A stretch of 64,000 bases of DNA from Tibeticola sediminis (lineage in GTDB: Bacteria; Pseudomonadota; Gammaproteobacteria; Burkholderiales; Burkholderiaceae_C): NCBI RefSeq assembly GCF_003843835.1, contig NZ_RKQL01000003.1:230681-294680 (forward strand). The letters run 5' to 3'. The translations under genes were made by a program, and so were the position numbers. Below the pieces are notes generated by a model. It searched no databases. It had not been told where the DNA came from and saw only the letters and a program-made list of their open reading frames with translations. Below, in pieces: positions 1 through 64,000 of the stretch; within the stretch, counting starts at the first letter, position 1, and each line of letters begins with the position of its first letter.

Positions 1-69
1 GGCTATCTCGGCCACCGTGGGCCGCGCAGCGGGCTCGATCTCGTCCGCCGCCGCGTCGACACTCCGTAA
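1..69 (+). CDS. possible C-terminal end of an upstream gene
   Basis: The first frame is open from the window edge to a TAA at 67-69 and encodes a 22-residue basic tail ending RRRVDTP. It has no start in the window and no recognisable domain. It could be the 3' end of a gene co-oriented with the GST gene that follows, or merely non-coding sequence. The next start lies 20 bp after the stop, which fits an upstream coding gene but does not prove it. Confidence 0.3.
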   Translation, partial: GYLGHRGPRSGLDLVRRRVDTP

Positions 70-89
70 ACCATCCTAGGAACCTCGCC

Positions 90-782
90 ATGCGCCAACT
101 CTGGATCGGCAACAAAAACTATTCGTCCTGGTCGATGCGGCCGTGGGTCTTGATGCGCGAAGCGGGCATCCCGTTCGAGGAAGTGATGGTGCGCTTTGAC
201 GGCTTCGGGCCCGACAGCGCGTTCAAGCAGCGGCTCGCCGGCATCAGCCCCACCGGCAAGGTGCCGGTGCTCGTCGAGGACGATCTCGTCGTCTGGGATA
301 CGCTGGCCATTGCCGAGACGCTGGCCGAGCAATTCCCCGATCGCGCGTTGTGGCCACGCGAGCCGCGCGCGCGGGCGCATGCCCGCAGCATCTGCGCCGA
401 AATGCACAGCGGCTTCATGGCCTTGCGCGCGGCCTGCCCCATGAACATCGAGGCGTCCTTGCCCGAGGTCGGCGCGCTGGCCTTGCGCGACAAACCGGCG
501 GTTCGCAGCGACCTGCAACGCCTGACCACCATGTGGAGTGAACTGCTGCACGCCCACGGGGGGCCGATGCTGTTTGGCGACTTCAGCATCGCCGACGCGT
601 ATTTCGCACCGGTGGTGATGCGCATCCAAACCTATGCCCTGCCCGTGCCCGAGCCCGTCGCGGGCTATGTCGAGCGCGTGTGCGCGCTGCCTTCGGTGCG
701 AGCCTGGGTCGACGACGCACGAGCCGAACATGACTTTCGGCCGTTCGAGGAACCGTACCGGCTGCACGGCAACAAGGCGTGA
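90..782 (+). CDS. glutathione S-transferase family protein
   Basis: A 230-residue cytosolic GST. The N-terminal thioredoxin-like half (about residues 1-80) has the NYSSWSMRPW start seen in one GST subgroup, where the serine-rich turn is the likely glutathione-activating site. The cis-proline motif SPTGKVPVL and the following WDTLAIAETLAE helix mark the glutathione site. The remainder is the all-helical C-terminal domain. Substrate cannot be read from sequence. The ATG at 90 is preceded by a weak AGGA. Its TGA stop overlaps the GTG start of cca by 4 bp, so the two are probably translationally coupled. The family is certain; a specific detoxification role is not. Confidence 0.88.
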   Translation: MRQLWIGNKNYSSWSMRPWVLMREAGIPFEEVMVRFDGFGPDSAFKQRLAGISPTGKVPVLVEDDLVVWDTLAIAETLAEQFPDRALWPREPRARAHARSICAEMHSGFMALRAACPMNIEASLPEVGALALRDKPAVRSDLQRLTTMWSELLHAHGGPMLFGDFSIADAYFAPVVMRIQTYALPVPEPVAGYVERVCALPSVRAWVDDARAEHDFRPFEEPYRLHGNKA

Positions 783-2068
783 AGATCTACCGCGTCGGCG
801 GCTCGGTCCGCGACGAGCTGCTCGGTCGGCCCGTGCAAGACCGCGATTGGGTGGTCGTGGGCGCAACGCCGGAGGAAATGGTCGCGCTGGGCTACACCCC
901 AGTCGGGCGCGACTTCCCGGTCTTTTTGCACCCCGAAACGCATGAGGAATACGCGCTTGCCCGCACCGAGCGCAAAACGGCGCCCGGCTACCACGGCTTC
1001 GTGGTCCATGCCGCGCCCGACGTGACGCTCGAAGAGGATCTGGCTCGGCGCGATCTCACGATCAATGCGATGGCACTCCCGGCCGATTTCACGCCGGCAT
1101 CGGGCCCAAACAGCCTGGAAGAACACCTGATCGACCCCTACGGCGGCCTGCGCGACCTGCGCGCGCGCGTACTGCGCCATGTGACCGACGCCTTCCGCGA
1201 AGACCCGGTGCGCATCCTGCGCGTGGCACGCTTTGCCGCGCGCTTTGCCGACTTCCAAGTCGCCCCCGAGACGCTCGCGCTGATGCGCGAGATGGTGGCG
1301 GCGGGCGAGGTGAACCACCTCGTGCCCGAGCGCGTGTGGCAGGAGCTCGCCCGCGGCCTCATGGAGACGGCGCCAGCGCGCATGTTCGAGGTCCTGCGGG
1401 CCTGCGGTGCCTTGGCCGTGCTGCTGCCCGAAGTCGACCGGCTCTGGGGCGTGCCGCAGCGCGCCGACTACCACCCCGAAGTCGACACCGGCGTGCATGT
1501 GATGATGGTGCTGCAGCAAACCGCACGCTTCGCGGCGTCCCTGCCGGTGCGCTTTGCCGCGCTCACGCATGACCTCGGCAAGGGCACGACGCCGCCCAAC
1601 GTGCTGCCACGGCACATCGGCCACGAAGAGCGCAGCGTGCGCTTGCTCGGCCCCTTGTGCGAACGACTCAAAGTGCCCAAGGACTGCCGCGAGCTCGCCG
1701 ACGTGGTCGCGCGCGAGCACGGCCACATCCATGCCAGCCTCGGCTTCAGCGCCGCCGCGACGGTGCGCCTGCTCGAGCGTTGCGATGCGCTGCGCAAGCC
1801 CGCACGCTTTGCCGACGTGCTGCTCGCGTGTGAATGCGACGCCCGCGGCCGCCTGGGCTACGAGGAACTGCCCTACCCACAGCGCGATCGGCTGCTGCAG
1901 GCGCTCGCTGCCGCGCAATCGGTCGACACCGCAGCCGTCGCCGCAGCAGCGGCGGCCCGAGGCGCCCAAGGCCCGGCCATCGGCGCTGCGGTGCATGCGG
2001 CACGGGTGGCTGCGGTCGAGCAGGCTGGGCTGTCCGCGCCCGACAAACCGGCGTCAGGCTGCGCGTAG
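779..2068 (+). CDS. cca: multifunctional CCA tRNA nucleotidyltransferase
   Basis: Adds or repairs the 3' CCA end of tRNAs. The N-terminal class II nucleotidyltransferase head shows GGSVRDELLG and the DRDWVVVG metal-binding segment. The tRNA-binding region carries EDPVRILRVARFAARF. A C-terminal HD domain (ALTHDLGKG) indicates the long form, which also has phosphatase and 2',3'-cyclic phosphodiesterase activities. It starts with GTG inside the stop of the upstream GST gene. At 429 residues it is slightly longer than the E. coli protein (412). Part of the excess is the segment ADFTPASGPNSLEEH just before IDPYGG, which matches a short repeat also found inside two other genes here (see 1085-1122). 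Confidence 0.95.
   Translation: MKIYRVGGSVRDELLGRPVQDRDWVVVGATPEEMVALGYTPVGRDFPVFLHPETHEEYALARTERKTAPGYHGFVVHAAPDVTLEEDLARRDLTINAMALPADFTPASGPNSLEEHLIDPYGGLRDLRARVLRHVTDAFREDPVRILRVARFAARFADFQVAPETLALMREMVAAGEVNHLVPERVWQELARGLMETAPARMFEVLRACGALAVLLPEVDRLWGVPQRADYHPEVDTGVHVMMVLQQTARFAASLPVRFAALTHDLGKGTTPPNVLPRHIGHEERSVRLLGPLCERLKVPKDCRELADVVAREHGHIHASLGFSAAATVRLLERCDALRKPARFADVLLACECDARGRLGYEELPYPQRDRLLQALAAAQSVDTAAVAAAAAARGAQGPAIGAAVHAARVAAVEQAGLSAPDKPASGCA
1085..1122 (+). repeat. in-frame short repeat, class I, copy a (inside cca)
   Basis: Nucleotides resembling GATTTCACGCCGGCATC followed by GGCCCAAA and CTGGAA recur inside the desaturase-YhhN fusion gene (15799-15852) and, on the minus strand, inside tlyA (34588-34640). 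The encoded peptides are similar in all three: DFTPASGP, HFAPASGP and HFTPAFGG. This is the shortest and most diverged copy, lacking the upstream TAGCA part. It falls between two conserved blocks of the CCA enzyme where E. coli has a shorter loop. Confidence 0.5.
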
Positions 2069-2137
2069 GGTAACGCGGAACCGGGACCCGACCTCGAGCG
2101 CCTGGCAGTGTGCGATGGACGGCGCGAGAAACAGGTT

Positions 2138-2578
2138 TTAGCGGATGTGCTGCCGCACCCAAGCCGCAATCTGCGCGGGTGAGGTCATGGCGCCGGCCTG
2201 GCGGGCGATTTCTCGGCCGCCCTGGAACAGCGCCAGCGTGGGAATGCTGCGGATGTTGAAGCGCGCGGCGAGTTGCTGCGCCTCTTCGGTGTTGACCTTG
2301 GCCAGCCGCACGCGCGGTTCGAGCTGCGCGGCGGCCTGCTCGAACGCCGGCGCCATCATGCGGCAGGGCCCGCACCACGGGGCCCAAAAGTCGACGAGCA
2401 CAGGGATGTCGTTGCGGCTGATGTGGCGGTCGAAATTGGATTCATCGAGCGCGACCGGATGCGCGTCGAACAGGGCGTGATGGCATTTGCCGCAGTTGGG
2501 CGCGCTGCCCAAAGCTTCGGGCGCAACGCGGTTGGTGGTGTGGCAGTGCGGGCAAACGATGTGCAGGGGATTGGACAT
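2138..2578 (-). CDS. trxC: thioredoxin 2 (TrxC), zinc-ribbon type
   Basis: A 146-residue cytosolic protein-disulfide reductase. The N-terminal zinc ribbon uses C9-x2-C12 and C29-x2-C32. The thioredoxin fold follows with active site W68-C69-G70-P71-C72 and the cis-proline segment SIPTLALF. The N-terminal ribbon distinguishes TrxC from TrxA and is known to tune redox behaviour and stress response. The gene converges on cca, with about 70 bp between the stops, and is the last of a minus-strand run that includes a rhodanese-type sulfurtransferase. Confidence 0.95.
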   Translation of the reverse strand: MSNPLHIVCPHCHTTNRVAPEALGSAPNCGKCHHALFDAHPVALDESNFDRHISRNDIPVLVDFWAPWCGPCRMMAPAFEQAAAQLEPRVRLAKVNTEEAQQLAARFNIRSIPTLALFQGGREIARQAGAMTSPAQIAAWVRQHIR

Positions 2579-2652
2579 GGCGTAATTCCTGAATTTGGTT
2601 TTTGGTCAGTTTTGGGCCGAGGCGTGCGTTTTCAAGGCGATACCCCCGCCGG

Positions 2653-3618
2653 TCATTCCTCCGCCCCCGCCACCAGTGCGGCCGCCGCGTACTGGCCGAC
2701 CTGCTCGCCGAGGCCCGCCGGGTGCAGCCGCACGCCGGCGGTCAGCGCGGGGAAATGCGCGTCGATCTGCGCCTGCAGCCGCGGCAACAGCCAGTCGCGG
2801 TGTGGCCAGAACACGCCGCCGCCGAGTGCCACCGCATCGAGGTCGAGCGTGACGACGAGGTTGTAGAGCATGCGCCCCATGACCGCGCAGACAGCCTCCA
2901 CCTGCGCCCGGGCGCGCGCGTCGCCACCCTGGAGCGCGGCGGCCCACAGCGCGGCCGGGTCGCGCCCGAAGCGCCGCTCGAGCGCGCCGCCCGCCACCTG
3001 GGCCTCGACATCGCCCAGGTTGCCGCAGCCGCAGCGCGCGCCGCTGGCGTCGTCATTCACGAATTGGTGCCCCGCGTGGCCTGCGTTGCCGTGTTTGCCG
3101 TGCAGCACCCGCCCATCGACGCACAGCCCGACGCCGACCCCGGTGCTCCAGGTCACATACGCGCAGTGCGAGCGGCCCTGCAGCGCGCCCCAGCGCCGCT
3201 CGGCCTCGAGCGCGGCGATGGCATCGTTCTCGATGCGCAGGCGCACCGCCTCGGGCAAGGCGGCGCGCAGCGGCGCTTCGAGCGGCAAAAAGGTCCAGTC
3301 ATTGGGCAGGCCGGTTTGCCCGCCGCTCAAGCCGCCGCAGAGGTTGGGCGTGACGAGGCCGAGCGCACCGCCTTGGTGCGCAAACGGCCCAGCCGAGGCC
3401 ACGCCGACCGCCGCCAGCGCCGCGCGACGGATGCCGGCCTCGGCACAGACGGCGTCGACGAGCCGCAGCACCTGTAGGGCCAGGGCTACGGGCTCGCCTT
3501 GGCGCACCGTCGGCTCACGCCGCGCGGGGCCGAATTCGGGACGCGCCGCGCCCGCTGCACGGGCGAGCGCCACGGCGACCTTGGTGCCGCCGATGTCGAC
3601 GCAGGCAAACCAGCGCAC
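2653..3618 (-). CDS. ROK-family sugar kinase
   Basis: A 321-residue ROK kinase, expected to phosphorylate a hexose or amino-sugar. The phosphate-binding loop DIGGTK lies at residues 8-13 and the catalytic aspartate is D132 in ENDAIAALEAE. The zinc-site region has H181, H184, C196 and C198. The usual third cysteine of the CxCGxxGCxE signature is replaced by aspartate (D203 in CGCGNLGDVE), so zinc binding may be altered. The start is GTG at 3618; no better ATG fits the domain boundary. It lies 31 bp downstream of the sulfurtransferase gene. The substrate (fructose, glucose or N-acetylated sugar) cannot be decided. Confidence 0.85.
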   Translation of the reverse strand: MRWFACVDIGGTKVAVALARAAGAARPEFGPARREPTVRQGEPVALALQVLRLVDAVCAEAGIRRAALAAVGVASAGPFAHQGGALGLVTPNLCGGLSGGQTGLPNDWTFLPLEAPLRAALPEAVRLRIENDAIAALEAERRWGALQGRSHCAYVTWSTGVGVGLCVDGRVLHGKHGNAGHAGHQFVNDDASGARCGCGNLGDVEAQVAGGALERRFGRDPAALWAAALQGGDARARAQVEAVCAVMGRMLYNLVVTLDLDAVALGGGVFWPHRDWLLPRLQAQIDAHFPALTAGVRLHPAGLGEQVGQYAAAALVAGAEE

Positions 3619-3649
3619 CGCTGCGAGCCCTCCCCGCCCCCGCGCAGCC

Positions 3650-4633
3650 TCAACGCTCGTCGACGGGCAGGCCCAGCATGACCCACTCGTAGAAGCCGCC
3701 AGGGAACATCGCCACGCCCTTCATGCCGAGCACGCGCTCGAGCACGAACCAGGCGCCGGCCGCGTATTGGCCGGTGTTGCAGAACACGATGCCGGGGCGC
3801 GGGCGCACGATGCCGGGCAGCGAGAAGATCGCGCGGTATTTCTCGGCGCTGAGGTAACGCCACGAGCCATCGGCCGCCTGCTCATAGAGCCATTCGGCCG
3901 CAATCGGCTCGGTGCCTGCGATGCGCCCGCGCTTCGGGATGGCGGGCACGGCGTCGAGCCCGAGGTATTGCGTGATCGGCCGGGTGTCGAACACCGGCTT
4001 TTTCGCCTTCAAGGCGGCTTGCAGCTGCTCGCGGCTCGCCACCATGCCGGCGCGGGCGCTCTGGGCCGTCCAGTTGCTCTGGCCCATGGGCGCGATGGCG
4101 TCGGTGTCGATCTCGCCGCCGGCCATGATCCAGGCGCGCACGCCGCCGTTGAGGATGGCGATTTGCTCAGGCGGCACACCGTAGACCTGCAGCATCCACA
4201 CGAAATACGCGGCCTCTTGCAGCGAGGTGGCGTCGTCGCCGGTGGGGGTGACGACGATGGGCTTGCCCGGCTCGAGCTGCACGCCGCGCATGCGCGCCTG
4301 GAACTCGGCGGCGCTGAGCATCTGGTAGTCGATCTCCTTGCCTGCGATGTTGCGCTTGGTACGCAGCCCCCAGAAGTTCACCGACAGCGCATCGGGGATG
4401 TGCCCGCCGACCTGCTCGAGCACGGGCTTGCCGGCGACGGTTTCGTACTTGGGTTTTTCGGTCAGGCTGTTGAGGTTGTCGCGCAGATCGACGACCTGCA
4501 CCTCGGCCTGGTGCGCCTTGAGCCAAGGTACGTCCACGAGCGGTCCGGGCAAGGTGAGCGCCTGCACGGCACTGGCGGCCAGGAGCGCAGCGCCGCCAAT
4601 CAGCGCTGAGAGCCAGCGGGGGGTTCGGTTCAT
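3650..4633 (-). CDS. exported rhodanese-like sulfurtransferase
   Basis: A 327-residue protein with an N-terminal signal peptide (MNRTPRWLSALIGGAALLAASAVQA) followed by two rhodanese repeats. The first ends in an inactive-type loop. The second carries the active-site cysteine C285 in VFCNTGQYAAG. It probably transfers sulfane sulfur in the periplasm; acceptor unknown. The start at 4633 was chosen because a strong GGAGGAG lies just upstream of this ATG and the signal peptide begins here. Further in-frame codons upstream would only add a non-conserved tail. Confidence 0.85.
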   Translation of the reverse strand: MNRTPRWLSALIGGAALLAASAVQALTLPGPLVDVPWLKAHQAEVQVVDLRDNLNSLTEKPKYETVAGKPVLEQVGGHIPDALSVNFWGLRTKRNIAGKEIDYQMLSAAEFQARMRGVQLEPGKPIVVTPTGDDATSLQEAAYFVWMLQVYGVPPEQIAILNGGVRAWIMAGGEIDTDAIAPMGQSNWTAQSARAGMVASREQLQAALKAKKPVFDTRPITQYLGLDAVPAIPKRGRIAGTEPIAAEWLYEQAADGSWRYLSAEKYRAIFSLPGIVRPRPGIVFCNTGQYAAGAWFVLERVLGMKGVAMFPGGFYEWVMLGLPVDER

Positions 4634-4701
4634 GGGATCTCCTCCAGAAATATAGGGATAGGGGTATACGAGCCGCACAGTAATCGAGCGCCTGCCTGCG
4701 G

Positions 4702-4896
4702 TCAAATCCAGCGCGCGATGACGCTCGCCAGCGCGCTCAGGATGAGCGTGGTGGTCAAAGGGATGAACCACTCACGGCCAAAGAGGCGAAAGCGGAAATC
4801 GCCCGGCAGCCGCCCAAAGCCGAGCCGCTGCAACCAAGGCGTGAGCCCGTTGAGCAGCACCAGCGCGAGAAAAACGACGATGAGCCAGCGGATCAT
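4702..4896 (-). CDS. DUF2905 family small membrane protein
   Basis: A 64-residue protein with an N-terminal membrane helix (MIRWLIVVFLALVLLNGLT), a short soluble loop containing FGRLPGDFRF, and a second C-terminal helix. The LPGD segment and two-helix layout match the DUF2905 family, whose function is unknown. The ATG at 4896 is the first residue of the conserved block. It follows the MidA-type methyltransferase by 19 bp and probably shares its transcript. Confidence 0.85.
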   Translation of the reverse strand: MIRWLIVVFLALVLLNGLTPWLQRLGFGRLPGDFRFRLFGREWFIPLTTTLILSALASVIARWI

Positions 4897-4915
4897 GCGC
4901 GTGGGCCGGTTGCGC

Positions 4916-6076
4916 TCACAAGCGGTGCGTGCGGTCGCCGGTGGCAAAGCCGCAGCTCGGCCAGCCCTCGCCCGTGCACAGCGCCAGCACCTTGAACAGC
5001 TCGCCCATTTCATGCTCGGCGATGAGCCGATGCGCCTGCGTGCGCGTGGCCAGGTCCGCAGCCTCCATGCGCTGGGCGATGCCGCAGTTGAGCAGAAACC
5101 GGCCCTGCGCGGTGTAACCCAGGGTGGAGAGGCCCGCATCCTGCGCGGCGAGTGCGATGCCGGTGAAGTTCACATGCGCGGTGATGTCTTTCTCGCCGAC
5201 GTCCGAGAGCGGATCGGCGTCGGCGCGATGCGCACGGTGGCACATCAGCGTGCCAGCGCTGCGTTCGGGGTGGTAGTACTCGGCTTCGGGGAAGCCGTAG
5301 TCGATGAAAAAGGCCGCGCCGCCACGCGGGCTGGCGCGCAGCCGTTCGGCCAGGGTGGCGACGAAGGCTTCGGCTTGGGGGTGGATTTCGGTCAGGTAGT
5401 CGTGCCGCCCCTCGGGCTCGATCGGCGGGCGCAGCTCGGTCGGGCGTTCCACCCAGGCGTAGGCACCATCGGCCGCGCGCGCGACGCCACGTTCGAACCA
5501 CACCCCGCCGCGCCGTGCCAGAAGCTTGACCGGCATCGCGTCGAGCAGCTCGTTGCCGATGACGACGCCCTCGATCGCATCGGGCAGGGTGTCGGCCCAC
5601 TGCACCCGCTGACCCCAAGCCGCAAGCCGCTCGCGTTGCCGCGCACGCAAGCTGCCCGAGACTTCCACGATGGTGTAGCGGCGCACCGCCACCCCCATCG
5701 CGTCGAGCGCCGCCAATAGCTCCGCGGCCAGTGCGCCGCTGCCGGCGCCGAACTCCCACAGCGCATCGGTGCCGGTACGCGCCAGAGCCTCGGCGAGCGG
5801 CACGGCCAGCGTCTGGGCAAACAGCGGGGAGAGTTCAGGCGCGGTGACGAAATCACTGCCTGCGCCGTTCTGGCCCTGCGGAAAGTGGCCGAACTTGGGC
5901 GCGCCGCCGCTGTAATACCCCAGCCCCGGCGCATACAAGGCCAGCGCCATGAAACGGTCGAAGCCTATCCAGCCGCCGGCCGCGGCGATGGTCTGCGCCA
6001 ACAGGCGATCCAAAGCCGCATGCCCCTCGGTGCCGCGCGGCGGGGGGGGCGTCGGTACACTTGCGCGTTCGTCCAT
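4916..6076 (-). CDS. MidA-family (DUF185) SAM-dependent methyltransferase
   Basis: A 386-residue class I methyltransferase of the MidA/NDUFAF7 family. The SAM-binding glycine motif is EFGAGSGALAAELL. The family-specific N-terminal segment contains MALALYAPGLGYY and the FVTAPELSPLF block. The eukaryotic homologue methylates an arginine of a complex I subunit, so a protein-arginine substrate is possible here but not shown. ATG at 6076 is preferred to a TTG seven codons upstream. The divergent SDR gene starts only 20 bp away, so the two promoters must overlap or lie within coding sequence. Confidence 0.88.
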   Translation of the reverse strand: MDERASVPTPPPPRGTEGHAALDRLLAQTIAAAGGWIGFDRFMALALYAPGLGYYSGGAPKFGHFPQGQNGAGSDFVTAPELSPLFAQTLAVPLAEALARTGTDALWEFGAGSGALAAELLAALDAMGVAVRRYTIVEVSGSLRARQRERLAAWGQRVQWADTLPDAIEGVVIGNELLDAMPVKLLARRGGVWFERGVARAADGAYAWVERPTELRPPIEPEGRHDYLTEIHPQAEAFVATLAERLRASPRGGAAFFIDYGFPEAEYYHPERSAGTLMCHRAHRADADPLSDVGEKDITAHVNFTGIALAAQDAGLSTLGYTAQGRFLLNCGIAQRMEAADLATRTQAHRLIAEHEMGELFKVLALCTGEGWPSCGFATGDRTHRL

Positions 6077-6096
6077 CACCCGCCGATTGTCACCCA

Positions 6097-6930
6097 ATGG
6101 CCCCTGACCCGATGCCCTCCCCCGATGCGCTGGTTGTTGCGCCCGGCGGCTGCACGCCTGCGCACGGGGTGGTGCTCGTCACGGGTGCAGCGCAGCGCCT
6201 CGGGCGTGCGATCGCGCTGGACCTGGCCGCGCACGGCTGGCGGGTGGCGGTGCACTACCGCAATTCAGCCGAAGAAGCTCTCAAAACAGTAGCGGACTGT
6301 GACCGTTTGACGCTGGGGTCTGCCGCTTTTTCTGCAGATCTGGACGACGAGGCCGCCGCCCGTATGCTGCTGCCGCGCGTGGCCGCCACGATGGGCCCGG
6401 TCGAGGCCGTGGTGCACAGCGCCGCTTTGTTCGAGCACGACGACGCCGCGAGCTTTTCCTACGCGGCGATGGAGCGCCACCTGCGCACCAACTGCGGCGC
6501 GGCCATCATCCTCGCACAGGCGCTGGCCGCGCAGCTCGCCGCGCGCGCCGAGGCGGGCGAGGCCGACGCCCACGGTGTCCTGGTGCCGCTGCTGGACCAA
6601 AAGCTCTGGAACCCCAACCCCGACTTCCTGAGCTACACGCTCTCCAAGGCGGCGCTCGAGAGCGCGGTGACGCTGCTCGCGCAGGCACTGGCGCCGCGGT
6701 TGCGCGTGGTCGGGGTGGCACCAGGCCTCACGCTCACGAGCCCGTGGCTGAGCGACGAGAAGTTCGCCGCGCTGCACCGGCTCAGCCCGCTGGGCCGCTC
6801 GTCCACGCCCGAGGATGTCGCGCACGCGGTGCGCTTTGCGCTCACCAACCGCGCGCTCACTGGCACCACGCTGCTGGTCGACGGCGGCCAGCACCTGATG
6901 CGGTTCGAGCGCGATTTTTCGATGATGTGA
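6097..6930 (+). CDS. SDR oxidoreductase, probable pteridine/dihydromonapterin reductase
   Basis: A 277-residue short-chain dehydrogenase/reductase. The cofactor loop is T29-G30-AAQ-R34-L-G36, i.e. TGx3RxG. That pattern is typical of pteridine reductases (PTR1, FolM) rather than the TGx3GxG of ordinary SDRs. The catalytic pair is Y180 and K184 in YTLSK, and VAPGLTLT follows. The next gene, 8 bp downstream, is folB, so a role in reducing dihydro-pterins is well supported by context, though inferred. Residues about 62-82 are encoded by a short repeat insert (6281-6340). ATG at 6097 is chosen over the upstream TTG. Confidence 0.8.
   Translation: MAPDPMPSPDALVVAPGGCTPAHGVVLVTGAAQRLGRAIALDLAAHGWRVAVHYRNSAEEALKTVADCDRLTLGSAAFSADLDDEAAARMLLPRVAATMGPVEAVVHSAALFEHDDAASFSYAAMERHLRTNCGAAIILAQALAAQLAARAEAGEADAHGVLVPLLDQKLWNPNPDFLSYTLSKAALESAVTLLAQALAPRLRVVGVAPGLTLTSPWLSDEKFAALHRLSPLGRSSTPEDVAHAVRFALTNRALTGTTLLVDGGQHLMRFERDFSMM
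6281..6340 (-). repeat. in-frame short repeat, class II, copy a (inside SDR gene)
   Basis: On the minus strand this stretch contains CAGAAAAAGCGGC, then CCCCAGCGTCAAACGG and CGCTA. The same order of motifs appears in the HAD phosphatase gene (42141-42195) and the DUF1289 gene (56545-56590). Base composition is lower in GC than the flanks, and it encodes a weakly conserved surface region of the SDR. Confidence 0.55.
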
Positions 6931-6938
6931 AGGCGCCC

Positions 6939-7316
6939 ATGCCCCACCCGATTGCCCACGCCTCGCAAAGCCTCAGCCTCACCGGGCTGCGCTTCGACGC
7001 CAACCTCGGCATCCTCGACCATGAGCGAACCGCGCCGCAGCCCATCCAGGTGGACGCCGAGCTCAATCTCGGCCCGCAACCGCTGCTGCCGCGCGACGAC
7101 GACATTTCGCAGGTGCTCGACTACCGCAAGGTGCGGCGCATCATCATCGAGGAATGCACCGCCGAGCATGTCAATCTGCTCGAGACGCTGATCGGCAAGC
7201 TCGCGCACCGGCTGATGCAATTGCCCGGCGTGATCGGCGTGCGCGTGAAAATCGCCAAACTGGAAATCTTCGACGACTGCGAAGTCGCCATCCGCGCGCA
7301 AGCCGGCCAATGGTGA
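6939..7316 (+). CDS. folB: dihydroneopterin aldolase
   Basis: A 125-residue FolB-type enzyme that cleaves 7,8-dihydroneopterin to 6-hydroxymethyl-dihydropterin and glycolaldehyde in folate synthesis. The DHNA fold is recognisable from [14 protein letters not shown] near the N-terminus, the DYRKVRRII segment, [16 protein letters not shown], and the late [11 protein letters not shown] strand with its conserved lysine. ATG at 6939 begins the conserved part. It follows the SDR by 8 bp and precedes ttcA by 34 bp, so one transcript is likely. Confidence 0.9.
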
Positions 7317-7350
7317 GCGACGCCGCATCCGCCCCGCCCCTGCACAGACC

Positions 7351-8277
7351 ATGCACCCGACCCTGAACCCCAGCGCCGACGCCGCCGAGACCGAGCGCGC
7401 GCGCCGCCGCGCCGCCTTCGAGGCGCACAAGCTCGAAAAACGCCTCTGCCGCGAGGTGGGCCGCGCCATCGTCGACTATTCGATGATCGGCGAGGGCGAC
7501 CGCGTGATGGTCTGCCTCTCGGGCGGCAAGGACAGCTACGGCCTGCTCGACATCCTGCTCAAGCTGCAGGCGCGCGCACCGGTGCGCTTCGAACTCATCG
7601 CCGTCAACCTCGACCAGAAGCAGCCCGGCTTCCCGGCCGACGTGCTGCCCAACTACCTGCGCGGCTTGGGCGTCCGGTTTCACATCGAGACGCAGGACAC
7701 CTATTCCATCGTCAAAGACAAGATCCCCGAGGGCAAAACCATGTGCAGCCTGTGCAGTCGGCTGCGCCGCGGCATCCTCTACCGCGTGGCGAGCGAACTT
7801 GGCGCCACGCGCATCGCGCTGGGTCACCACCGCGACGACATCCTCGCGACGCTGCTGCTCAACATGTTCTTTGGCGGCAAGCTCAAGGCGATGCCGCCCA
7901 AGCTGGTGAGCGACGACGGCCGGCATGTGGTCATCCGCCCGCTCGCCTACGTGGCCGAGCGCGACCTCATCCGCTGGGCCGAACACCGCCAGTTCCCCAT
8001 CATCCCCTGCACGCTGTGCGGCAGCCAGGAAAATCTGCAGCGCGCGCAAGCGGTGGCGCTGCTGCGCGAGTGGGAAAAGAAGTTCCCGGGCCGGCTCGAC
8101 AACATGCTGCATGCGCTGCAAAACGTCGTGCCCTCGCACCTGCTCGATGCGCGGCTGCACGACTTCGCGCACCTCGAAGCCACCGGCCGCCCCGACCCGG
8201 AAGGCGACCGCGCCTTCGATGCCGACCTCTGGCCCGAGGCCCCGCCCGCGGGCGTGCAGGTCGTGCACTTCGGTTGA
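7351..8277 (+). CDS. ttcA: tRNA 2-thiocytidine(32) synthetase TtcA
   Basis: A 308-residue iron-sulfur tRNA-thiolating enzyme that makes 2-thiocytidine at position 32. The PP-loop SGGKDS lies at about residues 57-62. The cluster-binding cysteine pair is C132-SL-C135, and a second pair is C220-TL-C223. Length is normal for the family. It follows folB and precedes the response regulator by 10 bp; that adjacency gives no functional link. Confidence 0.95.
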
Positions 8278-8287
8278 AGGCCAGCCC

Positions 8288-9409
8288 ATGGCGTCGATCG
8301 TGGTCATCGAGGACGACGCGGGCACGCTCATGCTCGTGCGCTCGGTCCTCAGCAAAGAAGGTCACGAGGTCGCGACGGCGTCCGACGGGGCCGAAGGGCT
8401 CGCGCTCATCCAGGCGGTCAAGCCCGACCTCGTGGTGAGCGACGTGCACATGCCGGGGCTCAACGGCTTCGAGATGCTGGCCCTACTCCGCAGTCAAGCC
8501 GAATTCACCGCGCTGCCGGTCATCCTACTCACCTCGCTGCAGGAGCGCGCGCACATGCGCATCGGCATGACGACGGGCGCGGACGACTACATCACCAAGC
8601 CCTTTCGCCCCGGCGAGCTGCGCGAAGCGGTCCTTGCGCAGCTGCGCCGGCGCGAGAAGCAGGCCGAGATGCAAAAACTCGCCACCGAGGCTGCCGTGCG
8701 CGTGGCCGTCGAAGAGCGCACCCACAATCTTTCGCGCCTCTACGAGCAACGTCTGGCCAAGGCTTTGAGCGAGCGCTGGCCCGCCCCGGGTCAGGCCGCC
8801 GACGACGAGCATTTGAGCGACGCCACGGTGTTGTTCGTCGACATCCCGGTGTTTCCCGAGCTGGCCCAGGCACTCACACCGGATGAGCTCACCGGTCTGG
8901 TCAAGCGTTTCTACGGCAGCGCAGGCGATACGGTCTATCTCTTCGGTGCCCGCTCGATGCAGTTCGTCGGCGAAGGCCTGCTCGCCATTTTTGCCGACAC
9001 GTCCGACACCGAATCGGTCAGCCACAGCCTGCGTGCCGCGCGCGCGGCCCTCGGCCTGGCCAGCGCGGCCCATGCCATGACCCAGCACCTGCAAACCCTC
9101 GGCAGCGGCCGGCGCGCGCTGCCCGCGTTCACCGTCGCCATGGCCTTGCACCACGGCCCGGTCACGCTCGCGCGGCTCAAGGACCCGCTGCACGACGCGG
9201 TCGGCCAGCTGCTGCCGATGGGCGAGACCACGGTCACGGCGATGCAGTTGCAGCGCCAAGCCCAGGCCCTGGGCTGGCCGATTGCGGCGAGCCTTTCGAC
9301 CGTGCGTCACATCGCGGGCGCAGTTCGCACCGGCCGGCGCGGTCTGGTGAGACTGCCCGGCCGCCCCGCGCCGTTCGACGCGGTCGAGCTCGTCGCGCTG
9401 ACGCGTTGA
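8288..9409 (+). CDS. response regulator with class III cyclase-like output domain
   Basis: A 373-residue protein. The receiver domain (about residues 1-120) has a phospho-acceptor at D52 (VSDVHMPG) and the YITKPF lysine motif. A helical linker follows, then a class III nucleotidyl-cyclase-like domain from about residue 180. The first metal aspartate is present (D185 in LFVDIPVF). The second metal position, 44 residues later, is glutamate (E229 in FVGEGLLAIF) instead of the usual aspartate. Catalysis may therefore be altered or lost. The hybrid kinase begins 12 bp downstream, which suggests a cognate pair. Whether cAMP, cGMP or nothing is made is unknown. Confidence 0.85.
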   Translation: MASIVVIEDDAGTLMLVRSVLSKEGHEVATASDGAEGLALIQAVKPDLVVSDVHMPGLNGFEMLALLRSQAEFTALPVILLTSLQERAHMRIGMTTGADDYITKPFRPGELREAVLAQLRRREKQAEMQKLATEAAVRVAVEERTHNLSRLYEQRLAKALSERWPAPGQAADDEHLSDATVLFVDIPVFPELAQALTPDELTGLVKRFYGSAGDTVYLFGARSMQFVGEGLLAIFADTSDTESVSHSLRAARAALGLASAAHAMTQHLQTLGSGRRALPAFTVAMALHHGPVTLARLKDPLHDAVGQLLPMGETTVTAMQLQRQAQALGWPIAASLSTVRHIAGAVRTGRRGLVRLPGRPAPFDAVELVALTR

Positions 9410-9421
9410 AGGCCGATTGCC

Positions 9422-12400
9422 ATGGTCCGTGCCCCTTTGCGTCGCTTCTCGCTGCGCTGGCTGCTGACCGCGAGCCTGGTGCTGTTCGCCGTGGTGCCCG
9501 CGACGCTCGCGACCTGGCTCATGGCACGGGCGGGGACGCAAGCGACGGGGGAACTCGCCGGCACGCTGCTCGGGCGCATCGCCGACCGGGTGCAACTCGG
9601 CACCGAGGATTTGCTGCGTCGCGCGCCCGACGCGCTCAACGCCCTGCTCGGTGAGCGTCCGAGCGCCGAGGAAGTGGCACGCGCCCGCGCCTGGCTCGAC
9701 GACCCGCGGGACTTCGAAGCCATGGCCTTTGCGCTGACCCGCCAGTCGGGCGACGTTCCGGCGCTCTATTTCGGCACGCAGCGAGGGGCTTATCTGTCGG
9801 TCGAAACCCGTGAGGGCCACACCCGGATCCACGAGCGCGCCGCCGACGGCGTGGGCCGCCGTTCCTTCGACGTCCAGCATCCGGGCGACCGCGGCCGCGC
9901 GGCGATGATCGAGCCGCAAAGCTTCGAACCCCGCACCCGCGGCTGGTACCAGCGCGCGGTGGACGCCAAAGGCCGGGTGTTTTCGCCGGTGGAGCTGGTG
10001 GACGGCGAGCCGCGGGTCACGCTGTCCCAGCCGGTGTATGCCGAAGACCGGAGCGTGGCCGGCGTGTTTGCGGCCGATCTGCGCCTGGGCCGTCTTCCCG
10101 ACAGCCTGCGCACCCAGCGCATGAGCGCCCACGGGGCGGCCTTCGTGATGGACGAGCGCGGTCAACTCCTGGCGGGCTCGGCGGGCGACTCCTTGCTGCG
10201 CCTGGCCGACGGCCGGGCCTCGCTGCGCAGCCCGGCCGAGAGCGCCAACGCGGTGATCCGCGACGCCCATACCGCGTGGCAGGCCCTGCGTGCGCGCCAG
10301 AGTGCCGACAATGTCGCCCTCGACACCGCGGTGCAGCGCGTGCCGGCCGCGGCGGGCCCCTTGCTGATGGTGCAGCGCCCCTTTGGCCAGGACTGGGGAC
10401 TGCACTGGGTGTTGGTGGTGGCCGCACCCGAGACCGACTTCACCGCCGGGCTGCTGCGCGCGCGCGACGCCTCGCTCGCGCTCACGGCCGGGGTGGGCGT
10501 GCTGGGCCTGCTCGCCGCGTGGTGGCTGGCGCGCCGGCTGGCCGGGCGGCTCGAGCAACTGGGTGACTCGGCCCGCTCGATCGGCGAAGGCGTGGTGCCC
10601 GCGGTAGACACGGCCACCCGCATCCGCGAGGTGCATGCGCTCTCGACCGTGCTGCACGACAGCGCCGCGCAGATCGGGCGCTACCGCCAGCAGGTGGCGC
10701 GGGACGCGCGGCAGTTGCAGCAGGCCAACGAGACGCTCGAAGCGCGCGTGGCCGAGCGGACGGCCGAGCTGGCCGCCTCGCGCGAGGAGGCGCTGGCAGC
10801 GGCGCAGGCCAAGGCCGCCTTCCTCGCGACGATGAGCCACGAGATCCGCACCCCCCTCAACGGCGTGGTCGGCATGAGCACGCTGCTGGCCGAGACCGCG
10901 CTCGACGCCGAACAGCGCGACTATCTGCAGACCATCCGGCTCTCGAGCGACCAGCTGCTCTCGGTCATCAACGACATCCTCGATTTCTCCAAAATCGAGT
11001 CGGGCAAGCTCGAACTCGAGGCCGAGCCTCTCGCGCTGCGCACCGCCGTCGAGGAAGCCTGCGACATCGCCGCGCCACGGGCCCGCGAGAAAGGCATCGA
11101 ACTGCTGATCGACATGCCCGACCCGGCACCCGGGCAGATGCCCGAGGCCATCGTGGGCGATGTGACGCGGCTGCGACAGGTGCTCATCAACCTCGTGAAC
11201 AACGCGGTGAAGTTCACGCCCAAGGGCGAAGTCGCCGTGCATGTGCGCCCGCGCGGCGCCCCCGATGCCCACGGACGCGTCACGATCGAGTTCCGCATCA
11301 CCGACACCGGCATCGGCATTCCCGAGGATCGCATCGGCACCCTGTTCCAGGCCTTCACGCAGGCCGACGCCTCGACCACGCGCAAGTACGGCGGCACCGG
11401 GCTGGGCCTGGCGATCTGCCAGCGGCTGGTCGCGCTCATGGGCGGCGAGATCGGGGTCGAGAGCACGCTGGGCCAGGGTTCGAGCTTCTGGTTCACCGTG
11501 GTCGCACCGGTCACCACGCTCGACCGGCCCAACGGCGCGCTCGCTGCAACCCGGCTTCAGGGCTGCCGCGCGCTGATCGTCGACGACAACCCCACCAATT
11601 TGCGTCTGTTGCGGCGCCAGCTCGAACGCTGGGGGCTGGAGGTGGAGAGCGCCGAATCCGCCGGCGAAGCCTTGCGCCTGCTCGAAGCCGCCGCGGTGCC
11701 CGGGGCGGGCGCTGGGGGAGACGACGCCCATGCGAGCGAGCCGCGCTGGCTGCCCGACCTCATCATCACCGACATGCACATGCCGGAAATGGACGGGGTG
11801 GACTTTGCCCGCACGCTGCGTACCCAGCCGCTCGGCGAGGGGCTGTCGCTCGTGCTGCTCAGCTCCGGTTACCTGCCCGCCAGCGACGAGGCGGCGCGGC
11901 TGTTCGACGCGCGGCTGCTCAAACCCGCTCGGCAGACGCAGCTGTTCGAGACGCTGGTGCGCTGCCTCTCGTCGGACACGCTCGCCGAAGGCGCACAGGC
12001 GCGGCGCGTGGACGAACCCAAGCCGCGCGGCACGGTGCTGGTGGCCGACGACAACCCGGTCAACCTCAAGGTGGCCCGCGCGATGCTGAGCCGGCTGGGG
12101 TTTGCGGTGCGCACCGCCGATGATGGCCACGAGGCGGTTGCGGCCGTAGCCGAGGCGATCACACAGGGCGAAACGCTCGCCGCGGTGTTGATGGACATGA
12201 ACATGCCGCAGATGGACGGGCTCGAGGCCACGCGCGAGATCCTCGCCCGCTGGGGGGAGCGTGCGCCACCCATCCTGGCGTTGACCGCCGCCGTGCTGCC
12301 CGAAGACCAGGCGCGCTGTGCCGAGGCCGGCATGGTCGATTACCTCACCAAGCCCTTGCAGGTGGCTGCACTCGCGCGGGCGCTCGAGCGCTGGGCCCGC

Positions 12401-12835
12401 TCTGATGCCCCCGGGCGCACCAACACCACCGAGCCGTCTGGGCCCGCCGAACCCGGCGCCATGGCGGCCAGCGACCTGCCGGTGCTGGATGGAAGTCGGC
12501 TCGAGGAATTCCGCGAGTTCGACGACGAGGCGCAGACCCTGACGCGCGAAGTCGTGCGGCTGTTCCTCGACACGCTGGCGCAGCGGCTCGCCGACATCGA
12601 TGCCGCCCTCGCTGCGGCGCGGGCCGAGGCGCTGTGCACCGCCGCCCATGCGCTCAAAGGAGCGGCCAGCAACATCGGGGCGCTGGCCTTGCAGCAAGCC
12701 TGTGCGGAACTGGAGTCGGTGGCTCAAACCGGGGCCTTGCCCGAAAATGCCGCCGCCGTGTCCACGCGCCTCGCGGCCCTCGCGCAGGCAACACGCGAGG
12801 CGCTGGCGACCTGGCAAACGCCGCCGTGCCCCTAA
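9422..12835 (+). CDS. BarA-like hybrid sensor histidine kinase with two receivers and Hpt
   Basis: A 1137-residue membrane phosphorelay kinase. TM1 is at about residues 12-32. An extracytoplasmic Cache-type sensor follows up to TM2 (about 349-372), then a linker and coiled coil. The HisKA motif [10 protein letters not shown] contains H473. The HATPase region shows [15 protein letters not shown] and GGTGLGLAI. The first receiver has D784 ([11 protein letters not shown]), the second D925 ([11 protein letters not shown]). The C-terminal Hpt domain carries H1076 in [14 protein letters not shown]. The layout H-D-D-Hpt resembles tripartite kinases such as BarA. The partner is probably the regulator at 8288-9409. 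The TAA stop coincides with the target site of a family A element. Confidence 0.92.
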
Positions 12836-12836
12836 A

Positions 12837-12997
12837 GGCAACGCTGAACAAGTCCCTCGCGCGCCGCGCATCCCAGCCGCGGGCGGTCTGCGTCGTTGCA
12901 AATCCTCGCCATAGCTGCGGCTATGGCTGCGGTTTGCGCCTCGCATCCCATCCCGCGGCCGGGCGCGCGCCATCGCGGGAACTTATTCAGCGTTGCC
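12837..12997 (+). mobile_element. family A palindromic element, copy A1 (161 bp)
   Basis: Starts GGCAACGCTGAACAAGTCCC and ends with the inverted GGAACTTATTCAGCGTTGCC. Internally the two arms are imperfect inverted copies meeting at the hairpin CCATAG-CTGCGG-CTATGG, so one strand could fold into a single long hairpin. It has no coding capacity. CTAA flanks both sides, with one extra A on the left, and the left CTAA includes the TAA stop of the hybrid kinase. Three more full-length copies of identical size lie in this window. Ends and target size resemble the IS5 group, so this is best read as a non-autonomous (MITE-like) element. Confidence 0.85.
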
Positions 12998-13025
12998 CTA
13001 ACCTCCGCCCCGACCGACTCTTGCC

Positions 13026-13682
13026 ATGCCCTTGAACATGACCCGCATCCTCGCCATCCGCCACGGCGAAACCGCCTGGAATGTGGACACGCGCATCCAG
13101 GGCCAGCTCGACATTGCGCTCAACGACACCGGGCGCGGCCAAGCGGCGCGGCTGGCGCGCGCGCTTGCCGCACGCGGCGAGCCGCTGGCCGCCGTCTACA
13201 GCAGCGACCTGCAACGCGCCTGGGACACCGCGCGTGCGCTGGCCGAGGCCACCGGCGCACCGCTGGTGCCGCACACCGGGCTGCGCGAGCGGCATTTCGG
13301 GCGGCTGCAAGGGCTGACCTATGCCGACATTGCTGCTCGGCACCCCGAAGACGCCCAGCGCTGGCGCATGCGCGACCCGCATTGGGTGCCCGAGGGTGGC
13401 GAGTCGCTGCATGCGCTGCACCAGCGGGTGCTGCAGACCGTGCATGCGCTGGCCGCAGCGCATCCGGGCGAACAAATCGCCATCGTCTCGCACGGCGGCG
13501 TGCTCGACAGCCTCTACCGCGCCGCCGTGGGCATCGAGCTGTCCGCGCCGCGCACCTGGAAAATCACCAACACCGCGGTGCACCGCTTCCTGCGCTCGGG
13601 TGAAGCGCTCACGCTGCTGGCCTGGGGCGACACCAGCCATCTGGACGAGGCGGATGCGGTGCTCGACGAGCGCGCGGGCTGA
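13026..13682 (+). CDS. histidine phosphatase (phosphoglycerate mutase-like)
   Basis: A 218-residue member of the histidine phosphatase superfamily. The phospho-accepting RHGETAWN motif is at residues 12-19. The acid residue lies in LRERHFGRLQG, and SHGGVLDSLYR supplies the second catalytic histidine. Such proteins include alpha-ribazole phosphatase (CobC-like), phosphoserine phosphatases and broad-specificity phosphatases; nothing nearby decides between them. The ATG at 13026 is used; a second in-frame ATG four codons later is also possible. Confidence 0.85.
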   Translation: MPLNMTRILAIRHGETAWNVDTRIQGQLDIALNDTGRGQAARLARALAARGEPLAAVYSSDLQRAWDTARALAEATGAPLVPHTGLRERHFGRLQGLTYADIAARHPEDAQRWRMRDPHWVPEGGESLHALHQRVLQTVHALAAAHPGEQIAIVSHGGVLDSLYRAAVGIELSAPRTWKITNTAVHRFLRSGEALTLLAWGDTSHLDEADAVLDERAG

Positions 13683-13704
13683 GAGGCTGAGCGCAGCGAC
13701 CGAA

Positions 13705-13763
13705 GGCAAGGCCGAACCCGTCCCGCGGGCGCCGCGCATCGCGCGAACTTCTTCGGCGTTGCC
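13705..13763 (+). mobile_element. family A short form, copy A6 (59 bp)
   Basis: A 59-bp element with left end GGCAAGGCCGAACCCGTCCC and right end GAACTTCTTCGGCGTTGCC, flanked on both sides by CGAA (13701-13704 and 13764-13767), a perfect 4-bp duplication. It corresponds to the outer ends of the 161-bp element with the central hairpin core deleted. The other clean short copy, at 47081, is the same length. Confidence 0.65.
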
Positions 13764-13800
13764 CGAAGCTCCCCAGCCCGGCGCCTTGGGCGTTGCGCCT

Positions 13801-14391
13801 TCAGCGCGGCACGGGCCCCACTTCGGCGCGCGGGTAGCGCCGGCCGCGGACGTCGTAGCAATAGAGCGCGTCGCAGTGCGTGATGGCGATCGGGCCGACC
13901 GGCATGGGCTGGGCGTGGCGACGCGGCAGCGGGGGCGGAGGCGGGTCGGGCAGCAGGTCCATCTGGGTGCCGCACGCGGCGTTCATGGCGGCGATTTGGG
14001 CGTTCATGCGCGCGCGCTTTTCCTCGTCGGGCAGCGTGCGGATGCTGGAGACGAAGTCGAGTTCCTTCTTTGCGGCGCGGCATTCGGTGCTTTGACTGCG
14101 GTCCGGCGGCATGGGTGCGGCTTCGGCGGCACGGCGCTCCGCTTCGGCTGCGCGCGACGCCGCCTGTTCGCGCTCCAGGCGCGCGCGCGCCGCCTCGGCC
14201 GCGCGGGCGTCGGCCTCGACCTGTGCCGGGGTCCGTGCCGACTCGACCAGCCGCGCGCTTTGGCCGCTGGGACAAGGGGCGTCGGCATACACGGTCTTGC
14301 CCGCGGCATCGGTGCAGCGCCAGACCTGAGCCGACGCCGTGACAGCCAGGCAAGAGCCCAAAGCGAGGAGAACGGCAAAGCGGTGTTTCAT
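13801..14391 (-). CDS. exported DUF4124 domain protein
   Basis: A 196-residue protein with a signal peptide ending near TASAQ, followed at once by a DUF4124 module (VWRCTDAAGKTVYADAPCP). Then comes a long alanine/glutamate/arginine-rich stretch, probably coiled coil, and a C-terminal region with a proline run and CDALYCYDVRGRRYP. DUF4124 proteins are envelope proteins of unknown function common in beta- and gammaproteobacteria. It is transcribed convergently with the histidine phosphatase and divergently from the desaturase fusion gene. Confidence 0.8.
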   Translation of the reverse strand: MKHRFAVLLALGSCLAVTASAQVWRCTDAAGKTVYADAPCPSGQSARLVESARTPAQVEADARAAEAARARLEREQAASRAAEAERRAAEAAPMPPDRSQSTECRAAKKELDFVSSIRTLPDEEKRARMNAQIAAMNAACGTQMDLLPDPPPPPLPRRHAQPMPVGPIAITHCDALYCYDVRGRRYPRAEVGPVPR

Positions 14392-14489
14392 GGGGGCAAA
14401 GAGGGCGACGCGCAGCCTGCACAACGCGCCATGGTACGCCGCGGATGACCTGCGGGGCGGAACCCGCGCGCCCGGCGAGGAGTACTTCT

Positions 14490-14548
14490 GGCAAGGCCGA
14501 ACGGATCGCTCCCGGACTGCGCATCCCCGGAACGCTGCCCGGGTCGCC
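14490..14548 (+). repeat. possible decayed family A short element (A7)
   Basis: Starts GGCAAGGCCGAAC, exactly like the short copy at 13705, and shares GCGCATC and GGAAC at the expected spacing. The right end has diverged (GGGTCGCC instead of GCGTTGCC). No flanking duplication is visible. It lies in the 207-bp gap between the DUF4124 gene and the desaturase fusion gene, where nothing else was recognised. Confidence 0.35.
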
Positions 14549-14598
14549 TTGGGTTTTCCCGCTTGCGGGCCGCAGCCGCCCTGCGCACCATGCGCGCC

Positions 14599-16398
14599 AT
14601 GAACCCGAGCCAGATCATCGTTCTTGCCACGCCGGTCTTTCTGCTCCTGATCGCGCTGGAAGTCGCCTGGGACTGGCGCACGCGGCGCGGCAGCTACGGC
14701 TTGGCCGACGCGGTGAGCAGCCTGTCGCTCGGCATCCTGAGCCAGATCAGCGCGGTGTTCACTCGGCTGCTGCGCATCGGCCTCTACACCGCGGTGGCGG
14801 AAAGCCTGTCGCTGGTGCCGGCCGAAGCGGCGCAGGCGTTCTGGACGAGCGGGTACGGCTGGCTGCTGGCGCTGCTGTTCTACGACTTCTGCTACTACTG
14901 GCACCACCGGCTGGGCCACGAGGTCGCGGTGCTGTGGGCGGCGCATGTCGTGCACCACCAAAGCGAGCACTACAACCTCACCACCGCACTGCGGCAAACC
15001 AGTACCGGCGCGCTGCTGGGCTGGGTGTTTTATGTGCCGATGGCGCTGGCGGGCGTGCCGCCGTTGGTGTTCGGCGTGGTCGCGCTGATCGACCTGCTTT
15101 ACCAGTTCTGGGTGCACACCGAGCATGTGCCGCGGCTGGGCTGGTTCGACCGCTGGTTCTGCAGCCCCAGCAACCACCGCGTGCACCACGCGGTCAATGA
15201 CCGCTACCTGGACCGCAACTACGGCGGCATCCTCATGGTCTGGGACCGGCTGTTCGGCAGCTTTTGCGAGGAGGACCCGCGCGAGCCCTGCGTGTACGGC
15301 ACCCGCGCGCCGCTCAAGAGCTGGGACCCGTTGTGGGCCAATGCCGAGGTCTATGCGGCGCTGGCACGCGACGCTTGGCATGCACGGCGCTGGAGCGACA
15401 AGCTGCGGGTGTGGCTCAAGCCGCCGGGCTGGCGGCCTGCCGACGTGGCTGCGCGCTTTCCCAAACCGGCTTTCGAACTCGCCCGACCGCGTCGCCAAGC
15501 GCAGCCGCTCGCGCCGCGCGTGGCCGCGCTCGTCGTGCTGCAGTTCGCGGCGCTGTTGGTGGGGGCGCTGCTGTTCCTCTGGCATGCGGAAACCCTGCCC
15601 GTCGCGGATGCGCTGGCGGTCTTCGCCGCGCTCACGGCCGGACTTTGGGCGACCGGCGCGCTGGCTCAGGGGCGTATTCAGGCGCTCGAGATGCTCGGCA
15701 TCGACACGGCGGCCCTGGCCACCGTCAGCAGCGCGCTGGGCTGGAACGAGCTGCATCTGGTGACGAAGCCGGCGGTGATGCTGATTGCTCTTTTTTTCGT
15801 AGCAAGGTTTGAGCATTTCGCGCCGGCATCCGGCCCAAAACCTCTGGAAATCAACGAAACCGGCCGGCGCTGGCTGCTGCTCGCGCTGGTGGCCTCGCTC
15901 GCGGGGGATATGGCGCTGATGCTGCCGGGGCACTTCATCGTCGGCCTGGGCTGTTTTTTGCTCGCGCACGGGGCCTACCTGATGCTGCTGTCGCGCGACG
16001 CGCCTTGGTTTGCGAGCCGCGTCGCGCTGTTCGCCACCTTGGCCGTGGGCACCGCCGGGTTCGCAGTACTCGGGCTTGGCGGCCTGCCCCAGGGGCTGCG
16101 CGTGCCGGTGGCCGTGTACGTGATGGTGATTGCGCTCATGACCGCCCAGGCGCTCGGGCGCGCGCGATGGCTCGGCAGCCGCGCCGCGTGGACGGTGGCG
16201 CTTGGGGCGTGCTGCTTCATGGCCAGCGACGCGCTGCTGGCGTTCAACCGTTTCGTCAGCCCCGTGCCGGCGGCGCAGCTCTGGGTGCTGGCGACCTACT
16301 ACGCCGCGCAGGGGCTCATCGTCGGCGGCTGGGTGCGCGGCGCTGCGGCAGCCGCCGAACGGCCCCCAAGGGATGCCGATACGCTCTCGTCTTCATAG
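14599..16398 (+). CDS. sterol desaturase-family hydroxylase fused to YhhN/lysoplasmalogenase domain
   Basis: A 599-residue membrane protein with two enzyme modules. The N-terminal half (about residues 1-290) is a fatty-acid-hydroxylase/sterol-desaturase domain with the di-iron histidine boxes HHRLGHE, HVVHHQSEH and HRVHHAVND inside several membrane helices. It resembles the alkylglycerol monooxygenase (AGMO) branch. The C-terminal third (about 390-590) is a multi-helix YhhN domain, the family of bacterial and animal (TMEM86) lysoplasmalogenases. Both families are known to act on ether lipids, so a combined ether-lipid catabolic enzyme is a reasonable inference. ATG at 14599 is chosen; one at 14590 adds only three residues. 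A short repeat insert lies between the modules. Confidence 0.82.
   Translation: MNPSQIIVLATPVFLLLIALEVAWDWRTRRGSYGLADAVSSLSLGILSQISAVFTRLLRIGLYTAVAESLSLVPAEAAQAFWTSGYGWLLALLFYDFCYYWHHRLGHEVAVLWAAHVVHHQSEHYNLTTALRQTSTGALLGWVFYVPMALAGVPPLVFGVVALIDLLYQFWVHTEHVPRLGWFDRWFCSPSNHRVHHAVNDRYLDRNYGGILMVWDRLFGSFCEEDPREPCVYGTRAPLKSWDPLWANAEVYAALARDAWHARRWSDKLRVWLKPPGWRPADVAARFPKPAFELARPRRQAQPLAPRVAALVVLQFAALLVGALLFLWHAETLPVADALAVFAALTAGLWATGALAQGRIQALEMLGIDTAALATVSSALGWNELHLVTKPAVMLIALFFVARFEHFAPASGPKPLEINETGRRWLLLALVASLAGDMALMLPGHFIVGLGCFLLAHGAYLMLLSRDAPWFASRVALFATLAVGTAGFAVLGLGGLPQGLRVPVAVYVMVIALMTAQALGRARWLGSRAAWTVALGACCFMASDALLAFNRFVSPVPAAQLWVLATYYAAQGLIVGGWVRGAAAAAERPPRDADTLSSS
15799..15852 (+). repeat. 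in-frame short repeat, class I, copy b (inside desaturase-YhhN gene)
   Basis: Contains TAGCA, then TGAGCATTTCGCGCCGGCAT, then CGGCCCAAAA and CTGGAAAT. The copy in tlyA has the same order and spacing, including TAGCA and TGAGCATTTC. It encodes FEHFAPASGPKPLEI within the YhhN half. Local AT content is raised (a run of seven Ts lies just upstream), unlike neighbouring codons. Confidence 0.6.
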
Positions 16399-16436
16399 CA
16401 CCCAGCAAACGATTGGAGCCGGCGGTACAGCGTTTA

Positions 16437-16597
16437 GGCAACGCTGAACAAGTCCCTCGCGCGTCGCGCATCCCGGCTGCGGGCGGTCTGCTTCGTTGCA
16501 AATCCTCGCCATAGCTGCGGCTATGGCTGCGGTTTGCGCCTCGCATCCCATCCCGCAGCCGGGCGCGCGCCATCGCGGGAACTTATTCAGCGTTGCC
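16437..16597 (+). mobile_element. family A palindromic element, copy A2 (161 bp)
   Basis: Same 161-bp length, ends and central CCATAG-CTGCGG-CTATGG hairpin as copy A1. Perfect 4-bp flanking duplication TTTA (16433-16436 and 16598-16601). The right-hand TTTA contains the complement of the TAA stop of ruvB, so the element begins exactly where the ruvB reading frame ends. Confidence 0.87.
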
Positions 16598-16598
16598 T

Positions 16599-17657
16599 TT
16601 ACTCAGAAAAAAGGCCGCCACTGGCCTTCGGTGGCGCCACGCCCAGGTGGCGGTATGCGGCCAGCGTGGCACAGCGGCCGCGTGGGGTGCGCTGCAAAAA
16701 GCCCTGCTGGATCAGGTAGGGCTCGATCACGTCTTCGATGGTGCCGGCCTCTTCGCCGATGCTCGCGGCGATGTTGTCCAGGCCCACCGGGCCGCCGTCG
16801 AAGCGGTGGATGACGGCCTCGAGCAGCTTGCGGTCCATGAGGTCGAAGCCCTCGGGGTCGACATCGAGCATGGCCAGCGCGGCCTGCGCGATCGGCTGCG
16901 TGATGCGGCCCTGGCCCTTGACTTCGGCATAGTCCCGCACCCGGCGCAACAGCCGGTTGGCGATGCGCGGCGTGCCGCGGCTGCGGCGCGCGATCTCGAA
17001 GCCGCCGGCCTCGTCGAGCGGCGTCTTGAGCAGGCCCGCGCTGCGCGTGACGATGCGCGCGAGTTCCTCGGGGCTGTAGAACTCCAGCCGCGCGACGATG
17101 CCGAAGCGGTCGCGCAGCGGGTTGGTGAGCATGCCCGCGCGGGTGGTGGCGCCCACCAGGGTGAAGGGCTGGAGTTCGAGCTTGATGGACCGCGCTGCGG
17201 GACCCTCGCCGATCATGATGTCGATCTGGTAGTCCTCCAGCGCGGGGTAGAGGATTTCCTCGACCACGGGCGAGAGCCGGTGGATCTCGTCGATGAAGAG
17301 CACGTCGTTCTTCTCGAGGTTGGTGAGGATGGCGGCCAGGTCCTTGGGCTTTTCCAGCACCGGGCCGCTGGTCTGGCGCAGGTTCACGCCGAGCTCGGCC
17401 GCGACGATGTGCGAGAGCGTGGTCTTGCCCAGCCCCGGCGGGCCGAACAACAGTACATGGTCGAGCGCTTCGCCGCGCTTCCTCGCCGCGCCGATGAAGA
17501 TTTCCAACTGCTCGCGCACCTTGGCCTGGCCCACGTATTCGTCGAGCAGCTTGGGCCGCAACGCGCGCTCGATCGCCTCCTCCTGCGGCGAAGCCGGCGC
17601 GGCGGAGACCACGCGCCGCTCAGGCAAGGGGCCGAAATCGTCGGTAATGATGGCCAT
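16599..17657 (-). CDS. ruvB: Holliday junction branch migration ATPase RuvB
   Basis: The 352-residue AAA+ motor of the RuvABC resolvasome. Walker A is [10 protein letters not shown], Walker B DEIHRLS, sensor I VGATTRAG, and sensor [19 protein letters not shown]; the winged-helix C-terminus follows. Length is normal. Its partner ruvA lies upstream on the same strand but is separated by the 228-bp family B element instead of the usual few bases. ATG at 17657. The 3' end abuts family A copy A2. Confidence 0.97.
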
Positions 17658-17705
17658 GACGGAATATCCCGGAACGCTACGAAAACCCGAACGCGGTGCA
17701 CTCAG

Positions 17706-17933
17706 CCTAAATCCGGCAGTTGGGCGCGCCCGGGCGGGTCGTCATCGGGCGCGCGGGCAAGGCGCAAACCACAGCCATGGCGTGGCGAGGATTTGCAACG
17801 CCGCCCCCGCGCCCGAGGGCGACTCGAACGGGTGCGCAGCGCTCACCCAAACGGTGAACGGCCTGCGCACCGAAAATTGTTGAAACATCAACACCTTGCA
17901 TTCAGCGAAAAGCGGTCAACTGCCGGATTTAGG
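17706..17933 (+). mobile_element. family B palindromic element, copy B1 (228 bp), between ruvA and ruvB
   Basis: Perfect 17-bp inverted ends: CCTAAATCCGGCAGTTG on the left and its exact complement on the right. Perfect 5-bp flanking duplication CTCAG (17701-17705 and 17934-17938). The right CTCAG contains the complement of the ruvA TGA stop. The interior includes CAAACCACAGCCAT and GGCGAGGATTTGCAACG, the same core as the centre of family A. It also has a small inverted repeat around TGTTGAAACATCAACA. No ORF of substance is present, so it is probably non-autonomous. It lengthens the ruvA-ruvB gap to 277 bp and may affect coupling. Confidence 0.85.
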
Positions 17934-17934
17934 C

Positions 17935-18507
17935 TCAGCGTGCCAGCGCCTTGAGTGCGAGTTTGATGCCTTCGCTCACGCCCACGTCGGGCGGCAGCGC
18001 CTGCACCGCAGCGGCCGCTTCCTTGTCGTTGTAGCCCAGCGCGCGCAGCGCCTGCTCGATGTCGGCCTGCGCGTCGCTGCTGGCGCTGCGCGGGCTGGAG
18101 AGCTCCGCGCCGAGTTTGCCTTTGAGCTCGAGCAGCAGCCGCTCGGCGGTTTTTTTGCCGATGCCCGGCACCTTCACCAGCCGGCCCGCCTCTTGCGCGG
18201 TGATGGCCTGCGCGAGTTCGGCCACCGACAGCCCCGAGAGCACCGCCAGCGCCGTGCGCGGCCCCACGCCGCTGATCTTGATGAGTTGGCGGAACGCCTC
18301 GCGCTCGGCCGCGGTGCCAAAACCGTAGAGCAGCTGCGCATCTTCACGCACCACGAAATGGGTGAGCAGCACCACCGGCTGCCCTACGGCGGGCAGGTGG
18401 TAAAACGTGCTCATCGGCACCGAGAGCTCGTAGCCGACGCCGTGGCAGTCGACAAGAATCTCGGGTGGGTTTTTCTGGGCGAGCGTGCCGCTCAACTGTC
18501 CGATCAT
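17935..18507 (-). CDS. ruvA: Holliday junction DNA-binding protein RuvA
   Basis: A 190-residue junction-recognition subunit. The N-terminal OB domain starts [20 protein letters not shown]. The double helix-hairpin-helix region shows [18 protein letters not shown] and [20 protein letters not shown]. The C-terminal domain III, which contacts RuvB, ends LALKALAR. Its TGA stop is part of the family B target duplication. The 5' end overlaps the spacer in front of the divergent phoH gene. Confidence 0.97.
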
Positions 18508-18584
18508 GGGCGCTTTCAGGATTCGATCGCTGGCTTGCGGGCGCCTATGATGGACCCCCGAGCCGAGTTAGAGGAATTATCCGC

Positions 18585-19538
18585 TTGATCCTGCGTCACA
18601 CCTTCACCCCGCACGACAACACGCGCCTCGCGCATCTCTGTGGCCCGATGGATGCGCATTTGCGCACGATCGAGGTCGCGCTCGACGTGCGCATCGCCCA
18701 CCGCCACGAGCAGTTCAAAGTCGAGGGCCCCAAAGCCCGCGCCACCCGCGCCATGGAAGTGCTGCAAGCCCTCTATGAAATGGCCGAGCGCGACATCCCG
18801 GCCGACACCGTGCAACTCATGCTCGCCGGCGACGAGGCCACCGCGCCCGGCGACGAAGGTGTCAACCCCATCGTCTTGCACACCCGCCGCGCCGATCTGC
18901 GGGCGCGCACGCCCAACCAAAGCCTCTACCTCGAGGCCATCGCCACGCACGACATCACCTTTGGCATCGGCCCGGCAGGCACGGGCAAAACCTACCTCGC
19001 GGTCGCCTGCGCCGTCGACGCGCTGGAGCGCTCGGCGGTGCAGCGCATCGTGCTCACTCGGCCGGCGGTCGAGGCCGGTGAAAAGCTCGGCTTCCTGCCC
19101 GGCGACCTCGGGCAGAAGGTCGACCCCTACCTGCGCCCGCTTTACGACGCGCTCTACGACCTCATGGGTTTTGACAAAGTGCAAAAAGCGTTCGAGCGCG
19201 CGCAGATCGAAATCGCGCCGCTCGCCTTCATGCGCGGGCGCACGCTCAACCATGCCTTCATCATCCTCGACGAAGCGCAGAACACCACGCCCGAGCAGAT
19301 GAAGATGTTCCTCACGCGCATCGGTTTTGGCTCGAAAGCCGTCGTCACCGGCGATGTGAGCCAGATCGACCTGCCCAAGACGCAGACCAGCGGCCTCATC
19401 GATGCCGAACGGGTGTTGAAGCGCGTCAAGGGCATCGCCATGTGCCGCCTGACCAGCGCGGACGTGGTGCGTCACCCCTTGGTGGCGCGCATCGTCGACG
19501 CTTACGAAGCACGCGGCCGCGCACCCGGCGCGGCCTGA
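18585..19538 (+). CDS. PhoH-like ATPase (YbeZ type)
   Basis: A 317-residue PhoH-family P-loop protein. A small N-terminal KH-like region (about residues 20-70) precedes the ATPase domain with Walker A GPAGTGKTYLA and Walker B FIILDEAQNTTPEQMKMFL. A TTG start at 18585 is chosen because GAGGAA lies about 9 bp upstream and the family N-terminus begins here. The first ATG, 21 codons later, would remove part of the conserved start. ybeY follows 85 bp downstream, and PhoH/YbeZ is a known partner of the YbeY RNase. Confidence 0.88.
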   Translation: MILRHTFTPHDNTRLAHLCGPMDAHLRTIEVALDVRIAHRHEQFKVEGPKARATRAMEVLQALYEMAERDIPADTVQLMLAGDEATAPGDEGVNPIVLHTRRADLRARTPNQSLYLEAIATHDITFGIGPAGTGKTYLAVACAVDALERSAVQRIVLTRPAVEAGEKLGFLPGDLGQKVDPYLRPLYDALYDLMGFDKVQKAFERAQIEIAPLAFMRGRTLNHAFIILDEAQNTTPEQMKMFLTRIGFGSKAVVTGDVSQIDLPKTQTSGLIDAERVLKRVKGIAMCRLTSADVVRHPLVARIVDAYEARGRAPGAA

Positions 19539-19623
19539 GCGCAGATCGGATGCTCTGTTTTCAAGAGCAAAACATCAACGTTCCAAGCTGGCCCTCGGCC
19601 CATAACCCTCAGAAATCGTTGCC

Positions 19624-20085
19624 ATGAGCCTGCCTGCCCTCACCCTGTCGCTGCAGTTCGCCCGGCTCGCGCCCGCGGAGGCCGCACGCCACCGCGCCGC
19701 GCTGCCCCGCCACCGCGTGGCGCGCTGGATCCGCCATGCGCTCGAACGCGAGGCCGAGATTACCGTGCGCATCGTCGACGCCGACGAAGGTCGCGCGCTC
19801 AACCGCGACTACCGCGGTAAGGACTACGCGACCAACGTGCTCACCTTCGACTATGCGCAGCACCCTATGGTCTGTGCCGACCTGGTGCTTTGCGCGCCGG
19901 TCGTGGCCCGCGAAGCCGAAGAACAAGGCAAAACGCTCGAAGCACACTACGCGCACCTGCTGGTGCACGGCACCTTGCACGCGCAGGGCTGGGACCATGA
20001 AACCAGCCCCGAAGACGCCGAAGCCATGGAAGCACGCGAAGTGGCAATCCTCGCCGCGCTCGGTGTGGCCAACCCCTATGGCTGA
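19624..20085 (+). CDS. ybeY: endoribonuclease YbeY
   Basis: A 153-residue single-strand RNase acting in rRNA maturation and ribosome quality control. The zinc signature [11 protein letters not shown] supplies the three histidines. [16 protein letters not shown] is the characteristic upstream block. The N-terminus is slightly extended relative to many homologues. It follows phoH; the spacer contains a small hairpin TGCTCT-GTTTTCA-AGAGCA of unknown role. Confidence 0.93.
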
Positions 20086-20106
20086 ACGGCGGCCGCTTCA
20101 GGGCGC

Positions 20107-20238
20107 TCAGCGCACGATCAGCTTGACGATGCCGATGATGGCAAAGATCGGCACCACGAATGCCGCAAAACTCACCCACAGGAGCTGTTTGGGCGTCTTG
20201 ATCGGACCGGTGTGGCTCTCGTCGTGCTGCTCGGACAT
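20107..20238 (-). CDS. small single-helix membrane protein
   Basis: Encodes 43 residues: a hydrophilic start (MSEQHDESHTGPIKTPKQ) and one hydrophobic helix (LLWVSFAAFVVPIFAIIGIV). A GGAG sits before this ATG, which favours 20238 over an earlier in-frame start. The IKTPKQL plus single-helix pattern resembles the membrane anchor of betaproteobacterial cytochrome c5-type proteins, but no CxxCH haem motif follows. It may be a standalone anchor, a degenerate relic or a small conserved protein. Function unknown. Confidence 0.6.
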   Translation of the reverse strand: MSEQHDESHTGPIKTPKQLLWVSFAAFVVPIFAIIGIVKLIVR

Positions 20239-20320
20239 GGCGCGTCTCCTCATCAGTGTGTACTTATGGAGCCGCGATGCTAACCGATTGAATTGACAAA
20301 AATCAATCAGCAGCACGCCT

Positions 20321-21274
20321 TCAGATCAGGTCCTTCGGATCGTCGAAATGCCCCTCGACATCGCTGGGCAGCAGCTGGATCGTGGCGCGCAAGCCCGGCA
20401 CGGCGCTCATCAGGGCCTGCTCGACGCTGGTGCGCAAGGCCGCCGCGCGCCCCAGCGTCCAATGCGCGGGCATGTGCATGTGCACGTCGAGGAAACGACG
20501 CTGGCCCGCGCGGCGCGTGGTCAGGTGATCGAAGCGCACAATCGCGGTGTTGCCCCGGCGGTGCTCGAAACTCGCGAGCGTCTCCTGAATCGTCTTCAAC
20601 ACCTCGGGCTCGACCGCCTCATCCATGAGGCCCTGCGCCGAACGCCAGAGCAGGTCGAAGCCTTCACGCAGGATGTTGAGCGCCACGCCGATCGCCACCA
20701 CTGGGTCGAGCCAAAGCCAACCCGTGAACTGCACCGCAGCCAGTCCCACCACCACGCCCGCCGAAGTCCAGACATCCGTGAGCAAATGGCGGGCATCGGC
20801 CTCGAGCGCCATAGAGCGGTGCACGCGCGCCGAGCGCAGCATCAGCCATGACAGCAGGCCGTTGAGCGCCGAACTCAGCACCGAAAGTCCCAGCCCTAAG
20901 CCCAGTTGCTCGAGCGGCTGAGGCGCGAACAATCGCTCCACCGCCGCCCAGATGATCCCTGCCGCCGCGGCGATGATCAAAATGCCCTCGAAACCCGACG
21001 AAAAATATTCGGCCTTGTGGTGCCCATAGGGGTGATCGTCGTCCGCGGGCCGCGCTGCGATCGTGACCATGATGAGCCCGAACACCGCCGCCGCAAGGTT
21101 GACCAGCGACTCCATCGCATCGGACAACAACCCAACCGACCCGGTCAGATACCAGGCCAGCGTCTTGAGACCAATCGTGATGATGGCCACCGCGACCGAG
21201 GCCATCATCAACCGACGCGGCGTCAAGGCCCGCAGCAGCCCGGTCGAGCCCCCCGTGCGTGTCGGCTCCGTCAT
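20321..21274 (-). CDS. cation diffusion facilitator (CDF) metal exporter
   Basis: A 317-residue inner-membrane metal/proton antiporter. Six hydrophobic segments include [14 protein letters not shown] with the metal-site aspartate. The loop [17 protein letters not shown] and a second metal-site helix ([14 protein letters not shown]) are family-typical. The C-terminal cytoplasmic domain begins near [13 protein letters not shown] and has the [10 protein letters not shown] block. Likely metals are Zn, Fe or Mn; not resolvable here. Its ATG overlaps the tyrS stop by 4 bp, implying coupled translation. Confidence 0.9.
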
Positions 21275-22503
21275 GACAGATGCACCCGGGCGAACTTGCG
21301 CTTGCCGACCTGCACCACGTAGGTGCCGGCGTTGAGCTTCAAACCCTTGTCGGACACCACCGAACCATCGACCCGCACGCCGCCGCCGTCGATCAGCCGG
21401 TTGGCTTCGCTGGTCGAGGGCGCAAGCCCTGCCGACTTGAGCAACGCCGCGATGCCCAGCGGCGCGCCGCTGAGCGACACCTCGGGAATCTCATCCGGAA
21501 TGCCGCCGCGCGCGCGGTTGTTGAAGTCGGCTTCGGCCGCCTCGGCTGCGGCAGCGCCATGAAAGCGCGCCGTGATTTCCTTGGCCAGCGCCACCTTGGC
21601 GTCGCGCGGGTTGCGGCCGGCCTCGACTTCGGCCTTGAGCGTCTCGATCTCGCGCATGGGCTTGAACGACAGCAATGGATACCAGCGCCACATCAGCGTA
21701 TCCGAGATGCTCATCACCTTGGCGAACATGGTGTTGGCTGGCTCGCTGATGCCAATGTAGTTGTTCTTCGACTTGCTCATCTTCTCCACGCCGTCGGTGC
21801 CCTCGAGCAGCGGCATGGTGAGGATGCATTGCGGCTCCTGGCCGTACTCCTGCTGCAGGTGCCGCCCCATGAGCAGATTGAATTTCTGGTCGGTGCCGCC
21901 GAGCTCCAGGTCGGCTTTCAGCGCCACCGAGTCGTAGCCCTGCATCAGCGGGTACAGAAACTCGTGCACGCTGATCGGGGTGCCGGCCTTGAAGCGGTCG
22001 TGGAAGTCGTTGCGCTCCATCATGCGCGCGACCGTGTACTTGGCCGCGAGCTGAATCATGCCCATCGAGCCCAGCGGAATCGACCACTCGCTGTTGTAAC
22101 GAATTTCTGTACGCGCGGGGTCGAGCACCAGGCTCGCCTGCTTGTAATAGGTTTCGGCGTTGGCCTTGATCTGCTCGGGCGTCAGCGGCGGCCGCGTGGT
22201 GTTGCGCCCGGACGGGTCGCCGATCAGACTGGTGAAGTCACCGATCAGAAAAATCACCTGGTGCCCCAAGTCCTGCAACTGCCGCAGCTTGTTGAGCACC
22301 ACCGTATGCCCGAGATGGATGTCGGGCGCGGTGGGGTCCAGGCCCAGCTTGATGCGCAGCGGCACGCCCGTCGCTTCCGAACGGGCGAGCTTTTTGAGCC
22401 AATCGGCTTCAGGGATGAGTTCCTCACAGCCGCGCAGCGTCACCGCCAGCGCCTCGCGCACGCGATCCGTGACCGGATACGTTGAGACGTTTGTTTCATT
22501 CAT
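21271..22503 (-). CDS. tyrS: tyrosyl-tRNA synthetase (TyrRS)
   Basis: A 410-residue class Ic aminoacyl-tRNA synthetase. The HIGH motif appears as HLGH in [11 protein letters not shown] and the KMSKS motif as KMSKSKNN. The C-terminal S4-like domain has [15 protein letters not shown]. It starts at ATG 22503. It is upstream of and overlaps the CDF gene, and is divergent from the M23 peptidase with about 167 bp between starts. Confidence 0.96.
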
Positions 22504-22539
22504 AAGGGTTTTCTCGGAGGCTGCGAAACGGGGGGTCGC

Positions 22540-22545
22540 TATACT
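22540..22545 (+). promoter_or_regulatory. possible -10 box upstream of the M23 peptidase
   Basis: TATACT stands out in the GC-rich tyrS/M23 spacer, 125 bp before the peptidase start. No convincing -35 was found 16-18 bp upstream, so this is only a candidate. Confidence 0.3.
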
Positions 22546-22670
22546 TGGCCGCTTCGCGAGGTGCCGGCATTTTAGGCGCCTCGACCGGCCGGCAGCCCCC
22601 GCCGCTCGCCCTCTGGCTTGCGGCTCCTCGTGGGACTGCATCGCCCTTCCCCTTTGGAGACCTTGCCCGC

Positions 22671-24011
22671 ATGCATGATCTGCCGCGCGTGGTGCTGTCG
22701 TTCTGGAAGCTGCTGCAGCGCCATCCCAAACGCGTGACGGCCATCGTCGCCACGCTCGCTGCCGTCAGCGGTGGCGGCGCTTTCGCCGTCGCCTCACTCG
22801 GCCCCGACCCCAGCACCTTCCCGGTGCGCGAAGTGCTCGAAGCCGTCGAACCCCTGCCGCTGCAACCCCAGGTACAGGCACTCGACCAGCTCCAGCTGCA
22901 ACTTCGGCGCAGCACCACCACCCGAGCCACCGACACCACCGACAGCCTGTTGCAACGCCTGGGCATTGCCGACCCGGACGCCGCCGCGTTTTTGCGCTGC
23001 GACCCGCTCGCGCGCCAAGCGCTGTTGGGCCGCAGCGGCCGCATCGTTCGCGCCGAGGCCAATGCGCGCCATGAGCTCACCGAACTCACCGCACGCTGGG
23101 TGCTGACCGACGAAGACCGCGACTTCCAGCGGCTGGTCGTGCGCCGAACCGACCGAGGCTTCACCTCGGAATGGCAGCGCGCCCCGCTCGTCGCCAGCCA
23201 TCGGCTCGCCAGCGGAACGATCGATTCCTCGCTGTTTGCAGCGGCCGACGCGGCCCGAATCCCCGACGCGGTCACCATCCAGCTCGCGGAAATCTTCGCC
23301 AGCAACATCGACTTCCACCGCGCGCTGCGCAAGGGCGACCGGTTCAGCGTCGTGTATGAATCGCTCGAAGCCGACGGGGAACCGCTGCGTGCCGGGCGCG
23401 TGCTCAGCGCCGAATTCGTCAACGACGGCAAGACCTTTCAGGCGCTTTGGTTCCAGGAAGCCGGCAAGAAAGGCCAGTACTACGACTTCAGCGGCAAGAG
23501 TCTGCAGCACGCCTTCCTCGCGTCACCGCTCGCTTTCTCGCGCGTCACCAGCGGTTTTTCGCTGCGCTTTCATCCAATCCTGAACCAGTGGCGGGCACAT
23601 ACCGGGGTCGACTACGGAGCCCCCACGGGCACCCCCGTCCGCGCCGTCGGCGACGCGAAGGTGGAATTTGCCGGCGTCCAAAACGGCTATGGCAACGTCG
23701 TCATCCTGCGCCACCGCAACGGTGCCCAGACGGTCTATGCGCACCTCAGCCGCATCTTCGTTCGCGTGGGGCAATCGATCAGCCAGGGGGAGACCGTCGG
23801 CGCGGTCGGCGCGACCGGCTGGGCCACGGGCCCGCATCTGCACTTTGAGTTCCGCGTCAACGGCCGCCCGGAAGACCCGCTGAAGATCGCGCGCACGGCC
23901 GAGGCGGTACCCGTCTCACCCGCGGCTCGCCCGGCGTTCGAGCAGGTCGCCCGCACCATGCGCATCAACCTGCGCGCGGCCGACGGCTACGACCTCGCCG
24001 CGGCGCAGTAA
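22671..24011 (+). CDS. M23-family (LytM) envelope metallopeptidase
   Basis: A 446-residue peptidoglycan endopeptidase. An N-terminal membrane anchor or uncleaved signal (about residues 20-42) is followed by a variable region with Csd3/OapA-like features and a C-terminal peptidase_M23 domain. Zinc ligands are in HTGVDYGAP and HLHFEF, with [12 protein letters not shown] between. All expected catalytic residues appear present, so this is probably an active MepM-like hydrolase rather than a LytM activator. ATG at 22671 has GGAGA about 12 bp upstream. anmK follows 22 bp downstream, linking cell-wall cutting with recycling. Confidence 0.9.
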
Positions 24012-24033
24012 GCACCGAACGACGGCATCCCCG

Positions 24034-25167
24034 GTGCCCCACGCGGCGCGCTACATCGGCCTGATGTCGGGCACCTCCGTCGATGGCGTCGACGGCGTGC
24101 TGCTGCGCTTTGACGGCCCGGGAGAGCACGCCCCGCTCGAGCTTCTGGGTTCGGCCTCGGTTCCGATGCCGCAGAGCCTGCGCGCCCAGTGGCTCGAACT
24201 GCAACACGCCGGCGACAACGAACTGCACCGCGCGGCCCTCGCCGCCAATGCCCTCAGCCGCCTTTACGCCGAGGTCGTGGCACGGCTGCTCGAGTCGAGC
24301 GGCTGCAGCGCAGAGGACATCATGGCCATCGGCGCTCATGGGCAAACCGTGCGCCACCAGCCCGGCGCCCACGACGGCATCGGCTATACGCTGCAATTGC
24401 AAAACCCTGCGCTGCTCGCCGAGCTCACGGGCGTGACCGTCGTGGCCGACTTTCGCAGCCGCGACGTCGCCGCCGGCGGCCAGGGGGCGCCGCTCGTGCC
24501 CCGGTTTCACCGCGCGCTCTTCGGGCAGTCTCGAAGCGCCTTGGCGGTGCTCAACCTCGGCGGCATGGCCAACCTCTCGGCCTGGACCGCCCCCGAGGGC
24601 GCACTCATCGGCTTTGACTGCGGGCCCGCCAACGTGCTGATGGACGCCTGGTGCCAGCAGCACACGGGCGCACCCTACGACGCGCAGGGCTCATGGGCCC
24701 GCCTAGGCCGCGTGCATGCGGGTTTGCTCGCGTCGATGAAGTCCGACCCCTACTTCGATGCGCCGCCACCGAAGAGCACCGGACGCGACCGCTTCAACCG
24801 CGCTTGGCTGCAGCACCACCTCGAGCGCGCGGGCGCGGGGGTCACACCCGTCGATGTTCAAGCCACGCTGCTGGAACTCACCGCGCAAACCTGCGCCGAG
24901 GCCTGCCGTCGACACGCGCCTCATGCCGAGGCGCTCGTGGTCTGCGGGGGTGGCGCATGCAACGATCGACTGATGGAGCGGCTGGGCCATCTGCTCGCCC
25001 CGATGCCCGTGCGCAGCAGCGCCGAGCATGGCTTACCGCCGCAATGGGTCGAGGCGGCGGCTTTTGCTTGGCTGGCGCGCCAGACCATCGAGGGTCGGCC
25101 CGGCAACGACCCCCGGGTCACCGGGGCGCGCGGACCGCGGATCCTCGGGGCGATTTACCCGCGCTGA
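24034..25167 (+). CDS. anmK: anhydro-N-acetylmuramic acid kinase
   Basis: A 377-residue cytosolic kinase of murein recycling; it hydrolyses and phosphorylates 1,6-anhydroMurNAc to MurNAc-6-phosphate. Family motifs are GLMSGTSVDGVDGVL at the start, GAHGQTVRH, VVADFRSRDVAAGGQGAPLVP, NLGGMANLS and FDCGPANVLMDAW. The start is GTG at 24034, just ahead of the conserved YIGLMSGTS. It lies 22 bp downstream of the M23 peptidase gene, and co-transcription is likely. Confidence 0.94.
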   Translation: MPHAARYIGLMSGTSVDGVDGVLLRFDGPGEHAPLELLGSASVPMPQSLRAQWLELQHAGDNELHRAALAANALSRLYAEVVARLLESSGCSAEDIMAIGAHGQTVRHQPGAHDGIGYTLQLQNPALLAELTGVTVVADFRSRDVAAGGQGAPLVPRFHRALFGQSRSALAVLNLGGMANLSAWTAPEGALIGFDCGPANVLMDAWCQQHTGAPYDAQGSWARLGRVHAGLLASMKSDPYFDAPPPKSTGRDRFNRAWLQHHLERAGAGVTPVDVQATLLELTAQTCAEACRRHAPHAEALVVCGGGACNDRLMERLGHLLAPMPVRSSAEHGLPPQWVEAAAFAWLARQTIEGRPGNDPRVTGARGPRILGAIYPR

Positions 25168-25194
25168 GGCGACGTCGGCAAGCGACGGCGGCGA

Positions 25195-25581
25195 TCAGGA
25201 GGTCGAGAACGAGGAGCCGCAGCCGCAGGTCGTCGTGGCATTCGGGTTGCGAATGACGAACTGAGCGCCTTGCAGATCTTCTTTGTAGTCGATCTCGGCG
25301 CCCACGAGATACTGGTAGCTCATCGCGTCGATGAGCAGCGTGACGCCATTCTTGGTCATCACGGTGTCGTCGTCGTTGATGATCTCGTCGAAGGTGAATC
25401 CGTACTGGAAGCCCGAGCAGCCGCCCCCTTGGACGAAGACCCGCAGTTTCAGATCGGGATTGCCCTCCTCGGCGATCAAATCGGCCACTTTGGCCGCGGC
25501 GGCGTCGGTGAAGATGATGGGGTCGGGGGGTGTCTGAGGCGCTGCAACAGCAGGGGCGGTGGATTCGGCAACTTCACTCAT
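25195..25581 (-). CDS. erpA: iron-sulfur cluster insertion protein ErpA
   Basis: A 128-residue A-type carrier that delivers Fe-S clusters to apoproteins. The three conserved cysteines are in [11 protein letters not shown] and TCGCGSSF. A hydrophilic, proline/alanine-rich N-terminal tail of about 20 residues precedes the fold. It lies downstream of rpsI on the same strand, with a 205-bp spacer containing a GC hairpin; this order is common in betaproteobacteria. Confidence 0.94.
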
Positions 25582-25765
25582 CGGAAGGCTCCCGGAAACG
25601 ATAAAGGGCCCACATGGTAGCGCAATGCACCGCGGCGGAAAGATCCCGCCGCCTTTGGCGCCTGTGCGGGTGGGGACATTCGGCTCCAGCAGGGAAACGA
25701 GGCCCCAAAAGACAAAGCCGCGGCAGACGTATCGTCCACTGCGGCTTGCAGCCTTCGTTCCAACG

Positions 25766-25786
25766 GGGGCCAAGCCCCCGGGAAAA
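25766..25786 (-). terminator. GC hairpin just after rpsI
   Basis: On the minus strand, GGGGGC-TTG-GCCCCC follows the rpsI stop at once. There is no clear T-tract, so it may be a weak terminator or an mRNA-end stabiliser between rpsI and erpA. A second inverted repeat (AAGCCGC...GCGGCTT) lies about 30 bp further along. Confidence 0.4.
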
Positions 25787-26179
25787 TCAGCGCTTGGAGA
25801 ACTGCTTCGCGCGGCGGGCCTTGCGCAGACCGACCTTCTTACGCTCGACCTCACGGGCGTCGCGGGTGACGAAGCCGGCCTGGCTCAGCACGGGCTTGAG
25901 CGTCGCGTCGTAGTCGATGAGCGCACGGGTGATGCCGTGGCGCGTCGCGCCGGCCTGACCCGACTCACCGCCGCCGTGCACATTGACCTGGATGTCGAAG
26001 GTTTCGACATGGTTGGTCAAAAACAGCGGCTGCTTGGCGATCATGATGGACGTCTCGCGACCGAAATAGTCCTTGATGTCCTTGCCGTTGATCGTGATCT
26101 TGCCGGAGCCTTTTTTCAGAAACACGCGGGCGACGCTCGATTTGCGACGGCCGGTGCCATTGTTCCATTCACCAATCAT
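25787..26179 (-). CDS. rpsI: 30S ribosomal protein S9
   Basis: A 130-residue ribosomal protein. It has [17 protein letters not shown] near the start, the glycine-rich [17 protein letters not shown] centre, and the basic tail ending [11 protein letters not shown] that reaches the P-site tRNA. It follows rplM by 11 bp, the conserved rplM-rpsI operon. Confidence 0.97.
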
Positions 26180-26190
26180 CTCGAGGCTCC

Positions 26191-26619
26191 TCAGATTTCC
26201 AGCACTTTGGGCTGTTGTGCGGTATGCGGATGCTCGGCGCCGCCGTACACCTTGAGCTTCTTGATCATGGCGTAGCCCAGCGGCCCCTTGGGCAGCATGC
26301 CCTTGACGGCTTTCTCGAGCGCACGGCCCGGATGCTTGGCTTGCATGTCGCGGAAGTTGGTGGCCTTGATGCCGCCCGGGAAACCGGAGTGACGGTAGTA
26401 GACCTTGTCGGTCTCCTTGGTGCCGGTGACGCGCAGCTTGGCTGCGTTGATGACAACGATGTAGTCGCCGGTATCGACGTGAGGCGTGTAAATGGCCTTG
26501 TGTTTGCCGCGCAAACGGAGAGCAACTTCACTGGCTACTCGTCCGAGGACCTTGTCGGTCGCGTCAATCACAAACCACTCGTGCGTCACGTCAGCGGGTT
26601 TTGCGCTGAACGTTTTCAT
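26191..26619 (-). CDS. rplM: 50S ribosomal protein L13
   Basis: A 142-residue ribosomal protein. Typical segments are [39 protein letters not shown] and [15 protein letters not shown] at 26619 is the normal L13 start; an extension upstream in frame is not conserved. First gene of the rplM-rpsI operon, with a leader of roughly 140 nt to the predicted promoter. Confidence 0.97.
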
Positions 26620-26766
26620 GAGTTTGCTCTTTCGAGGTGGTTTGTCGGACTCTTTTCCACGGTCGGCGTTCTTCTTCCGAGAACCTCTTAGGTGGGGTTG
26701 AAGCCCCTGGCCTGGCGGCAGGGACTTCCTTCGCCGCGGAGTCACGGATTCGCTGCGTAGCCCGAC

Positions 26767-26772
26767 ATTATA
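26767..26772 (-). promoter_or_regulatory. -10 box of the rplM-rpsI promoter
   Basis: A consensus TATAAT on the minus strand, an obvious AT island between rplM and the divergent rlmJ. No good -35 lies at 17 bp, but the exact -10 match and position upstream of a ribosomal operon make it a strong candidate. Confidence 0.6.
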
Positions 26773-26815
26773 TGAAATTCGGCCGTCCGTGCCCGCCTCG
26801 GGCTACCATGGCGGC

Positions 26816-27754
26816 ATGTTCAGTTATCGCCACGCCTTTCACGCCGGCAATCATGCCGACGTCCTCAAACACCTCGCGCTCATCGCCACCATGCGGCATT
26901 TGCTGCGCAAGCCGACACCTGTGCTGCTGGTGGACACGCATGCAGGCGCCGGGCTCTACCGGCTCGACAGCGACTTTGCGCAAACCGCCGGCGAAGCCGC
27001 CGATGGCATCGTGCGTCTCTGGGAGGCGGCCGCCGCCAAGCCTGCGGCAGATCCAGGCGCCGCAGAGGACGCCCTGGCGGACTATCTGCAGATGATCGCG
27101 GCCTTCAACCCCGACGGCCAGCTCCGCTATTACCCCGGCTCGCCCTTCATCCTGCAGCGCCTCATGCGCAGCGAAGGCGGTGACCGGCTCAAGCTGTTTG
27201 AACTGCATCCCACCGACAGCCGGGCGCTGTCCCGAAACATCGCGCAACTCAAGCCAGGCCGCAGCGTCAGCGTCCTGCGCCAGGACGGCTTCGAGGGGCT
27301 GCGCGCGTCGCTGCCCCCGCCACCGGCCGGTACCGGGCCGCGCCGCGCATTGGTGCTGATCGACCCGAGCTACGAAATCAAGAACGACTACTCACGCGTG
27401 GCCGACGCCATCGCAGACAGCCTCAAGCGCTACGCCACCGGCACCTATCTCGTCTGGTACCCGATCATCCCGCGGCCTGAGGCGCATGAACTGCCCCGGC
27501 GCCTCAAGACCTTGAGCCATCAGGCCCATCGCCCCTGGCTGCACGCGACGCTGTCGATCGGTGCGGCGTCGACGCCCGCCACGGCCGCGGTGCAGGCCGG
27601 CGAGCCGCGCCGCCCCGGACTGCGTGCGAGCGGCCTGTGGGTCATCAACCCGCCGCACACGCTCAAGCCCGCCTTGCAAGCCGCGCTGCCCCAGGTGCTG
27701 GCGGCGCTGGGTCGCGGCAGCGGCAAAGGCTATACGCTTGAAAGCGGCGGCTGA
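26816..27754 (+). CDS. rlmJ: 23S rRNA (adenine2030-N6)-methyltransferase RlmJ
   Basis: A 312-residue SAM-dependent rRNA methyltransferase (former YhiR/DUF519). The N-terminus MFSYRHAFHAGNHADVLKH is the family hallmark. It is followed by LLVDTHAGAGLY (SAM site) and the catalytic DPSYEIKNDY (DPPY-type motif). The C-terminal part is alanine/proline rich. ATG at 26816 matches the family start. Confidence 0.95.
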   Translation: MFSYRHAFHAGNHADVLKHLALIATMRHLLRKPTPVLLVDTHAGAGLYRLDSDFAQTAGEAADGIVRLWEAAAAKPAADPGAAEDALADYLQMIAAFNPDGQLRYYPGSPFILQRLMRSEGGDRLKLFELHPTDSRALSRNIAQLKPGRSVSVLRQDGFEGLRASLPPPPAGTGPRRALVLIDPSYEIKNDYSRVADAIADSLKRYATGTYLVWYPIIPRPEAHELPRRLKTLSHQAHRPWLHATLSIGAASTPATAAVQAGEPRRPGLRASGLWVINPPHTLKPALQAALPQVLAALGRGSGKGYTLESGG

Positions 27755-27815
27755 AGCAAAGGCTCAGCACCGTGCAACCGATGCACCCCAAAGACCGCAT
27801 CGGGACAAACCCGAA

Positions 27816-27849
27816 TTAACCGACCGACCGGTCGGTTAATCGATATACT
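27816..27849 (+). promoter_or_regulatory. TetR-type (PaaR-like) operator and -10 box of the paa operon
   Basis: A perfect 14-bp palindrome ACCGACCGGTCGGT at 27823-27836 lies within a wider TTAACC...GGTTAA frame. TATACT at 27844-27849 is a good -10 box, so the operator overlaps the -35 region, as expected for repression. Burkholderia-type paa genes are known to be repressed by the TetR-family PaaR and relieved by phenylacetyl-CoA. The regulator gene is not in this window. Confidence 0.75.
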
Positions 27850-27888
27850 GCGCTCCTCGCCCGCCGTCCGTGGGCGCAGGAGACGCGC

Positions 27889-28911
27889 ATGTACACCCAA
27901 TCGTTCAATGTCCGTGACGCCGGCGAAGAAGCCGGGCTCAAGGCCGTCGCGCCGCCGCTGAGCCAGGCCGAAGCCGAGTTGCAGGCCCGCTTCGATGCAC
28001 GCATCGACGCCGACGAAAAAATCGAGCCCCGCGACTGGATGCCCGAGGGCTACCGCAAGACGCTGGTGCGGCAGATCAGTCAGCACGCGCACAGCGAGAT
28101 CGTCGGCATGCTGCCCGAGGGCAACTGGATCAGCCGCGCCCCGAGCCTCAAGCGCAAGGCGATCCTGATCGCCAAGGTGCAGGATGAAGGCGGCCACGGC
28201 CTGTACCTCTACAGCGCCGCCGAGACGCTGGGCACGAGCCGCGAGCAGATGCTCGACGCCCTGCACAGCGGCCGCGCCAAGTACAGCTCCATCTTCAATT
28301 ACCCCACGCTCAACTGGGCCGACGTGGGCGTGATCGGCTGGCTGGTCGACGGCGCGGCCATCATGAACCAGATTCCGCTCTGCCGCTGCTCCTATGGCCC
28401 TTACGCGCGCGCGATGATCCGCGTCTGCAAAGAGGAGAGCTTCCACCAGCGCCAGGGCTACGAAGCGCTGCTGGTGATGATGCAGGGCACGCCCGAGCAG
28501 CGCGCCATGGTGCAAGACGCGGTCAACCGCTGGTGGTGGAAGTGCCTGGCCATGTTCGGCCCACCCGACGCCGACAGCCCGCACAGCGCGCAAGGCATGC
28601 GCTGGGGCATCAAGCGCATCAGCAACGACGATCTGCGACAGAAGTTCATCGACGCCACGGTACCGCAGGCCGAGGTCTTGGGCGTGACGCTGCCCGACCC
28701 CGACCTCAAATGGAACCCCGAGCGCGGCCATTACGACTACGGCGCGATCGACTGGGATGAATTCTGGGCCACCGTCAACGGCAACGGCCCGTGCAACAAG
28801 GAGCGGCTCGCCACGCGCGTGGCCGCGTGGGAAGAAGGCCGCTGGGTGCGCGAAGCCGCGCTCGCCCACGCCGAGAAGCAACGGCAACGCACCCTGAAGG
28901 AGGCCGCATGA
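27889..28911 (+). CDS. paaA: phenylacetyl-CoA epoxidase subunit PaaA (catalytic)
   Basis: The 340-residue di-iron catalytic subunit of the ring 1,2-epoxidase that starts aerobic phenylacetate degradation. Carboxylate/histidine ligands are visible in [30 protein letters not shown] and [23 protein letters not shown] precedes the ATG. The stop overlaps the paaB start (ATGA), beginning a tightly packed five-gene operon. Confidence 0.97.
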
Positions 28912-29222
28912 GCCCAGAGACGAAAGCCGCAGCGCCCGCCCTGCGCGACTGGCCGCTGTGGGAAGTGTTCATCCGCAGCAAGCAGGGGTTGGAGCACAAG
29001 CATTGCGGCAGCCTGCATGCCGCCGATGCGCAACACGCGCTGCAGATGGCGCGCGATGTCTACACCCGCCGGCAGGAGGGCGTGAGCATCTGGGTGGTGC
29101 CGTCGGCGGCCATCGCCGCGAGCGACCCCTCCGACAAAGACAGCTACTTCGACCCGGCGGCCGACAAGATCTACCGCCATCCGACTTTTTACGAAATCCC
29201 CGAACAAGTGGGGCACATGTGA
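28908..29222 (+). CDS. paaB: phenylacetyl-CoA epoxidase subunit PaaB
   Basis: A 104-residue subunit of the PaaABCE complex, thought to bridge PaaAC dimers. The family block [22 protein letters not shown] and the end [16 protein letters not shown] are typical. The start overlaps the paaA stop and the stop shares a base with the paaC start, so translation is coupled on both sides. Confidence 0.95.
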
Positions 29223-30088
29223 TGGACGCGGCGCTCGCAACCACCACCGCCACGGCGCCGGTGGACTACCTGCTGCACCTGGCCGACAACGCGCTCGTGC
29301 TCGGCCAGCGCAATGCCGAATGGTGCGGCCACGGCCCGGTCATCGAGGAAGACCTTTCGATGGCCAACAACAGCCTCGACCTCATCGGCGAAGCGCGGCT
29401 GCTCTATCAACTCGCCGCCGATCGCATCAACGGCGATGCCGCCGAGTCCGCGCGCTTTGCGCACCTGCGCGGCGCACGGGTGGATGGCGCCGTCACCGAA
29501 GACACCCTCGCCTACTTCCGGGACACCGCCGAATTCCGCAACTACACGCTGCTCGAACTGCCGCACAGCCCGCCGCGCGCGGCCACCCACGCGGCTCTGC
29601 GCGACTACGCCACGACAATCGTGCGCAACTTCCTCTACAGCGCGCTGATGCTCGGCGTCTGGGATCGCCTGGCCCGTGGCGCCGATCCGGCACTGGCCGG
29701 CATCGCGGCGCGCGCGGTCAAAGAAGTGCAATACCACTACCGCCACGCGCGGGACTGGCTGGTGCGCTTCGGCGACGGCACGGCCGAGTCGCATGCCCGC
29801 GCGCAAGTGGCCATCGACCACCTCATGCCCTACACCGAAGAATTCTGGAGCCCGAGCGAGGCGGAAGCCGCCGCGCGGCGCGCAGGCACCGGGGTCGATG
29901 GGGTGGCGCTGCGCGGCGAGTGGGAGGCGCGGGTCGATGACGCGCTGCTCGAAGCGACGCTGCAGCGCCCGGCTCCGCACCAGGGCTATGTCACCGAGGG
30001 CAAGCACGGCAGGCACTCGGAACACCTCGGTTTTCTGCTGGCCGAAATGCAAAGCCTGGCACGCGCCCACCCGGATGCGCGGTGGTGA
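29222..30088 (+). CDS. paaC: phenylacetyl-CoA epoxidase structural subunit PaaC
   Basis: A 288-residue ferritin-like structural partner of PaaA. Conserved segments are LHLADNALVLGQRNAEWCGHGP, EEDLSMANNSLDLIGEAR, VKEVQYHYRHARDWLVRFGDGT and GKHGRHSEHLGFLLAEMQ. ATG at 29222 overlaps the paaB stop. Confidence 0.95.
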   Translation: MDAALATTTATAPVDYLLHLADNALVLGQRNAEWCGHGPVIEEDLSMANNSLDLIGEARLLYQLAADRINGDAAESARFAHLRGARVDGAVTEDTLAYFRDTAEFRNYTLLELPHSPPRAATHAALRDYATTIVRNFLYSALMLGVWDRLARGADPALAGIAARAVKEVQYHYRHARDWLVRFGDGTAESHARAQVAIDHLMPYTEEFWSPSEAEAAARRAGTGVDGVALRGEWEARVDDALLEATLQRPAPHQGYVTEGKHGRHSEHLGFLLAEMQSLARAHPDARW

Positions 30089-30101
30089 GTCGCAAGGCCC
30101 G

Positions 30102-30647
30102 ATGAACCTCGCGCCCGCCATGACCGAGCTTCACCCCGCACCAGACTTGAGCGCCATCTGGGCTGCACTCGAAGCGCTCACGGACCCGGAGATCCCTGTC
30201 GTGACGCTGCGCGAGCTGGGCATCCTGCGCGAGGTGCGCCGCGGGGACGACGGCGGGGTCGAGGTCGTCATCACACCCACCTACAGCGGCTGCCCCGCCA
30301 TGGCCCAGATCGAGGACGACATTCGCTCGACGCTGGCCGCGCTGGGGCTGCCCGTGCGCGTCGTGACCCAGCTCGCGCCCGCCTGGACCACCGACTGGAT
30401 CACCGAGGCCGCGCGGGAAAAGCTGCGCCAGTACGGCATTGCGCCGCCGAGCGCCTGCACGCCACCGGCTGCGGCCGGCGAACGGGTGCTGCGCTTTGCC
30501 GCACGCGCGTCTGCCGAGCCGGTGCCCTGCCCGCGCTGCGGCTCGACGCATACCTCTGAGCTCGCGCATTTCGGCTCGACCGCCTGCAAATCCCAGTGGC
30601 GGTGCCTCGACTGCCTCGAGCCCTTCGATTACTTCAAACCTTATTGA
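30102..30647 (+). CDS. paaD: PaaD, maturation factor of phenylacetyl-CoA epoxidase
   Basis: A 181-residue MIP18/DUF59-type protein thought to help insert Fe into the epoxidase. The DUF59 core has LTDPEIPVVTLRELGILREV and PTYSGCPAM with its cysteine. A C-terminal zinc ribbon uses CPRCGS and CLDC around the typical FGSTACKSQWRC. ATG at 30102 is used; 30120 would be a slightly shorter alternative. Confidence 0.94.
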   Translation: MNLAPAMTELHPAPDLSAIWAALEALTDPEIPVVTLRELGILREVRRGDDGGVEVVITPTYSGCPAMAQIEDDIRSTLAALGLPVRVVTQLAPAWTTDWITEAAREKLRQYGIAPPSACTPPAAAGERVLRFAARASAEPVPCPRCGSTHTSELAHFGSTACKSQWRCLDCLEPFDYFKPY

Positions 30648-30691
30648 CCCGACCGCCCCACACGGACGCGCGACCGCGCGAGATTTGCACC

Positions 30692-31795
30692 ATGTCTGCC
30701 GCTTCCCGCTTTCATGACCTGACCGTTGCGCAGATCCGCCCCGAGGCGGCAGGCTCGGTCGCCATTCGGTTCACCGTCCCGCCCGAGTTGGTGGACACCT
30801 TCCGCTTCGAGCCCGGGCAGTACCTGACGCTGCGCGCGACCATCGACGGGCAGGAGGTGCGTCGCAGCTATTCGATCTGCATGCCGCGCAGCGACTACGC
30901 ACGCACGCACGAGCTCGAAATCGGCATTCGACCGATGGAGGGCGGGCTGTTCTCCAACTGGGCCGCGACGAAGCTGCGCGTGGGCGACACGCTGGGCGTG
31001 ATGCCGCCGCAGGGGCGCTTCGTCTCGCTGCGGCCCCATGCGCTGCACCGGGTGGGATTTGCGGCGGGCTCGGGCATCACGCCCATCCTCTCCATCATGG
31101 CGAGCACGCTGGAGGAGCAGCCGCAGAGCAAATTCACGCTGGTGTTTGGCAACCGGCGCATGGACAGCGTGATGTTCAACGAGACGCTGCAAGACCTCAA
31201 GGACCGCTACCGCGACCGGCTCACGCTCATCCACATCCTGTCGCGCCAGGCGCAGGAGTCGGATCTGCTGCAAGGCCGTATCGACGCGCAGAAAGTGCGC
31301 GACCTCATGGCCACGCTGCTGCCCCCGGGCAGCATGGACGAGGTGTTCATCTGCGGCCCCGAGGCGATGATCGAAGCGACCGAAGGCGCGCTGCTTGCCG
31401 CCGGTGTCAGCCCTCGGGCGATCCGCACCGAGCGCTTCACCTCGCCCGCGCTCGAAGCCATGACGCCGGAAAACCGCCGCGCCGCGATTGCCGCACATGC
31501 ACCGGTCGATGCGGGCCCGGTGGCGCTGACGGTGGTGCTCGACGGCAAGCCGCATGAACTGCGCATGCACCCCGAGCAGCATGTGCTCGATGTGGCGCTG
31601 GCCGCCGGGCTGGACGTGCCCTGGTCTTGCAAGGGCGGGGTCTGCTGCACCTGCCGCGCCAAGGTGCTCGAGGGCAGCGTGCAGATGGACAAGAACTTCA
31701 CGCTCGAGCGTTGGGAAACCGAGCAGGGCTTCGTGCTCTCTTGCCAAGCCCGTCCGACCTCCGAGCGGCTGACGGTGAGCTACGACGAGCGATGA
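30692..31795 (+). CDS. paaE: phenylacetyl-CoA epoxidase reductase subunit PaaE
   Basis: A 367-residue flavin/iron-sulfur reductase that passes NADPH electrons to PaaA. The N-terminal FAD-binding barrel has RRSYSIC, and the NAD(P) domain GFAAGSGITPILSI and VFICGPEAMI. A C-terminal plant-type 2Fe-2S ferredoxin domain has cysteines in WSCKGGVCCTCRAKV and SCQA. Last gene of the paaABCDE run. A family A element begins about 20 bp after its stop, followed by a strong terminator. Confidence 0.96.
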   Translation: MSAASRFHDLTVAQIRPEAAGSVAIRFTVPPELVDTFRFEPGQYLTLRATIDGQEVRRSYSICMPRSDYARTHELEIGIRPMEGGLFSNWAATKLRVGDTLGVMPPQGRFVSLRPHALHRVGFAAGSGITPILSIMASTLEEQPQSKFTLVFGNRRMDSVMFNETLQDLKDRYRDRLTLIHILSRQAQESDLLQGRIDAQKVRDLMATLLPPGSMDEVFICGPEAMIEATEGALLAAGVSPRAIRTERFTSPALEAMTPENRRAAIAAHAPVDAGPVALTVVLDGKPHELRMHPEQHVLDVALAAGLDVPWSCKGGVCCTCRAKVLEGSVQMDKNFTLERWETEQGFVLSCQARPTSERLTVSYDER

Positions 31796-31815
31796 GGCAA
31801 CGCGCCGCACACAAA

Positions 31816-31976
31816 GGCAACGCTGAATAAGTCCCCGTGATGGCGCGCGCCCGGCCGCGGGATGGGATGCGAGGCGCAAACCACAGCCATAGCCGCAGCT
31901 ATGGCGAGGATTTGCAACGACGCAGACCGCCCGCAGCCGGGATGCGCGACGCGCGAGGGACTTGTTCAGCGTTGCC
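31816..31976 (-). mobile_element. family A palindromic element, copy A3 (161 bp)
   Basis: Same 161-bp length, inserted in the opposite orientation to the other three full copies, with the right end GGGACTTGTTCAGCGTTGCC. Perfect 4-bp flanking duplication CAAA (31812-31815 and 31977-31980). It sits between convergent paaE and metY, next to a shared bidirectional terminator. Confidence 0.87.
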
Positions 31977-31977
31977 C

Positions 31978-32005
31978 AAAAAAGCCCGCAGTCGCGGGCT
32001 TTTTT
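31978..32005. terminator. bidirectional intrinsic terminator between paaE and metY
   Basis: The stem AAGCCCGC/GCGGGCTT with a four-base loop (AGTC) is bordered by an A-tract on the left and a T-tract on the right. It can terminate the paa transcript rightwards and the metF-metY transcript leftwards. Confidence 0.85.
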
Positions 32006-32015
32006 GTGGCACGGA

Positions 32016-33293
32016 TCACACGCGTTCGAGCGCCTGATCCAAGTCGGCCAGAAGGTCGTCGATGTGCTCGATGCCGATCGACAGGCGGACCATATCGGGG
32101 CTCACACCGGCCTTCTTCATTTCTTCGGCGTTGAGCTGGCGGTGGGTGGTCGTGGCTGGGTGGCAGGCGAGCGACTTGGCGTCGCCGATGTTGACGAGCC
32201 GGGTGAAGAGCTTGAGCGCGTCCTGGAAGCGCGCGCCGGCGGCCATCGCGTCGTCGGCCTTGAGGCCGAAGCTGATGATGCCCGAGGCGCGGCCACCCAT
32301 GTACTTGCGCACCAGCGCGTGGTCGCGGTGGTCGGGTAAGCCCGCGTAATTCACCCAAGCGACCTTGGCGTGCGCTTGCAGGTGACGCGCCACCTGCAGC
32401 GCGTTTTCGCAGATCCGGTCCATGCGCAGCGGGAGCGTCTCGATGCCCTGCAGGATCTGGAAAGCGTTGAAGGGCGAGAGCGCCGCGCCCATGTTGCGCA
32501 AGGGCACGACGCGGGCACGCCCGATGTAGGCCGCTGGGCCCAGCGCCTCGGTGTAGACCACGCCGTGGTAGCTCACATCGGGCTCGTTGAGGCGCTTGAA
32601 CCGGGCTTTGTGTTCAGCCCAGGGAAACTTGCCGCTGTCGACGATGGCGCCGCCGATGCTGGTGCCGTGCCCGCCGAGGTATTTGGTGAGTGAATGCACG
32701 ACGATGTCGGCGCCGTACTCGAAGGGGCGGCACAGCGCGGGGCTGGGCACGGTGTTGTCGACGATGAGCGGCACGCCTGCGGCATGGGCGACGGCGGCGA
32801 GCGCGCCGATGTCGGTCACGTTGCCCAGCGGGTTGCCCACCGATTCGCAATAGATGGCCTTGGTGCGCTCGTCGATGAGCGCAGCAAAGGACGCCGGGTC
32901 GCGCGGGTCGGCAAAGCGCACGGTGATGCCTTGCTGCGGCAGCGTGTGCGCAAACAGGTTGTAGGTGCCGCCGTAGAGCGTGCTGGCCGAGACGATGTTG
33001 TCGCCTGCCTCGGCGATGGTCTGAATCGCGTAGGTGATGGCCGCCATGCCCGAGGCGACAGCGAGCGCCCCGATGCCGCCTTCGAGCGCGGCCAGGCGCG
33101 CCTCGAGCACCGCGTGGGTGGGGTTCATGATGCGGCTGTAGATGTTGCCGGGCACCTTGAGGTCGAACAGATCCGCCCCGTGCTGCGTGTCGTCGAACGC
33201 ATAGGCCACGGTCTGGTAGATCGGCACAGCCACGGCCTTGGTGGTGGGGTCGGGGCTGTAGCCGGCGTGGACGGCAAGGGTTTCGAGTTTCAT
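32016..33293 (-). CDS. metY: O-acetylhomoserine aminocarboxypropyltransferase
   Basis: A 425-residue PLP enzyme of the Cys/Met metabolism family that makes homocysteine from O-acetylhomoserine and sulfide (direct sulfhydrylation). The start KLETLAVHAGYSPDPTTKAV and the PLP-lysine site VVHSLTKYLGGHG are typical of the longer MetY branch. YSRIMNPTHAVLEARLAALEGG is also conserved. ATG at 33293 has GGAG close upstream. It follows metF in a methionine-synthesis run. Confidence 0.93.
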   Translation of the reverse strand: MKLETLAVHAGYSPDPTTKAVAVPIYQTVAYAFDDTQHGADLFDLKVPGNIYSRIMNPTHAVLEARLAALEGGIGALAVASGMAAITYAIQTIAEAGDNIVSASTLYGGTYNLFAHTLPQQGITVRFADPRDPASFAALIDERTKAIYCESVGNPLGNVTDIGALAAVAHAAGVPLIVDNTVPSPALCRPFEYGADIVVHSLTKYLGGHGTSIGGAIVDSGKFPWAEHKARFKRLNEPDVSYHGVVYTEALGPAAYIGRARVVPLRNMGAALSPFNAFQILQGIETLPLRMDRICENALQVARHLQAHAKVAWVNYAGLPDHRDHALVRKYMGGRASGIISFGLKADDAMAAGARFQDALKLFTRLVNIGDAKSLACHPATTTHRQLNAEEMKKAGVSPDMVRLSIGIEHIDDLLADLDQALERV

Positions 33294-33405
33294 GGAGGAC
33301 TCCGGTTGCGATGCGGGAATCAAGCGGCGGACGCGCCGCCGAAAAACCGCGCCATGATGCCAGGGCGCGCGGGAAGGCGGAAATACGGATCGGTTGTTTG
33401 CTTAT

Positions 33406-34257
33406 TCAACCGTCAACCGCCGCCCTGCCCAGACCGAGCCGGCGCAGGATCTCGATGGTGGCCGCGCTTTGGTTCATGGTGTAGAAGTGCAGCCCCGGCG
33501 CGCCGCCTGCGCGCAGCCGCTCGCACAGTGCGGCAACCACATCGAGGCCAAAGGCTTTGATGGATTCCACGTCGTCGCCAAAGGATTGCAGGCGCAGCCG
33601 GACCCAGCGCGGCACCTCGGCACCGCAGGCGTCGGAGAAGCGCAACAGCTGCGTGGCGCTCGTGATCGGCATGATGCCGGGAACGATGGGCACGTCCAAG
33701 CCCAGCGCGTGCACCTCGTCGCGGAACCGGAAATACGCGTCTGCGTTGTAGAAATACTGGGTGATGGCCGAGTCGGCTCCCGCGCGCACCTTCGTGGCGA
33801 AGGCCTGCACATCGGCCTCGGGGCTGCGCGCCTGCGGGTGCATTTCGGGGTAGGCGGCCACCTCGATGTGAAACGCGCGGCCGGTCTCGGCGCGGATGAA
33901 GGCGACCAGGTCGCTCGCATACTGGAACTCGCCGCCGAGTCCGTAGCCGCTGGGCAGGTCGCCGCGCAGCGCGACGAGTCGGCGCACGCCCATGGCGTGG
34001 AGTTCGGCCAGCTGCGCGCGCACGCGCTCCCGGGTCGCGCCCACGCAGGAGAAGTGCGCGGCGGCAGGCACGCCTTCGGCGAGGATCTCGCGCACGGTCG
34101 CAAAGCTGCCTTCGTGGGTCGAGCCGCCCGCGCCGTAGGTGACGGAGCAAAACTCGGGCGCCCAAGCATAGAGCGCGCGGCGCACGACGCGCAGCTTCTC
34201 GGCGCCTTCGGGCGTCTTCGGGGGAAAAAATTCGAAACTGATGGGCAAGGCGTTCAT
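33406..34257 (-). CDS. metF: 5,10-methylenetetrahydrofolate reductase
   Basis: A 283-residue FAD-dependent reductase producing 5-methyl-THF for methionine synthesis. Motifs are SFEFFPPKTPEG at the start (catalytic glutamate), CSVTYGAGGST, ALRGD, and ITQYFYNADAYFRF with the substrate-binding region after it. The start overlaps the tlyA stop by 4 bp. No RNA switch was recognised in the 112 bp between metF and metY. Confidence 0.96.
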   Translation of the reverse strand: MNALPISFEFFPPKTPEGAEKLRVVRRALYAWAPEFCSVTYGAGGSTHEGSFATVREILAEGVPAAAHFSCVGATRERVRAQLAELHAMGVRRLVALRGDLPSGYGLGGEFQYASDLVAFIRAETGRAFHIEVAAYPEMHPQARSPEADVQAFATKVRAGADSAITQYFYNADAYFRFRDEVHALGLDVPIVPGIMPITSATQLLRFSDACGAEVPRWVRLRLQSFGDDVESIKAFGLDVVAALCERLRAGGAPGLHFYTMNQSAATIEILRRLGLGRAAVDG

Positions 34258-35072
34258 GCCGGGACTCTCTCGTGGGTCGGCGCCGCGTTTGCGGGCCAGC
34301 GGGCGTGAATGAAAAACTCGCGGTTGCCGTCGCCGCCGGTGATCGGGCTGTCGAACCAGCCGAGCACTTCGAGGCCGAGCGTGCGGCAGGCCGCGCGCAG
34401 GCGTTGCTCGACTTCCGGGTAGCGGGCCGCGTCCTTGACGAGGCCGCCCTTTCCGATGTCCGCCGGCTGCAGCTCGAACTGCGGCTTGACCAGCATCAGC
34501 AACTGACCCGAAGGCCCGAGCATGGGCGTGAGGGCGGGCAACACCCGCGTGAGCGAGATGAAGGACAGGTCACCGACGATCAGGTCGAATTCTGGGCTTT
34601 TTCCCCCGAACGCCGGCGTGAAATGCTCATGTTCTGCTATTGTTTTTGATAAGTCCAAGCTGCGGGCGTTGACCCCTTCGAGCGCGCACACGCGCGGGTC
34701 GGCGCGCAGCCGCGGGTGCAATTGCCCGTGGCCCACGTCCACGCCCACGACGCGCTCTGCGCCGCGCTGCAGCAGGCAATCGGTGAAGCCGCCGGTGCTT
34801 TGACCCACGTCGAGGCAACGCCAGCCGCGCACGTCGAGGCCCGCCGCATCGAGCGCCCCTTGGAGCTTGAGCCCGCCGCGCGAGACGTAACGCGCCTCGG
34901 CGTCGTCGAGCAGCTCCAGCTCGGCCTCGGCGGGCAGTTCGGCGCCGTTCTTCGTGACGCGCTGCCACGCCCCGCCCGCGACCCGCCAGCGCAGGCCCGA
35001 GGCGATCAGGCGCTGCGCCTGCGCGCGCGAGGCCGCAACGCCGCGCTCGACGAGCAGTTGATCCGCCCGCAT
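34254..35072 (-). CDS. tlyA: TlyA-family rRNA methyltransferase (hemolysin-like)
   Basis: A 272-residue protein with an N-terminal S4 RNA-binding domain (MRADQLLVERGVAASRAQAQRLI) and a C-terminal FtsJ-like methyltransferase domain. The SAM motif is CLDVGQSTGGFTDCLLQRGA, and KPQFE follows. Actinobacterial TlyA 2'-O-methylates 16S and 23S rRNA; older 'hemolysin' names are historical. Residues about 145-162 (EHEHFTPAFGGKSP) are an insertion relative to usual homologues and correspond to the class I short repeat. It lies between ahcY (13 bp) and metF (4-bp overlap), consistent with a SAM-use operon. Confidence 0.9.
   Translation of the reverse strand: MRADQLLVERGVAASRAQAQRLIASGLRWRVAGGAWQRVTKNGAELPAEAELELLDDAEARYVSRGGLKLQGALDAAGLDVRGWRCLDVGQSTGGFTDCLLQRGAERVVGVDVGHGQLHPRLRADPRVCALEGVNARSLDLSKTIAEHEHFTPAFGGKSPEFDLIVGDLSFISLTRVLPALTPMLGPSGQLLMLVKPQFELQPADIGKGGLVKDAARYPEVEQRLRAACRTLGLEVLGWFDSPITGGDGNREFFIHARWPANAAPTHERVPA
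34588..34640 (-). repeat. in-frame short repeat, class I, copy c (inside tlyA)
   Basis: Reading on the gene strand: ATAGCA, then ATGAGCATTTCACGCCGGC, then GAAAAA and CCAGAATTC. This matches the copy in the desaturase fusion gene over most positions and encodes EHFTPAFGG. The surrounding bases are visibly AT-richer than the rest of tlyA. Confidence 0.6.
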
Positions 35073-35085
35073 CGGCGCGCTGCGG

Positions 35086-36525
35086 TCAATAGCGGTAGCT
35101 GTCGGCCTTGTAGGGGCCTTGACGGGGCACGCCGATGTACGCGGCTTGCGCGTCGGTCAGTTCGGTCAGCTTCGCGCCGACCTTCTTGAGGTGCAGGCGG
35201 GCCACTTTCTCGTCGAGGTGCTTGGGCAGCACGTAGACCTTGCCGGGCTCGTAGCGCTCGGGGTGGGTGTAGAGCTCGACCTGCGCGATGGTCTGGTTGG
35301 CAAACGAGCTCGACATCACGAAGCTCGGGTGGCCGGTGGCGCAGCCGAGGTTCACGAGCCGCCCCTTGGCCAGCAGGATGATGCGCTTGCCATCGGGGAA
35401 CACCACATGGTCGACCTGGGGCTTGATCTCCTCAAAGCGGCAATTCGCCTCGAGCGCGGCGACGTCGATTTCATTGTCGAAGTGACCGATGTTGCACACG
35501 ATGGCCTGGTCTTTCATGGCCGCCATGTGCGCGTAGGTGATGACGTCGCGGTTGCCGGTGGCGGTGACGAAGATGTCGGCCTTGTCGGCCGCCTCGTCCA
35601 TGGTGACGACGCGATAGCCTTCCATCGCCGCTTGCAGCGCGCAAATCGGGTCGATCTCGGTCACCCACACCTGCGCCGAGAGCGCACGCAGCGCCTGCGC
35701 GCTGCCCTTGCCCACGTCGCCGTAGCCGCACACCACGGCGATCTTGCCGGCGATCATCACGTCGGTCGCGCGTTTGATGCCGTCGACGAGCGACTCGCGG
35801 CAGCCGTAGAGGTTGTCGAACTTGCTCTTGGTCACTGAATCGTTGACGTTGATCGCGCGGAACAGCAGCGTGCCTTGGGCCGACATTTCCTTGAGGCGAT
35901 GCACGCCCGTGGTCGTCTCCTCGGTCACGCCGATGATCTGCGCGCTCTTGCGGCTGTACCAGGTCGGGTCCTGCGCGAGCTTGGCGCGGATCGCAGCGTA
36001 GAGGCAGCGCTCTTCCTCGCTCTGCGGGTTCGCAATGACGGACGGGTCGGTCTCGGCGCGGCGACCCAGGTGCATGAGCAGCGTGGCGTCGCCGCCGTCG
36101 TCGAGGATCATGTTCGGGCCTTCGTCGGGCGCTCCGGCCGGGCCGAACTCGAAGATGCGGTGGGTGTAGTCCCAGTAGTCGGCCAGGCTCTCGCCTTTGA
36201 TCGCGAACACCGGCGTGCCGGCGGCGGCAATCGCGGCGGCCGCATGGTCCTGCGTCGAGAAGATGTTGCACGAGGCCCAGCGCACCCGTGCGCCGAGTGC
36301 CTGCAGCGTCTCGATCAGCACCGCCGTCTGGATGGTCATGTGCAGGCTGCCGGTGATGCGCGCGCCCTTGAGCGGCTGCGATGCGGCCAGTTCCTCACGG
36401 ATGGCCATGAGGCCGGGCATCTCGGTCTCGGCGATGCGGATTTCTTTGCGGCCCCAGTCAGCCAGGCCCATGTCGGCAATGGCGCGATCGGCTGCTGTGT
36501 TGGGGGTGGGGATGCGTGCGTTCAT
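35086..36525 (-). CDS. ahcY: adenosylhomocysteinase (SAH hydrolase)
   Basis: A 479-residue NAD-dependent enzyme splitting SAH into adenosine and homocysteine. Conserved parts are [16 protein letters not shown], the NAD-binding [28 protein letters not shown] and the C-terminal [10 protein letters not shown]. The long form with the internal insert typical of proteobacteria is present. First gene of ahcY-tlyA-metF-metY and directly preceded by an SAH riboswitch. Confidence 0.97.
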
Positions 36526-36579
36526 GAGGGGCTCCAAAACAACAAAGAGTGGAACCGCCGCACACCGGGAGGGGGACGA

Positions 36580-36672
36580 ACTCACCCCAGTTGCAGCGGG
36601 TGAGCGTCGTTGTGTTTCTGTTCCGAGCCTCACGCCCCACCATCGGCAGGGGCGCTGCAACGCTCCTCGGAA
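36580..36672 (-). ncRNA. SAH riboswitch upstream of ahcY
   Basis: On the minus strand the leader reads CCGAGGAGCGTTGCAGCG, then AGGCTCGG closing the first helix, then GACGCTCACCCGCTGCAAC and GGGGTGAG. This is the conserved SAH-aptamer order, with GAGGAGCG(T)TGCA and GCTCACC...GGGTGAG. The GGGTGAG strand ends 55 nt before the ahcY ATG. These riboswitches are known to switch expression on when SAH accumulates, which fits control of ahcY and probably the genes behind it. Confidence 0.9.
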
Positions 36673-36725
36673 GCGCCGGATTTTACGCGAACAGACTCGG
36701 GCCCGCGCGCGAGGGAGTTGTTCAA

Positions 36726-36960
36726 CCTAAATCCGGCAGTTGGGCGCGCCTGGGCGGGTCGTCATCGGGTGCGCGGGCAAGGCGCAAACCACAGCCATGG
36801 CGGGTGCCATGGCGAGGATTTGCAACGCCGCCCCCGCGCCCGAGGGCGACTCGAACGGGCGCACAGCGCTCGCCCAAAAGGTGTAGGGCCTGCGCACTGA
36901 AAATTGCTGAAACATCAACACATTGCTTTTCGCGAGTAGCGGTCAACTGCCGGATTTAGG
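36726..36960 (+). mobile_element. family B palindromic element, copy B2 (235 bp)
   Basis: Same perfect 17-bp inverted ends as B1, with a perfect 5-bp flanking duplication TTCAA (36721-36725 and 36961-36965). The right TTCAA contains the complement of the glpK TGA stop. The central core has an extra short palindrome (GCCATGGCGGGTGCCATGGC) relative to B1, explaining the 7-bp length difference. The 436-bp gap between glpK and ahcY holds only this element and the SAH riboswitch. Confidence 0.85.
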
Positions 36961-36961
36961 T

Positions 36962-38455
36962 TCAAGGCGCGATCGTCTGCCGAACCGCATGTTCCCATTG
37001 CGCCATCCGTTCGGCCGCGCGCTCGCGCGACATCGTGGGATGGAACACGCGCTCGGCCCGCCACTGGCGCGACAGCTCGTCGAGCCCAGCGTACAAGCCC
37101 ACATGCAGGCCGGCCAGATAAGCCACGCCGAGCGCCGTGGTTTCGACCACCGCGGGCCGCACCACAGGTATGCCCAGCAAGTCGGCCTGAAACTGCATGA
37201 GCAGATCGTTGACGCTGGCGCCCCCGTCGACCCGCAGCTCGGTCACGGGCGATCCGCCGCTGGCAACCGCGTCGCGGCTCATCGCTTGCAGCAGCGCCGC
37301 GCTCTGAAAGGCGATGCTCTCGAGCGCCGCCCGGGCAATGTGCGCGACCGTGCTGCCGCGCGTGAGGCCCACGATGGCGCCGCGCGCATCGGGCTGCCAA
37401 TAAGGCGCGCCCAGGCCGGTGAACGCGGGAACCAGCACCACGCCGCCGGAGTCGGGCACGCTCTGCGCCAGCGCCTGCACCTCGCTGCTCGACGCAATGG
37501 CCCGCAGGCCGTCGCGCAGCCATTGCACCACCGCGCCGCCGATGAACACACTGCCTTCGAGGGCATATTGCGGCGGCCCCGGCAACTGCGCCGCGGCGGT
37601 GGTGATGAGGCCGTTTTGGCTGACCTGAAAGTGCTCGCCGGTATGCATCAACATGAAGCAGCCCGTACCGTAGGTGTTCTTGGCCATGCCCGCGGAAAAA
37701 CACGCCTGGCCGAACAGCGCGCTTTGCTGGTCGCCCGCGACGCCCGCGATCTCCAGCGGGCCGCCGAACCAATCGGGCCGAACCTCGCCGAAATGGGCGC
37801 TGGAGGGCAAGACCGCGGGCATCAGCGCCGCCGGGATGCGCAAAGCCGCCAGCAAATCCGCGTCCCACTGTCGGGTGTGGATGTTGAACAAAAGGGTGCG
37901 CGAGGCGTTGCTCCCATCCGTGACGTGGGCCGCCCCGCCGGTCAGCTGCCAAATCAGCCAACTGTCCACGGTGCCAAAGGCCAGTTCGCCCGCTTCGGCC
38001 TGGGCGCGCGCACCGGGCACATGGTCCAAGATCCACTGCAGCTTCGTGCCCGAGAAATACGCGTCGATGCGCAGCCCCGTTTTTTGCAACACCGATTCGC
38101 TGAGGCCGCGTTCGCGCAACGCGGCGCATTCGGGCTCGGTACGGTGGTCCTGCCAGACGATGGCGTTGTAAATGGGCTCGCCGGTACGGCGGTTCCACAC
38201 GATGGTCGTCTCGCGCTGGTTGGTGATGCCCACGGCGCGGATGTCGGCGGCCTGGAGACCCGCCTTGGCCAGCGCCTCGCGCGCGGTCTCCAACTGGGTG
38301 CTCCAGATCTCGCGCGGGTCGTGCTCCACCCAGCCCGGCTGCGGGTAGATCTGGCGCAACTCGCGCTGCGCCATCGCCCGCACCCGCCCCTCGGGGTCGA
38401 ACACGATGCTGCGCGAACTCGATGTGCCCTGATCCAGGGCCAGAAGATGGCTCAT
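36962..38455 (-). CDS. glpK: glycerol kinase
   Basis: A 497-residue FGGY-family kinase making glycerol-3-phosphate. The start [17 protein letters not shown] holds the phosphate loop. Other blocks are [40 protein letters not shown] and [21 protein letters not shown] at 38455 begins the family domain; a longer in-frame reading adds a non-conserved lead. It is divergent from glpD across 89 bp. No glpF transporter or glpR regulator is present in the window. Confidence 0.96.
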
Positions 38456-38544
38456 GGGGTGCCTCGCAAACGTGAGCGTCGTGGAAGGCGACAATACATC
38501 AAGCCAGCCCCAGTCCGCACGCCCTCCCAGGCGATCGACCGATC

Positions 38545-40128
38545 ATGAAACCCACCCAACGCCTCGCCTGCCTCGAACGCCAACCCCGGCTGGATTTGGT
38601 CGTGGTCGGCGGTGGCGCCACCGGGCTCGGAGTGGCTCTGGACGCCGCGCTGCGGGGGTTTACGGTGGCCCTGTTCGAGTCGCACGATTTTGCGGGCGGC
38701 ACCTCGTCGCGGTCGACCAAACTGCTGCACGGCGGCGTGCGTTATCTGGCGCAGGGCAACATCGCACTGGTGCGCGAGGCCTTGACCGAGCGCAGCACCG
38801 TGCTGCGCATCGCCCCCCATTTGGCGCAGCCACTGCCTTTCGTGATGCCGGCTTATGCGTGGTGGGAAAAGCCCTGGTATGGCGCCGGGCTCAAGCTCTA
38901 CGACTGGATGGCCGGCCGTGCGCGGCTCGGGCCTACGCGCCTGCTGGACCCAGCGCAGACGCTGGCGGCCTTGCCCGGCATCCGCCCCGAGGGACTCCAG
39001 GGTGGCGTCGAATACTGGGACGCCCAGTTCGACGACGCCCGCCTGGCCCTGGCCCTGGCCCGCACGGCTGTCGAAGCCGGCGCACAGTTGTTCAACTACG
39101 CCGAGGTCGAGGCGCTGCAGCGGCTCGCGGCAGGCGGCTGGAGCGTCACGGTGCGTGACCGCTGCTCGGGTCACAGCCAGTCGGTGGAAGCCTCGTGTGT
39201 GGTCAACGCCACCGGGGTTTGGGTCGACGCGCTGCGCGCGCGTGCCGGGGTGACCCGCGAACCCGAGCGCATGGTCAGCCCCAGCCAGGGCGTGCATGTG
39301 GTGGTGGACCGCACGGTGTTGCCGGGCGATCACGCGCTGTTGGTGCCCAAGACGCGCGACGGTCGCGTGCTGTTCGCGGTGCCGTGGCTGGGCAAGCTGG
39401 TGCTGGGCACAACCGACACGCCGCGCCCCGATTCTCCGCGCGAACCGCAGCCCTTTGCCGAGGAACTGGCGTTTTTGTTGAGCGAAGCGGCCCATGTGTT
39501 GCGCCGCCCCGTGCTTGGGCGCGACATCCGCAGCGTCTGGGTCGGGCTGCGACCGCTCGTGGCGCCGCCCCGGAACGCCCGCGGCGAAACCAAGGCGCTG
39601 TCGCGGGAACACACCGTCGTGGTCGAGGACGGCGGGCTGTTGACGGTCACCGGCGGCAAGTGGACCACCTACCGCGCGATGGCCGAAGATGTGATGGCGC
39701 ACTGCTTTGCGGCGGGCTTACTGCCCCCCAGGCCCGGCGCGCAAACCGCCCGGCACCGTCTGGACGGAGCCCCTGTCGACGGCGAGCCTCCGTCCCCGCC
39801 GGTGCCGATACACGCGCCACCGGGCTTGCATCTCTATGGCCGCCGGGCCCCGGAAGTGCTGGCCTGTCCAGGCGCGCACAACCTGCTGGGACTGGGCTTG
39901 ACCGAAGCCATGGTGCGCTACGCCGTGCGCCATGAATACGCGCACACGGTCGAAGACGTGCTCGCCCGGCGCTGGCGCGCCCTCTTTCTCGATGCCCGAG
40001 CCGCCGCCGCGATGGCGCCCCGGGTCGCCGAGATCCTGACCGAAGAAGGCTGCGCGGAGCCTCGACTCGGCGAGTTCGAGGCGCTGTGCCGCCACTACCT
40101 GCCCGACGGCCCGCAACATCCCGCATGA
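38545..40128 (+). CDS. glpD: glycerol-3-phosphate dehydrogenase (aerobic, FAD)
   Basis: A 527-residue membrane-associated flavoprotein oxidising G3P to DHAP and feeding quinones. The FAD motif is VVVGGGATGLGVALDAALRG. The GGTSSRSTKLLHGGVRYL signature follows, and the C-terminal domain has GGKWTTYRAMAEDV and HEYAHTVEDVLARR. Divergent partner of glpK; shared regulation is likely. Confidence 0.96.
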   Translation: MKPTQRLACLERQPRLDLVVVGGGATGLGVALDAALRGFTVALFESHDFAGGTSSRSTKLLHGGVRYLAQGNIALVREALTERSTVLRIAPHLAQPLPFVMPAYAWWEKPWYGAGLKLYDWMAGRARLGPTRLLDPAQTLAALPGIRPEGLQGGVEYWDAQFDDARLALALARTAVEAGAQLFNYAEVEALQRLAAGGWSVTVRDRCSGHSQSVEASCVVNATGVWVDALRARAGVTREPERMVSPSQGVHVVVDRTVLPGDHALLVPKTRDGRVLFAVPWLGKLVLGTTDTPRPDSPREPQPFAEELAFLLSEAAHVLRRPVLGRDIRSVWVGLRPLVAPPRNARGETKALSREHTVVVEDGGLLTVTGGKWTTYRAMAEDVMAHCFAAGLLPPRPGAQTARHRLDGAPVDGEPPSPPVPIHAPPGLHLYGRRAPEVLACPGAHNLLGLGLTEAMVRYAVRHEYAHTVEDVLARRWRALFLDARAAAAMAPRVAEILTEEGCAEPRLGEFEALCRHYLPDGPQHPA

Positions 40129-40225
40129 CGGCCGACTAGTAAAATCGAGCCCTCGACGGCGCCGCGTCTGCGCGCCCAGGCCCGCCGGGTCCGCGCGGGC
40201 AGCGTCACCACCGCACAGGAAACCC

Positions 40226-41869
40226 GTGTCCCAGAATTCTCAGATCGCCGCAGAGGTCCGGCGCCGCCGCACCTTTGCCATCATCTCGCACCCCGACGCG
40301 GGCAAGACCACGCTGACCGAGAAGCTGCTGCTGTTCTCGGGCGCGATCCAGATCGCCGGTGCGGTCAAGGGCCGCAAGGCCAGCCGCCATGCCACCAGCG
40401 ACTGGATGGAGATCGAGAAGCAGCGTGGCATTTCGGTGGCGAGTTCGGTGATGCAAATGCTCTACCGCGAGCATGTCATCAACCTGCTCGACACCCCCGG
40501 CCACAAAGACTTTTCCGAAGACACCTACCGCGTGCTCACCGCGGTCGATTCGGCGCTGATGGTGATCGACGCGGCCAACGGCGTCGAGGCGCAGACCAAG
40601 CGGCTCATCGAAGTCTGCCGCCAGCGCAACACGCCCATCCTCACCTTCGTCAACAAGATGGACCGCGAGGTGCGCGACCCGCTCGACATCCTCGACGAGG
40701 TCGAGCGCGAGCTCGGCATGCCCTGCGTGCCGATGACCTGGCCGGTGGGCCAGGGCAAGCATTTCGGCGGCATCATCAACCTGCGCACGCAGGCGATGAC
40801 GGTGTTCGAAGCCGGCAGCGAGCGCCGGCCGCAGGACTTCGAGACGCTGCCGCTCGCCCAGGCCGACGCGCTGCGCGCGCGCTTTGGGCACGACTGGGAC
40901 ACGGCGCTCGAGAGCATGGAGCTGGCCACCGGCGCCTCGCCCGCCTTCGACCGCCAAGCCTTCCTGGCCGGCAAGCAGACCCCGGTGTTCTTCGGCTCGG
41001 GCGTCAACAACTTCGGCGTCATGGAAGTGCTCGACGCGCTGGTGGACCTGGCGCCGCCGCCTGGGCCGCGCAAGAGCCATTTGCTCACCCAAGGCCAGAC
41101 CGTCGAGCGCGTGGTGCAGCCCGACGATGGCTTCTTCTCCGGGGTGGTGTTCAAGGTGCAGGCCAACATGGATGCGAACCACCGCGACCGCATCGCCTTC
41201 GTGCGCGTGGCGTCGGGCCAGTACCAGCCGGGCATGAAGCTCAAGGTGCAGCGCACCGCCAAGGAACTGCGCCCCACCTCCGTCGTGACCTTCATGAGCC
41301 AGCGCCGCGAGGCGGTCGATGAAGCCTATGCGGGCGACATCATCGGCTTTACCACGCACGGTGGCGTGCAGCTCGGCGACACCATCACCGACGGAACGGT
41401 GGCCTTGCAATACACGGGCCTGCCCTTCTTCGCGCCCGAGCTGTTCATGACCGTCATCCTCAAGAACCCGCTGCGGACCAAGCAATTGCAGATGGGCCTC
41501 GCGCAGCTCGGCGAGGAGGGCGCGATCCAGGTCTTCAAGCCCGAAATGGGCGGGCCGATGCTGCTCGGCGCCGTCGGCCAGCTGCAGTTCGAGGTGGTGC
41601 AACACCGGCTCAAGACCGAATACGACTGCGACGTGCGGCTCGAAGGCTGCCCCTACACCGGCGCGCGCTGGATCAGCGCGGACACCCCGGCCGAACTGCG
41701 CGCCTTCTGCGACGCCTATCCGCAGCGCCTGGCGCGCGACGCCGCCGACGCGCTGGCCTACCTCTGCACCAGCCCCTACGACGTGCGGCTCGCGCAGGAG
41801 CGCTTTCCCAAAATCCACTTCCACCCGCTGCGCGAGCATGCGGGCCTGAGCCTCGGCAGCGCAGCATGA
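40226..41869 (+). CDS. prfC: peptide chain release factor 3
   Basis: A 547-residue translational GTPase that recycles RF1/RF2. G1 is SHPDAGKTTLTEK, G3 DTPGHKDFSEDTYR and G4 NKMDRE. The domain II and III segments are of normal length. The start is GTG at 40226, preceded by ACAGGA. Its stop overlaps the HAD phosphatase start (ATGA). Confidence 0.96.
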   Translation: MSQNSQIAAEVRRRRTFAIISHPDAGKTTLTEKLLLFSGAIQIAGAVKGRKASRHATSDWMEIEKQRGISVASSVMQMLYREHVINLLDTPGHKDFSEDTYRVLTAVDSALMVIDAANGVEAQTKRLIEVCRQRNTPILTFVNKMDREVRDPLDILDEVERELGMPCVPMTWPVGQGKHFGGIINLRTQAMTVFEAGSERRPQDFETLPLAQADALRARFGHDWDTALESMELATGASPAFDRQAFLAGKQTPVFFGSGVNNFGVMEVLDALVDLAPPPGPRKSHLLTQGQTVERVVQPDDGFFSGVVFKVQANMDANHRDRIAFVRVASGQYQPGMKLKVQRTAKELRPTSVVTFMSQRREAVDEAYAGDIIGFTTHGGVQLGDTITDGTVALQYTGLPFFAPELFMTVILKNPLRTKQLQMGLAQLGEEGAIQVFKPEMGGPMLLGAVGQLQFEVVQHRLKTEYDCDVRLEGCPYTGARWISADTPAELRAFCDAYPQRLARDAADALAYLCTSPYDVRLAQERFPKIHFHPLREHAGLSLGSAA

Positions 41870-42711
41870 GCACGCCGCGCCCCCAGCCGCTGCGTCCGCT
41901 GCATGAATGGCCGGCCGCCCAGCGCGCGCGCATCCACGGCGTATTCACCGACATCGACGACACCTTGACCACCGAGGGGCAGATCACCCCCGACGCGCTG
42001 GCCGCGCTGGCCGCGCTGCGGGAGGCGGGGGTCATCGTCGTCCCCATCACCGGCCGGCCCGTGGGCTGGTGCGAAACGCTCGCCGCGCGCTGGCCCGTGC
42101 CCGCCATCGTGGCCGAAAACGGCGCCGTGGCCCTGTTTTCAGAAAAAAACGCCGGAACCCCAGCGCCAAACGGGGATGTTTCGCTATCAAAACTATACCG
42201 AGAAGACGCCCCCACCCGCGCGCGCAACAGGGCGCACATGCAGCGCGTGGCCGCGCGCGTGCTGCGCGAGGTGCCGGGCGCAGCGCTCTCGCGCGACAGC
42301 GAAGGGCGTGAAACCGACATCGCTTTCGACGTCGCGGAGTTCCAGCACCTCGACGCTGCGCAGATCGACGCCATCCTCGCGCTGCTGCGCGCCGAGGGGC
42401 TGCACACCACCCGCAGCAGCATCCATGTGCACGGCGCGGTCAACGCCTTCGACAAATGGAGTGGCGCCCAGTGGGCCGCCGAGGCCTTGTTCGGCCGCCG
42501 GCTGAACGACGAGCTCGACCACTGGGTCGCCGTGGGCGACTCGATCAACGACGAGCCGATGTTCCGCCACTTCCGCTACAGCGTCGGCGTGGCCAACATC
42601 GCGCGCTTTGCCGACCAACTGCGCCCGCCGCCGCTCTATCGGACACAGGCCGCACACGGCGCCGGTTTTGCCGAACTCACCCGCGCTTTGCTCGCGGCTC
42701 GCCAACCGTAG
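41866..42711 (+). CDS. HAD-IIB family sugar-phosphatase-like hydrolase
   Basis: A 281-residue HAD hydrolase. Motif I is FTDIDDTLT (nucleophile Asp and D+2), motif II PITGRP, and motif IV VAVGDSINDEPMF; the type IIB cap lies between. VAENGAVAL is typical of the Cof/MPGP-like subgroup. Substrate unknown. It overlaps prfC by 4 bp. Residues about 93-110 (SEKNAGTPAPNGDVSLSK) are an insertion encoded by a class II short repeat. Confidence 0.85.
   Translation: MSTPRPQPLRPLHEWPAAQRARIHGVFTDIDDTLTTEGQITPDALAALAALREAGVIVVPITGRPVGWCETLAARWPVPAIVAENGAVALFSEKNAGTPAPNGDVSLSKLYREDAPTRARNRAHMQRVAARVLREVPGAALSRDSEGRETDIAFDVAEFQHLDAAQIDAILALLRAEGLHTTRSSIHVHGAVNAFDKWSGAQWAAEALFGRRLNDELDHWVAVGDSINDEPMFRHFRYSVGVANIARFADQLRPPPLYRTQAAHGAGFAELTRALLAARQP
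42141..42195 (+). repeat. in-frame short repeat, class II, copy b (inside HAD gene)
   Basis: Reads AGAAAAAAACGCCGGA, then CCCCAGCGCCAAACGGGG, then TTTCGCTATCAAAAC. The same order, on the opposite strand relative to the gene, occurs in the SDR gene at 6281-6340. It encodes a loop absent from most homologues and is AT-richer than its surroundings. Confidence 0.58.
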
Positions 42712-42780
42712 CCTGGGGAACCCGGGCGGGACAGGACCGACCATAGCGCCGACACCACGCTGGATTCCCCACCCAAGCCC

Positions 42781-44313
42781 ATGCCCAGAAATCTGACGCC
42801 AAAGCCCGAAGAACATCCGGCCGCCCCGGAGGCGCCCACGCCAGCGGCGGCGGCGACGGCGACGGCGACGGCGGCATCGAACGCCGACACCGGGTGGATG
42901 GCCACCCCCGTGCGCGCGCTCATGCGCAGCACCCCCGTCACCGCAAACCAAGATGCCTCGATTCGGGAGGTGGCGGTCCGGATGCGCGACGCCAAAGTGT
43001 CGTCCGTCCTGCTCATGGATGGGGATCGATTGGTGGGCATCGTGACCGACCGCGATCTGCGCAACCGCGTGCTGGCCGAAGGACTCGATACCGCGCGCCC
43101 GGCCATTCAGGTCGGTACGCGCGACCCGATCACCCTGCCCGCGACCGCGGCGGCCTTCGAGGCCTTGCTGCTGATGACCGAGCGGGGCATCCACCACCTT
43201 CCCGTGGTGGAGGGCGGTCGGGTTCTGGGCATGCTGACCGCCGGCGACCTCGCCCAGCGGCAAACCGCGTCGGCAATTTACCTCGTGGGGGACATCTCAC
43301 GCCAAGGCGACGTGGCCGGTCTGGCGCGCGCGTCCGCCCAGGTGGCGCAACTGCAGCGGCAGCTGGCCGCGAATGCGACACCAGCCGGCACGAGCGGGCG
43401 CATCATCACCAGTATCACGGACGCGGTCACGCGGCGCCTGCTGCAACTCGCGCATCAGCAGCTTGGGAACGCGCCCGTGCCGTATGTCTGGGTGGCGGCC
43501 GGCTCGCAGGGTCGCAGCGAGCAGACCGCGCGCTCCGACCAGGACAACTGCATGATCCTCGACGACGCCTACGACCCGCAGCGGGACGGCGAGTATTTCG
43601 AGGCGCTCGCGCGCTTTGTATGCGACGGACTCAATGCCTGCGGCTATGTGTACTGCCCAGGCGAAATGATGGCGATGACGGACCAGTGGCGGCAGCCGCT
43701 GGGCCGCTGGCAGGCGTATTTCGACGGCTGGATCAACCGGCCGGAGCCCAAGGCGCTGATGCTGACCAGCGTGTTCTTCGACCTGAGGGCGATCGCGGGC
43801 GACACCGCTTTGCTCGATCGTCTGCGCACGCAAACGCTCGCGCAGACACGAGGCAACAGCCTGTTCCTGGCGCATCTGGCCGGCAACGCGCTGCAACATC
43901 GGCCCGCTCTGACCTGGCTCGGCCAGCTCGCGACGGAAAGTCGCGGCGAACACAAGGGGCGGATCGACCTCAAACACAAAGGCAGCGTGCCCGTCATCGA
44001 CCTGGCACGGATCTTCGCCCTCGCTGCAGGGGTGCCTGAGGTCAATACCTACGACCGATTGCAAGCCGCGGCCCGCGCCGGCAGCTTGAGCGACGAAGCG
44101 GCCCGGGACCTGACGGATGCACTCGAGGTCATCGGGCGCATTCGCCTGAGCCATCAAGCCCGGCAAACCGAGGCCGGCCTCAAGCCCGACAACTTCGTTT
44201 CCCCCAAAGAGCTCTCCAGCCTGGACCAACGCCAATTGCTGGAAGCGTTCAAGGTCATCCAGACGCTCCAGAGCGTGTTGGCGCAGCGGTATGGCGGGGG
44301 CAGCTACAAATAG
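42781..44313 (+). CDS. CBS-pair and DUF294 nucleotidyltransferase-like protein
   Basis: A 510-residue cytosolic protein. An alanine/threonine-rich start is followed by two CBS motifs (about residues 45-165; VGIVTDRDLRNRV and LGMLTAGDLA). The DUF294 nucleotidyltransferase-like core has AAGSQGRSEQTARSDQDN, and a DUF294 C-terminal helical domain follows. Many relatives have an N-terminal cyclic-nucleotide-binding domain, which is absent here. Genes of this type are often found beside the exonuclease and acetate-type symporter genes that follow, suggesting a signalling module, but the reaction is unknown. The 68-bp gap before it holds no clear promoter. Confidence 0.82.
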   Translation: MPRNLTPKPEEHPAAPEAPTPAAAATATATAASNADTGWMATPVRALMRSTPVTANQDASIREVAVRMRDAKVSSVLLMDGDRLVGIVTDRDLRNRVLAEGLDTARPAIQVGTRDPITLPATAAAFEALLLMTERGIHHLPVVEGGRVLGMLTAGDLAQRQTASAIYLVGDISRQGDVAGLARASAQVAQLQRQLAANATPAGTSGRIITSITDAVTRRLLQLAHQQLGNAPVPYVWVAAGSQGRSEQTARSDQDNCMILDDAYDPQRDGEYFEALARFVCDGLNACGYVYCPGEMMAMTDQWRQPLGRWQAYFDGWINRPEPKALMLTSVFFDLRAIAGDTALLDRLRTQTLAQTRGNSLFLAHLAGNALQHRPALTWLGQLATESRGEHKGRIDLKHKGSVPVIDLARIFALAAGVPEVNTYDRLQAAARAGSLSDEAARDLTDALEVIGRIRLSHQARQTEAGLKPDNFVSPKELSSLDQRQLLEAFKVIQTLQSVLAQRYGGGSYK

Positions 44314-44344
44314 CCCCGACACGCCGGGCACCGAGGCGCCTTGA

Positions 44345-44401
44345 GGCGACGCGGTATCCGCTCCCGCGAGGGCGCGCGCGAGGGACTTGTTCAGCGTTGC
44401 C
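44345..44401 (-). mobile_element. family A short form, copy A8 (57 bp)
   Basis: On the plus strand the right end is GGGACTTGTTCAGCGTTGCC and the left end GGCGACGCGGTATCCGCTCC. It matches the short copy at 47081 in reverse. Flanking TTGA and TCGA differ by one base. It is directly followed by a family B end fragment, giving a composite. Confidence 0.55.
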
Positions 44402-44404
44402 TCG

Positions 44405-44447
44405 ACACCTTGCTTTTCGCGAGCAGCGGTCAACTGCAGGATTTAGG
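44405..44447 (+). mobile_element. family B right-end fragment (B3)
   Basis: The last ~43 bp match the right end of B1/B2 (ACACCTTGCTTTTCGCGAG, then AGCGGTCAACTGC and GGATTTAGG) with one change in the inverted end. It is followed by CTCAG at 44448-44452, which contains the complement of the TGA stop of the exonuclease gene, as in B1. The left half is missing. Confidence 0.7.
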
Positions 44448-44448
44448 C

Positions 44449-46620
44449 TCAGTACTTGAGCCGCGCGTAGTAGGTTTTCCGGGAGGCTTCGAGAGCCTGC
44501 CCGAGTGTATGGATTCCCTGTGCCTGCAGCAGGGGCAGCAGCCGCACCCACACCTCGGCGGTCACCAGCGCGTCCCCCAGTGCGGTGTGGCGACCCACCA
44601 CCGGGATGTGGAAGCGTTCGGCCAGCGCCTCGAGGCGGTGCGACTCCTCATTGGGGTGCACGAGGGTCGACAGGAGCAGCGTGTCCAACACGGGATGATC
44701 GAAGCGCAGGCCGGTACGGGGCTCCAACAGCTGCAGGAACTTCATGTCGAACGCCGCGTTGTGCGCCACCAGAACCGCGTCCGTCGCGAATCGGTGGAAC
44801 GCGGGCAGGACATTCTCGATCCGCGGCTTGCCCGCCACCATCTCGGGCGTGATGCCGTGTATCGGTATGCTCGCAGCAGGAATCGGCCGTCCCGGATCGA
44901 CGAGCTGTTCAAACGACTCCTGCCGCAACACGCGCCCATTGACGACGCGCACCGCACCGATTTGGATGATTGCGTCGCCCGCCGATGGATTCAAACCCGT
45001 GGTTTCCGTGTCGAACACGCAATAGGTCAAGCTCGACAGCGGCCGATCGAGCAGCGCTTCATCGACCTCGCGGTGGGCGAACAAATCGAAATCGAAAAAC
45101 TCGGGGCGACTCTGCAGCGGGGCCTCGGTCGCCTCGACCGAGGCGTGCACATCCTGCACCCGCGCCAAAACGAAACGGAAAAAGCCTTCATTGCGCACGC
45201 GATCGCGCTCAAACCACCATTGCGCAGCGTGTCGGTCGACCACCTCCCGCACCGTCAGCGCTGATGCCGGTGCGCCCGGTCCGAATGGGTCGAAACCCCA
45301 GGACATTGCGGTCTCATTGTTCAAGGCTTGCCCGGTCCAAACCAGGTCGACGTGGACCACCGGTCCTGCTGCCATCGCCCGCAGCCGCAGGTAGCGCACG
45401 TCATATTCATCGACCAGACGCTGCGCAAGGTAAGCCAGCGCCTGGATCATCGAGAAGCTGTCGAGTCGCATCCACAGCGCCTCGTCGGGAAGCTCGATCG
45501 AGGGGGCGCGTCCCGTCGCCGCCGAAATGCGTGCAGCAACGGCGCGGAAAAAGTCACCTGCAAGAACGTCTTCCAGCGGCCAGCGCTGCTGCACGAGCCG
45601 TGCACTCTCCTGCGTCCAGGTCTGGATCGACTGCTCCAGTGTCCGCAGCGACTCCCGCAAGCGGCTTTGACTCGCGGGTTCATCCAGGCCCGCAACGGCG
45701 GCGCGCAATTCCCCGAGCACCGGCCCAACCTTCAAGCCCAGAGCCAGGACGGCGGCCTCGCGCTCGGCCGCCTCCGCATACTGACGAGTCACGTTTTCCA
45801 GGATCAGAACGAAGCCGCGCAATTCGGCCGCGCCCTTCTCGCCGTCGGCACCATCCTCCACACCGTCTACGGACTCCGCAGCCAAGACCGGTGTGACGAG
45901 CACGCGCAGCAACTGACCCGCGCGGGTGACCGTCACGAACTGTGCCGTCGGCAGCCGCGCACCCCGCTCCAGGCGGGTCTGGATGCGGTCGAGTGCATGC
46001 GCGATGAGCGCGCGCTCAAAAACCGCGTAAATCGAACGCCCAATGCCGAGCAGGTCCTTACCCTCGGTCAAGTCCCCATGCTCGGACAAGGCCCGAAACT
46101 GCAACCGGGCCCGCCGGTTGTAGAGGACGATGCGACCATCCACATTGCAGACGACGACGGCCTGCGGCAATTCGCCAACCAGCGCCGCAAGGCGGTTGCG
46201 CTCGGCCTCCACACGGCGGCTACCTTCGGCCACGCGTGCCTCAACCTCGGCCCGAAGCGCCTGTCGCTGTGCGGCCAGGGCATTGATCGCTTCAACGAGG
46301 GGCGCATCGTCTCCCCCGCGCTGGGGTTCGATGCCTTGCGCCCGCTCATCGGCGACGAGGCTGCGGACCCGCTCAGCCAAGCGGGCCGGCATGCGTACGA
46401 AGCGTCGCTCGACAGCACGCGCGAACGAATAAACGCCAAGGCTGGCAAACAACCACCCCATCAGCAGCAAGGGCCAGTGCCCCTCGATCGCGCCCAACCA
46501 CTCCGCCCGGGCCGCACCCTCGAGTGTCGAGCTCACCATGCCCAGCACGAGCAGTAGCCACAGCCCCAGGGCCGCCGAAAGAATGGCCGCTGCCCTTACG
46601 GCCCAAGGCAACCGTTTCAT
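44449..46620 (-). CDS. membrane-anchored DnaQ-like 3'-5' exonuclease with PAS-type sensor
   Basis: A 723-residue protein. Two N-terminal membrane helices (about residues 10-30 and 45-65) are followed by a HAMP/coiled-coil-like segment. A PAS-like domain (about 145-280; VVCNVDGRIVLYNRRARLQF) comes next, then a long helical region. The C-terminal RNase T/DnaQ exonuclease carries FDTETTGLNPSAGDAIIQIG (DEDD motif I), HNAAFDMKFL (II) and HTALGDALVTAEV (III). The catalytic acids look intact. Linking a PAS sensor to an exonuclease next to CBS-DUF294 and symporter genes suggests a nucleotide-based signalling role, but this is inference. ATG at 46620 chosen at the first membrane helix. Confidence 0.83.
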   Translation of the reverse strand: MKRLPWAVRAAAILSAALGLWLLLVLGMVSSTLEGAARAEWLGAIEGHWPLLLMGWLFASLGVYSFARAVERRFVRMPARLAERVRSLVADERAQGIEPQRGGDDAPLVEAINALAAQRQALRAEVEARVAEGSRRVEAERNRLAALVGELPQAVVVCNVDGRIVLYNRRARLQFRALSEHGDLTEGKDLLGIGRSIYAVFERALIAHALDRIQTRLERGARLPTAQFVTVTRAGQLLRVLVTPVLAAESVDGVEDGADGEKGAAELRGFVLILENVTRQYAEAAEREAAVLALGLKVGPVLGELRAAVAGLDEPASQSRLRESLRTLEQSIQTWTQESARLVQQRWPLEDVLAGDFFRAVAARISAATGRAPSIELPDEALWMRLDSFSMIQALAYLAQRLVDEYDVRYLRLRAMAAGPVVHVDLVWTGQALNNETAMSWGFDPFGPGAPASALTVREVVDRHAAQWWFERDRVRNEGFFRFVLARVQDVHASVEATEAPLQSRPEFFDFDLFAHREVDEALLDRPLSSLTYCVFDTETTGLNPSAGDAIIQIGAVRVVNGRVLRQESFEQLVDPGRPIPAASIPIHGITPEMVAGKPRIENVLPAFHRFATDAVLVAHNAAFDMKFLQLLEPRTGLRFDHPVLDTLLLSTLVHPNEESHRLEALAERFHIPVVGRHTALGDALVTAEVWVRLLPLLQAQGIHTLGQALEASRKTYYARLKY

Positions 46621-46628
46621 AGCCAGGA

Positions 46629-46982
46629 TCAGGTTTTCGCCTTGCCCGCGGCACTGTGGGCCTGGCGGGCCAGCGCATAGCTCAAAAAGACCTTGCACCA
46701 AATCGTGCTGCCCGCAATGGCGGTCCACGTCTGATACTCCAGTTCGCCAAGCGCGACGGAGACGATGACAAAGGCAACGATGCCGCCCGCGATCAGATGG
46801 AGAGCAAGATCGTAAGGCGCATACTTTTCTGCGTTCGGCGGACTCTCACCCCGGCGGAGCGCCACTTCGGAAAAATCCCGCCGCACGCCGATGCGCCAGG
46901 CACGACGCAACCAAACGAAGGCGATGGGGAACAGCGCGAGATACAAAATCCAGCTCAGCGCGACGCTGACGTCAAACACCAT
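46629..46982 (-). CDS. small membrane protein of the symporter cluster
   Basis: A 117-residue protein with three predicted membrane segments (about residues 5-25, 60-80 and 85-105) and a short basic cytoplasmic loop (RRAWRIGVRRDF). I do not recognise a named family. It ends 8 bp before the exonuclease start, so it shares that transcript, and lies downstream of the symporter gene with a terminator in between. Confidence 0.7.
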   Translation of the reverse strand: MVFDVSVALSWILYLALFPIAFVWLRRAWRIGVRRDFSEVALRRGESPPNAEKYAPYDLALHLIAGGIVAFVIVSVALGELEYQTWTAIAGSTIWCKVFLSYALARQAHSAAGKAKT

Positions 46983-47042
46983 AAAAAGGCTCCAGGATCG
47001 CTCGCCAGGGACGGCACGGGATCATCCCACACGAGACGAAAC

Positions 47043-47078
47043 AAAAAAGCCTTGCCGGCGAGAGGCGCGGCAAGGCTT
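47043..47078 (-). terminator. intrinsic terminator after the symporter gene
   Basis: A perfect 10-bp stem AAGCCTTGCC/GGCAAGGCTT with a 12-base loop. On the minus strand it is followed by a T-tract (TTTTTTGT). It would end the DUF4212-symporter transcript about 140 bp after the symporter stop. Confidence 0.85.
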
Positions 47079-47080
47079 GG

Positions 47081-47139
47081 GGCAACGCTGAACCAGTTCC
47101 TCGCGCGCCGCGCATCGCCGGAACGGATTCAGCGTTGCC
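47081..47139 (+). mobile_element. family A short form, copy A5 (59 bp)
   Basis: Ends GGCAACGCTGAACCAGTTCC and GATTCAGCGTTGCC form an inverted pair around CGCGCGCCGCGCATCGCCGG. Same 59-bp length as the copy at 13705. No clear flanking duplication (TTGG / TGAG). It abuts the symporter terminator. Confidence 0.65.
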
Positions 47140-47214
47140 TGAGGGACTCCAGCAGGCCGCCGGCCGACACCGTTGGGTATCGATCCGACGGCCCGGCGAA
47201 CGGGACGCGCGATG

Positions 47215-49020
47215 TCAGTGCGCGCCGTCCACCAGCTTCGAGCCGCGCGGGATCCGCACGCTCTCGACCATGTGCTGGATGTGCTCGGGCGGCTCGGCCG
47301 TCATCTTGTCGACGATGAAGGCAACGATGAAGTTCACCAGGGCACCGACCGCACCGAAGGCTTCCGGCGTAATGCCGAAGAAGCTGTTGGCTCCGCCGAT
47401 CAGACCCAGGTACTCCGTGCCCTTGATGAAGAACAGGCCCTTGTGCGCGAACACGTAGAAGAGCGTCACGAACAGGCCCGCGAGCATGCCGGCCATGGCG
47501 CCTTCCTTGTTCATCTTCTTCGAGAAGATGCCCATCATGATCGCCGGGAACAGCGAGGACGCGGCAATCCCGAAGGCGAGCGCCACGGTACCGGCCGCGA
47601 AGCCTGGCGGGTTCAGGCCCAGGTAGCCCGCCACCAGAATGGAGACGGCCATCGCGATCTTGCCCGCCATGAGTTCACCCTTCTCGGAGATGTCAGGCAT
47701 GAACACGTTCTTGACCAGGTCGTGCGAAATGGCCGCCGAAATCGCCATCAGCAAGCCGGCTGCCGTCGAGAGCGCCGCCGCGAGACCGCCCGCCGCCACC
47801 AGGCCGATGACCCAGTTGGGCAGCAGCGCGATTTCGGGGTTGGCGAGCACGATGATGTCGGCGTTGACGTCGAGTTCGTTGCCCTTCCAGCCAGCCGCCT
47901 CGGCCTTCTTCTTGGCGTCTTCGTTCTTGGTCTTGTCGTTGTAGTACTGGATGCGACCGTCACCGTTGGCATCCTTGAACTTCAGCAGACCGGTCTTTTC
48001 CCAACGCTTCATCCAGTCCGGACGCTCGTCATACTTGATGCTGGCCTCGGGGGCATAGAGGTCGCCGCCGGCCTTGACCGCCGTGTTGACGGTGGCGTGC
48101 AGGTTGTACTTCGCCATGGCTGCCACAGCGGGGGCCGTGGTGTAGAGGATGGCGATGAACACCAGCGCCCAGCCGGCCGAGGAACGTGCATCTTTGACCG
48201 AGGGCACGGTAAAGAAGCGCATGATGACGTGCGGCAAACCAGCCGTGCCGATCATCAGCGACAGGGTGTAGACGAACATGTTGAGCGTGCTGCCCGCGGT
48301 GGTCGTCGTGTACTTGCCAAAGCCCAGCTCGGTCACGACCTGATCGAGACGTTGCAGCAGGTAGGTGTCGGTTCCCGTCAAGGTGCTGCCCAGGCCGATT
48401 TGCGGCAGGAAGACGCCCGTCAGTTGCAAGGAGATGAAGATGGCCGGAATGGTATAGGCCAGGATCAGCACGATGTACTGCGCCACCTGGGTGTAGGTGA
48501 TGCCCTTCATGCCGCCGAACACCGCGTACAGGAACACGATGCCCATGCCCACATAAATGCCCACTTCAGACGAAACGCCAAGGAAGCGCGCGAAGGCCAC
48601 GCCCACGCCCGTCATCTGCCCGATGATGTAGGTCAGCGAAGCGACCAGCAGGCAGATAACAGCCACCACGCCCGCGCTCTTGGAATAGAAGCGGTCGCCG
48701 ATGAACTGCGGCACGGTGAACTTGCCGAACTTGCGCAGGTAGGGCGCGAGCAGCATGGCCAGCAGCACGTAGCCGCCCGTCCAGCCCATGAGGAAGAGGC
48801 CGCCGCCGTACCCCATGTTGGCAATCAAGCCGGCCATGGAGATGAAGGACGCTGCGCTCATCCAGTCCGCCGCCGTGGCCATGCCGTTCATCACGGGGTG
48901 CACGGAGCCGCCGGCCGCGTAAAACTCGCTGGTGGAGCCCGCACGCGCCCAGATGGCAATGCCGATGTAGAGCGCGAAGCTCAGACCGACGATGATGTAG
49001 ATGGTGGTTTGAAGATCCAT
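47215..49020 (-). CDS. sodium/solute symporter (VC_2705/ActP-like)
   Basis: A 601-residue SSS-family symporter with about 13 hydrophobic helices. Typical blocks are TAADWMSAASFISMAGLI near TM2, and a final conserved region with GMLAGLFVTLFYVF. Acetate or another short monocarboxylate is the likely substrate, judging by relatives. An extended hydrophilic loop (about residues 315-395) contains DANGDGRIQYYN, an EF-hand-like calcium loop. The DUF4212 small partner precedes it by 11 bp. A strong terminator follows. Confidence 0.9.
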   Translation of the reverse strand: MDLQTTIYIIVGLSFALYIGIAIWARAGSTSEFYAAGGSVHPVMNGMATAADWMSAASFISMAGLIANMGYGGGLFLMGWTGGYVLLAMLLAPYLRKFGKFTVPQFIGDRFYSKSAGVVAVICLLVASLTYIIGQMTGVGVAFARFLGVSSEVGIYVGMGIVFLYAVFGGMKGITYTQVAQYIVLILAYTIPAIFISLQLTGVFLPQIGLGSTLTGTDTYLLQRLDQVVTELGFGKYTTTTAGSTLNMFVYTLSLMIGTAGLPHVIMRFFTVPSVKDARSSAGWALVFIAILYTTAPAVAAMAKYNLHATVNTAVKAGGDLYAPEASIKYDERPDWMKRWEKTGLLKFKDANGDGRIQYYNDKTKNEDAKKKAEAAGWKGNELDVNADIIVLANPEIALLPNWVIGLVAAGGLAAALSTAAGLLMAISAAISHDLVKNVFMPDISEKGELMAGKIAMAVSILVAGYLGLNPPGFAAGTVALAFGIAASSLFPAIMMGIFSKKMNKEGAMAGMLAGLFVTLFYVFAHKGLFFIKGTEYLGLIGGANSFFGITPEAFGAVGALVNFIVAFIVDKMTAEPPEHIQHMVESVRIPRGSKLVDGAH

Positions 49021-49031
49021 GATCTCGGCCC

Positions 49032-49292
49032 TCAGTCTTCATGAACGTCGAACTTGACGTCCAGGTTGTTCATGCGCCAGGCGTAGTAGAAGATCTGCGC
49101 CACGAAGAAATACATGGACCCCTGATGGGCAAACCAGAAACCCAGCGGATAACCGCCGAGATGGAACTGGTTGAAAAAGTCCACGAACAAAATGCCGGCC
49201 CCGTAGGACACCAAGAACCAGAGGATGAGCACATTCCTCAGCAGCTTGAGTGTTTCCTTCCAGTAGGCCTGACTGTCATAGTCATGCTTCAT
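49032..49292 (-). CDS. DUF4212 symporter-associated small subunit
   Basis: An 86-residue membrane protein with two helices (LILWFLVSYGAGILFVDFF and GSMYFFVAQIFYYAWRM) and the conserved YWKETLKLL and FHLGGYPLGFWFAHQGS segments. This family is always found directly upstream of the VC_2705-type symporter and is thought to be its small subunit. First gene of the cluster, starting at 49292. Confidence 0.92.
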   Translation of the reverse strand: MKHDYDSQAYWKETLKLLRNVLILWFLVSYGAGILFVDFFNQFHLGGYPLGFWFAHQGSMYFFVAQIFYYAWRMNNLDVKFDVHED

Positions 49293-49354
49293 GAGGTCTC
49301 CTCGATTGAATCAACGGATTTCGCAACCCCTGCCGAGCGCAGGCATTGCACACG

Positions 49355-49377
49355 CAAGGAATTCCCGGGAATCCTTG
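49355..49377. promoter_or_regulatory. palindrome upstream of the DUF4212-symporter operon
   Basis: CAAGGAATTCCCGGGAATCCTTG is, apart from one step in the arms, a 23-bp palindrome centred on CCCGGG. It lies 63-85 bp before the DUF4212 start, where an activator or repressor dimer could bind. The regulator is unknown. The rest of this 360-bp gap holds no gene except family A copy A4. Confidence 0.5.
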
Positions 49378-49474
49378 CCTTGCGGGGCGCGACTCTCACG
49401 GCGCAGGCTTACAACGAACTGATAGCGCGGGCCTAGCGGCCTCGAATCCACGCCAACCTCGGGAAAACACCTAG

Positions 49475-49635
49475 GGCAACGCTGAACAAGTCCCTCGCGC
49501 GTCGCGCATCCCGGCTGCGGGCGGTCTGCTTCGTTGCAAATCCTCGCCATAGCTGCGGCTATGGCTGCGGTTTGCGCCTCGCATCCCATCCCGCGGCCGG
49601 GCGCGCGCCATCACGGGAACTTATTCAGCGTTGCC
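49475..49635 (+). mobile_element. family A palindromic element, copy A4 (161 bp)
   Basis: Same 161-bp length, ends and central hairpin as the other copies. Flanks are CTAG (49471-49474) and CCAG (49636-49639), a 4-bp duplication with one mismatch. It lies 17 bp downstream of the uvrA stop, between it and the symporter operon. Confidence 0.85.
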
Positions 49636-49652
49636 CCAGCGCCCGGTGACCT

Positions 49653-55502
<5,850 letters not shown>

Positions 55503-55580
55503 GGCGGAGGGTGCCGGTGGCGGGGGAGGCGAGGCATTCTACGGAGACGCGTGACGCCGCGCCTCGCGCCGGATATTCGT

Positions 55581-55649
55581 GCGGGTGATTGGCGCCGCCT
55601 GTTCGCGCTGGTGATCTGCGCTGGTGATTCGCGCCAGTGACTCGCGCCG
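55581..55649 (+). repeat. degenerate tandem repeat upstream of uvrA
   Basis: About four imperfect units related to GCGCTGGTGATTCGCGCC, of 13-22 bp, fill part of the 169-bp gap between uvrA and the DsbA-family gene. On the gene strand this lies just before the uvrA start and could be a regulatory or slippage-prone tract. No gene was seen in this gap. Confidence 0.45.
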
Positions 55650-55671
55650 AACGGCGCGGGCGCATCGCCGC

Positions 55672-56328
55672 TCAGGGCACCGGCCGCTGCGTGCGCTGCA
55701 CGCCCACCGGCCAGCCTTCGGCCGCATCCCACAGCGCATCGGGCAGGGGCGCTACGCCCGCGAGTTGCTGGCGCAGCATCGGCAGCGCATCGAAACCCCA
55801 GAACAGCCGGCCATCGACTTCGCAAGTCGGCACGCCAAACACGCCGCGCTCCAGCGCCTCGGCGGTATGGGCGCGCAGCCGCTCGCGCGCGGCCGCGTCG
55901 TCGAGCCGGCGCTGCGGCTCGAGCTGCGCGGCCAGCGCGGCCAGCCGTTCGGGGTCGCTCGCGTCGGCCCCGCCGGAACGCCAGACATGACGCAGCACCG
56001 TCTCACACACCCAGCGGTTGGGCTCGCCGTCGCGCCCACAGGCCACCGCCAGACGCAGCAGCGGCAAGGGGTTGAAGGGGTGTGCCGCGGGCAGATCGAT
56101 CGGCACGCCGTGGCTGCGGGCCAGCCACAGCACCTGGCGGTAGGTCCAGGCGCGCTTGGACGCGATCTCCGCCGGCCCGAGCTGGCCGTGGTGCTGCAGC
56201 AGCGCCCCGAACAAAACCGGCCGGTAGCGCACGCAGTAGTTCAAACCTTCGAGCGCCTGCGGCAGCCGCTCGAACGCGAGATACGCGAACGGCGAAATCG
56301 GGTCGAACCAGAAGGTGAGGGTTTTCAT
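55672..56328 (-). CDS. 2-hydroxychromene-2-carboxylate isomerase (DsbA family)
   Basis: A 218-residue thioredoxin-fold isomerase-like protein. The start TFWFDPISPFAYLAFERL is the HCCA isomerase/kappa-GST signature, with serine in place of the DsbA cysteine pair. The cis-proline region is FGVPTCEVDGRLFWG. HCCA isomerases act in naphthalene-type catabolism, but homologues are widespread and general. It ends a short run with the DUF1289 and YbaK genes. Confidence 0.85.
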   Translation of the reverse strand: MKTLTFWFDPISPFAYLAFERLPQALEGLNYCVRYRPVLFGALLQHHGQLGPAEIASKRAWTYRQVLWLARSHGVPIDLPAAHPFNPLPLLRLAVACGRDGEPNRWVCETVLRHVWRSGGADASDPERLAALAAQLEPQRRLDDAAARERLRAHTAEALERGVFGVPTCEVDGRLFWGFDALPMLRQQLAGVAPLPDALWDAAEGWPVGVQRTQRPVP

Positions 56329-56335
56329 CTCGGCC

Positions 56336-56608
56336 TCACGGTGTCGGATCGGGTTGCGCGGCGGTGCACGGCTGCCATTGCAGGCTTCGCAGGCTTTGCA
56401 CACGCTCGCCGATGCGCAGCCAGACCGCGCGGCGTGCGTCTGCGTCCATCGTCGACCAGGCCGCGATCTCCTCGAGCCGGCGCAAGCAGCCCTCACACCA
56501 ACCGGTCTGCGCATCCATGCGGCAGACCGAAATGCAAGGCGAAGCGGAAAAATCGCCGTTCGCCAGCGTCAACTGGACTTTCTTTGCTATGGATTCAGGA
56601 TCGATCAT
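56336..56608 (-). CDS. DUF1289 cysteine-motif protein
   Basis: A 90-residue protein with the DUF1289 metal-type motif CISVCRMDAQTGWCEGCLRR, a short zinc- or iron-binding core, followed by WSTMDADARRAVW. Function unknown. The N-terminal residues about 8-22 are encoded by a class II short repeat. It overlaps the YbaK gene by 4 bp. Confidence 0.85.
   Translation of the reverse strand: MIDPESIAKKVQLTLANGDFSASPCISVCRMDAQTGWCEGCLRRLEEIAAWSTMDADARRAVWLRIGERVQSLRSLQWQPCTAAQPDPTP
56545..56590 (+). repeat. in-frame short repeat, class II, copy c (inside DUF1289 gene)
   Basis: Plus strand reads GGAAAAATCGCCG, then GCCAGCGTCAACTGGA and TTTGCTAT. This is the motif order of the copies in the SDR and HAD genes. 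On the gene strand it encodes QLTLANGDFSAS, similar to RLTLGSAAFSAD encoded in the SDR, so two copies share the same reading frame. Confidence 0.55.
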
Positions 56609-57111
56609 TCCGCCTCCGGCGCGACGGTCACGTCGGCCACGGGCGCACCCGTGAGGCGCTCGAGGTCGGATGGGCTCAGCCGGAACACCGCGTGCGGATG
56701 CCCCGCGGCCGCCCAGATTTCCTCGAAGCGAAACAGCTCGCGGTCGATCAGCGCCACCGGCGGCTGCACATGGCCCAGCGGCGAGACGCCGCCGATGGAA
56801 AACCCGGTTTGCGTCTTGACGAAATCCGCATCCGCCCGGCCCAGCGCACCCACGCGCGCGGCGACCTTCTTTTCATCCACCCGCCGGTCGCCCGAGGTGA
56901 TGACCAACACCGCCGCGCCATCGCTCTTGCGCCGAAAGACGATGCTCTTGGCAATCTGCCCAAGCGCGACACCCAGCGCGTCCGCCGCCTGCTGCGCCGT
57001 GCGCGCCGCATCACTCAGCATGACCGGCGCATGCGGATGGCCCCGCTCGGCCAGCACCGCGCGCACGCGCTGCACGCCAGTGGGCAAGGATTCAGTGGTG
57101 GTTTCGCTCAT
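56605..57111 (-). CDS. YbaK/EbsC-family aminoacyl-tRNA deacylase
   Basis: A 168-residue editing-domain protein likely to remove misacylated residues (Cys or Ala type) from tRNA. The catalytic lysine lies in QIAKSIVFRR. GDRRVDEKKVAARVG and TGFSIGGVSPLGH are the family signature blocks. Specificity between YbaK-like and ProX-like function is not decidable. It overlaps both neighbours by 4 bp. Confidence 0.87.
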   Translation of the reverse strand: MSETTTESLPTGVQRVRAVLAERGHPHAPVMLSDAARTAQQAADALGVALGQIAKSIVFRRKSDGAAVLVITSGDRRVDEKKVAARVGALGRADADFVKTQTGFSIGGVSPLGHVQPPVALIDRELFRFEEIWAAAGHPHAVFRLSPSDLERLTGAPVADVTVAPEAE

Positions 57112-57392
57112 GGGGTGGATGGTAGCGGTGGCGGACAGCCCCTGTCGAAACTGCGGTCAGGCATCTGCCGCGGTGCCCTCGGCGGCGCCTCAGCGCTGGA
57201 CGCTTCGGCAACCGGAGCTACGGTCGCCCGGTTCTGCAACAGCAACCCAGCCTGCAGTCCCCGCTTCACTGCGGCATGCGCCTCGGAGGCGCTCAGCCCC
57301 AGTTCTTGCGCCAGCCGTGCATACGTCCAGCGCTGTTCCCCCCAGGCGATCAGTTTGAGGGCAACGAGAAAGCCTTGGGGCTTGAGCTGCAT
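57108..57392 (-). pseudogene. truncated HTH regulator (defence/toxin-type) with degenerate tail
   Basis: A 94-residue reading frame. The first 52 residues form a MarR-like helix-turn-helix (YARLAQELGLSASEAHAAVKRGL). From about residue 55 the sequence turns into low-complexity Pro/Ala/Arg with no fold. I recall longer proteins of this kind (around 200 residues) in related bacteria, so this copy is probably cut. An inverted repeat sits right at its start codon, suggesting past autoregulation. It overlaps the YbaK gene by 4 bp. Confidence 0.55.
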
Positions 57393-57427
57393 GTATTCAA
57401 CGTTCGCGATTTGCGGATGTTGAATAC
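57393..57427. promoter_or_regulatory. operator-like inverted repeat before the HTH gene
   Basis: GTATTCAAC and its exact complement GTTGAATAC are separated by 17 bp. The repeat directly abuts the HTH start codon, a position suited to autorepression. AT-rich ends in a GC-rich setting make it stand out. Confidence 0.55.
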
Positions 57428-57433
57428 ACAGAA

Positions 57434-57451
57434 CTGCCCGTCAGCGGGCAA
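57434..57451 (-). terminator. hairpin after the GIY-YIG gene
   Basis: TGCCCG-CTGA-CGGGCA on the minus strand, 13 bp after the GIY-YIG/DUF4357 stop, with only a short TT after it. It may be a weak terminator. Confidence 0.45.
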
Positions 57452-57464
57452 TTACCCAGCGGAA

Positions 57465-58334
57465 TCAAGAGGCCCCGGCCTCCGCCTCCTGCAACGCCTT
57501 CAAGGTCCGCCCCTGGGCGTCTTTCCACTCGATGCGCCCGTTCGCGCTGCGGCCCAGCACCACCGCCGCCGCCGTGCTGGGTGAGCTGAAGCTGTAGTCC
57601 TGCGTGAAGCGATACAGGCCTGCATCCAACTCCAACACGCCGTTGGCGATCAGCTCCTGCCGAAGGTCGTACATGCCGCGCACGTGCTGCGCCATCGACG
57701 GGACCGTTTCGGCCACCGCCTGCGAACCGGCCTTGACCACAAAGCCCTGCGTTGCCTCATAACCCATGGCCACCACACCCTTGCCCTTGCAGGTCAGCAG
57801 CGGATTGGCCTTGGCCGTGGGTGCTGGCGCCTGTTCAAAAGCATGCACCCCCAACACCGGCAACACGCCCAGCATGTGGGCCAAGAACACCTCCATTTCC
57901 GCCCGATCGGCCTCGCTCAGACTGGGTTCGGCGGGCTGGTTGGCATTGTCCAGCGGCATGCGCTTGGCCGCGCGGGCCAGCGCGATCAGCCGCGCCTCCA
58001 GAAACTGCACATGCGCTTTGTTCAGCTGCCCGGCCGTGGCCGTGGTGAAGCCGATGGCGCGGGTCCAGAAATCCTTCTTCGCTTGGTGGTCCTGCAGGCG
58101 CGGCAAGATAGGGTCACCCTCGCCCACGTAGAGCATCTCGCCCTCGCCGTCTGGCCGCGGCCCCAGCAGCAGGTAGACGCCGGTCTGCGCCAGCTCGGGC
58201 CGCGCCTTCACCTGCGGCAGTAGCGCACGGGGAAACACCAGCGCTTTACCGATCCAGTTGGATTTTTCGACGATACGCAAGCCGTCGGGGTCGCCGTCGG
58301 CGACGAAGATGCGGAGGGAGAACGGCGTGTTCAT
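57465..58334 (-). CDS. GIY-YIG nuclease-like protein with DUF4357 C-terminus
   Basis: A 289-residue protein. The N-terminal half carries a GIY-YIG-like pair, GVYLLLG and LYVGEGDPILPRLQDH. The C-terminal part (about residues 190-289) has SSPSTAAAVVLGRSANGRIEWKD, the DUF4357 signature. Such proteins are frequent in restriction and defence islands. ATG at 58334 begins the conserved MNTPFSLRIFVADGD. It lies downstream of a second GIY-YIG-like gene and the HsdR-HsdS remnant. Confidence 0.75.
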   Translation of the reverse strand: MNTPFSLRIFVADGDPDGLRIVEKSNWIGKALVFPRALLPQVKARPELAQTGVYLLLGPRPDGEGEMLYVGEGDPILPRLQDHQAKKDFWTRAIGFTTATAGQLNKAHVQFLEARLIALARAAKRMPLDNANQPAEPSLSEADRAEMEVFLAHMLGVLPVLGVHAFEQAPAPTAKANPLLTCKGKGVVAMGYEATQGFVVKAGSQAVAETVPSMAQHVRGMYDLRQELIANGVLELDAGLYRFTQDYSFSSPSTAAAVVLGRSANGRIEWKDAQGRTLKALQEAEAGAS

Positions 58335-58348
58335 GGCGGTGCGCTGCG

Positions 58349-58885
58349 TCACAGCTTCAAAGAAGCCTTGAGAGCCCTTGAAGCCGTTGAGCTGTCTCCA
58401 GCCGTGGGGTTGAACAGACCCCGGACCCACAACTCGTTGAGCATCTTAGTCTTTTTGATGTTGTAGAGATTTGGGTTTGACTTGAGTGCTGCGGCAATCA
58501 ACCAGTCCTCCAGAAAGTCCACCGCCGGCTTCTTGCCCTCGCCCTTGGCCACCTTGGCTGGGCGACCGGTTTCAGTCACTTGCGGCAAGAAGATCAATGC
58601 CGGGTGGCCCTTCTCGTACTTATCCAGAATTTCGTTGAACAACTGCAGGTGCGCCGCATTGGTGGCCTCCTTGAAGACCGACTGCTTTTCTGCCTTGCCA
58701 ACGTACCAAGGCACCACGCGCTTAGCGCCTGTCGACTTGACGCCGAAGACATAACAGCCGGGTGCTGACAGTAGGCCAGAGACCGTTTCGTCCCCCTCGA
58801 TGGACGCCTTCAGTTCCCTGATGTGATCCACCTTGATGATCCTGGGTGTCCGAACAAAAAACGGCCCAACCACTTCAAAACGCAT
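58349..58885 (-). CDS. second GIY-YIG-like protein, unknown function
   Basis: A 178-residue protein of lower GC content than its neighbours. GCYVFGVKS followed by VPWYVGKAEKQSVFKEA resembles a GIY-YIG core (YVF...WYVGKA). The C-terminal half has no recognised motif. It overlaps the upstream hsd fusion by 11 bp. Possible part of a defence island; function not assigned. Confidence 0.6.
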   Translation of the reverse strand: MRFEVVGPFFVRTPRIIKVDHIRELKASIEGDETVSGLLSAPGCYVFGVKSTGAKRVVPWYVGKAEKQSVFKEATNAAHLQLFNEILDKYEKGHPALIFLPQVTETGRPAKVAKGEGKKPAVDFLEDWLIAAALKSNPNLYNIKKTKMLNELWVRGLFNPTAGDSSTASRALKASLKL

Positions 58886-59393
58886 GAAATCCCTCCTCTT
58901 TTATGACCTTGGGGATGCGAGATGTCACCGCTCCTCTGCACCCATAGCCGCCTGGGACAAAGGCCTTCGATAGCGTGGACTGGCGCAGTGCCTGAGCACT
59001 CTGAAGATTGGCATCTACATCAGCCTCGACGCCATGCAGGATGGGCATTTGTCGGTCGACTGCAGCAGTGATTCGCATTTGTTCCGCAACGGGCGGCAGT
59101 GGAACGCAGACAGCGCGAACCAGGCGCAAGTTGAGGTTTGGCTGCACACCGCCAGAAGACACCTTGCGCATCTCTTTGTAGTTGGCGCTTTTTTTGGCTT
59201 CGATAACGCCGCAGGCCTTGCCTTTGACGCAGAGCAGGTAGTCGGCGAAGCCCGAGCCGGCGTTGAGCAGGAATTCGCGGATAGCGACGCCCGTGGCCGC
59301 GCGGAGGTTGGCGCTGTCCACATCGCATACATGCCAGCCGGCCGCGGTGAGCACCGGGTCGATGGTCTGGCGGCGGTGGGCCTCGTGCGTCAT
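58875..59393 (-). pseudogene. HsdR-HsdS deletion fusion, type I restriction remnant
   Basis: A 172-residue frame. Residues 1-68 match the start of a type I restriction endonuclease subunit R (HRRQTIDPVLTAAGW and DYLLCVKGKACGVIEAKK). From about 77 on it matches the end of the specificity subunit HsdS (SGGVQPNLNLRLVRAVCVPL, then QALRQSTLSKAF). The two pieces join in frame at about 59162-59190, so most of hsdR and hsdS appears to have been deleted. The last ~25 residues are not HsdS-like. No hsdM is present. Confidence 0.72.
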
Positions 59394-59433
59394 GCGGCGG
59401 GTGGTGTCTTTGCTTCCTCTCGTTGCATTCTAG

Positions 59434-59502
59434 GAGCCTGTCAGAGTTGCGGATCGTCTGCAGGGCTCTGTCTCGCAATCGACGCCCAAGTCCGACAGGC
59501 TC
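59434..59502. mobile_element. short inverted-repeat element at the edge of the restriction remnant
   Basis: GAGCCTGTC and GACAGGCTC form perfect 9-bp inverted ends 69 bp apart, and partial pairing continues inward (TTGCGGATCGTC / AATCGACGCCCAAG). The ends look like those of an IS5-superfamily insertion sequence. No coding sequence or flanking duplication is visible. It may be a solo relic or scar. Confidence 0.5.
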
Positions 59503-59531
59503 TTCGGGGCGCACCGCCAGCCCCACGCCGT

Positions 59532-60185
59532 TCAGCCTGCCGTCCGCTTGACCATGAACAGCCCCGCCCCCATGGCGATGAGAACGCCGCCGAGCACTCG
59601 GTTTTGCGCGCGCCGGGCCTGGGCGGTGGCCAGCCAGCGCTGCGCGCGCGAGGCGAGGAAGGCGTAGCCGTGCATGACGATCACGTCGGTGAACAGGGTG
59701 GTGCACAGCAGGATGAGCAGCTGCGGCCACAACGCGCGCGCCGGGTCGATGAACTGCGGCAGCACGGCCACCACGAAGACGATGCCCTTGGGGTTGGTGA
59801 CGTTGGTGAAGTAGCCGAGCAGCACCCGCTCCCTCACCGACGGCAGGCCCTTGCCACTGGCTGCGGTGCTGGCCAGGGTGCCGGGCGCTGCACCGCCCTC
59901 CACCGGGCTGCGCCACTGACGCCAGCCCAGCCAGATGAGGTAACACGCGCCCACGACCTTCACCACGGTGAACGCCGTGGCGGAAGCGATGAGCACCGCG
60001 CCGACGCCTATGCCTGCGATCAACAAGATGGTGGCCACACCTAATTGCAGGCCGAGGATGGTGGCGCTGGCGCCGCGCACGCCGTAGGCCAGGCCGTGCG
60101 TCATGGACAACACGGCGCCCGAGCCGGGCGAGAGCGCGATCGCCCAGGCGGCGGCAAAGTAGGCGAGCCAGACGTGCAGATCCAT
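59532..60185 (-). CDS. LysE/RhtB-family amino-acid exporter
   Basis: A 217-residue inner-membrane exporter with six hydrophobic segments. Family signature SPGSGAVLSMTHGLAYGVRG is near the N-terminus and YFTNVTNPKGIVFVVAVLPQF is in the centre. The substrate is not predictable. It follows the HMG-CoA lyase gene by 2 bp and is probably co-transcribed with the leucine-catabolic genes. Confidence 0.9.
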   Translation of the reverse strand: MDLHVWLAYFAAAWAIALSPGSGAVLSMTHGLAYGVRGASATILGLQLGVATILLIAGIGVGAVLIASATAFTVVKVVGACYLIWLGWRQWRSPVEGGAAPGTLASTAASGKGLPSVRERVLLGYFTNVTNPKGIVFVVAVLPQFIDPARALWPQLLILLCTTLFTDVIVMHGYAFLASRAQRWLATAQARRAQNRVLGGVLIAMGAGLFMVKRTAG

Positions 60186-60187
60186 CG

Positions 60188-61096
60188 TCACCCCGCCCGC
60201 TTGGCCAGCAGCGCGCGCGCCACACGCGAGCCGCTGGGCCGCCCGAGCTGCTCGCTGATGTAGGCGCCGGCGTCGACCAGTGCGTCGAGGTCGATGCCGG
60301 TTTCGATGCCCATGCCGTGCAGCATGTAGACCACGTCTTCGGTGGCGACGTTGCCGGTCGCGCCCTTGGCGTAGGGGCAGCCCCCGAGCCCTGCGACCGA
60401 GGCCTGGAAATTCCACACGCCCATTTGCAGGGCCGCGAGCGTATTGGCCAGCGCCTGGCCGTAGGTGTCGTGGAAGTGGCCGCTGATGTGGTCGATGTCG
60501 TAGTGCGCGAGCGTGGCTTCGATCGCCGCCTGCACCTGCCGCGGCGTGCCCACGCCGATGGTGTCGGCCACGTCCACCCGCTCGACGCCGATGCCTTTCA
60601 TGAGGCCGGCAAGGTAGGCGACGCGCTCGGGCGCGATCGCGCCCTCGTAGGGGCAGCCAACGGTGCAGCTCATGGCGCCGCGCACCGCGATGCCGGCGGC
60701 CTTGGCGGCGGCCACGACCGACGCAAAACGCTCGATGCTCTCGGCGATCGAGCAATTGATGTTCTTCTGACTGAAGGCCTCGCTTGCCGCGCCGAAGACG
60801 ACGATTTCGTCGGGCCGGTCGCGCAGCGCCGCCTCAAAGCCCTTGAGGTTGGGCGTGAGCACCGAGTAGCGTACCCCCGGCGCGCGCCGCAGGCCCTGCA
60901 TGACTTCGTGGTTGTCGGCCATCTGCGGCACCCACTTGGGGCTGACGTAACTCGTGACCTCGATTTCCTTCAGGCCCGCAGCCTGCAAGCGATGCACGAG
61001 TTCGATCTTGACGGCGGCGGGGACGGGCTGCTTTTCGTTTTGCAGGCCGTCACGCGGGCCGACGTCGATGAGGCGGACGTGGCTGGGCAAGGACAT
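60188..61096 (-). CDS. hydroxymethylglutaryl-CoA lyase
   Basis: A 302-residue DRE-TIM enzyme splitting HMG-CoA into acetoacetate and acetyl-CoA, the last step of leucine breakdown. The start VRLIDVGPRDGLQNEKQ is diagnostic, CTVGCPYEG follows, and the catalytic-cysteine loop is GLGGCPYAKGATGN. It comes 16 bp after the biotin carboxylase gene and 2 bp before lysE. Equivalent to mvaB or liuE. Confidence 0.94.
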   Translation of the reverse strand: MSLPSHVRLIDVGPRDGLQNEKQPVPAAVKIELVHRLQAAGLKEIEVTSYVSPKWVPQMADNHEVMQGLRRAPGVRYSVLTPNLKGFEAALRDRPDEIVVFGAASEAFSQKNINCSIAESIERFASVVAAAKAAGIAVRGAMSCTVGCPYEGAIAPERVAYLAGLMKGIGVERVDVADTIGVGTPRQVQAAIEATLAHYDIDHISGHFHDTYGQALANTLAALQMGVWNFQASVAGLGGCPYAKGATGNVATEDVVYMLHGMGIETGIDLDALVDAGAYISEQLGRPSGSRVARALLAKRAG

Positions 61097-61112
61097 GGCG
61101 GGACCTCCGGGG

Positions 61113-63221
61113 TCAGCTTGGGGTTTGCAGTCGCAGCAATTCCGCGCCCTCGGCCACCTGATCGCCGGGCGCGTAGAGCAGTTCGACGACGACGCCGTCG
61201 GCGGGCGCGGTCAGCGTGTGCTCCATCTTCATCGCCTCCATCACGGCGAGCGTCTGGCCTTGGCGCACGGTGTCGCCCGGCTGCACCGCAAACGACACCA
61301 CCTTGCCCGGCATCGGCGCGCTCAGCCGCCCGCCTTCGCTCGGGCCTTCGCCGGCATGGGCGAGCGCGTCGATTTCGACGATCTGCGTGGCGCCGAGGTC
61401 GCAAAACACATGCAGGGTTTCATCGCGGCCATAGACCCAGTAGCGGCGCCGCTCGCCCGCATAGCGGATGTCGAGCGCATCGCCGCCGGCGGGCGCGACT
61501 TCCAGCCGGTCGCGCAGCTCGCCCAACGCGAGGCTGTGCGATCCGTCGTGGTGGTCGTGCAGCGTCGCATCGAGCGTGGCCTCGCCAAAAACAAAGCGGA
61601 TCGAGCGCTGCCACTCACCCCAGGCGCGCCAACCGTCGCGTCGGCTGAACGGGTCGTGGTCTTCGAGCGCGGCCTCGCGGCGCAGCGTGTGCGCCACCGC
61701 GGCGGCCACGGCCCGGGTCGCGCCGACCCGCTCCTGGCCGAACAAATGCTCGGCCTCGCGCGCAATCAGCGCGGTGTCGAGCTCGGCCCGGCGGAAGGAC
61801 GCGCTGGCAGCCACGAGGCGCAGAAACGGCACGTTGGTCGCCACCCCCACGATGTGCGTGGCCGCAAGCGCTGCATCGAGCCGCGCGAGCGCCTCGTCGC
61901 GCGTGGCGCCGTGCACGATGAGCTTCGCCAGCATCGAGTCGTAATAGGGGCTGACGACATCGCCTTCGCGCACGCCCGAATCGATCCGCACCGGCTGCAC
62001 CCCGAGCGCCGCCGCGCCCACCGGCGGCTGAAACGCCACCGATTCCGGACCACGGTAGACCTCGAGCCGGCCGGTGGCCGGCAGGAACTGCCGGTCCGGG
62101 TTTTCGGCGCACAGGCGCGCCTCGATCGCATGGCCGTGGATGCGCAGCTCCTCCTGCTGGCGCGGCAGCGGCTCGCCCGCGGCCACGCGCAACTGCCACT
62201 CGACCAGGTCCAGCCCGGTGATGGCCTCGGTCACGGGATGCTCGACCTGCAGCCGGGTGTTCATCTCCATGAAAAAGAATCGGGCGCCCACGCCCCCCGA
62301 GGGGGCCTTCGCGCCTTGGGACGGCGCGGCGGCGCTCATACCCTCTTCGACTCGGCCGTCCTCGAGACCGTAGCCCCCGGGCTGCTCGACGATGAACTCG
62401 ACCGTACCCGCACCGACATAGCCCACAGCGCGGGCTGCGGCCACCGCCGCCAGGCCCATTTGCTGGCGCAGCTCGGCCGTCATGCCGGGCGCGGGGGCTT
62501 CTTCGAGCAGCTTTTGATGCCGGCGCTGCACCGAGCAGTCGCGCTCGAACAGATAGACATAGTGGCCGTGGGCGTCGCCAAAGACCTGGATTTCGATGTG
62601 CCGCGGGCGCTGCACGTATTTCTCGATCAGCACCGCATCGCTGCCAAAGCTGCTGCGGGCCTCGCGCTGGCAACTCGCGAGCGCCGCGGCGAAGTCCTCG
62701 GCGCGCTCGACCACCCGCATGCCCTTGCCGCCACCGCCAGCGCTGGCCTTGATGATGACGGGGTACCCCATCGCGTCGGCCTCGGCTTGCAGCAGCGCGG
62801 CGTCCTGGTTCGCGCCGTGGTAGCCCGGCACCAGCGGCACGCCGGCGGCCTCCATCAGCCGCTTGGACTCGGCCTTGAGGCCCATGGCCTCGATCGCCTC
62901 GGGCGGCGGCCCGATGAACACCAGGCCGGCTGCGGCGCAGGCCCGCGCGAAGGCGGCGTTTTCACTCAAGAAGCCGTAGCCGGGATGGATGGCCTGCGCA
63001 CCGGTGGCGCGCGCCGCGTCGATGATGCGCTGCCACTGCAGATAGCTCTCCTGCGGGGCGCTGCCGCCGATGTGCACCGCCTCATCGCAAGCGGCGACAT
63101 GCTTGGCCTGGGCATCGGCGTCCGAATACACGGCCACGGTGCGCACACCCATGCGCCGCGCAGTGGCGGCCACGCGGCAGGCAATTTCCCCGCGGTTGGC
63201 GATCAGGATTTTTTGAAACAT
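61113..63221 (-). CDS. methylcrotonyl-CoA carboxylase-type biotin subunit
   Basis: A 702-residue biotin carboxylase plus biotin carrier. The start FQKILIANRGEIACRV, the ATP-grasp region GGGGKGMRVV and MEMNTRLQVEHPVTE define the carboxylase domain. The biotinyl domain near residue 665 has VMEAMKMEH. Flanking HMG-CoA lyase and enoyl-CoA hydratase favour methylcrotonyl-CoA carboxylase (LiuD) over propionyl-CoA carboxylase; the beta subunit must lie beyond the window. An unusual ~33-residue insert just before the MEMNTRL motif (62278-62380) contains a repeat-like hairpin. Confidence 0.88.
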   Translation of the reverse strand: MFQKILIANRGEIACRVAATARRMGVRTVAVYSDADAQAKHVAACDEAVHIGGSAPQESYLQWQRIIDAARATGAQAIHPGYGFLSENAAFARACAAAGLVFIGPPPEAIEAMGLKAESKRLMEAAGVPLVPGYHGANQDAALLQAEADAMGYPVIIKASAGGGGKGMRVVERAEDFAAALASCQREARSSFGSDAVLIEKYVQRPRHIEIQVFGDAHGHYVYLFERDCSVQRRHQKLLEEAPAPGMTAELRQQMGLAAVAAARAVGYVGAGTVEFIVEQPGGYGLEDGRVEEGMSAAAPSQGAKAPSGGVGARFFFMEMNTRLQVEHPVTEAITGLDLVEWQLRVAAGEPLPRQQEELRIHGHAIEARLCAENPDRQFLPATGRLEVYRGPESVAFQPPVGAAALGVQPVRIDSGVREGDVVSPYYDSMLAKLIVHGATRDEALARLDAALAATHIVGVATNVPFLRLVAASASFRRAELDTALIAREAEHLFGQERVGATRAVAAAVAHTLRREAALEDHDPFSRRDGWRAWGEWQRSIRFVFGEATLDATLHDHHDGSHSLALGELRDRLEVAPAGGDALDIRYAGERRRYWVYGRDETLHVFCDLGATQIVEIDALAHAGEGPSEGGRLSAPMPGKVVSFAVQPGDTVRQGQTLAVMEAMKMEHTLTAPADGVVVELLYAPGDQVAEGAELLRLQTPS
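62278..62380 (-). repeat. in-frame insert in the biotin carboxylase gene
   Basis: Residues between VEFIVEQPGG and RFFFMEMNTRL are a low-complexity Gly/Ala/Ser/Lys stretch absent from the family. The DNA holds a strong hairpin (GCCCCCCGAGGGGGCC at 62292-62307). I recall GC-rich hairpin sequences of this kind between genes in related bacteria; that is memory, not a search. It is probably a repeat captured in frame, in a surface loop near the active-site domain. Confidence 0.5.
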
Positions 63222-63274
63222 CGGTGTTCCTTGGGCTTCAGGGGCGTTGCCATAAAGACAGCCATCGGCTGGGG

Positions 63275-64000
63275 TCAACCGGCCAGCCAGGCGGGTTGAC
63301 GCTTGTCGAGAAATGCCTGCACACCCTCACGGCCTTCGGCGCTGGCGCGGATGTCGGCGATCGATTCGACCGTGGCGGCAATGAGCGCGTCGTCGATCGG
63401 TTGCGCCGCCACGCGGCGCACCAGCGCCTTGCACGCGCGCACGGCCGCCGGGCCCGCACCGGTGAGGGCGCGCACGATGCCTTGCACGTGCACATCGAGC
63501 GCCTCGGGCGCCACGACCGCGTGGACGAAGCCGATGCGCAGCGCCTCGGCAGCGTCGAAGCGCTCGGCGGTGAGGAAGTAGCGCTGCGCGGCGCGAGGAC
63601 CCATGGCGCGGATCACATACGGGCTGATGGTGGCGGGAATGAGCCCCAGGCGCACTTCGCTCAGGCAAAAGCCCGCCGTGTCCACCGCGACCGCGATGTC
63701 GCACGCGGCGACGAGCCCCATGCCGCCGGCATATACATCGCCCTGAATGCGCGCGACGGTGGGCTTGGGACATTGGTCGATCGTGCGCAGCATCTCGGCC
63801 AGCGCGGCGGCATCGGCCAGGTTCTCCTCGCGCGTGTAGCCAGCCATGCGGCGCATCCAGTTCAGGTCGGCGCCGGCGCAAAAGGCTGGGCCCTCGGCGG
63901 CCAGCACGATGGCCCGCACGTCCTCACGCTTGCCCAGCGCGACGAAGGCTGCGCGGAGTTCGGCAATCACCTCGTCGTTAAAGGCATTGCGCAGCTCGGG
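63275..64000 (-). CDS. enoyl-CoA hydratase (methylglutaconyl-CoA hydratase-like), 5' end outside window
   Basis: A crotonase-family enzyme running off the right edge; the frame is open to 64000 (PELRNAFNDEVIAEL precedes the first internal start). Visible motifs are AFCAGADLNWM (oxyanion hole) and GDVYAGGMGLVAACD, then SEVRLGLIPATISPYV. The position at the head of the carboxylase-lyase run suggests LiuC, hydrating 3-methylglutaconyl-CoA. At least 241 residues are present. Confidence 0.85.
   Translation of the reverse strand, partial: PELRNAFNDEVIAELRAAFVALGKREDVRAIVLAAEGPAFCAGADLNWMRRMAGYTREENLADAAALAEMLRTIDQCPKPTVARIQGDVYAGGMGLVAACDIAVAVDTAGFCLSEVRLGLIPATISPYVIRAMGPRAAQRYFLTAERFDAAEALRIGFVHAVVAPEALDVHVQGIVRALTGAGPAAVRACKALVRRVAAQPIDDALIAATVESIADIRASAEGREGVQAFLDKRQPAWLAG

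Follow-up and report, generated by a model that had tools for sequence, protein, structure and literature searches.

The window, by which we mean the whole stretch of 64,000 nucleotides that was analysed, comes from the draft genome of Tibeticola sediminis (2.73 Mb in 10 contigs). It holds copies of two short repeat families, A and B, which share a hairpin core of about 44 nt with the sequence GCAAACCRCAGCCAT..ATGGCGAGGATTTGCAACG (Table 1). Family B copy 1 lies between ruvA and ruvB and separates the two genes. A preliminary description of this DNA had claimed that the centre of family A recurs in both family B elements, and this was borne out: taken with short flanks, the core of B copy 2 shares 85-87% identity with each of the four A copies of the window over 51-55 nt. 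The core that was first placed at 17755-17805 is indeed present there, but this copy is damaged, as 7 nt have been deleted from helix 2 and the loop. A single long hairpin is predicted for the family A copy on the plus strand (-117.2 kcal/mol, z -12.06).

Table 1. Repeat copies, cores and neighbouring features in the window
Feature	Position	Strand	Remarks
ruvB	16599-17657		
ruvA	17935-18507		
Interval separating ruvA and ruvB	17658-17934		occupied by B copy 1
Family B MITE copy 1, 228 bp	17706-17933	+	CTCAG duplication at 17701-17705 and 17934-17938
Core in B copy 1, 37 nt	17764-17800	+	59.6 bits; most of the at least 150 matches in the genome score higher
Family B MITE copy 2, 235 bp	36726-36960	+	TTCAA duplication on both sides
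Core in B copy 2	36784-36827	+	intact
Family A MITE, 161 bp	31816-31976	+	ends GGCAACGCTGAA..TTCAGCGTTGCC; CAAA on both sides
Core in this family A copy	31876-31919	+	
Family A MITE with core	12837-12997	-	
Family A MITE with core	16437-16597	-	
Family A MITE with core	49475-49635	-	
Family A ends, 59 bp	47081-47139		without core
Chimera of A and B right ends	44372-44447		without core
Apparent insertion of B copy 2 into an older family A remnant	36705-36730		TTCA target within the A terminus
SAH riboswitch RF01057	36595-36674		62.5 bits
S-adenosylhomocysteine hydrolase gene	35086-36660		riboswitch at its start

Three further stretches of the window carry parts of these families. One has family A ends only, one is a fusion of two right ends, that of family A (..GAGGGACTTGTTCAGCGTTGCC) and that of family B, and one is an older A remnant whose end has seemingly been invaded by B copy 2. 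This remnant, like B copy 2, sits a short way upstream of the SAH riboswitch.

The core recurs in the genome far above chance. At up to 3 mismatches there are 114 core sites in the whole genome and none for the reversed-pattern control, and a covariance model finds at least 150 matches in the 2.7 Mb at E<=0.01. A core match lies within 21 bp of 8 of the 20 contig ends, which indicates that breaks in the draft assembly often coincide with these repeats.

Families A and B are non-autonomous DNA transposons (MITEs). Family A is 161 bp long with the ends GGCAACGCTGAA..TTCAGCGTTGCC, and an exact 4-bp duplication flanks 27 of the 38 listed rows, in which two copies are entered with two alternative ends each; 19 of these 27 duplications read YTAR. 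Family B is about 235 bp long with the ends CCTAAATCCGGCAGTTG..CAACTGCCGGATTTAGG; of its 43 distinct copies, 32 are flanked by an exact 5-bp duplication, which reads NTSAN in every case. In the window copies, the terminal inverted repeats share 12 bp in A and 17 bp in B. The duplications, together with an A element that sits inside a B element elsewhere in the collected loci (L078), suggest that both families have moved in the past.

A candidate source of transposase was found for each family. On contig 7 there is a 1171-bp IS5-family element (L203:1088-2258) with the ends GGCAACGCTGA and TTAA on both sides, and its 320-aa transposase scores 338.1 bits for the IS5 family (cut-off 140). The end of family A and the end of this element can be aligned along some 27 bp, at the cost of a single mismatch and two gaps; the score is 35, and shuffled sequences reach at most 24. 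Family A thus clearly matches, at its end, an IS5-family element of the same genome, an autonomous partner of the kind by which a MITE is recognised. The A interior has no similarity to this element (score 26, shuffled maximum 32). An IS5-family transposase acting in trans probably mobilises family A.

For family B, an element in another genome (L206, genome G107) has CCTAA ends like those of B, a 545-aa open frame and TTCAC, thus the NTSAN form, on both sides. In the T. sediminis genome itself, a second element of 1657 bp (L215), with the ends CCTAAAA..GCAGTT, encodes a 542-aa protein that falls exactly at the IS1380 cut-off (180.0 against 180 bits). By eye, about 18 of 22 positions are alike between the B ends and the IS1380 element, and alignments of the ends do no better than shuffled sequences can (19 on the left, where the shuffled maximum is 23, and 25 on the right, where it is 28). 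Family B is perhaps moved by an IS1380-family transposase.

The core is not a fragment of the two transposase elements examined, since the interiors of A and B match the IS5 and IS1380 elements no better than shuffled sequences do. Searched with the core pattern at up to 5 mismatches, L203, L211 and L206 gave zero matches, and L215 matched only within an adjoining A element. The initial proposal that the design does not fit a simple decayed insertion sequence is supported by the lack of transposase-element similarity in the interiors and of a core in the insertion sequences examined.

In brief, the core has a foot (CAAGGC..AACGCCG), two helices of about 7 bp (helix 1) and about 8 bp (helix 2) with a 3x2 internal loop between them, and a variable loop of 4-5 nt. 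In an alignment of 48 sequences, 98.5% of the cells are paired and 57 have changed on both sides; shuffling the alignment leaves 16.4 such changes, and sliding it at most 8. This set was picked at up to 3 mismatches to the pattern, a selection that works against double changes, and it omits two of 50 non-redundant sequences (L111 and L128) in which one helix 1 pair each is broken; with all 50 included, 98.3% of the cells are paired. RNAalifold predicts 14 of the 15 pairs from the 48 sequences on its own.

A second alignment of 105 rows (103 distinct) covers many lineages. Two-sided changes occur at all 15 modelled helix pairs, so that the pairing is kept by compensatory change in both helices; 95.2% of the cells are paired, and 360 cells are changed on both sides, against 94.9 in shuffled and at most 43 in slid alignments. 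These figures favour the structure, as the rows came from a search of 88 loci that were hand-picked after their folds had been seen, with poor folders left out, and the alignment was fitted to the model structure. For the underlying set of 99 sources, L297, L309 and L367 had been left out of the 80 listed loci, and a further eleven of the 99 were dropped as poor folders (for example L318, L330, L341, L364, L370 and L372) or as near-duplicates (for example L327, L347 and L349).

The foot bases CAAGGC and AACGCCG are nearly invariant in the 105 rows (0.89-1.0 conserved per base). The GGC and GCC of the foot do not covary in the alignment, and their pairing is a candidate only. The internal loop is largely GCA (0.87, 0.83 and 0.74) opposite a purine followed by A (0.91), and a bulged A in helix 1 is not general, as it occurs in about half of the rows. 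Rfam 15 gave no match over the cores in window positions 12001-50000 (E<=1) or at 19 other loci (gathering threshold), and a known structured RNA family was accordingly rejected as the identity of the cores searched.

The variation within the families was counted as departures per site and copy, in copies picked by whole-element similarity: 29 of 30 for A and 25 of 30 for B, from the best 30 of at least 40 in each, the others having been dropped for length or ends. In family A the core is the least variable part (0.0018), followed by the terminal repeats (0.0091) and the arms (0.019-0.035). In family B the core (0.0103) is about as low as the terminal repeats (0.0094), and the arms vary more (0.033-0.068). 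The loop is the most variable part in both families (0.12 in A and 0.28 in B). Compared with the arms, the A core has fewer sites with private changes (2 of 39 against 19 of 75, p=0.0097) and with shared changes (0 of 39 against 8 of 75, p=0.049). For B, the difference holds for shared changes (2 of 39 against 32 of 149, p=0.018), with private changes at 5 of 39 against 40 of 149 sites (p=0.09), and the B core and the B left arm alone do not differ significantly.

According to a simple caller based on codon usage, 73 of 77 distinct copies lie outside predicted genes. Among the 69 copies with both neighbours called, 21 lie between convergent and 8 between divergent genes. The core strand shows no bias relative to transcription in A (10 with, 9 against); in B the counts are 6 with and 15 against, a bias that we do not count as shown. 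Nor is there a bias relative to GC skew in either family.

The core is not confined to a few copies in one genome. A sample of 299 genomes of the family, in 141 genera, was searched at up to 3 mismatches, and the core occurs in 89 of them (53 genera); the reversed-pattern control was 0 in every printed row of this search. Among 398 genomes sampled from the phylum, a model built from the 48-sequence alignment (R1) matched 36. A broader model (R2), whose training rows were drawn partly from the same phylum sample, matched 81, which belong to 22 family codes by our own count; two genomes (G402 and G540) are matched by R1 and not by R2.

A scan of named genomes gave at least 119 stretches, of which 80 are listed, and many of these fold alike. 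R2 was run on 13 genomes behind chosen loci and matches 10 of them: Endozoicomonas acroporae (122 matches), Psychromonas hadalis (36), a Massilia (25), Azotobacter vinelandii (19), Delftia acidovorans (5), and metagenome-assembled genomes (MAGs) of Mariprofundaceae (100), Desulfuromonadales (2), Planctomycetales (17), Bacteroidetes (at least 150) and Desulfovibrionaceae (63). The last of these looks mis-binned by eye, because its elements resemble those of Burkholderiales. R2 has zero matches in the genomes of L297 (Kiritimatiellae), L330 (Opitutales) and L367 (Sphaerisporangium), so the pattern hits in these look like chance. The spread outside Pseudomonadota rests on MAGs.

A 56-nt core query matched 6 of 72,556 plasmid records, one of them in the alphaproteobacterium Martelella mediterranea, and gave no match in phages or E. 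coli genomes. Some single loci may be mentioned here. One core copy in E. acroporae has a molybdenum cofactor riboswitch (RF01055) next to it (L371:5786-6010). L289 is a weak R1 match (32.1 bits) from a genome that R2 does not match, and near it is what we take to be a Neisseria-like uptake sequence. The AT-rich repeat (ATR) MITE of Neisseria may carry a foot similar to that of the core.

In the loci fetched from the family, the core lies centrally in palindromic elements, mostly of about 150-165 bp, with differing termini. Apart from A and B, it occurs in MITEs with about a dozen other terminal types; this number was reached by merging, by eye, 32 computed terminal clusters that include register-shifted duplicates. 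Examples are CTAG|TGCAGTGTT, CTAG|TACTGCAACCCGGAAG, CTAG|TGTCCTGAGTTGG, TCA|GAGGCTGAGAG, TCA|GAACCTGTGAATGAACC, TAA|GATCGTGTTTACGATC and YTAR|GGCRACGCTGAA. Some of the end readings pick up inner palindromes instead, and 9 of the 110 loci yielded no reading. Under strict rules (at least 12 of 16 end positions matching, a duplication, and a length of 120-260 bp), ends could be read in 57 of 110 family loci, 6 of 29 loci from the phylum search with R1 and 21 of the 80 listed named-genome loci. This gave 85 elements from 84 of 219 loci, 74 of them 150-170 bp long; they are selected for having ends, and solo cores could exist elsewhere.

Inner arms and termini combine many-to-many: arm cluster 4 occurs with three terminal clusters (T4, T17 and T21), and terminus T0 occurs with five arm clusters. 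This exchange, like the wide spread of the core and its compensatory changes, supports the early suggestion of a functional cassette common to two terminal systems, or of recombination between elements. Such a cassette may be a hairpin RNA, a protein-binding site or a resolution site. In many types, the core lies about 58-61 bp from one end and 54-57 bp from the other.

Two cores stand head to head, 100-104 bp apart, in 16 of 99 loci at E<=1 and in ten at E<=0.005 (L373, L314, L325, L363, L348, L358, L277, L284, L268 and L295). Where the ends of such double-core loci are readable, the elements measure about 237-259 bp. L369 has two cores on the same strand, 105 bp apart. Family B (235 bp) combines a single core with a second hairpin of another kind, and it may therefore descend from a double-core form.

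We tentatively suggest that the core is a cis signal, recognised by its structure, that serves the elements' own spread with whichever transposase is at hand. A constraint on the core at the level of the terminal repeats, together with ends that belong to different insertion sequences, fits such a signal. The elements would then form a large MITE superfamily that is marked by its central hairpin and not by a transposase. We infer that the hairpin may be recognised, as a folded single strand or as a cruciform, by a factor common to many bacteria, and this recognition would raise the multiplication or survival of the elements. Elements that captured new terminal repeats would have kept the core, and could thus use whichever DDE transposase was present. 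The low private variation of the A core could also reflect selection after insertion, which would point to a function for the host. The 161-bp elements are palindromic throughout, and template switching could keep their stems matched without selection.

An alternative is a function at the RNA level: the hairpin, transcribed from neighbouring genes, would bind a host protein or nuclease, and the insertions would be tolerated or regulatory. The element is very stable as a folded RNA, conserved unpaired bases are expected of an RNA bound by protein, and the placement outside genes, more often between convergent than divergent neighbours, agrees with this. The core strand is nevertheless not oriented with transcription in A and mostly runs against it in B, and the cores searched have no Rfam match; we find this reading rather unlikely. 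We consider it improbable that the elements are one old MITE lineage whose termini have drifted or been swapped, with a functionless core whose stems are matched only through template-switch repair of palindromes. Such a lineage would account for the similar core position across many terminal types, for the long palindromes and for a loop that is the most variable part. Template switching would, however, tend to erase asymmetry, and both the unequal sides of the internal loop and the AAC without a partner at the 3' foot have for the most part persisted across lineages; moreover, the A core varies less than the arms although both are palindromic, and arms and termini combine many-to-many.

The core could also act in duplex form, as the binding site of a topoisomerase or a DNA architectural protein of the host, which would unite the ends of a very short element. 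The elements of about 160 bp with a central core, the full-length insertion sequences examined, which are without it, and its presence with different termini would all agree with such a role, yet a dimer would need neither the asymmetry of the loop nor the free exchange of pairs within one genome, and we judge it very improbable. The least probable reading, in our view, makes the core an independent REP-like element, mobilised by a Y1 transposase (RAYT), that was inserted into several MITEs. A hairpin with conserved unpaired bases, head to head with another at 100-104 bp in 16 of 99 loci, does resemble REPs and REPINs. Against it, the T. sediminis genome has 0 matches to Y1_Tnp (PF01797; the control was positive in 5 of 14 named genomes) in spite of at least 150 core matches, for which reason a RAYT-driven REP was rejected, and in the 85 elements with readable ends, which were chosen for their ends, the core lies inside a small element.

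The preferred reading, a structured cis signal for spread, can be put more broadly. It is possible, if somewhat short of probable, that there is a superfamily of non-autonomous transposons, at least in Pseudomonadota and probably in Bacteroidota and Planctomycetota, whose core is read by a conserved cellular factor and which exploits many unrelated transposases, as a bacterial counterpart to the central domains of SINEs. Bacterial MITEs commonly pass for degenerate copies of individual insertion sequences. If one structured core has been kept under many termini, with probably several transposase families and in more than one phylum, MITEs would carry a common working part, and such a part should have a cellular partner. 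The core model is also a means to annotate many intergenic repeats that are now unlabelled.

A literature search, mainly of open-access papers, gave no account that we recognised of a core shared by bacterial MITEs with different termini. Like REP, BIME and REPIN elements, the core is a hairpin with conserved unpaired bases that occurs in many copies, some of them in head-to-head pairs. The foot tags of REP hairpins are GTAG or CGTC (PMC3733652), whereas the core has CAAGGC and AACGCCG in nearly all of the 105 rows. REPs and REPINs with a RAYT also differ from A and B, which have DDE-type ends and duplications in a genome without a Y1 transposase.

The Correia/NEMIS elements and the ATR MITEs of Neisseria are like A and B in being short, without genes, bounded by terminal inverted repeats and target duplications, and mostly intergenic. 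To our knowledge, bacterial MITEs have been described family by family, each with its mobilising insertion sequence. The superfamily of A and B differs from these in that one structured core is found under many termini, probably of at least two transposase families. The attC sites of integrons act as a folded strand with extrahelical bases and with stems that are partly free in sequence. The core resembles them in these respects, but no attC end-box pattern is visible by eye. In eukaryotes, CORE-SINEs, V-SINEs and other SINEs have a conserved central domain with unrelated heads and tails, and the core elements likewise combine one conserved middle with unrelated ends. SINEs are copied through RNA, whereas the core elements are bacterial DNA elements with a folded core.
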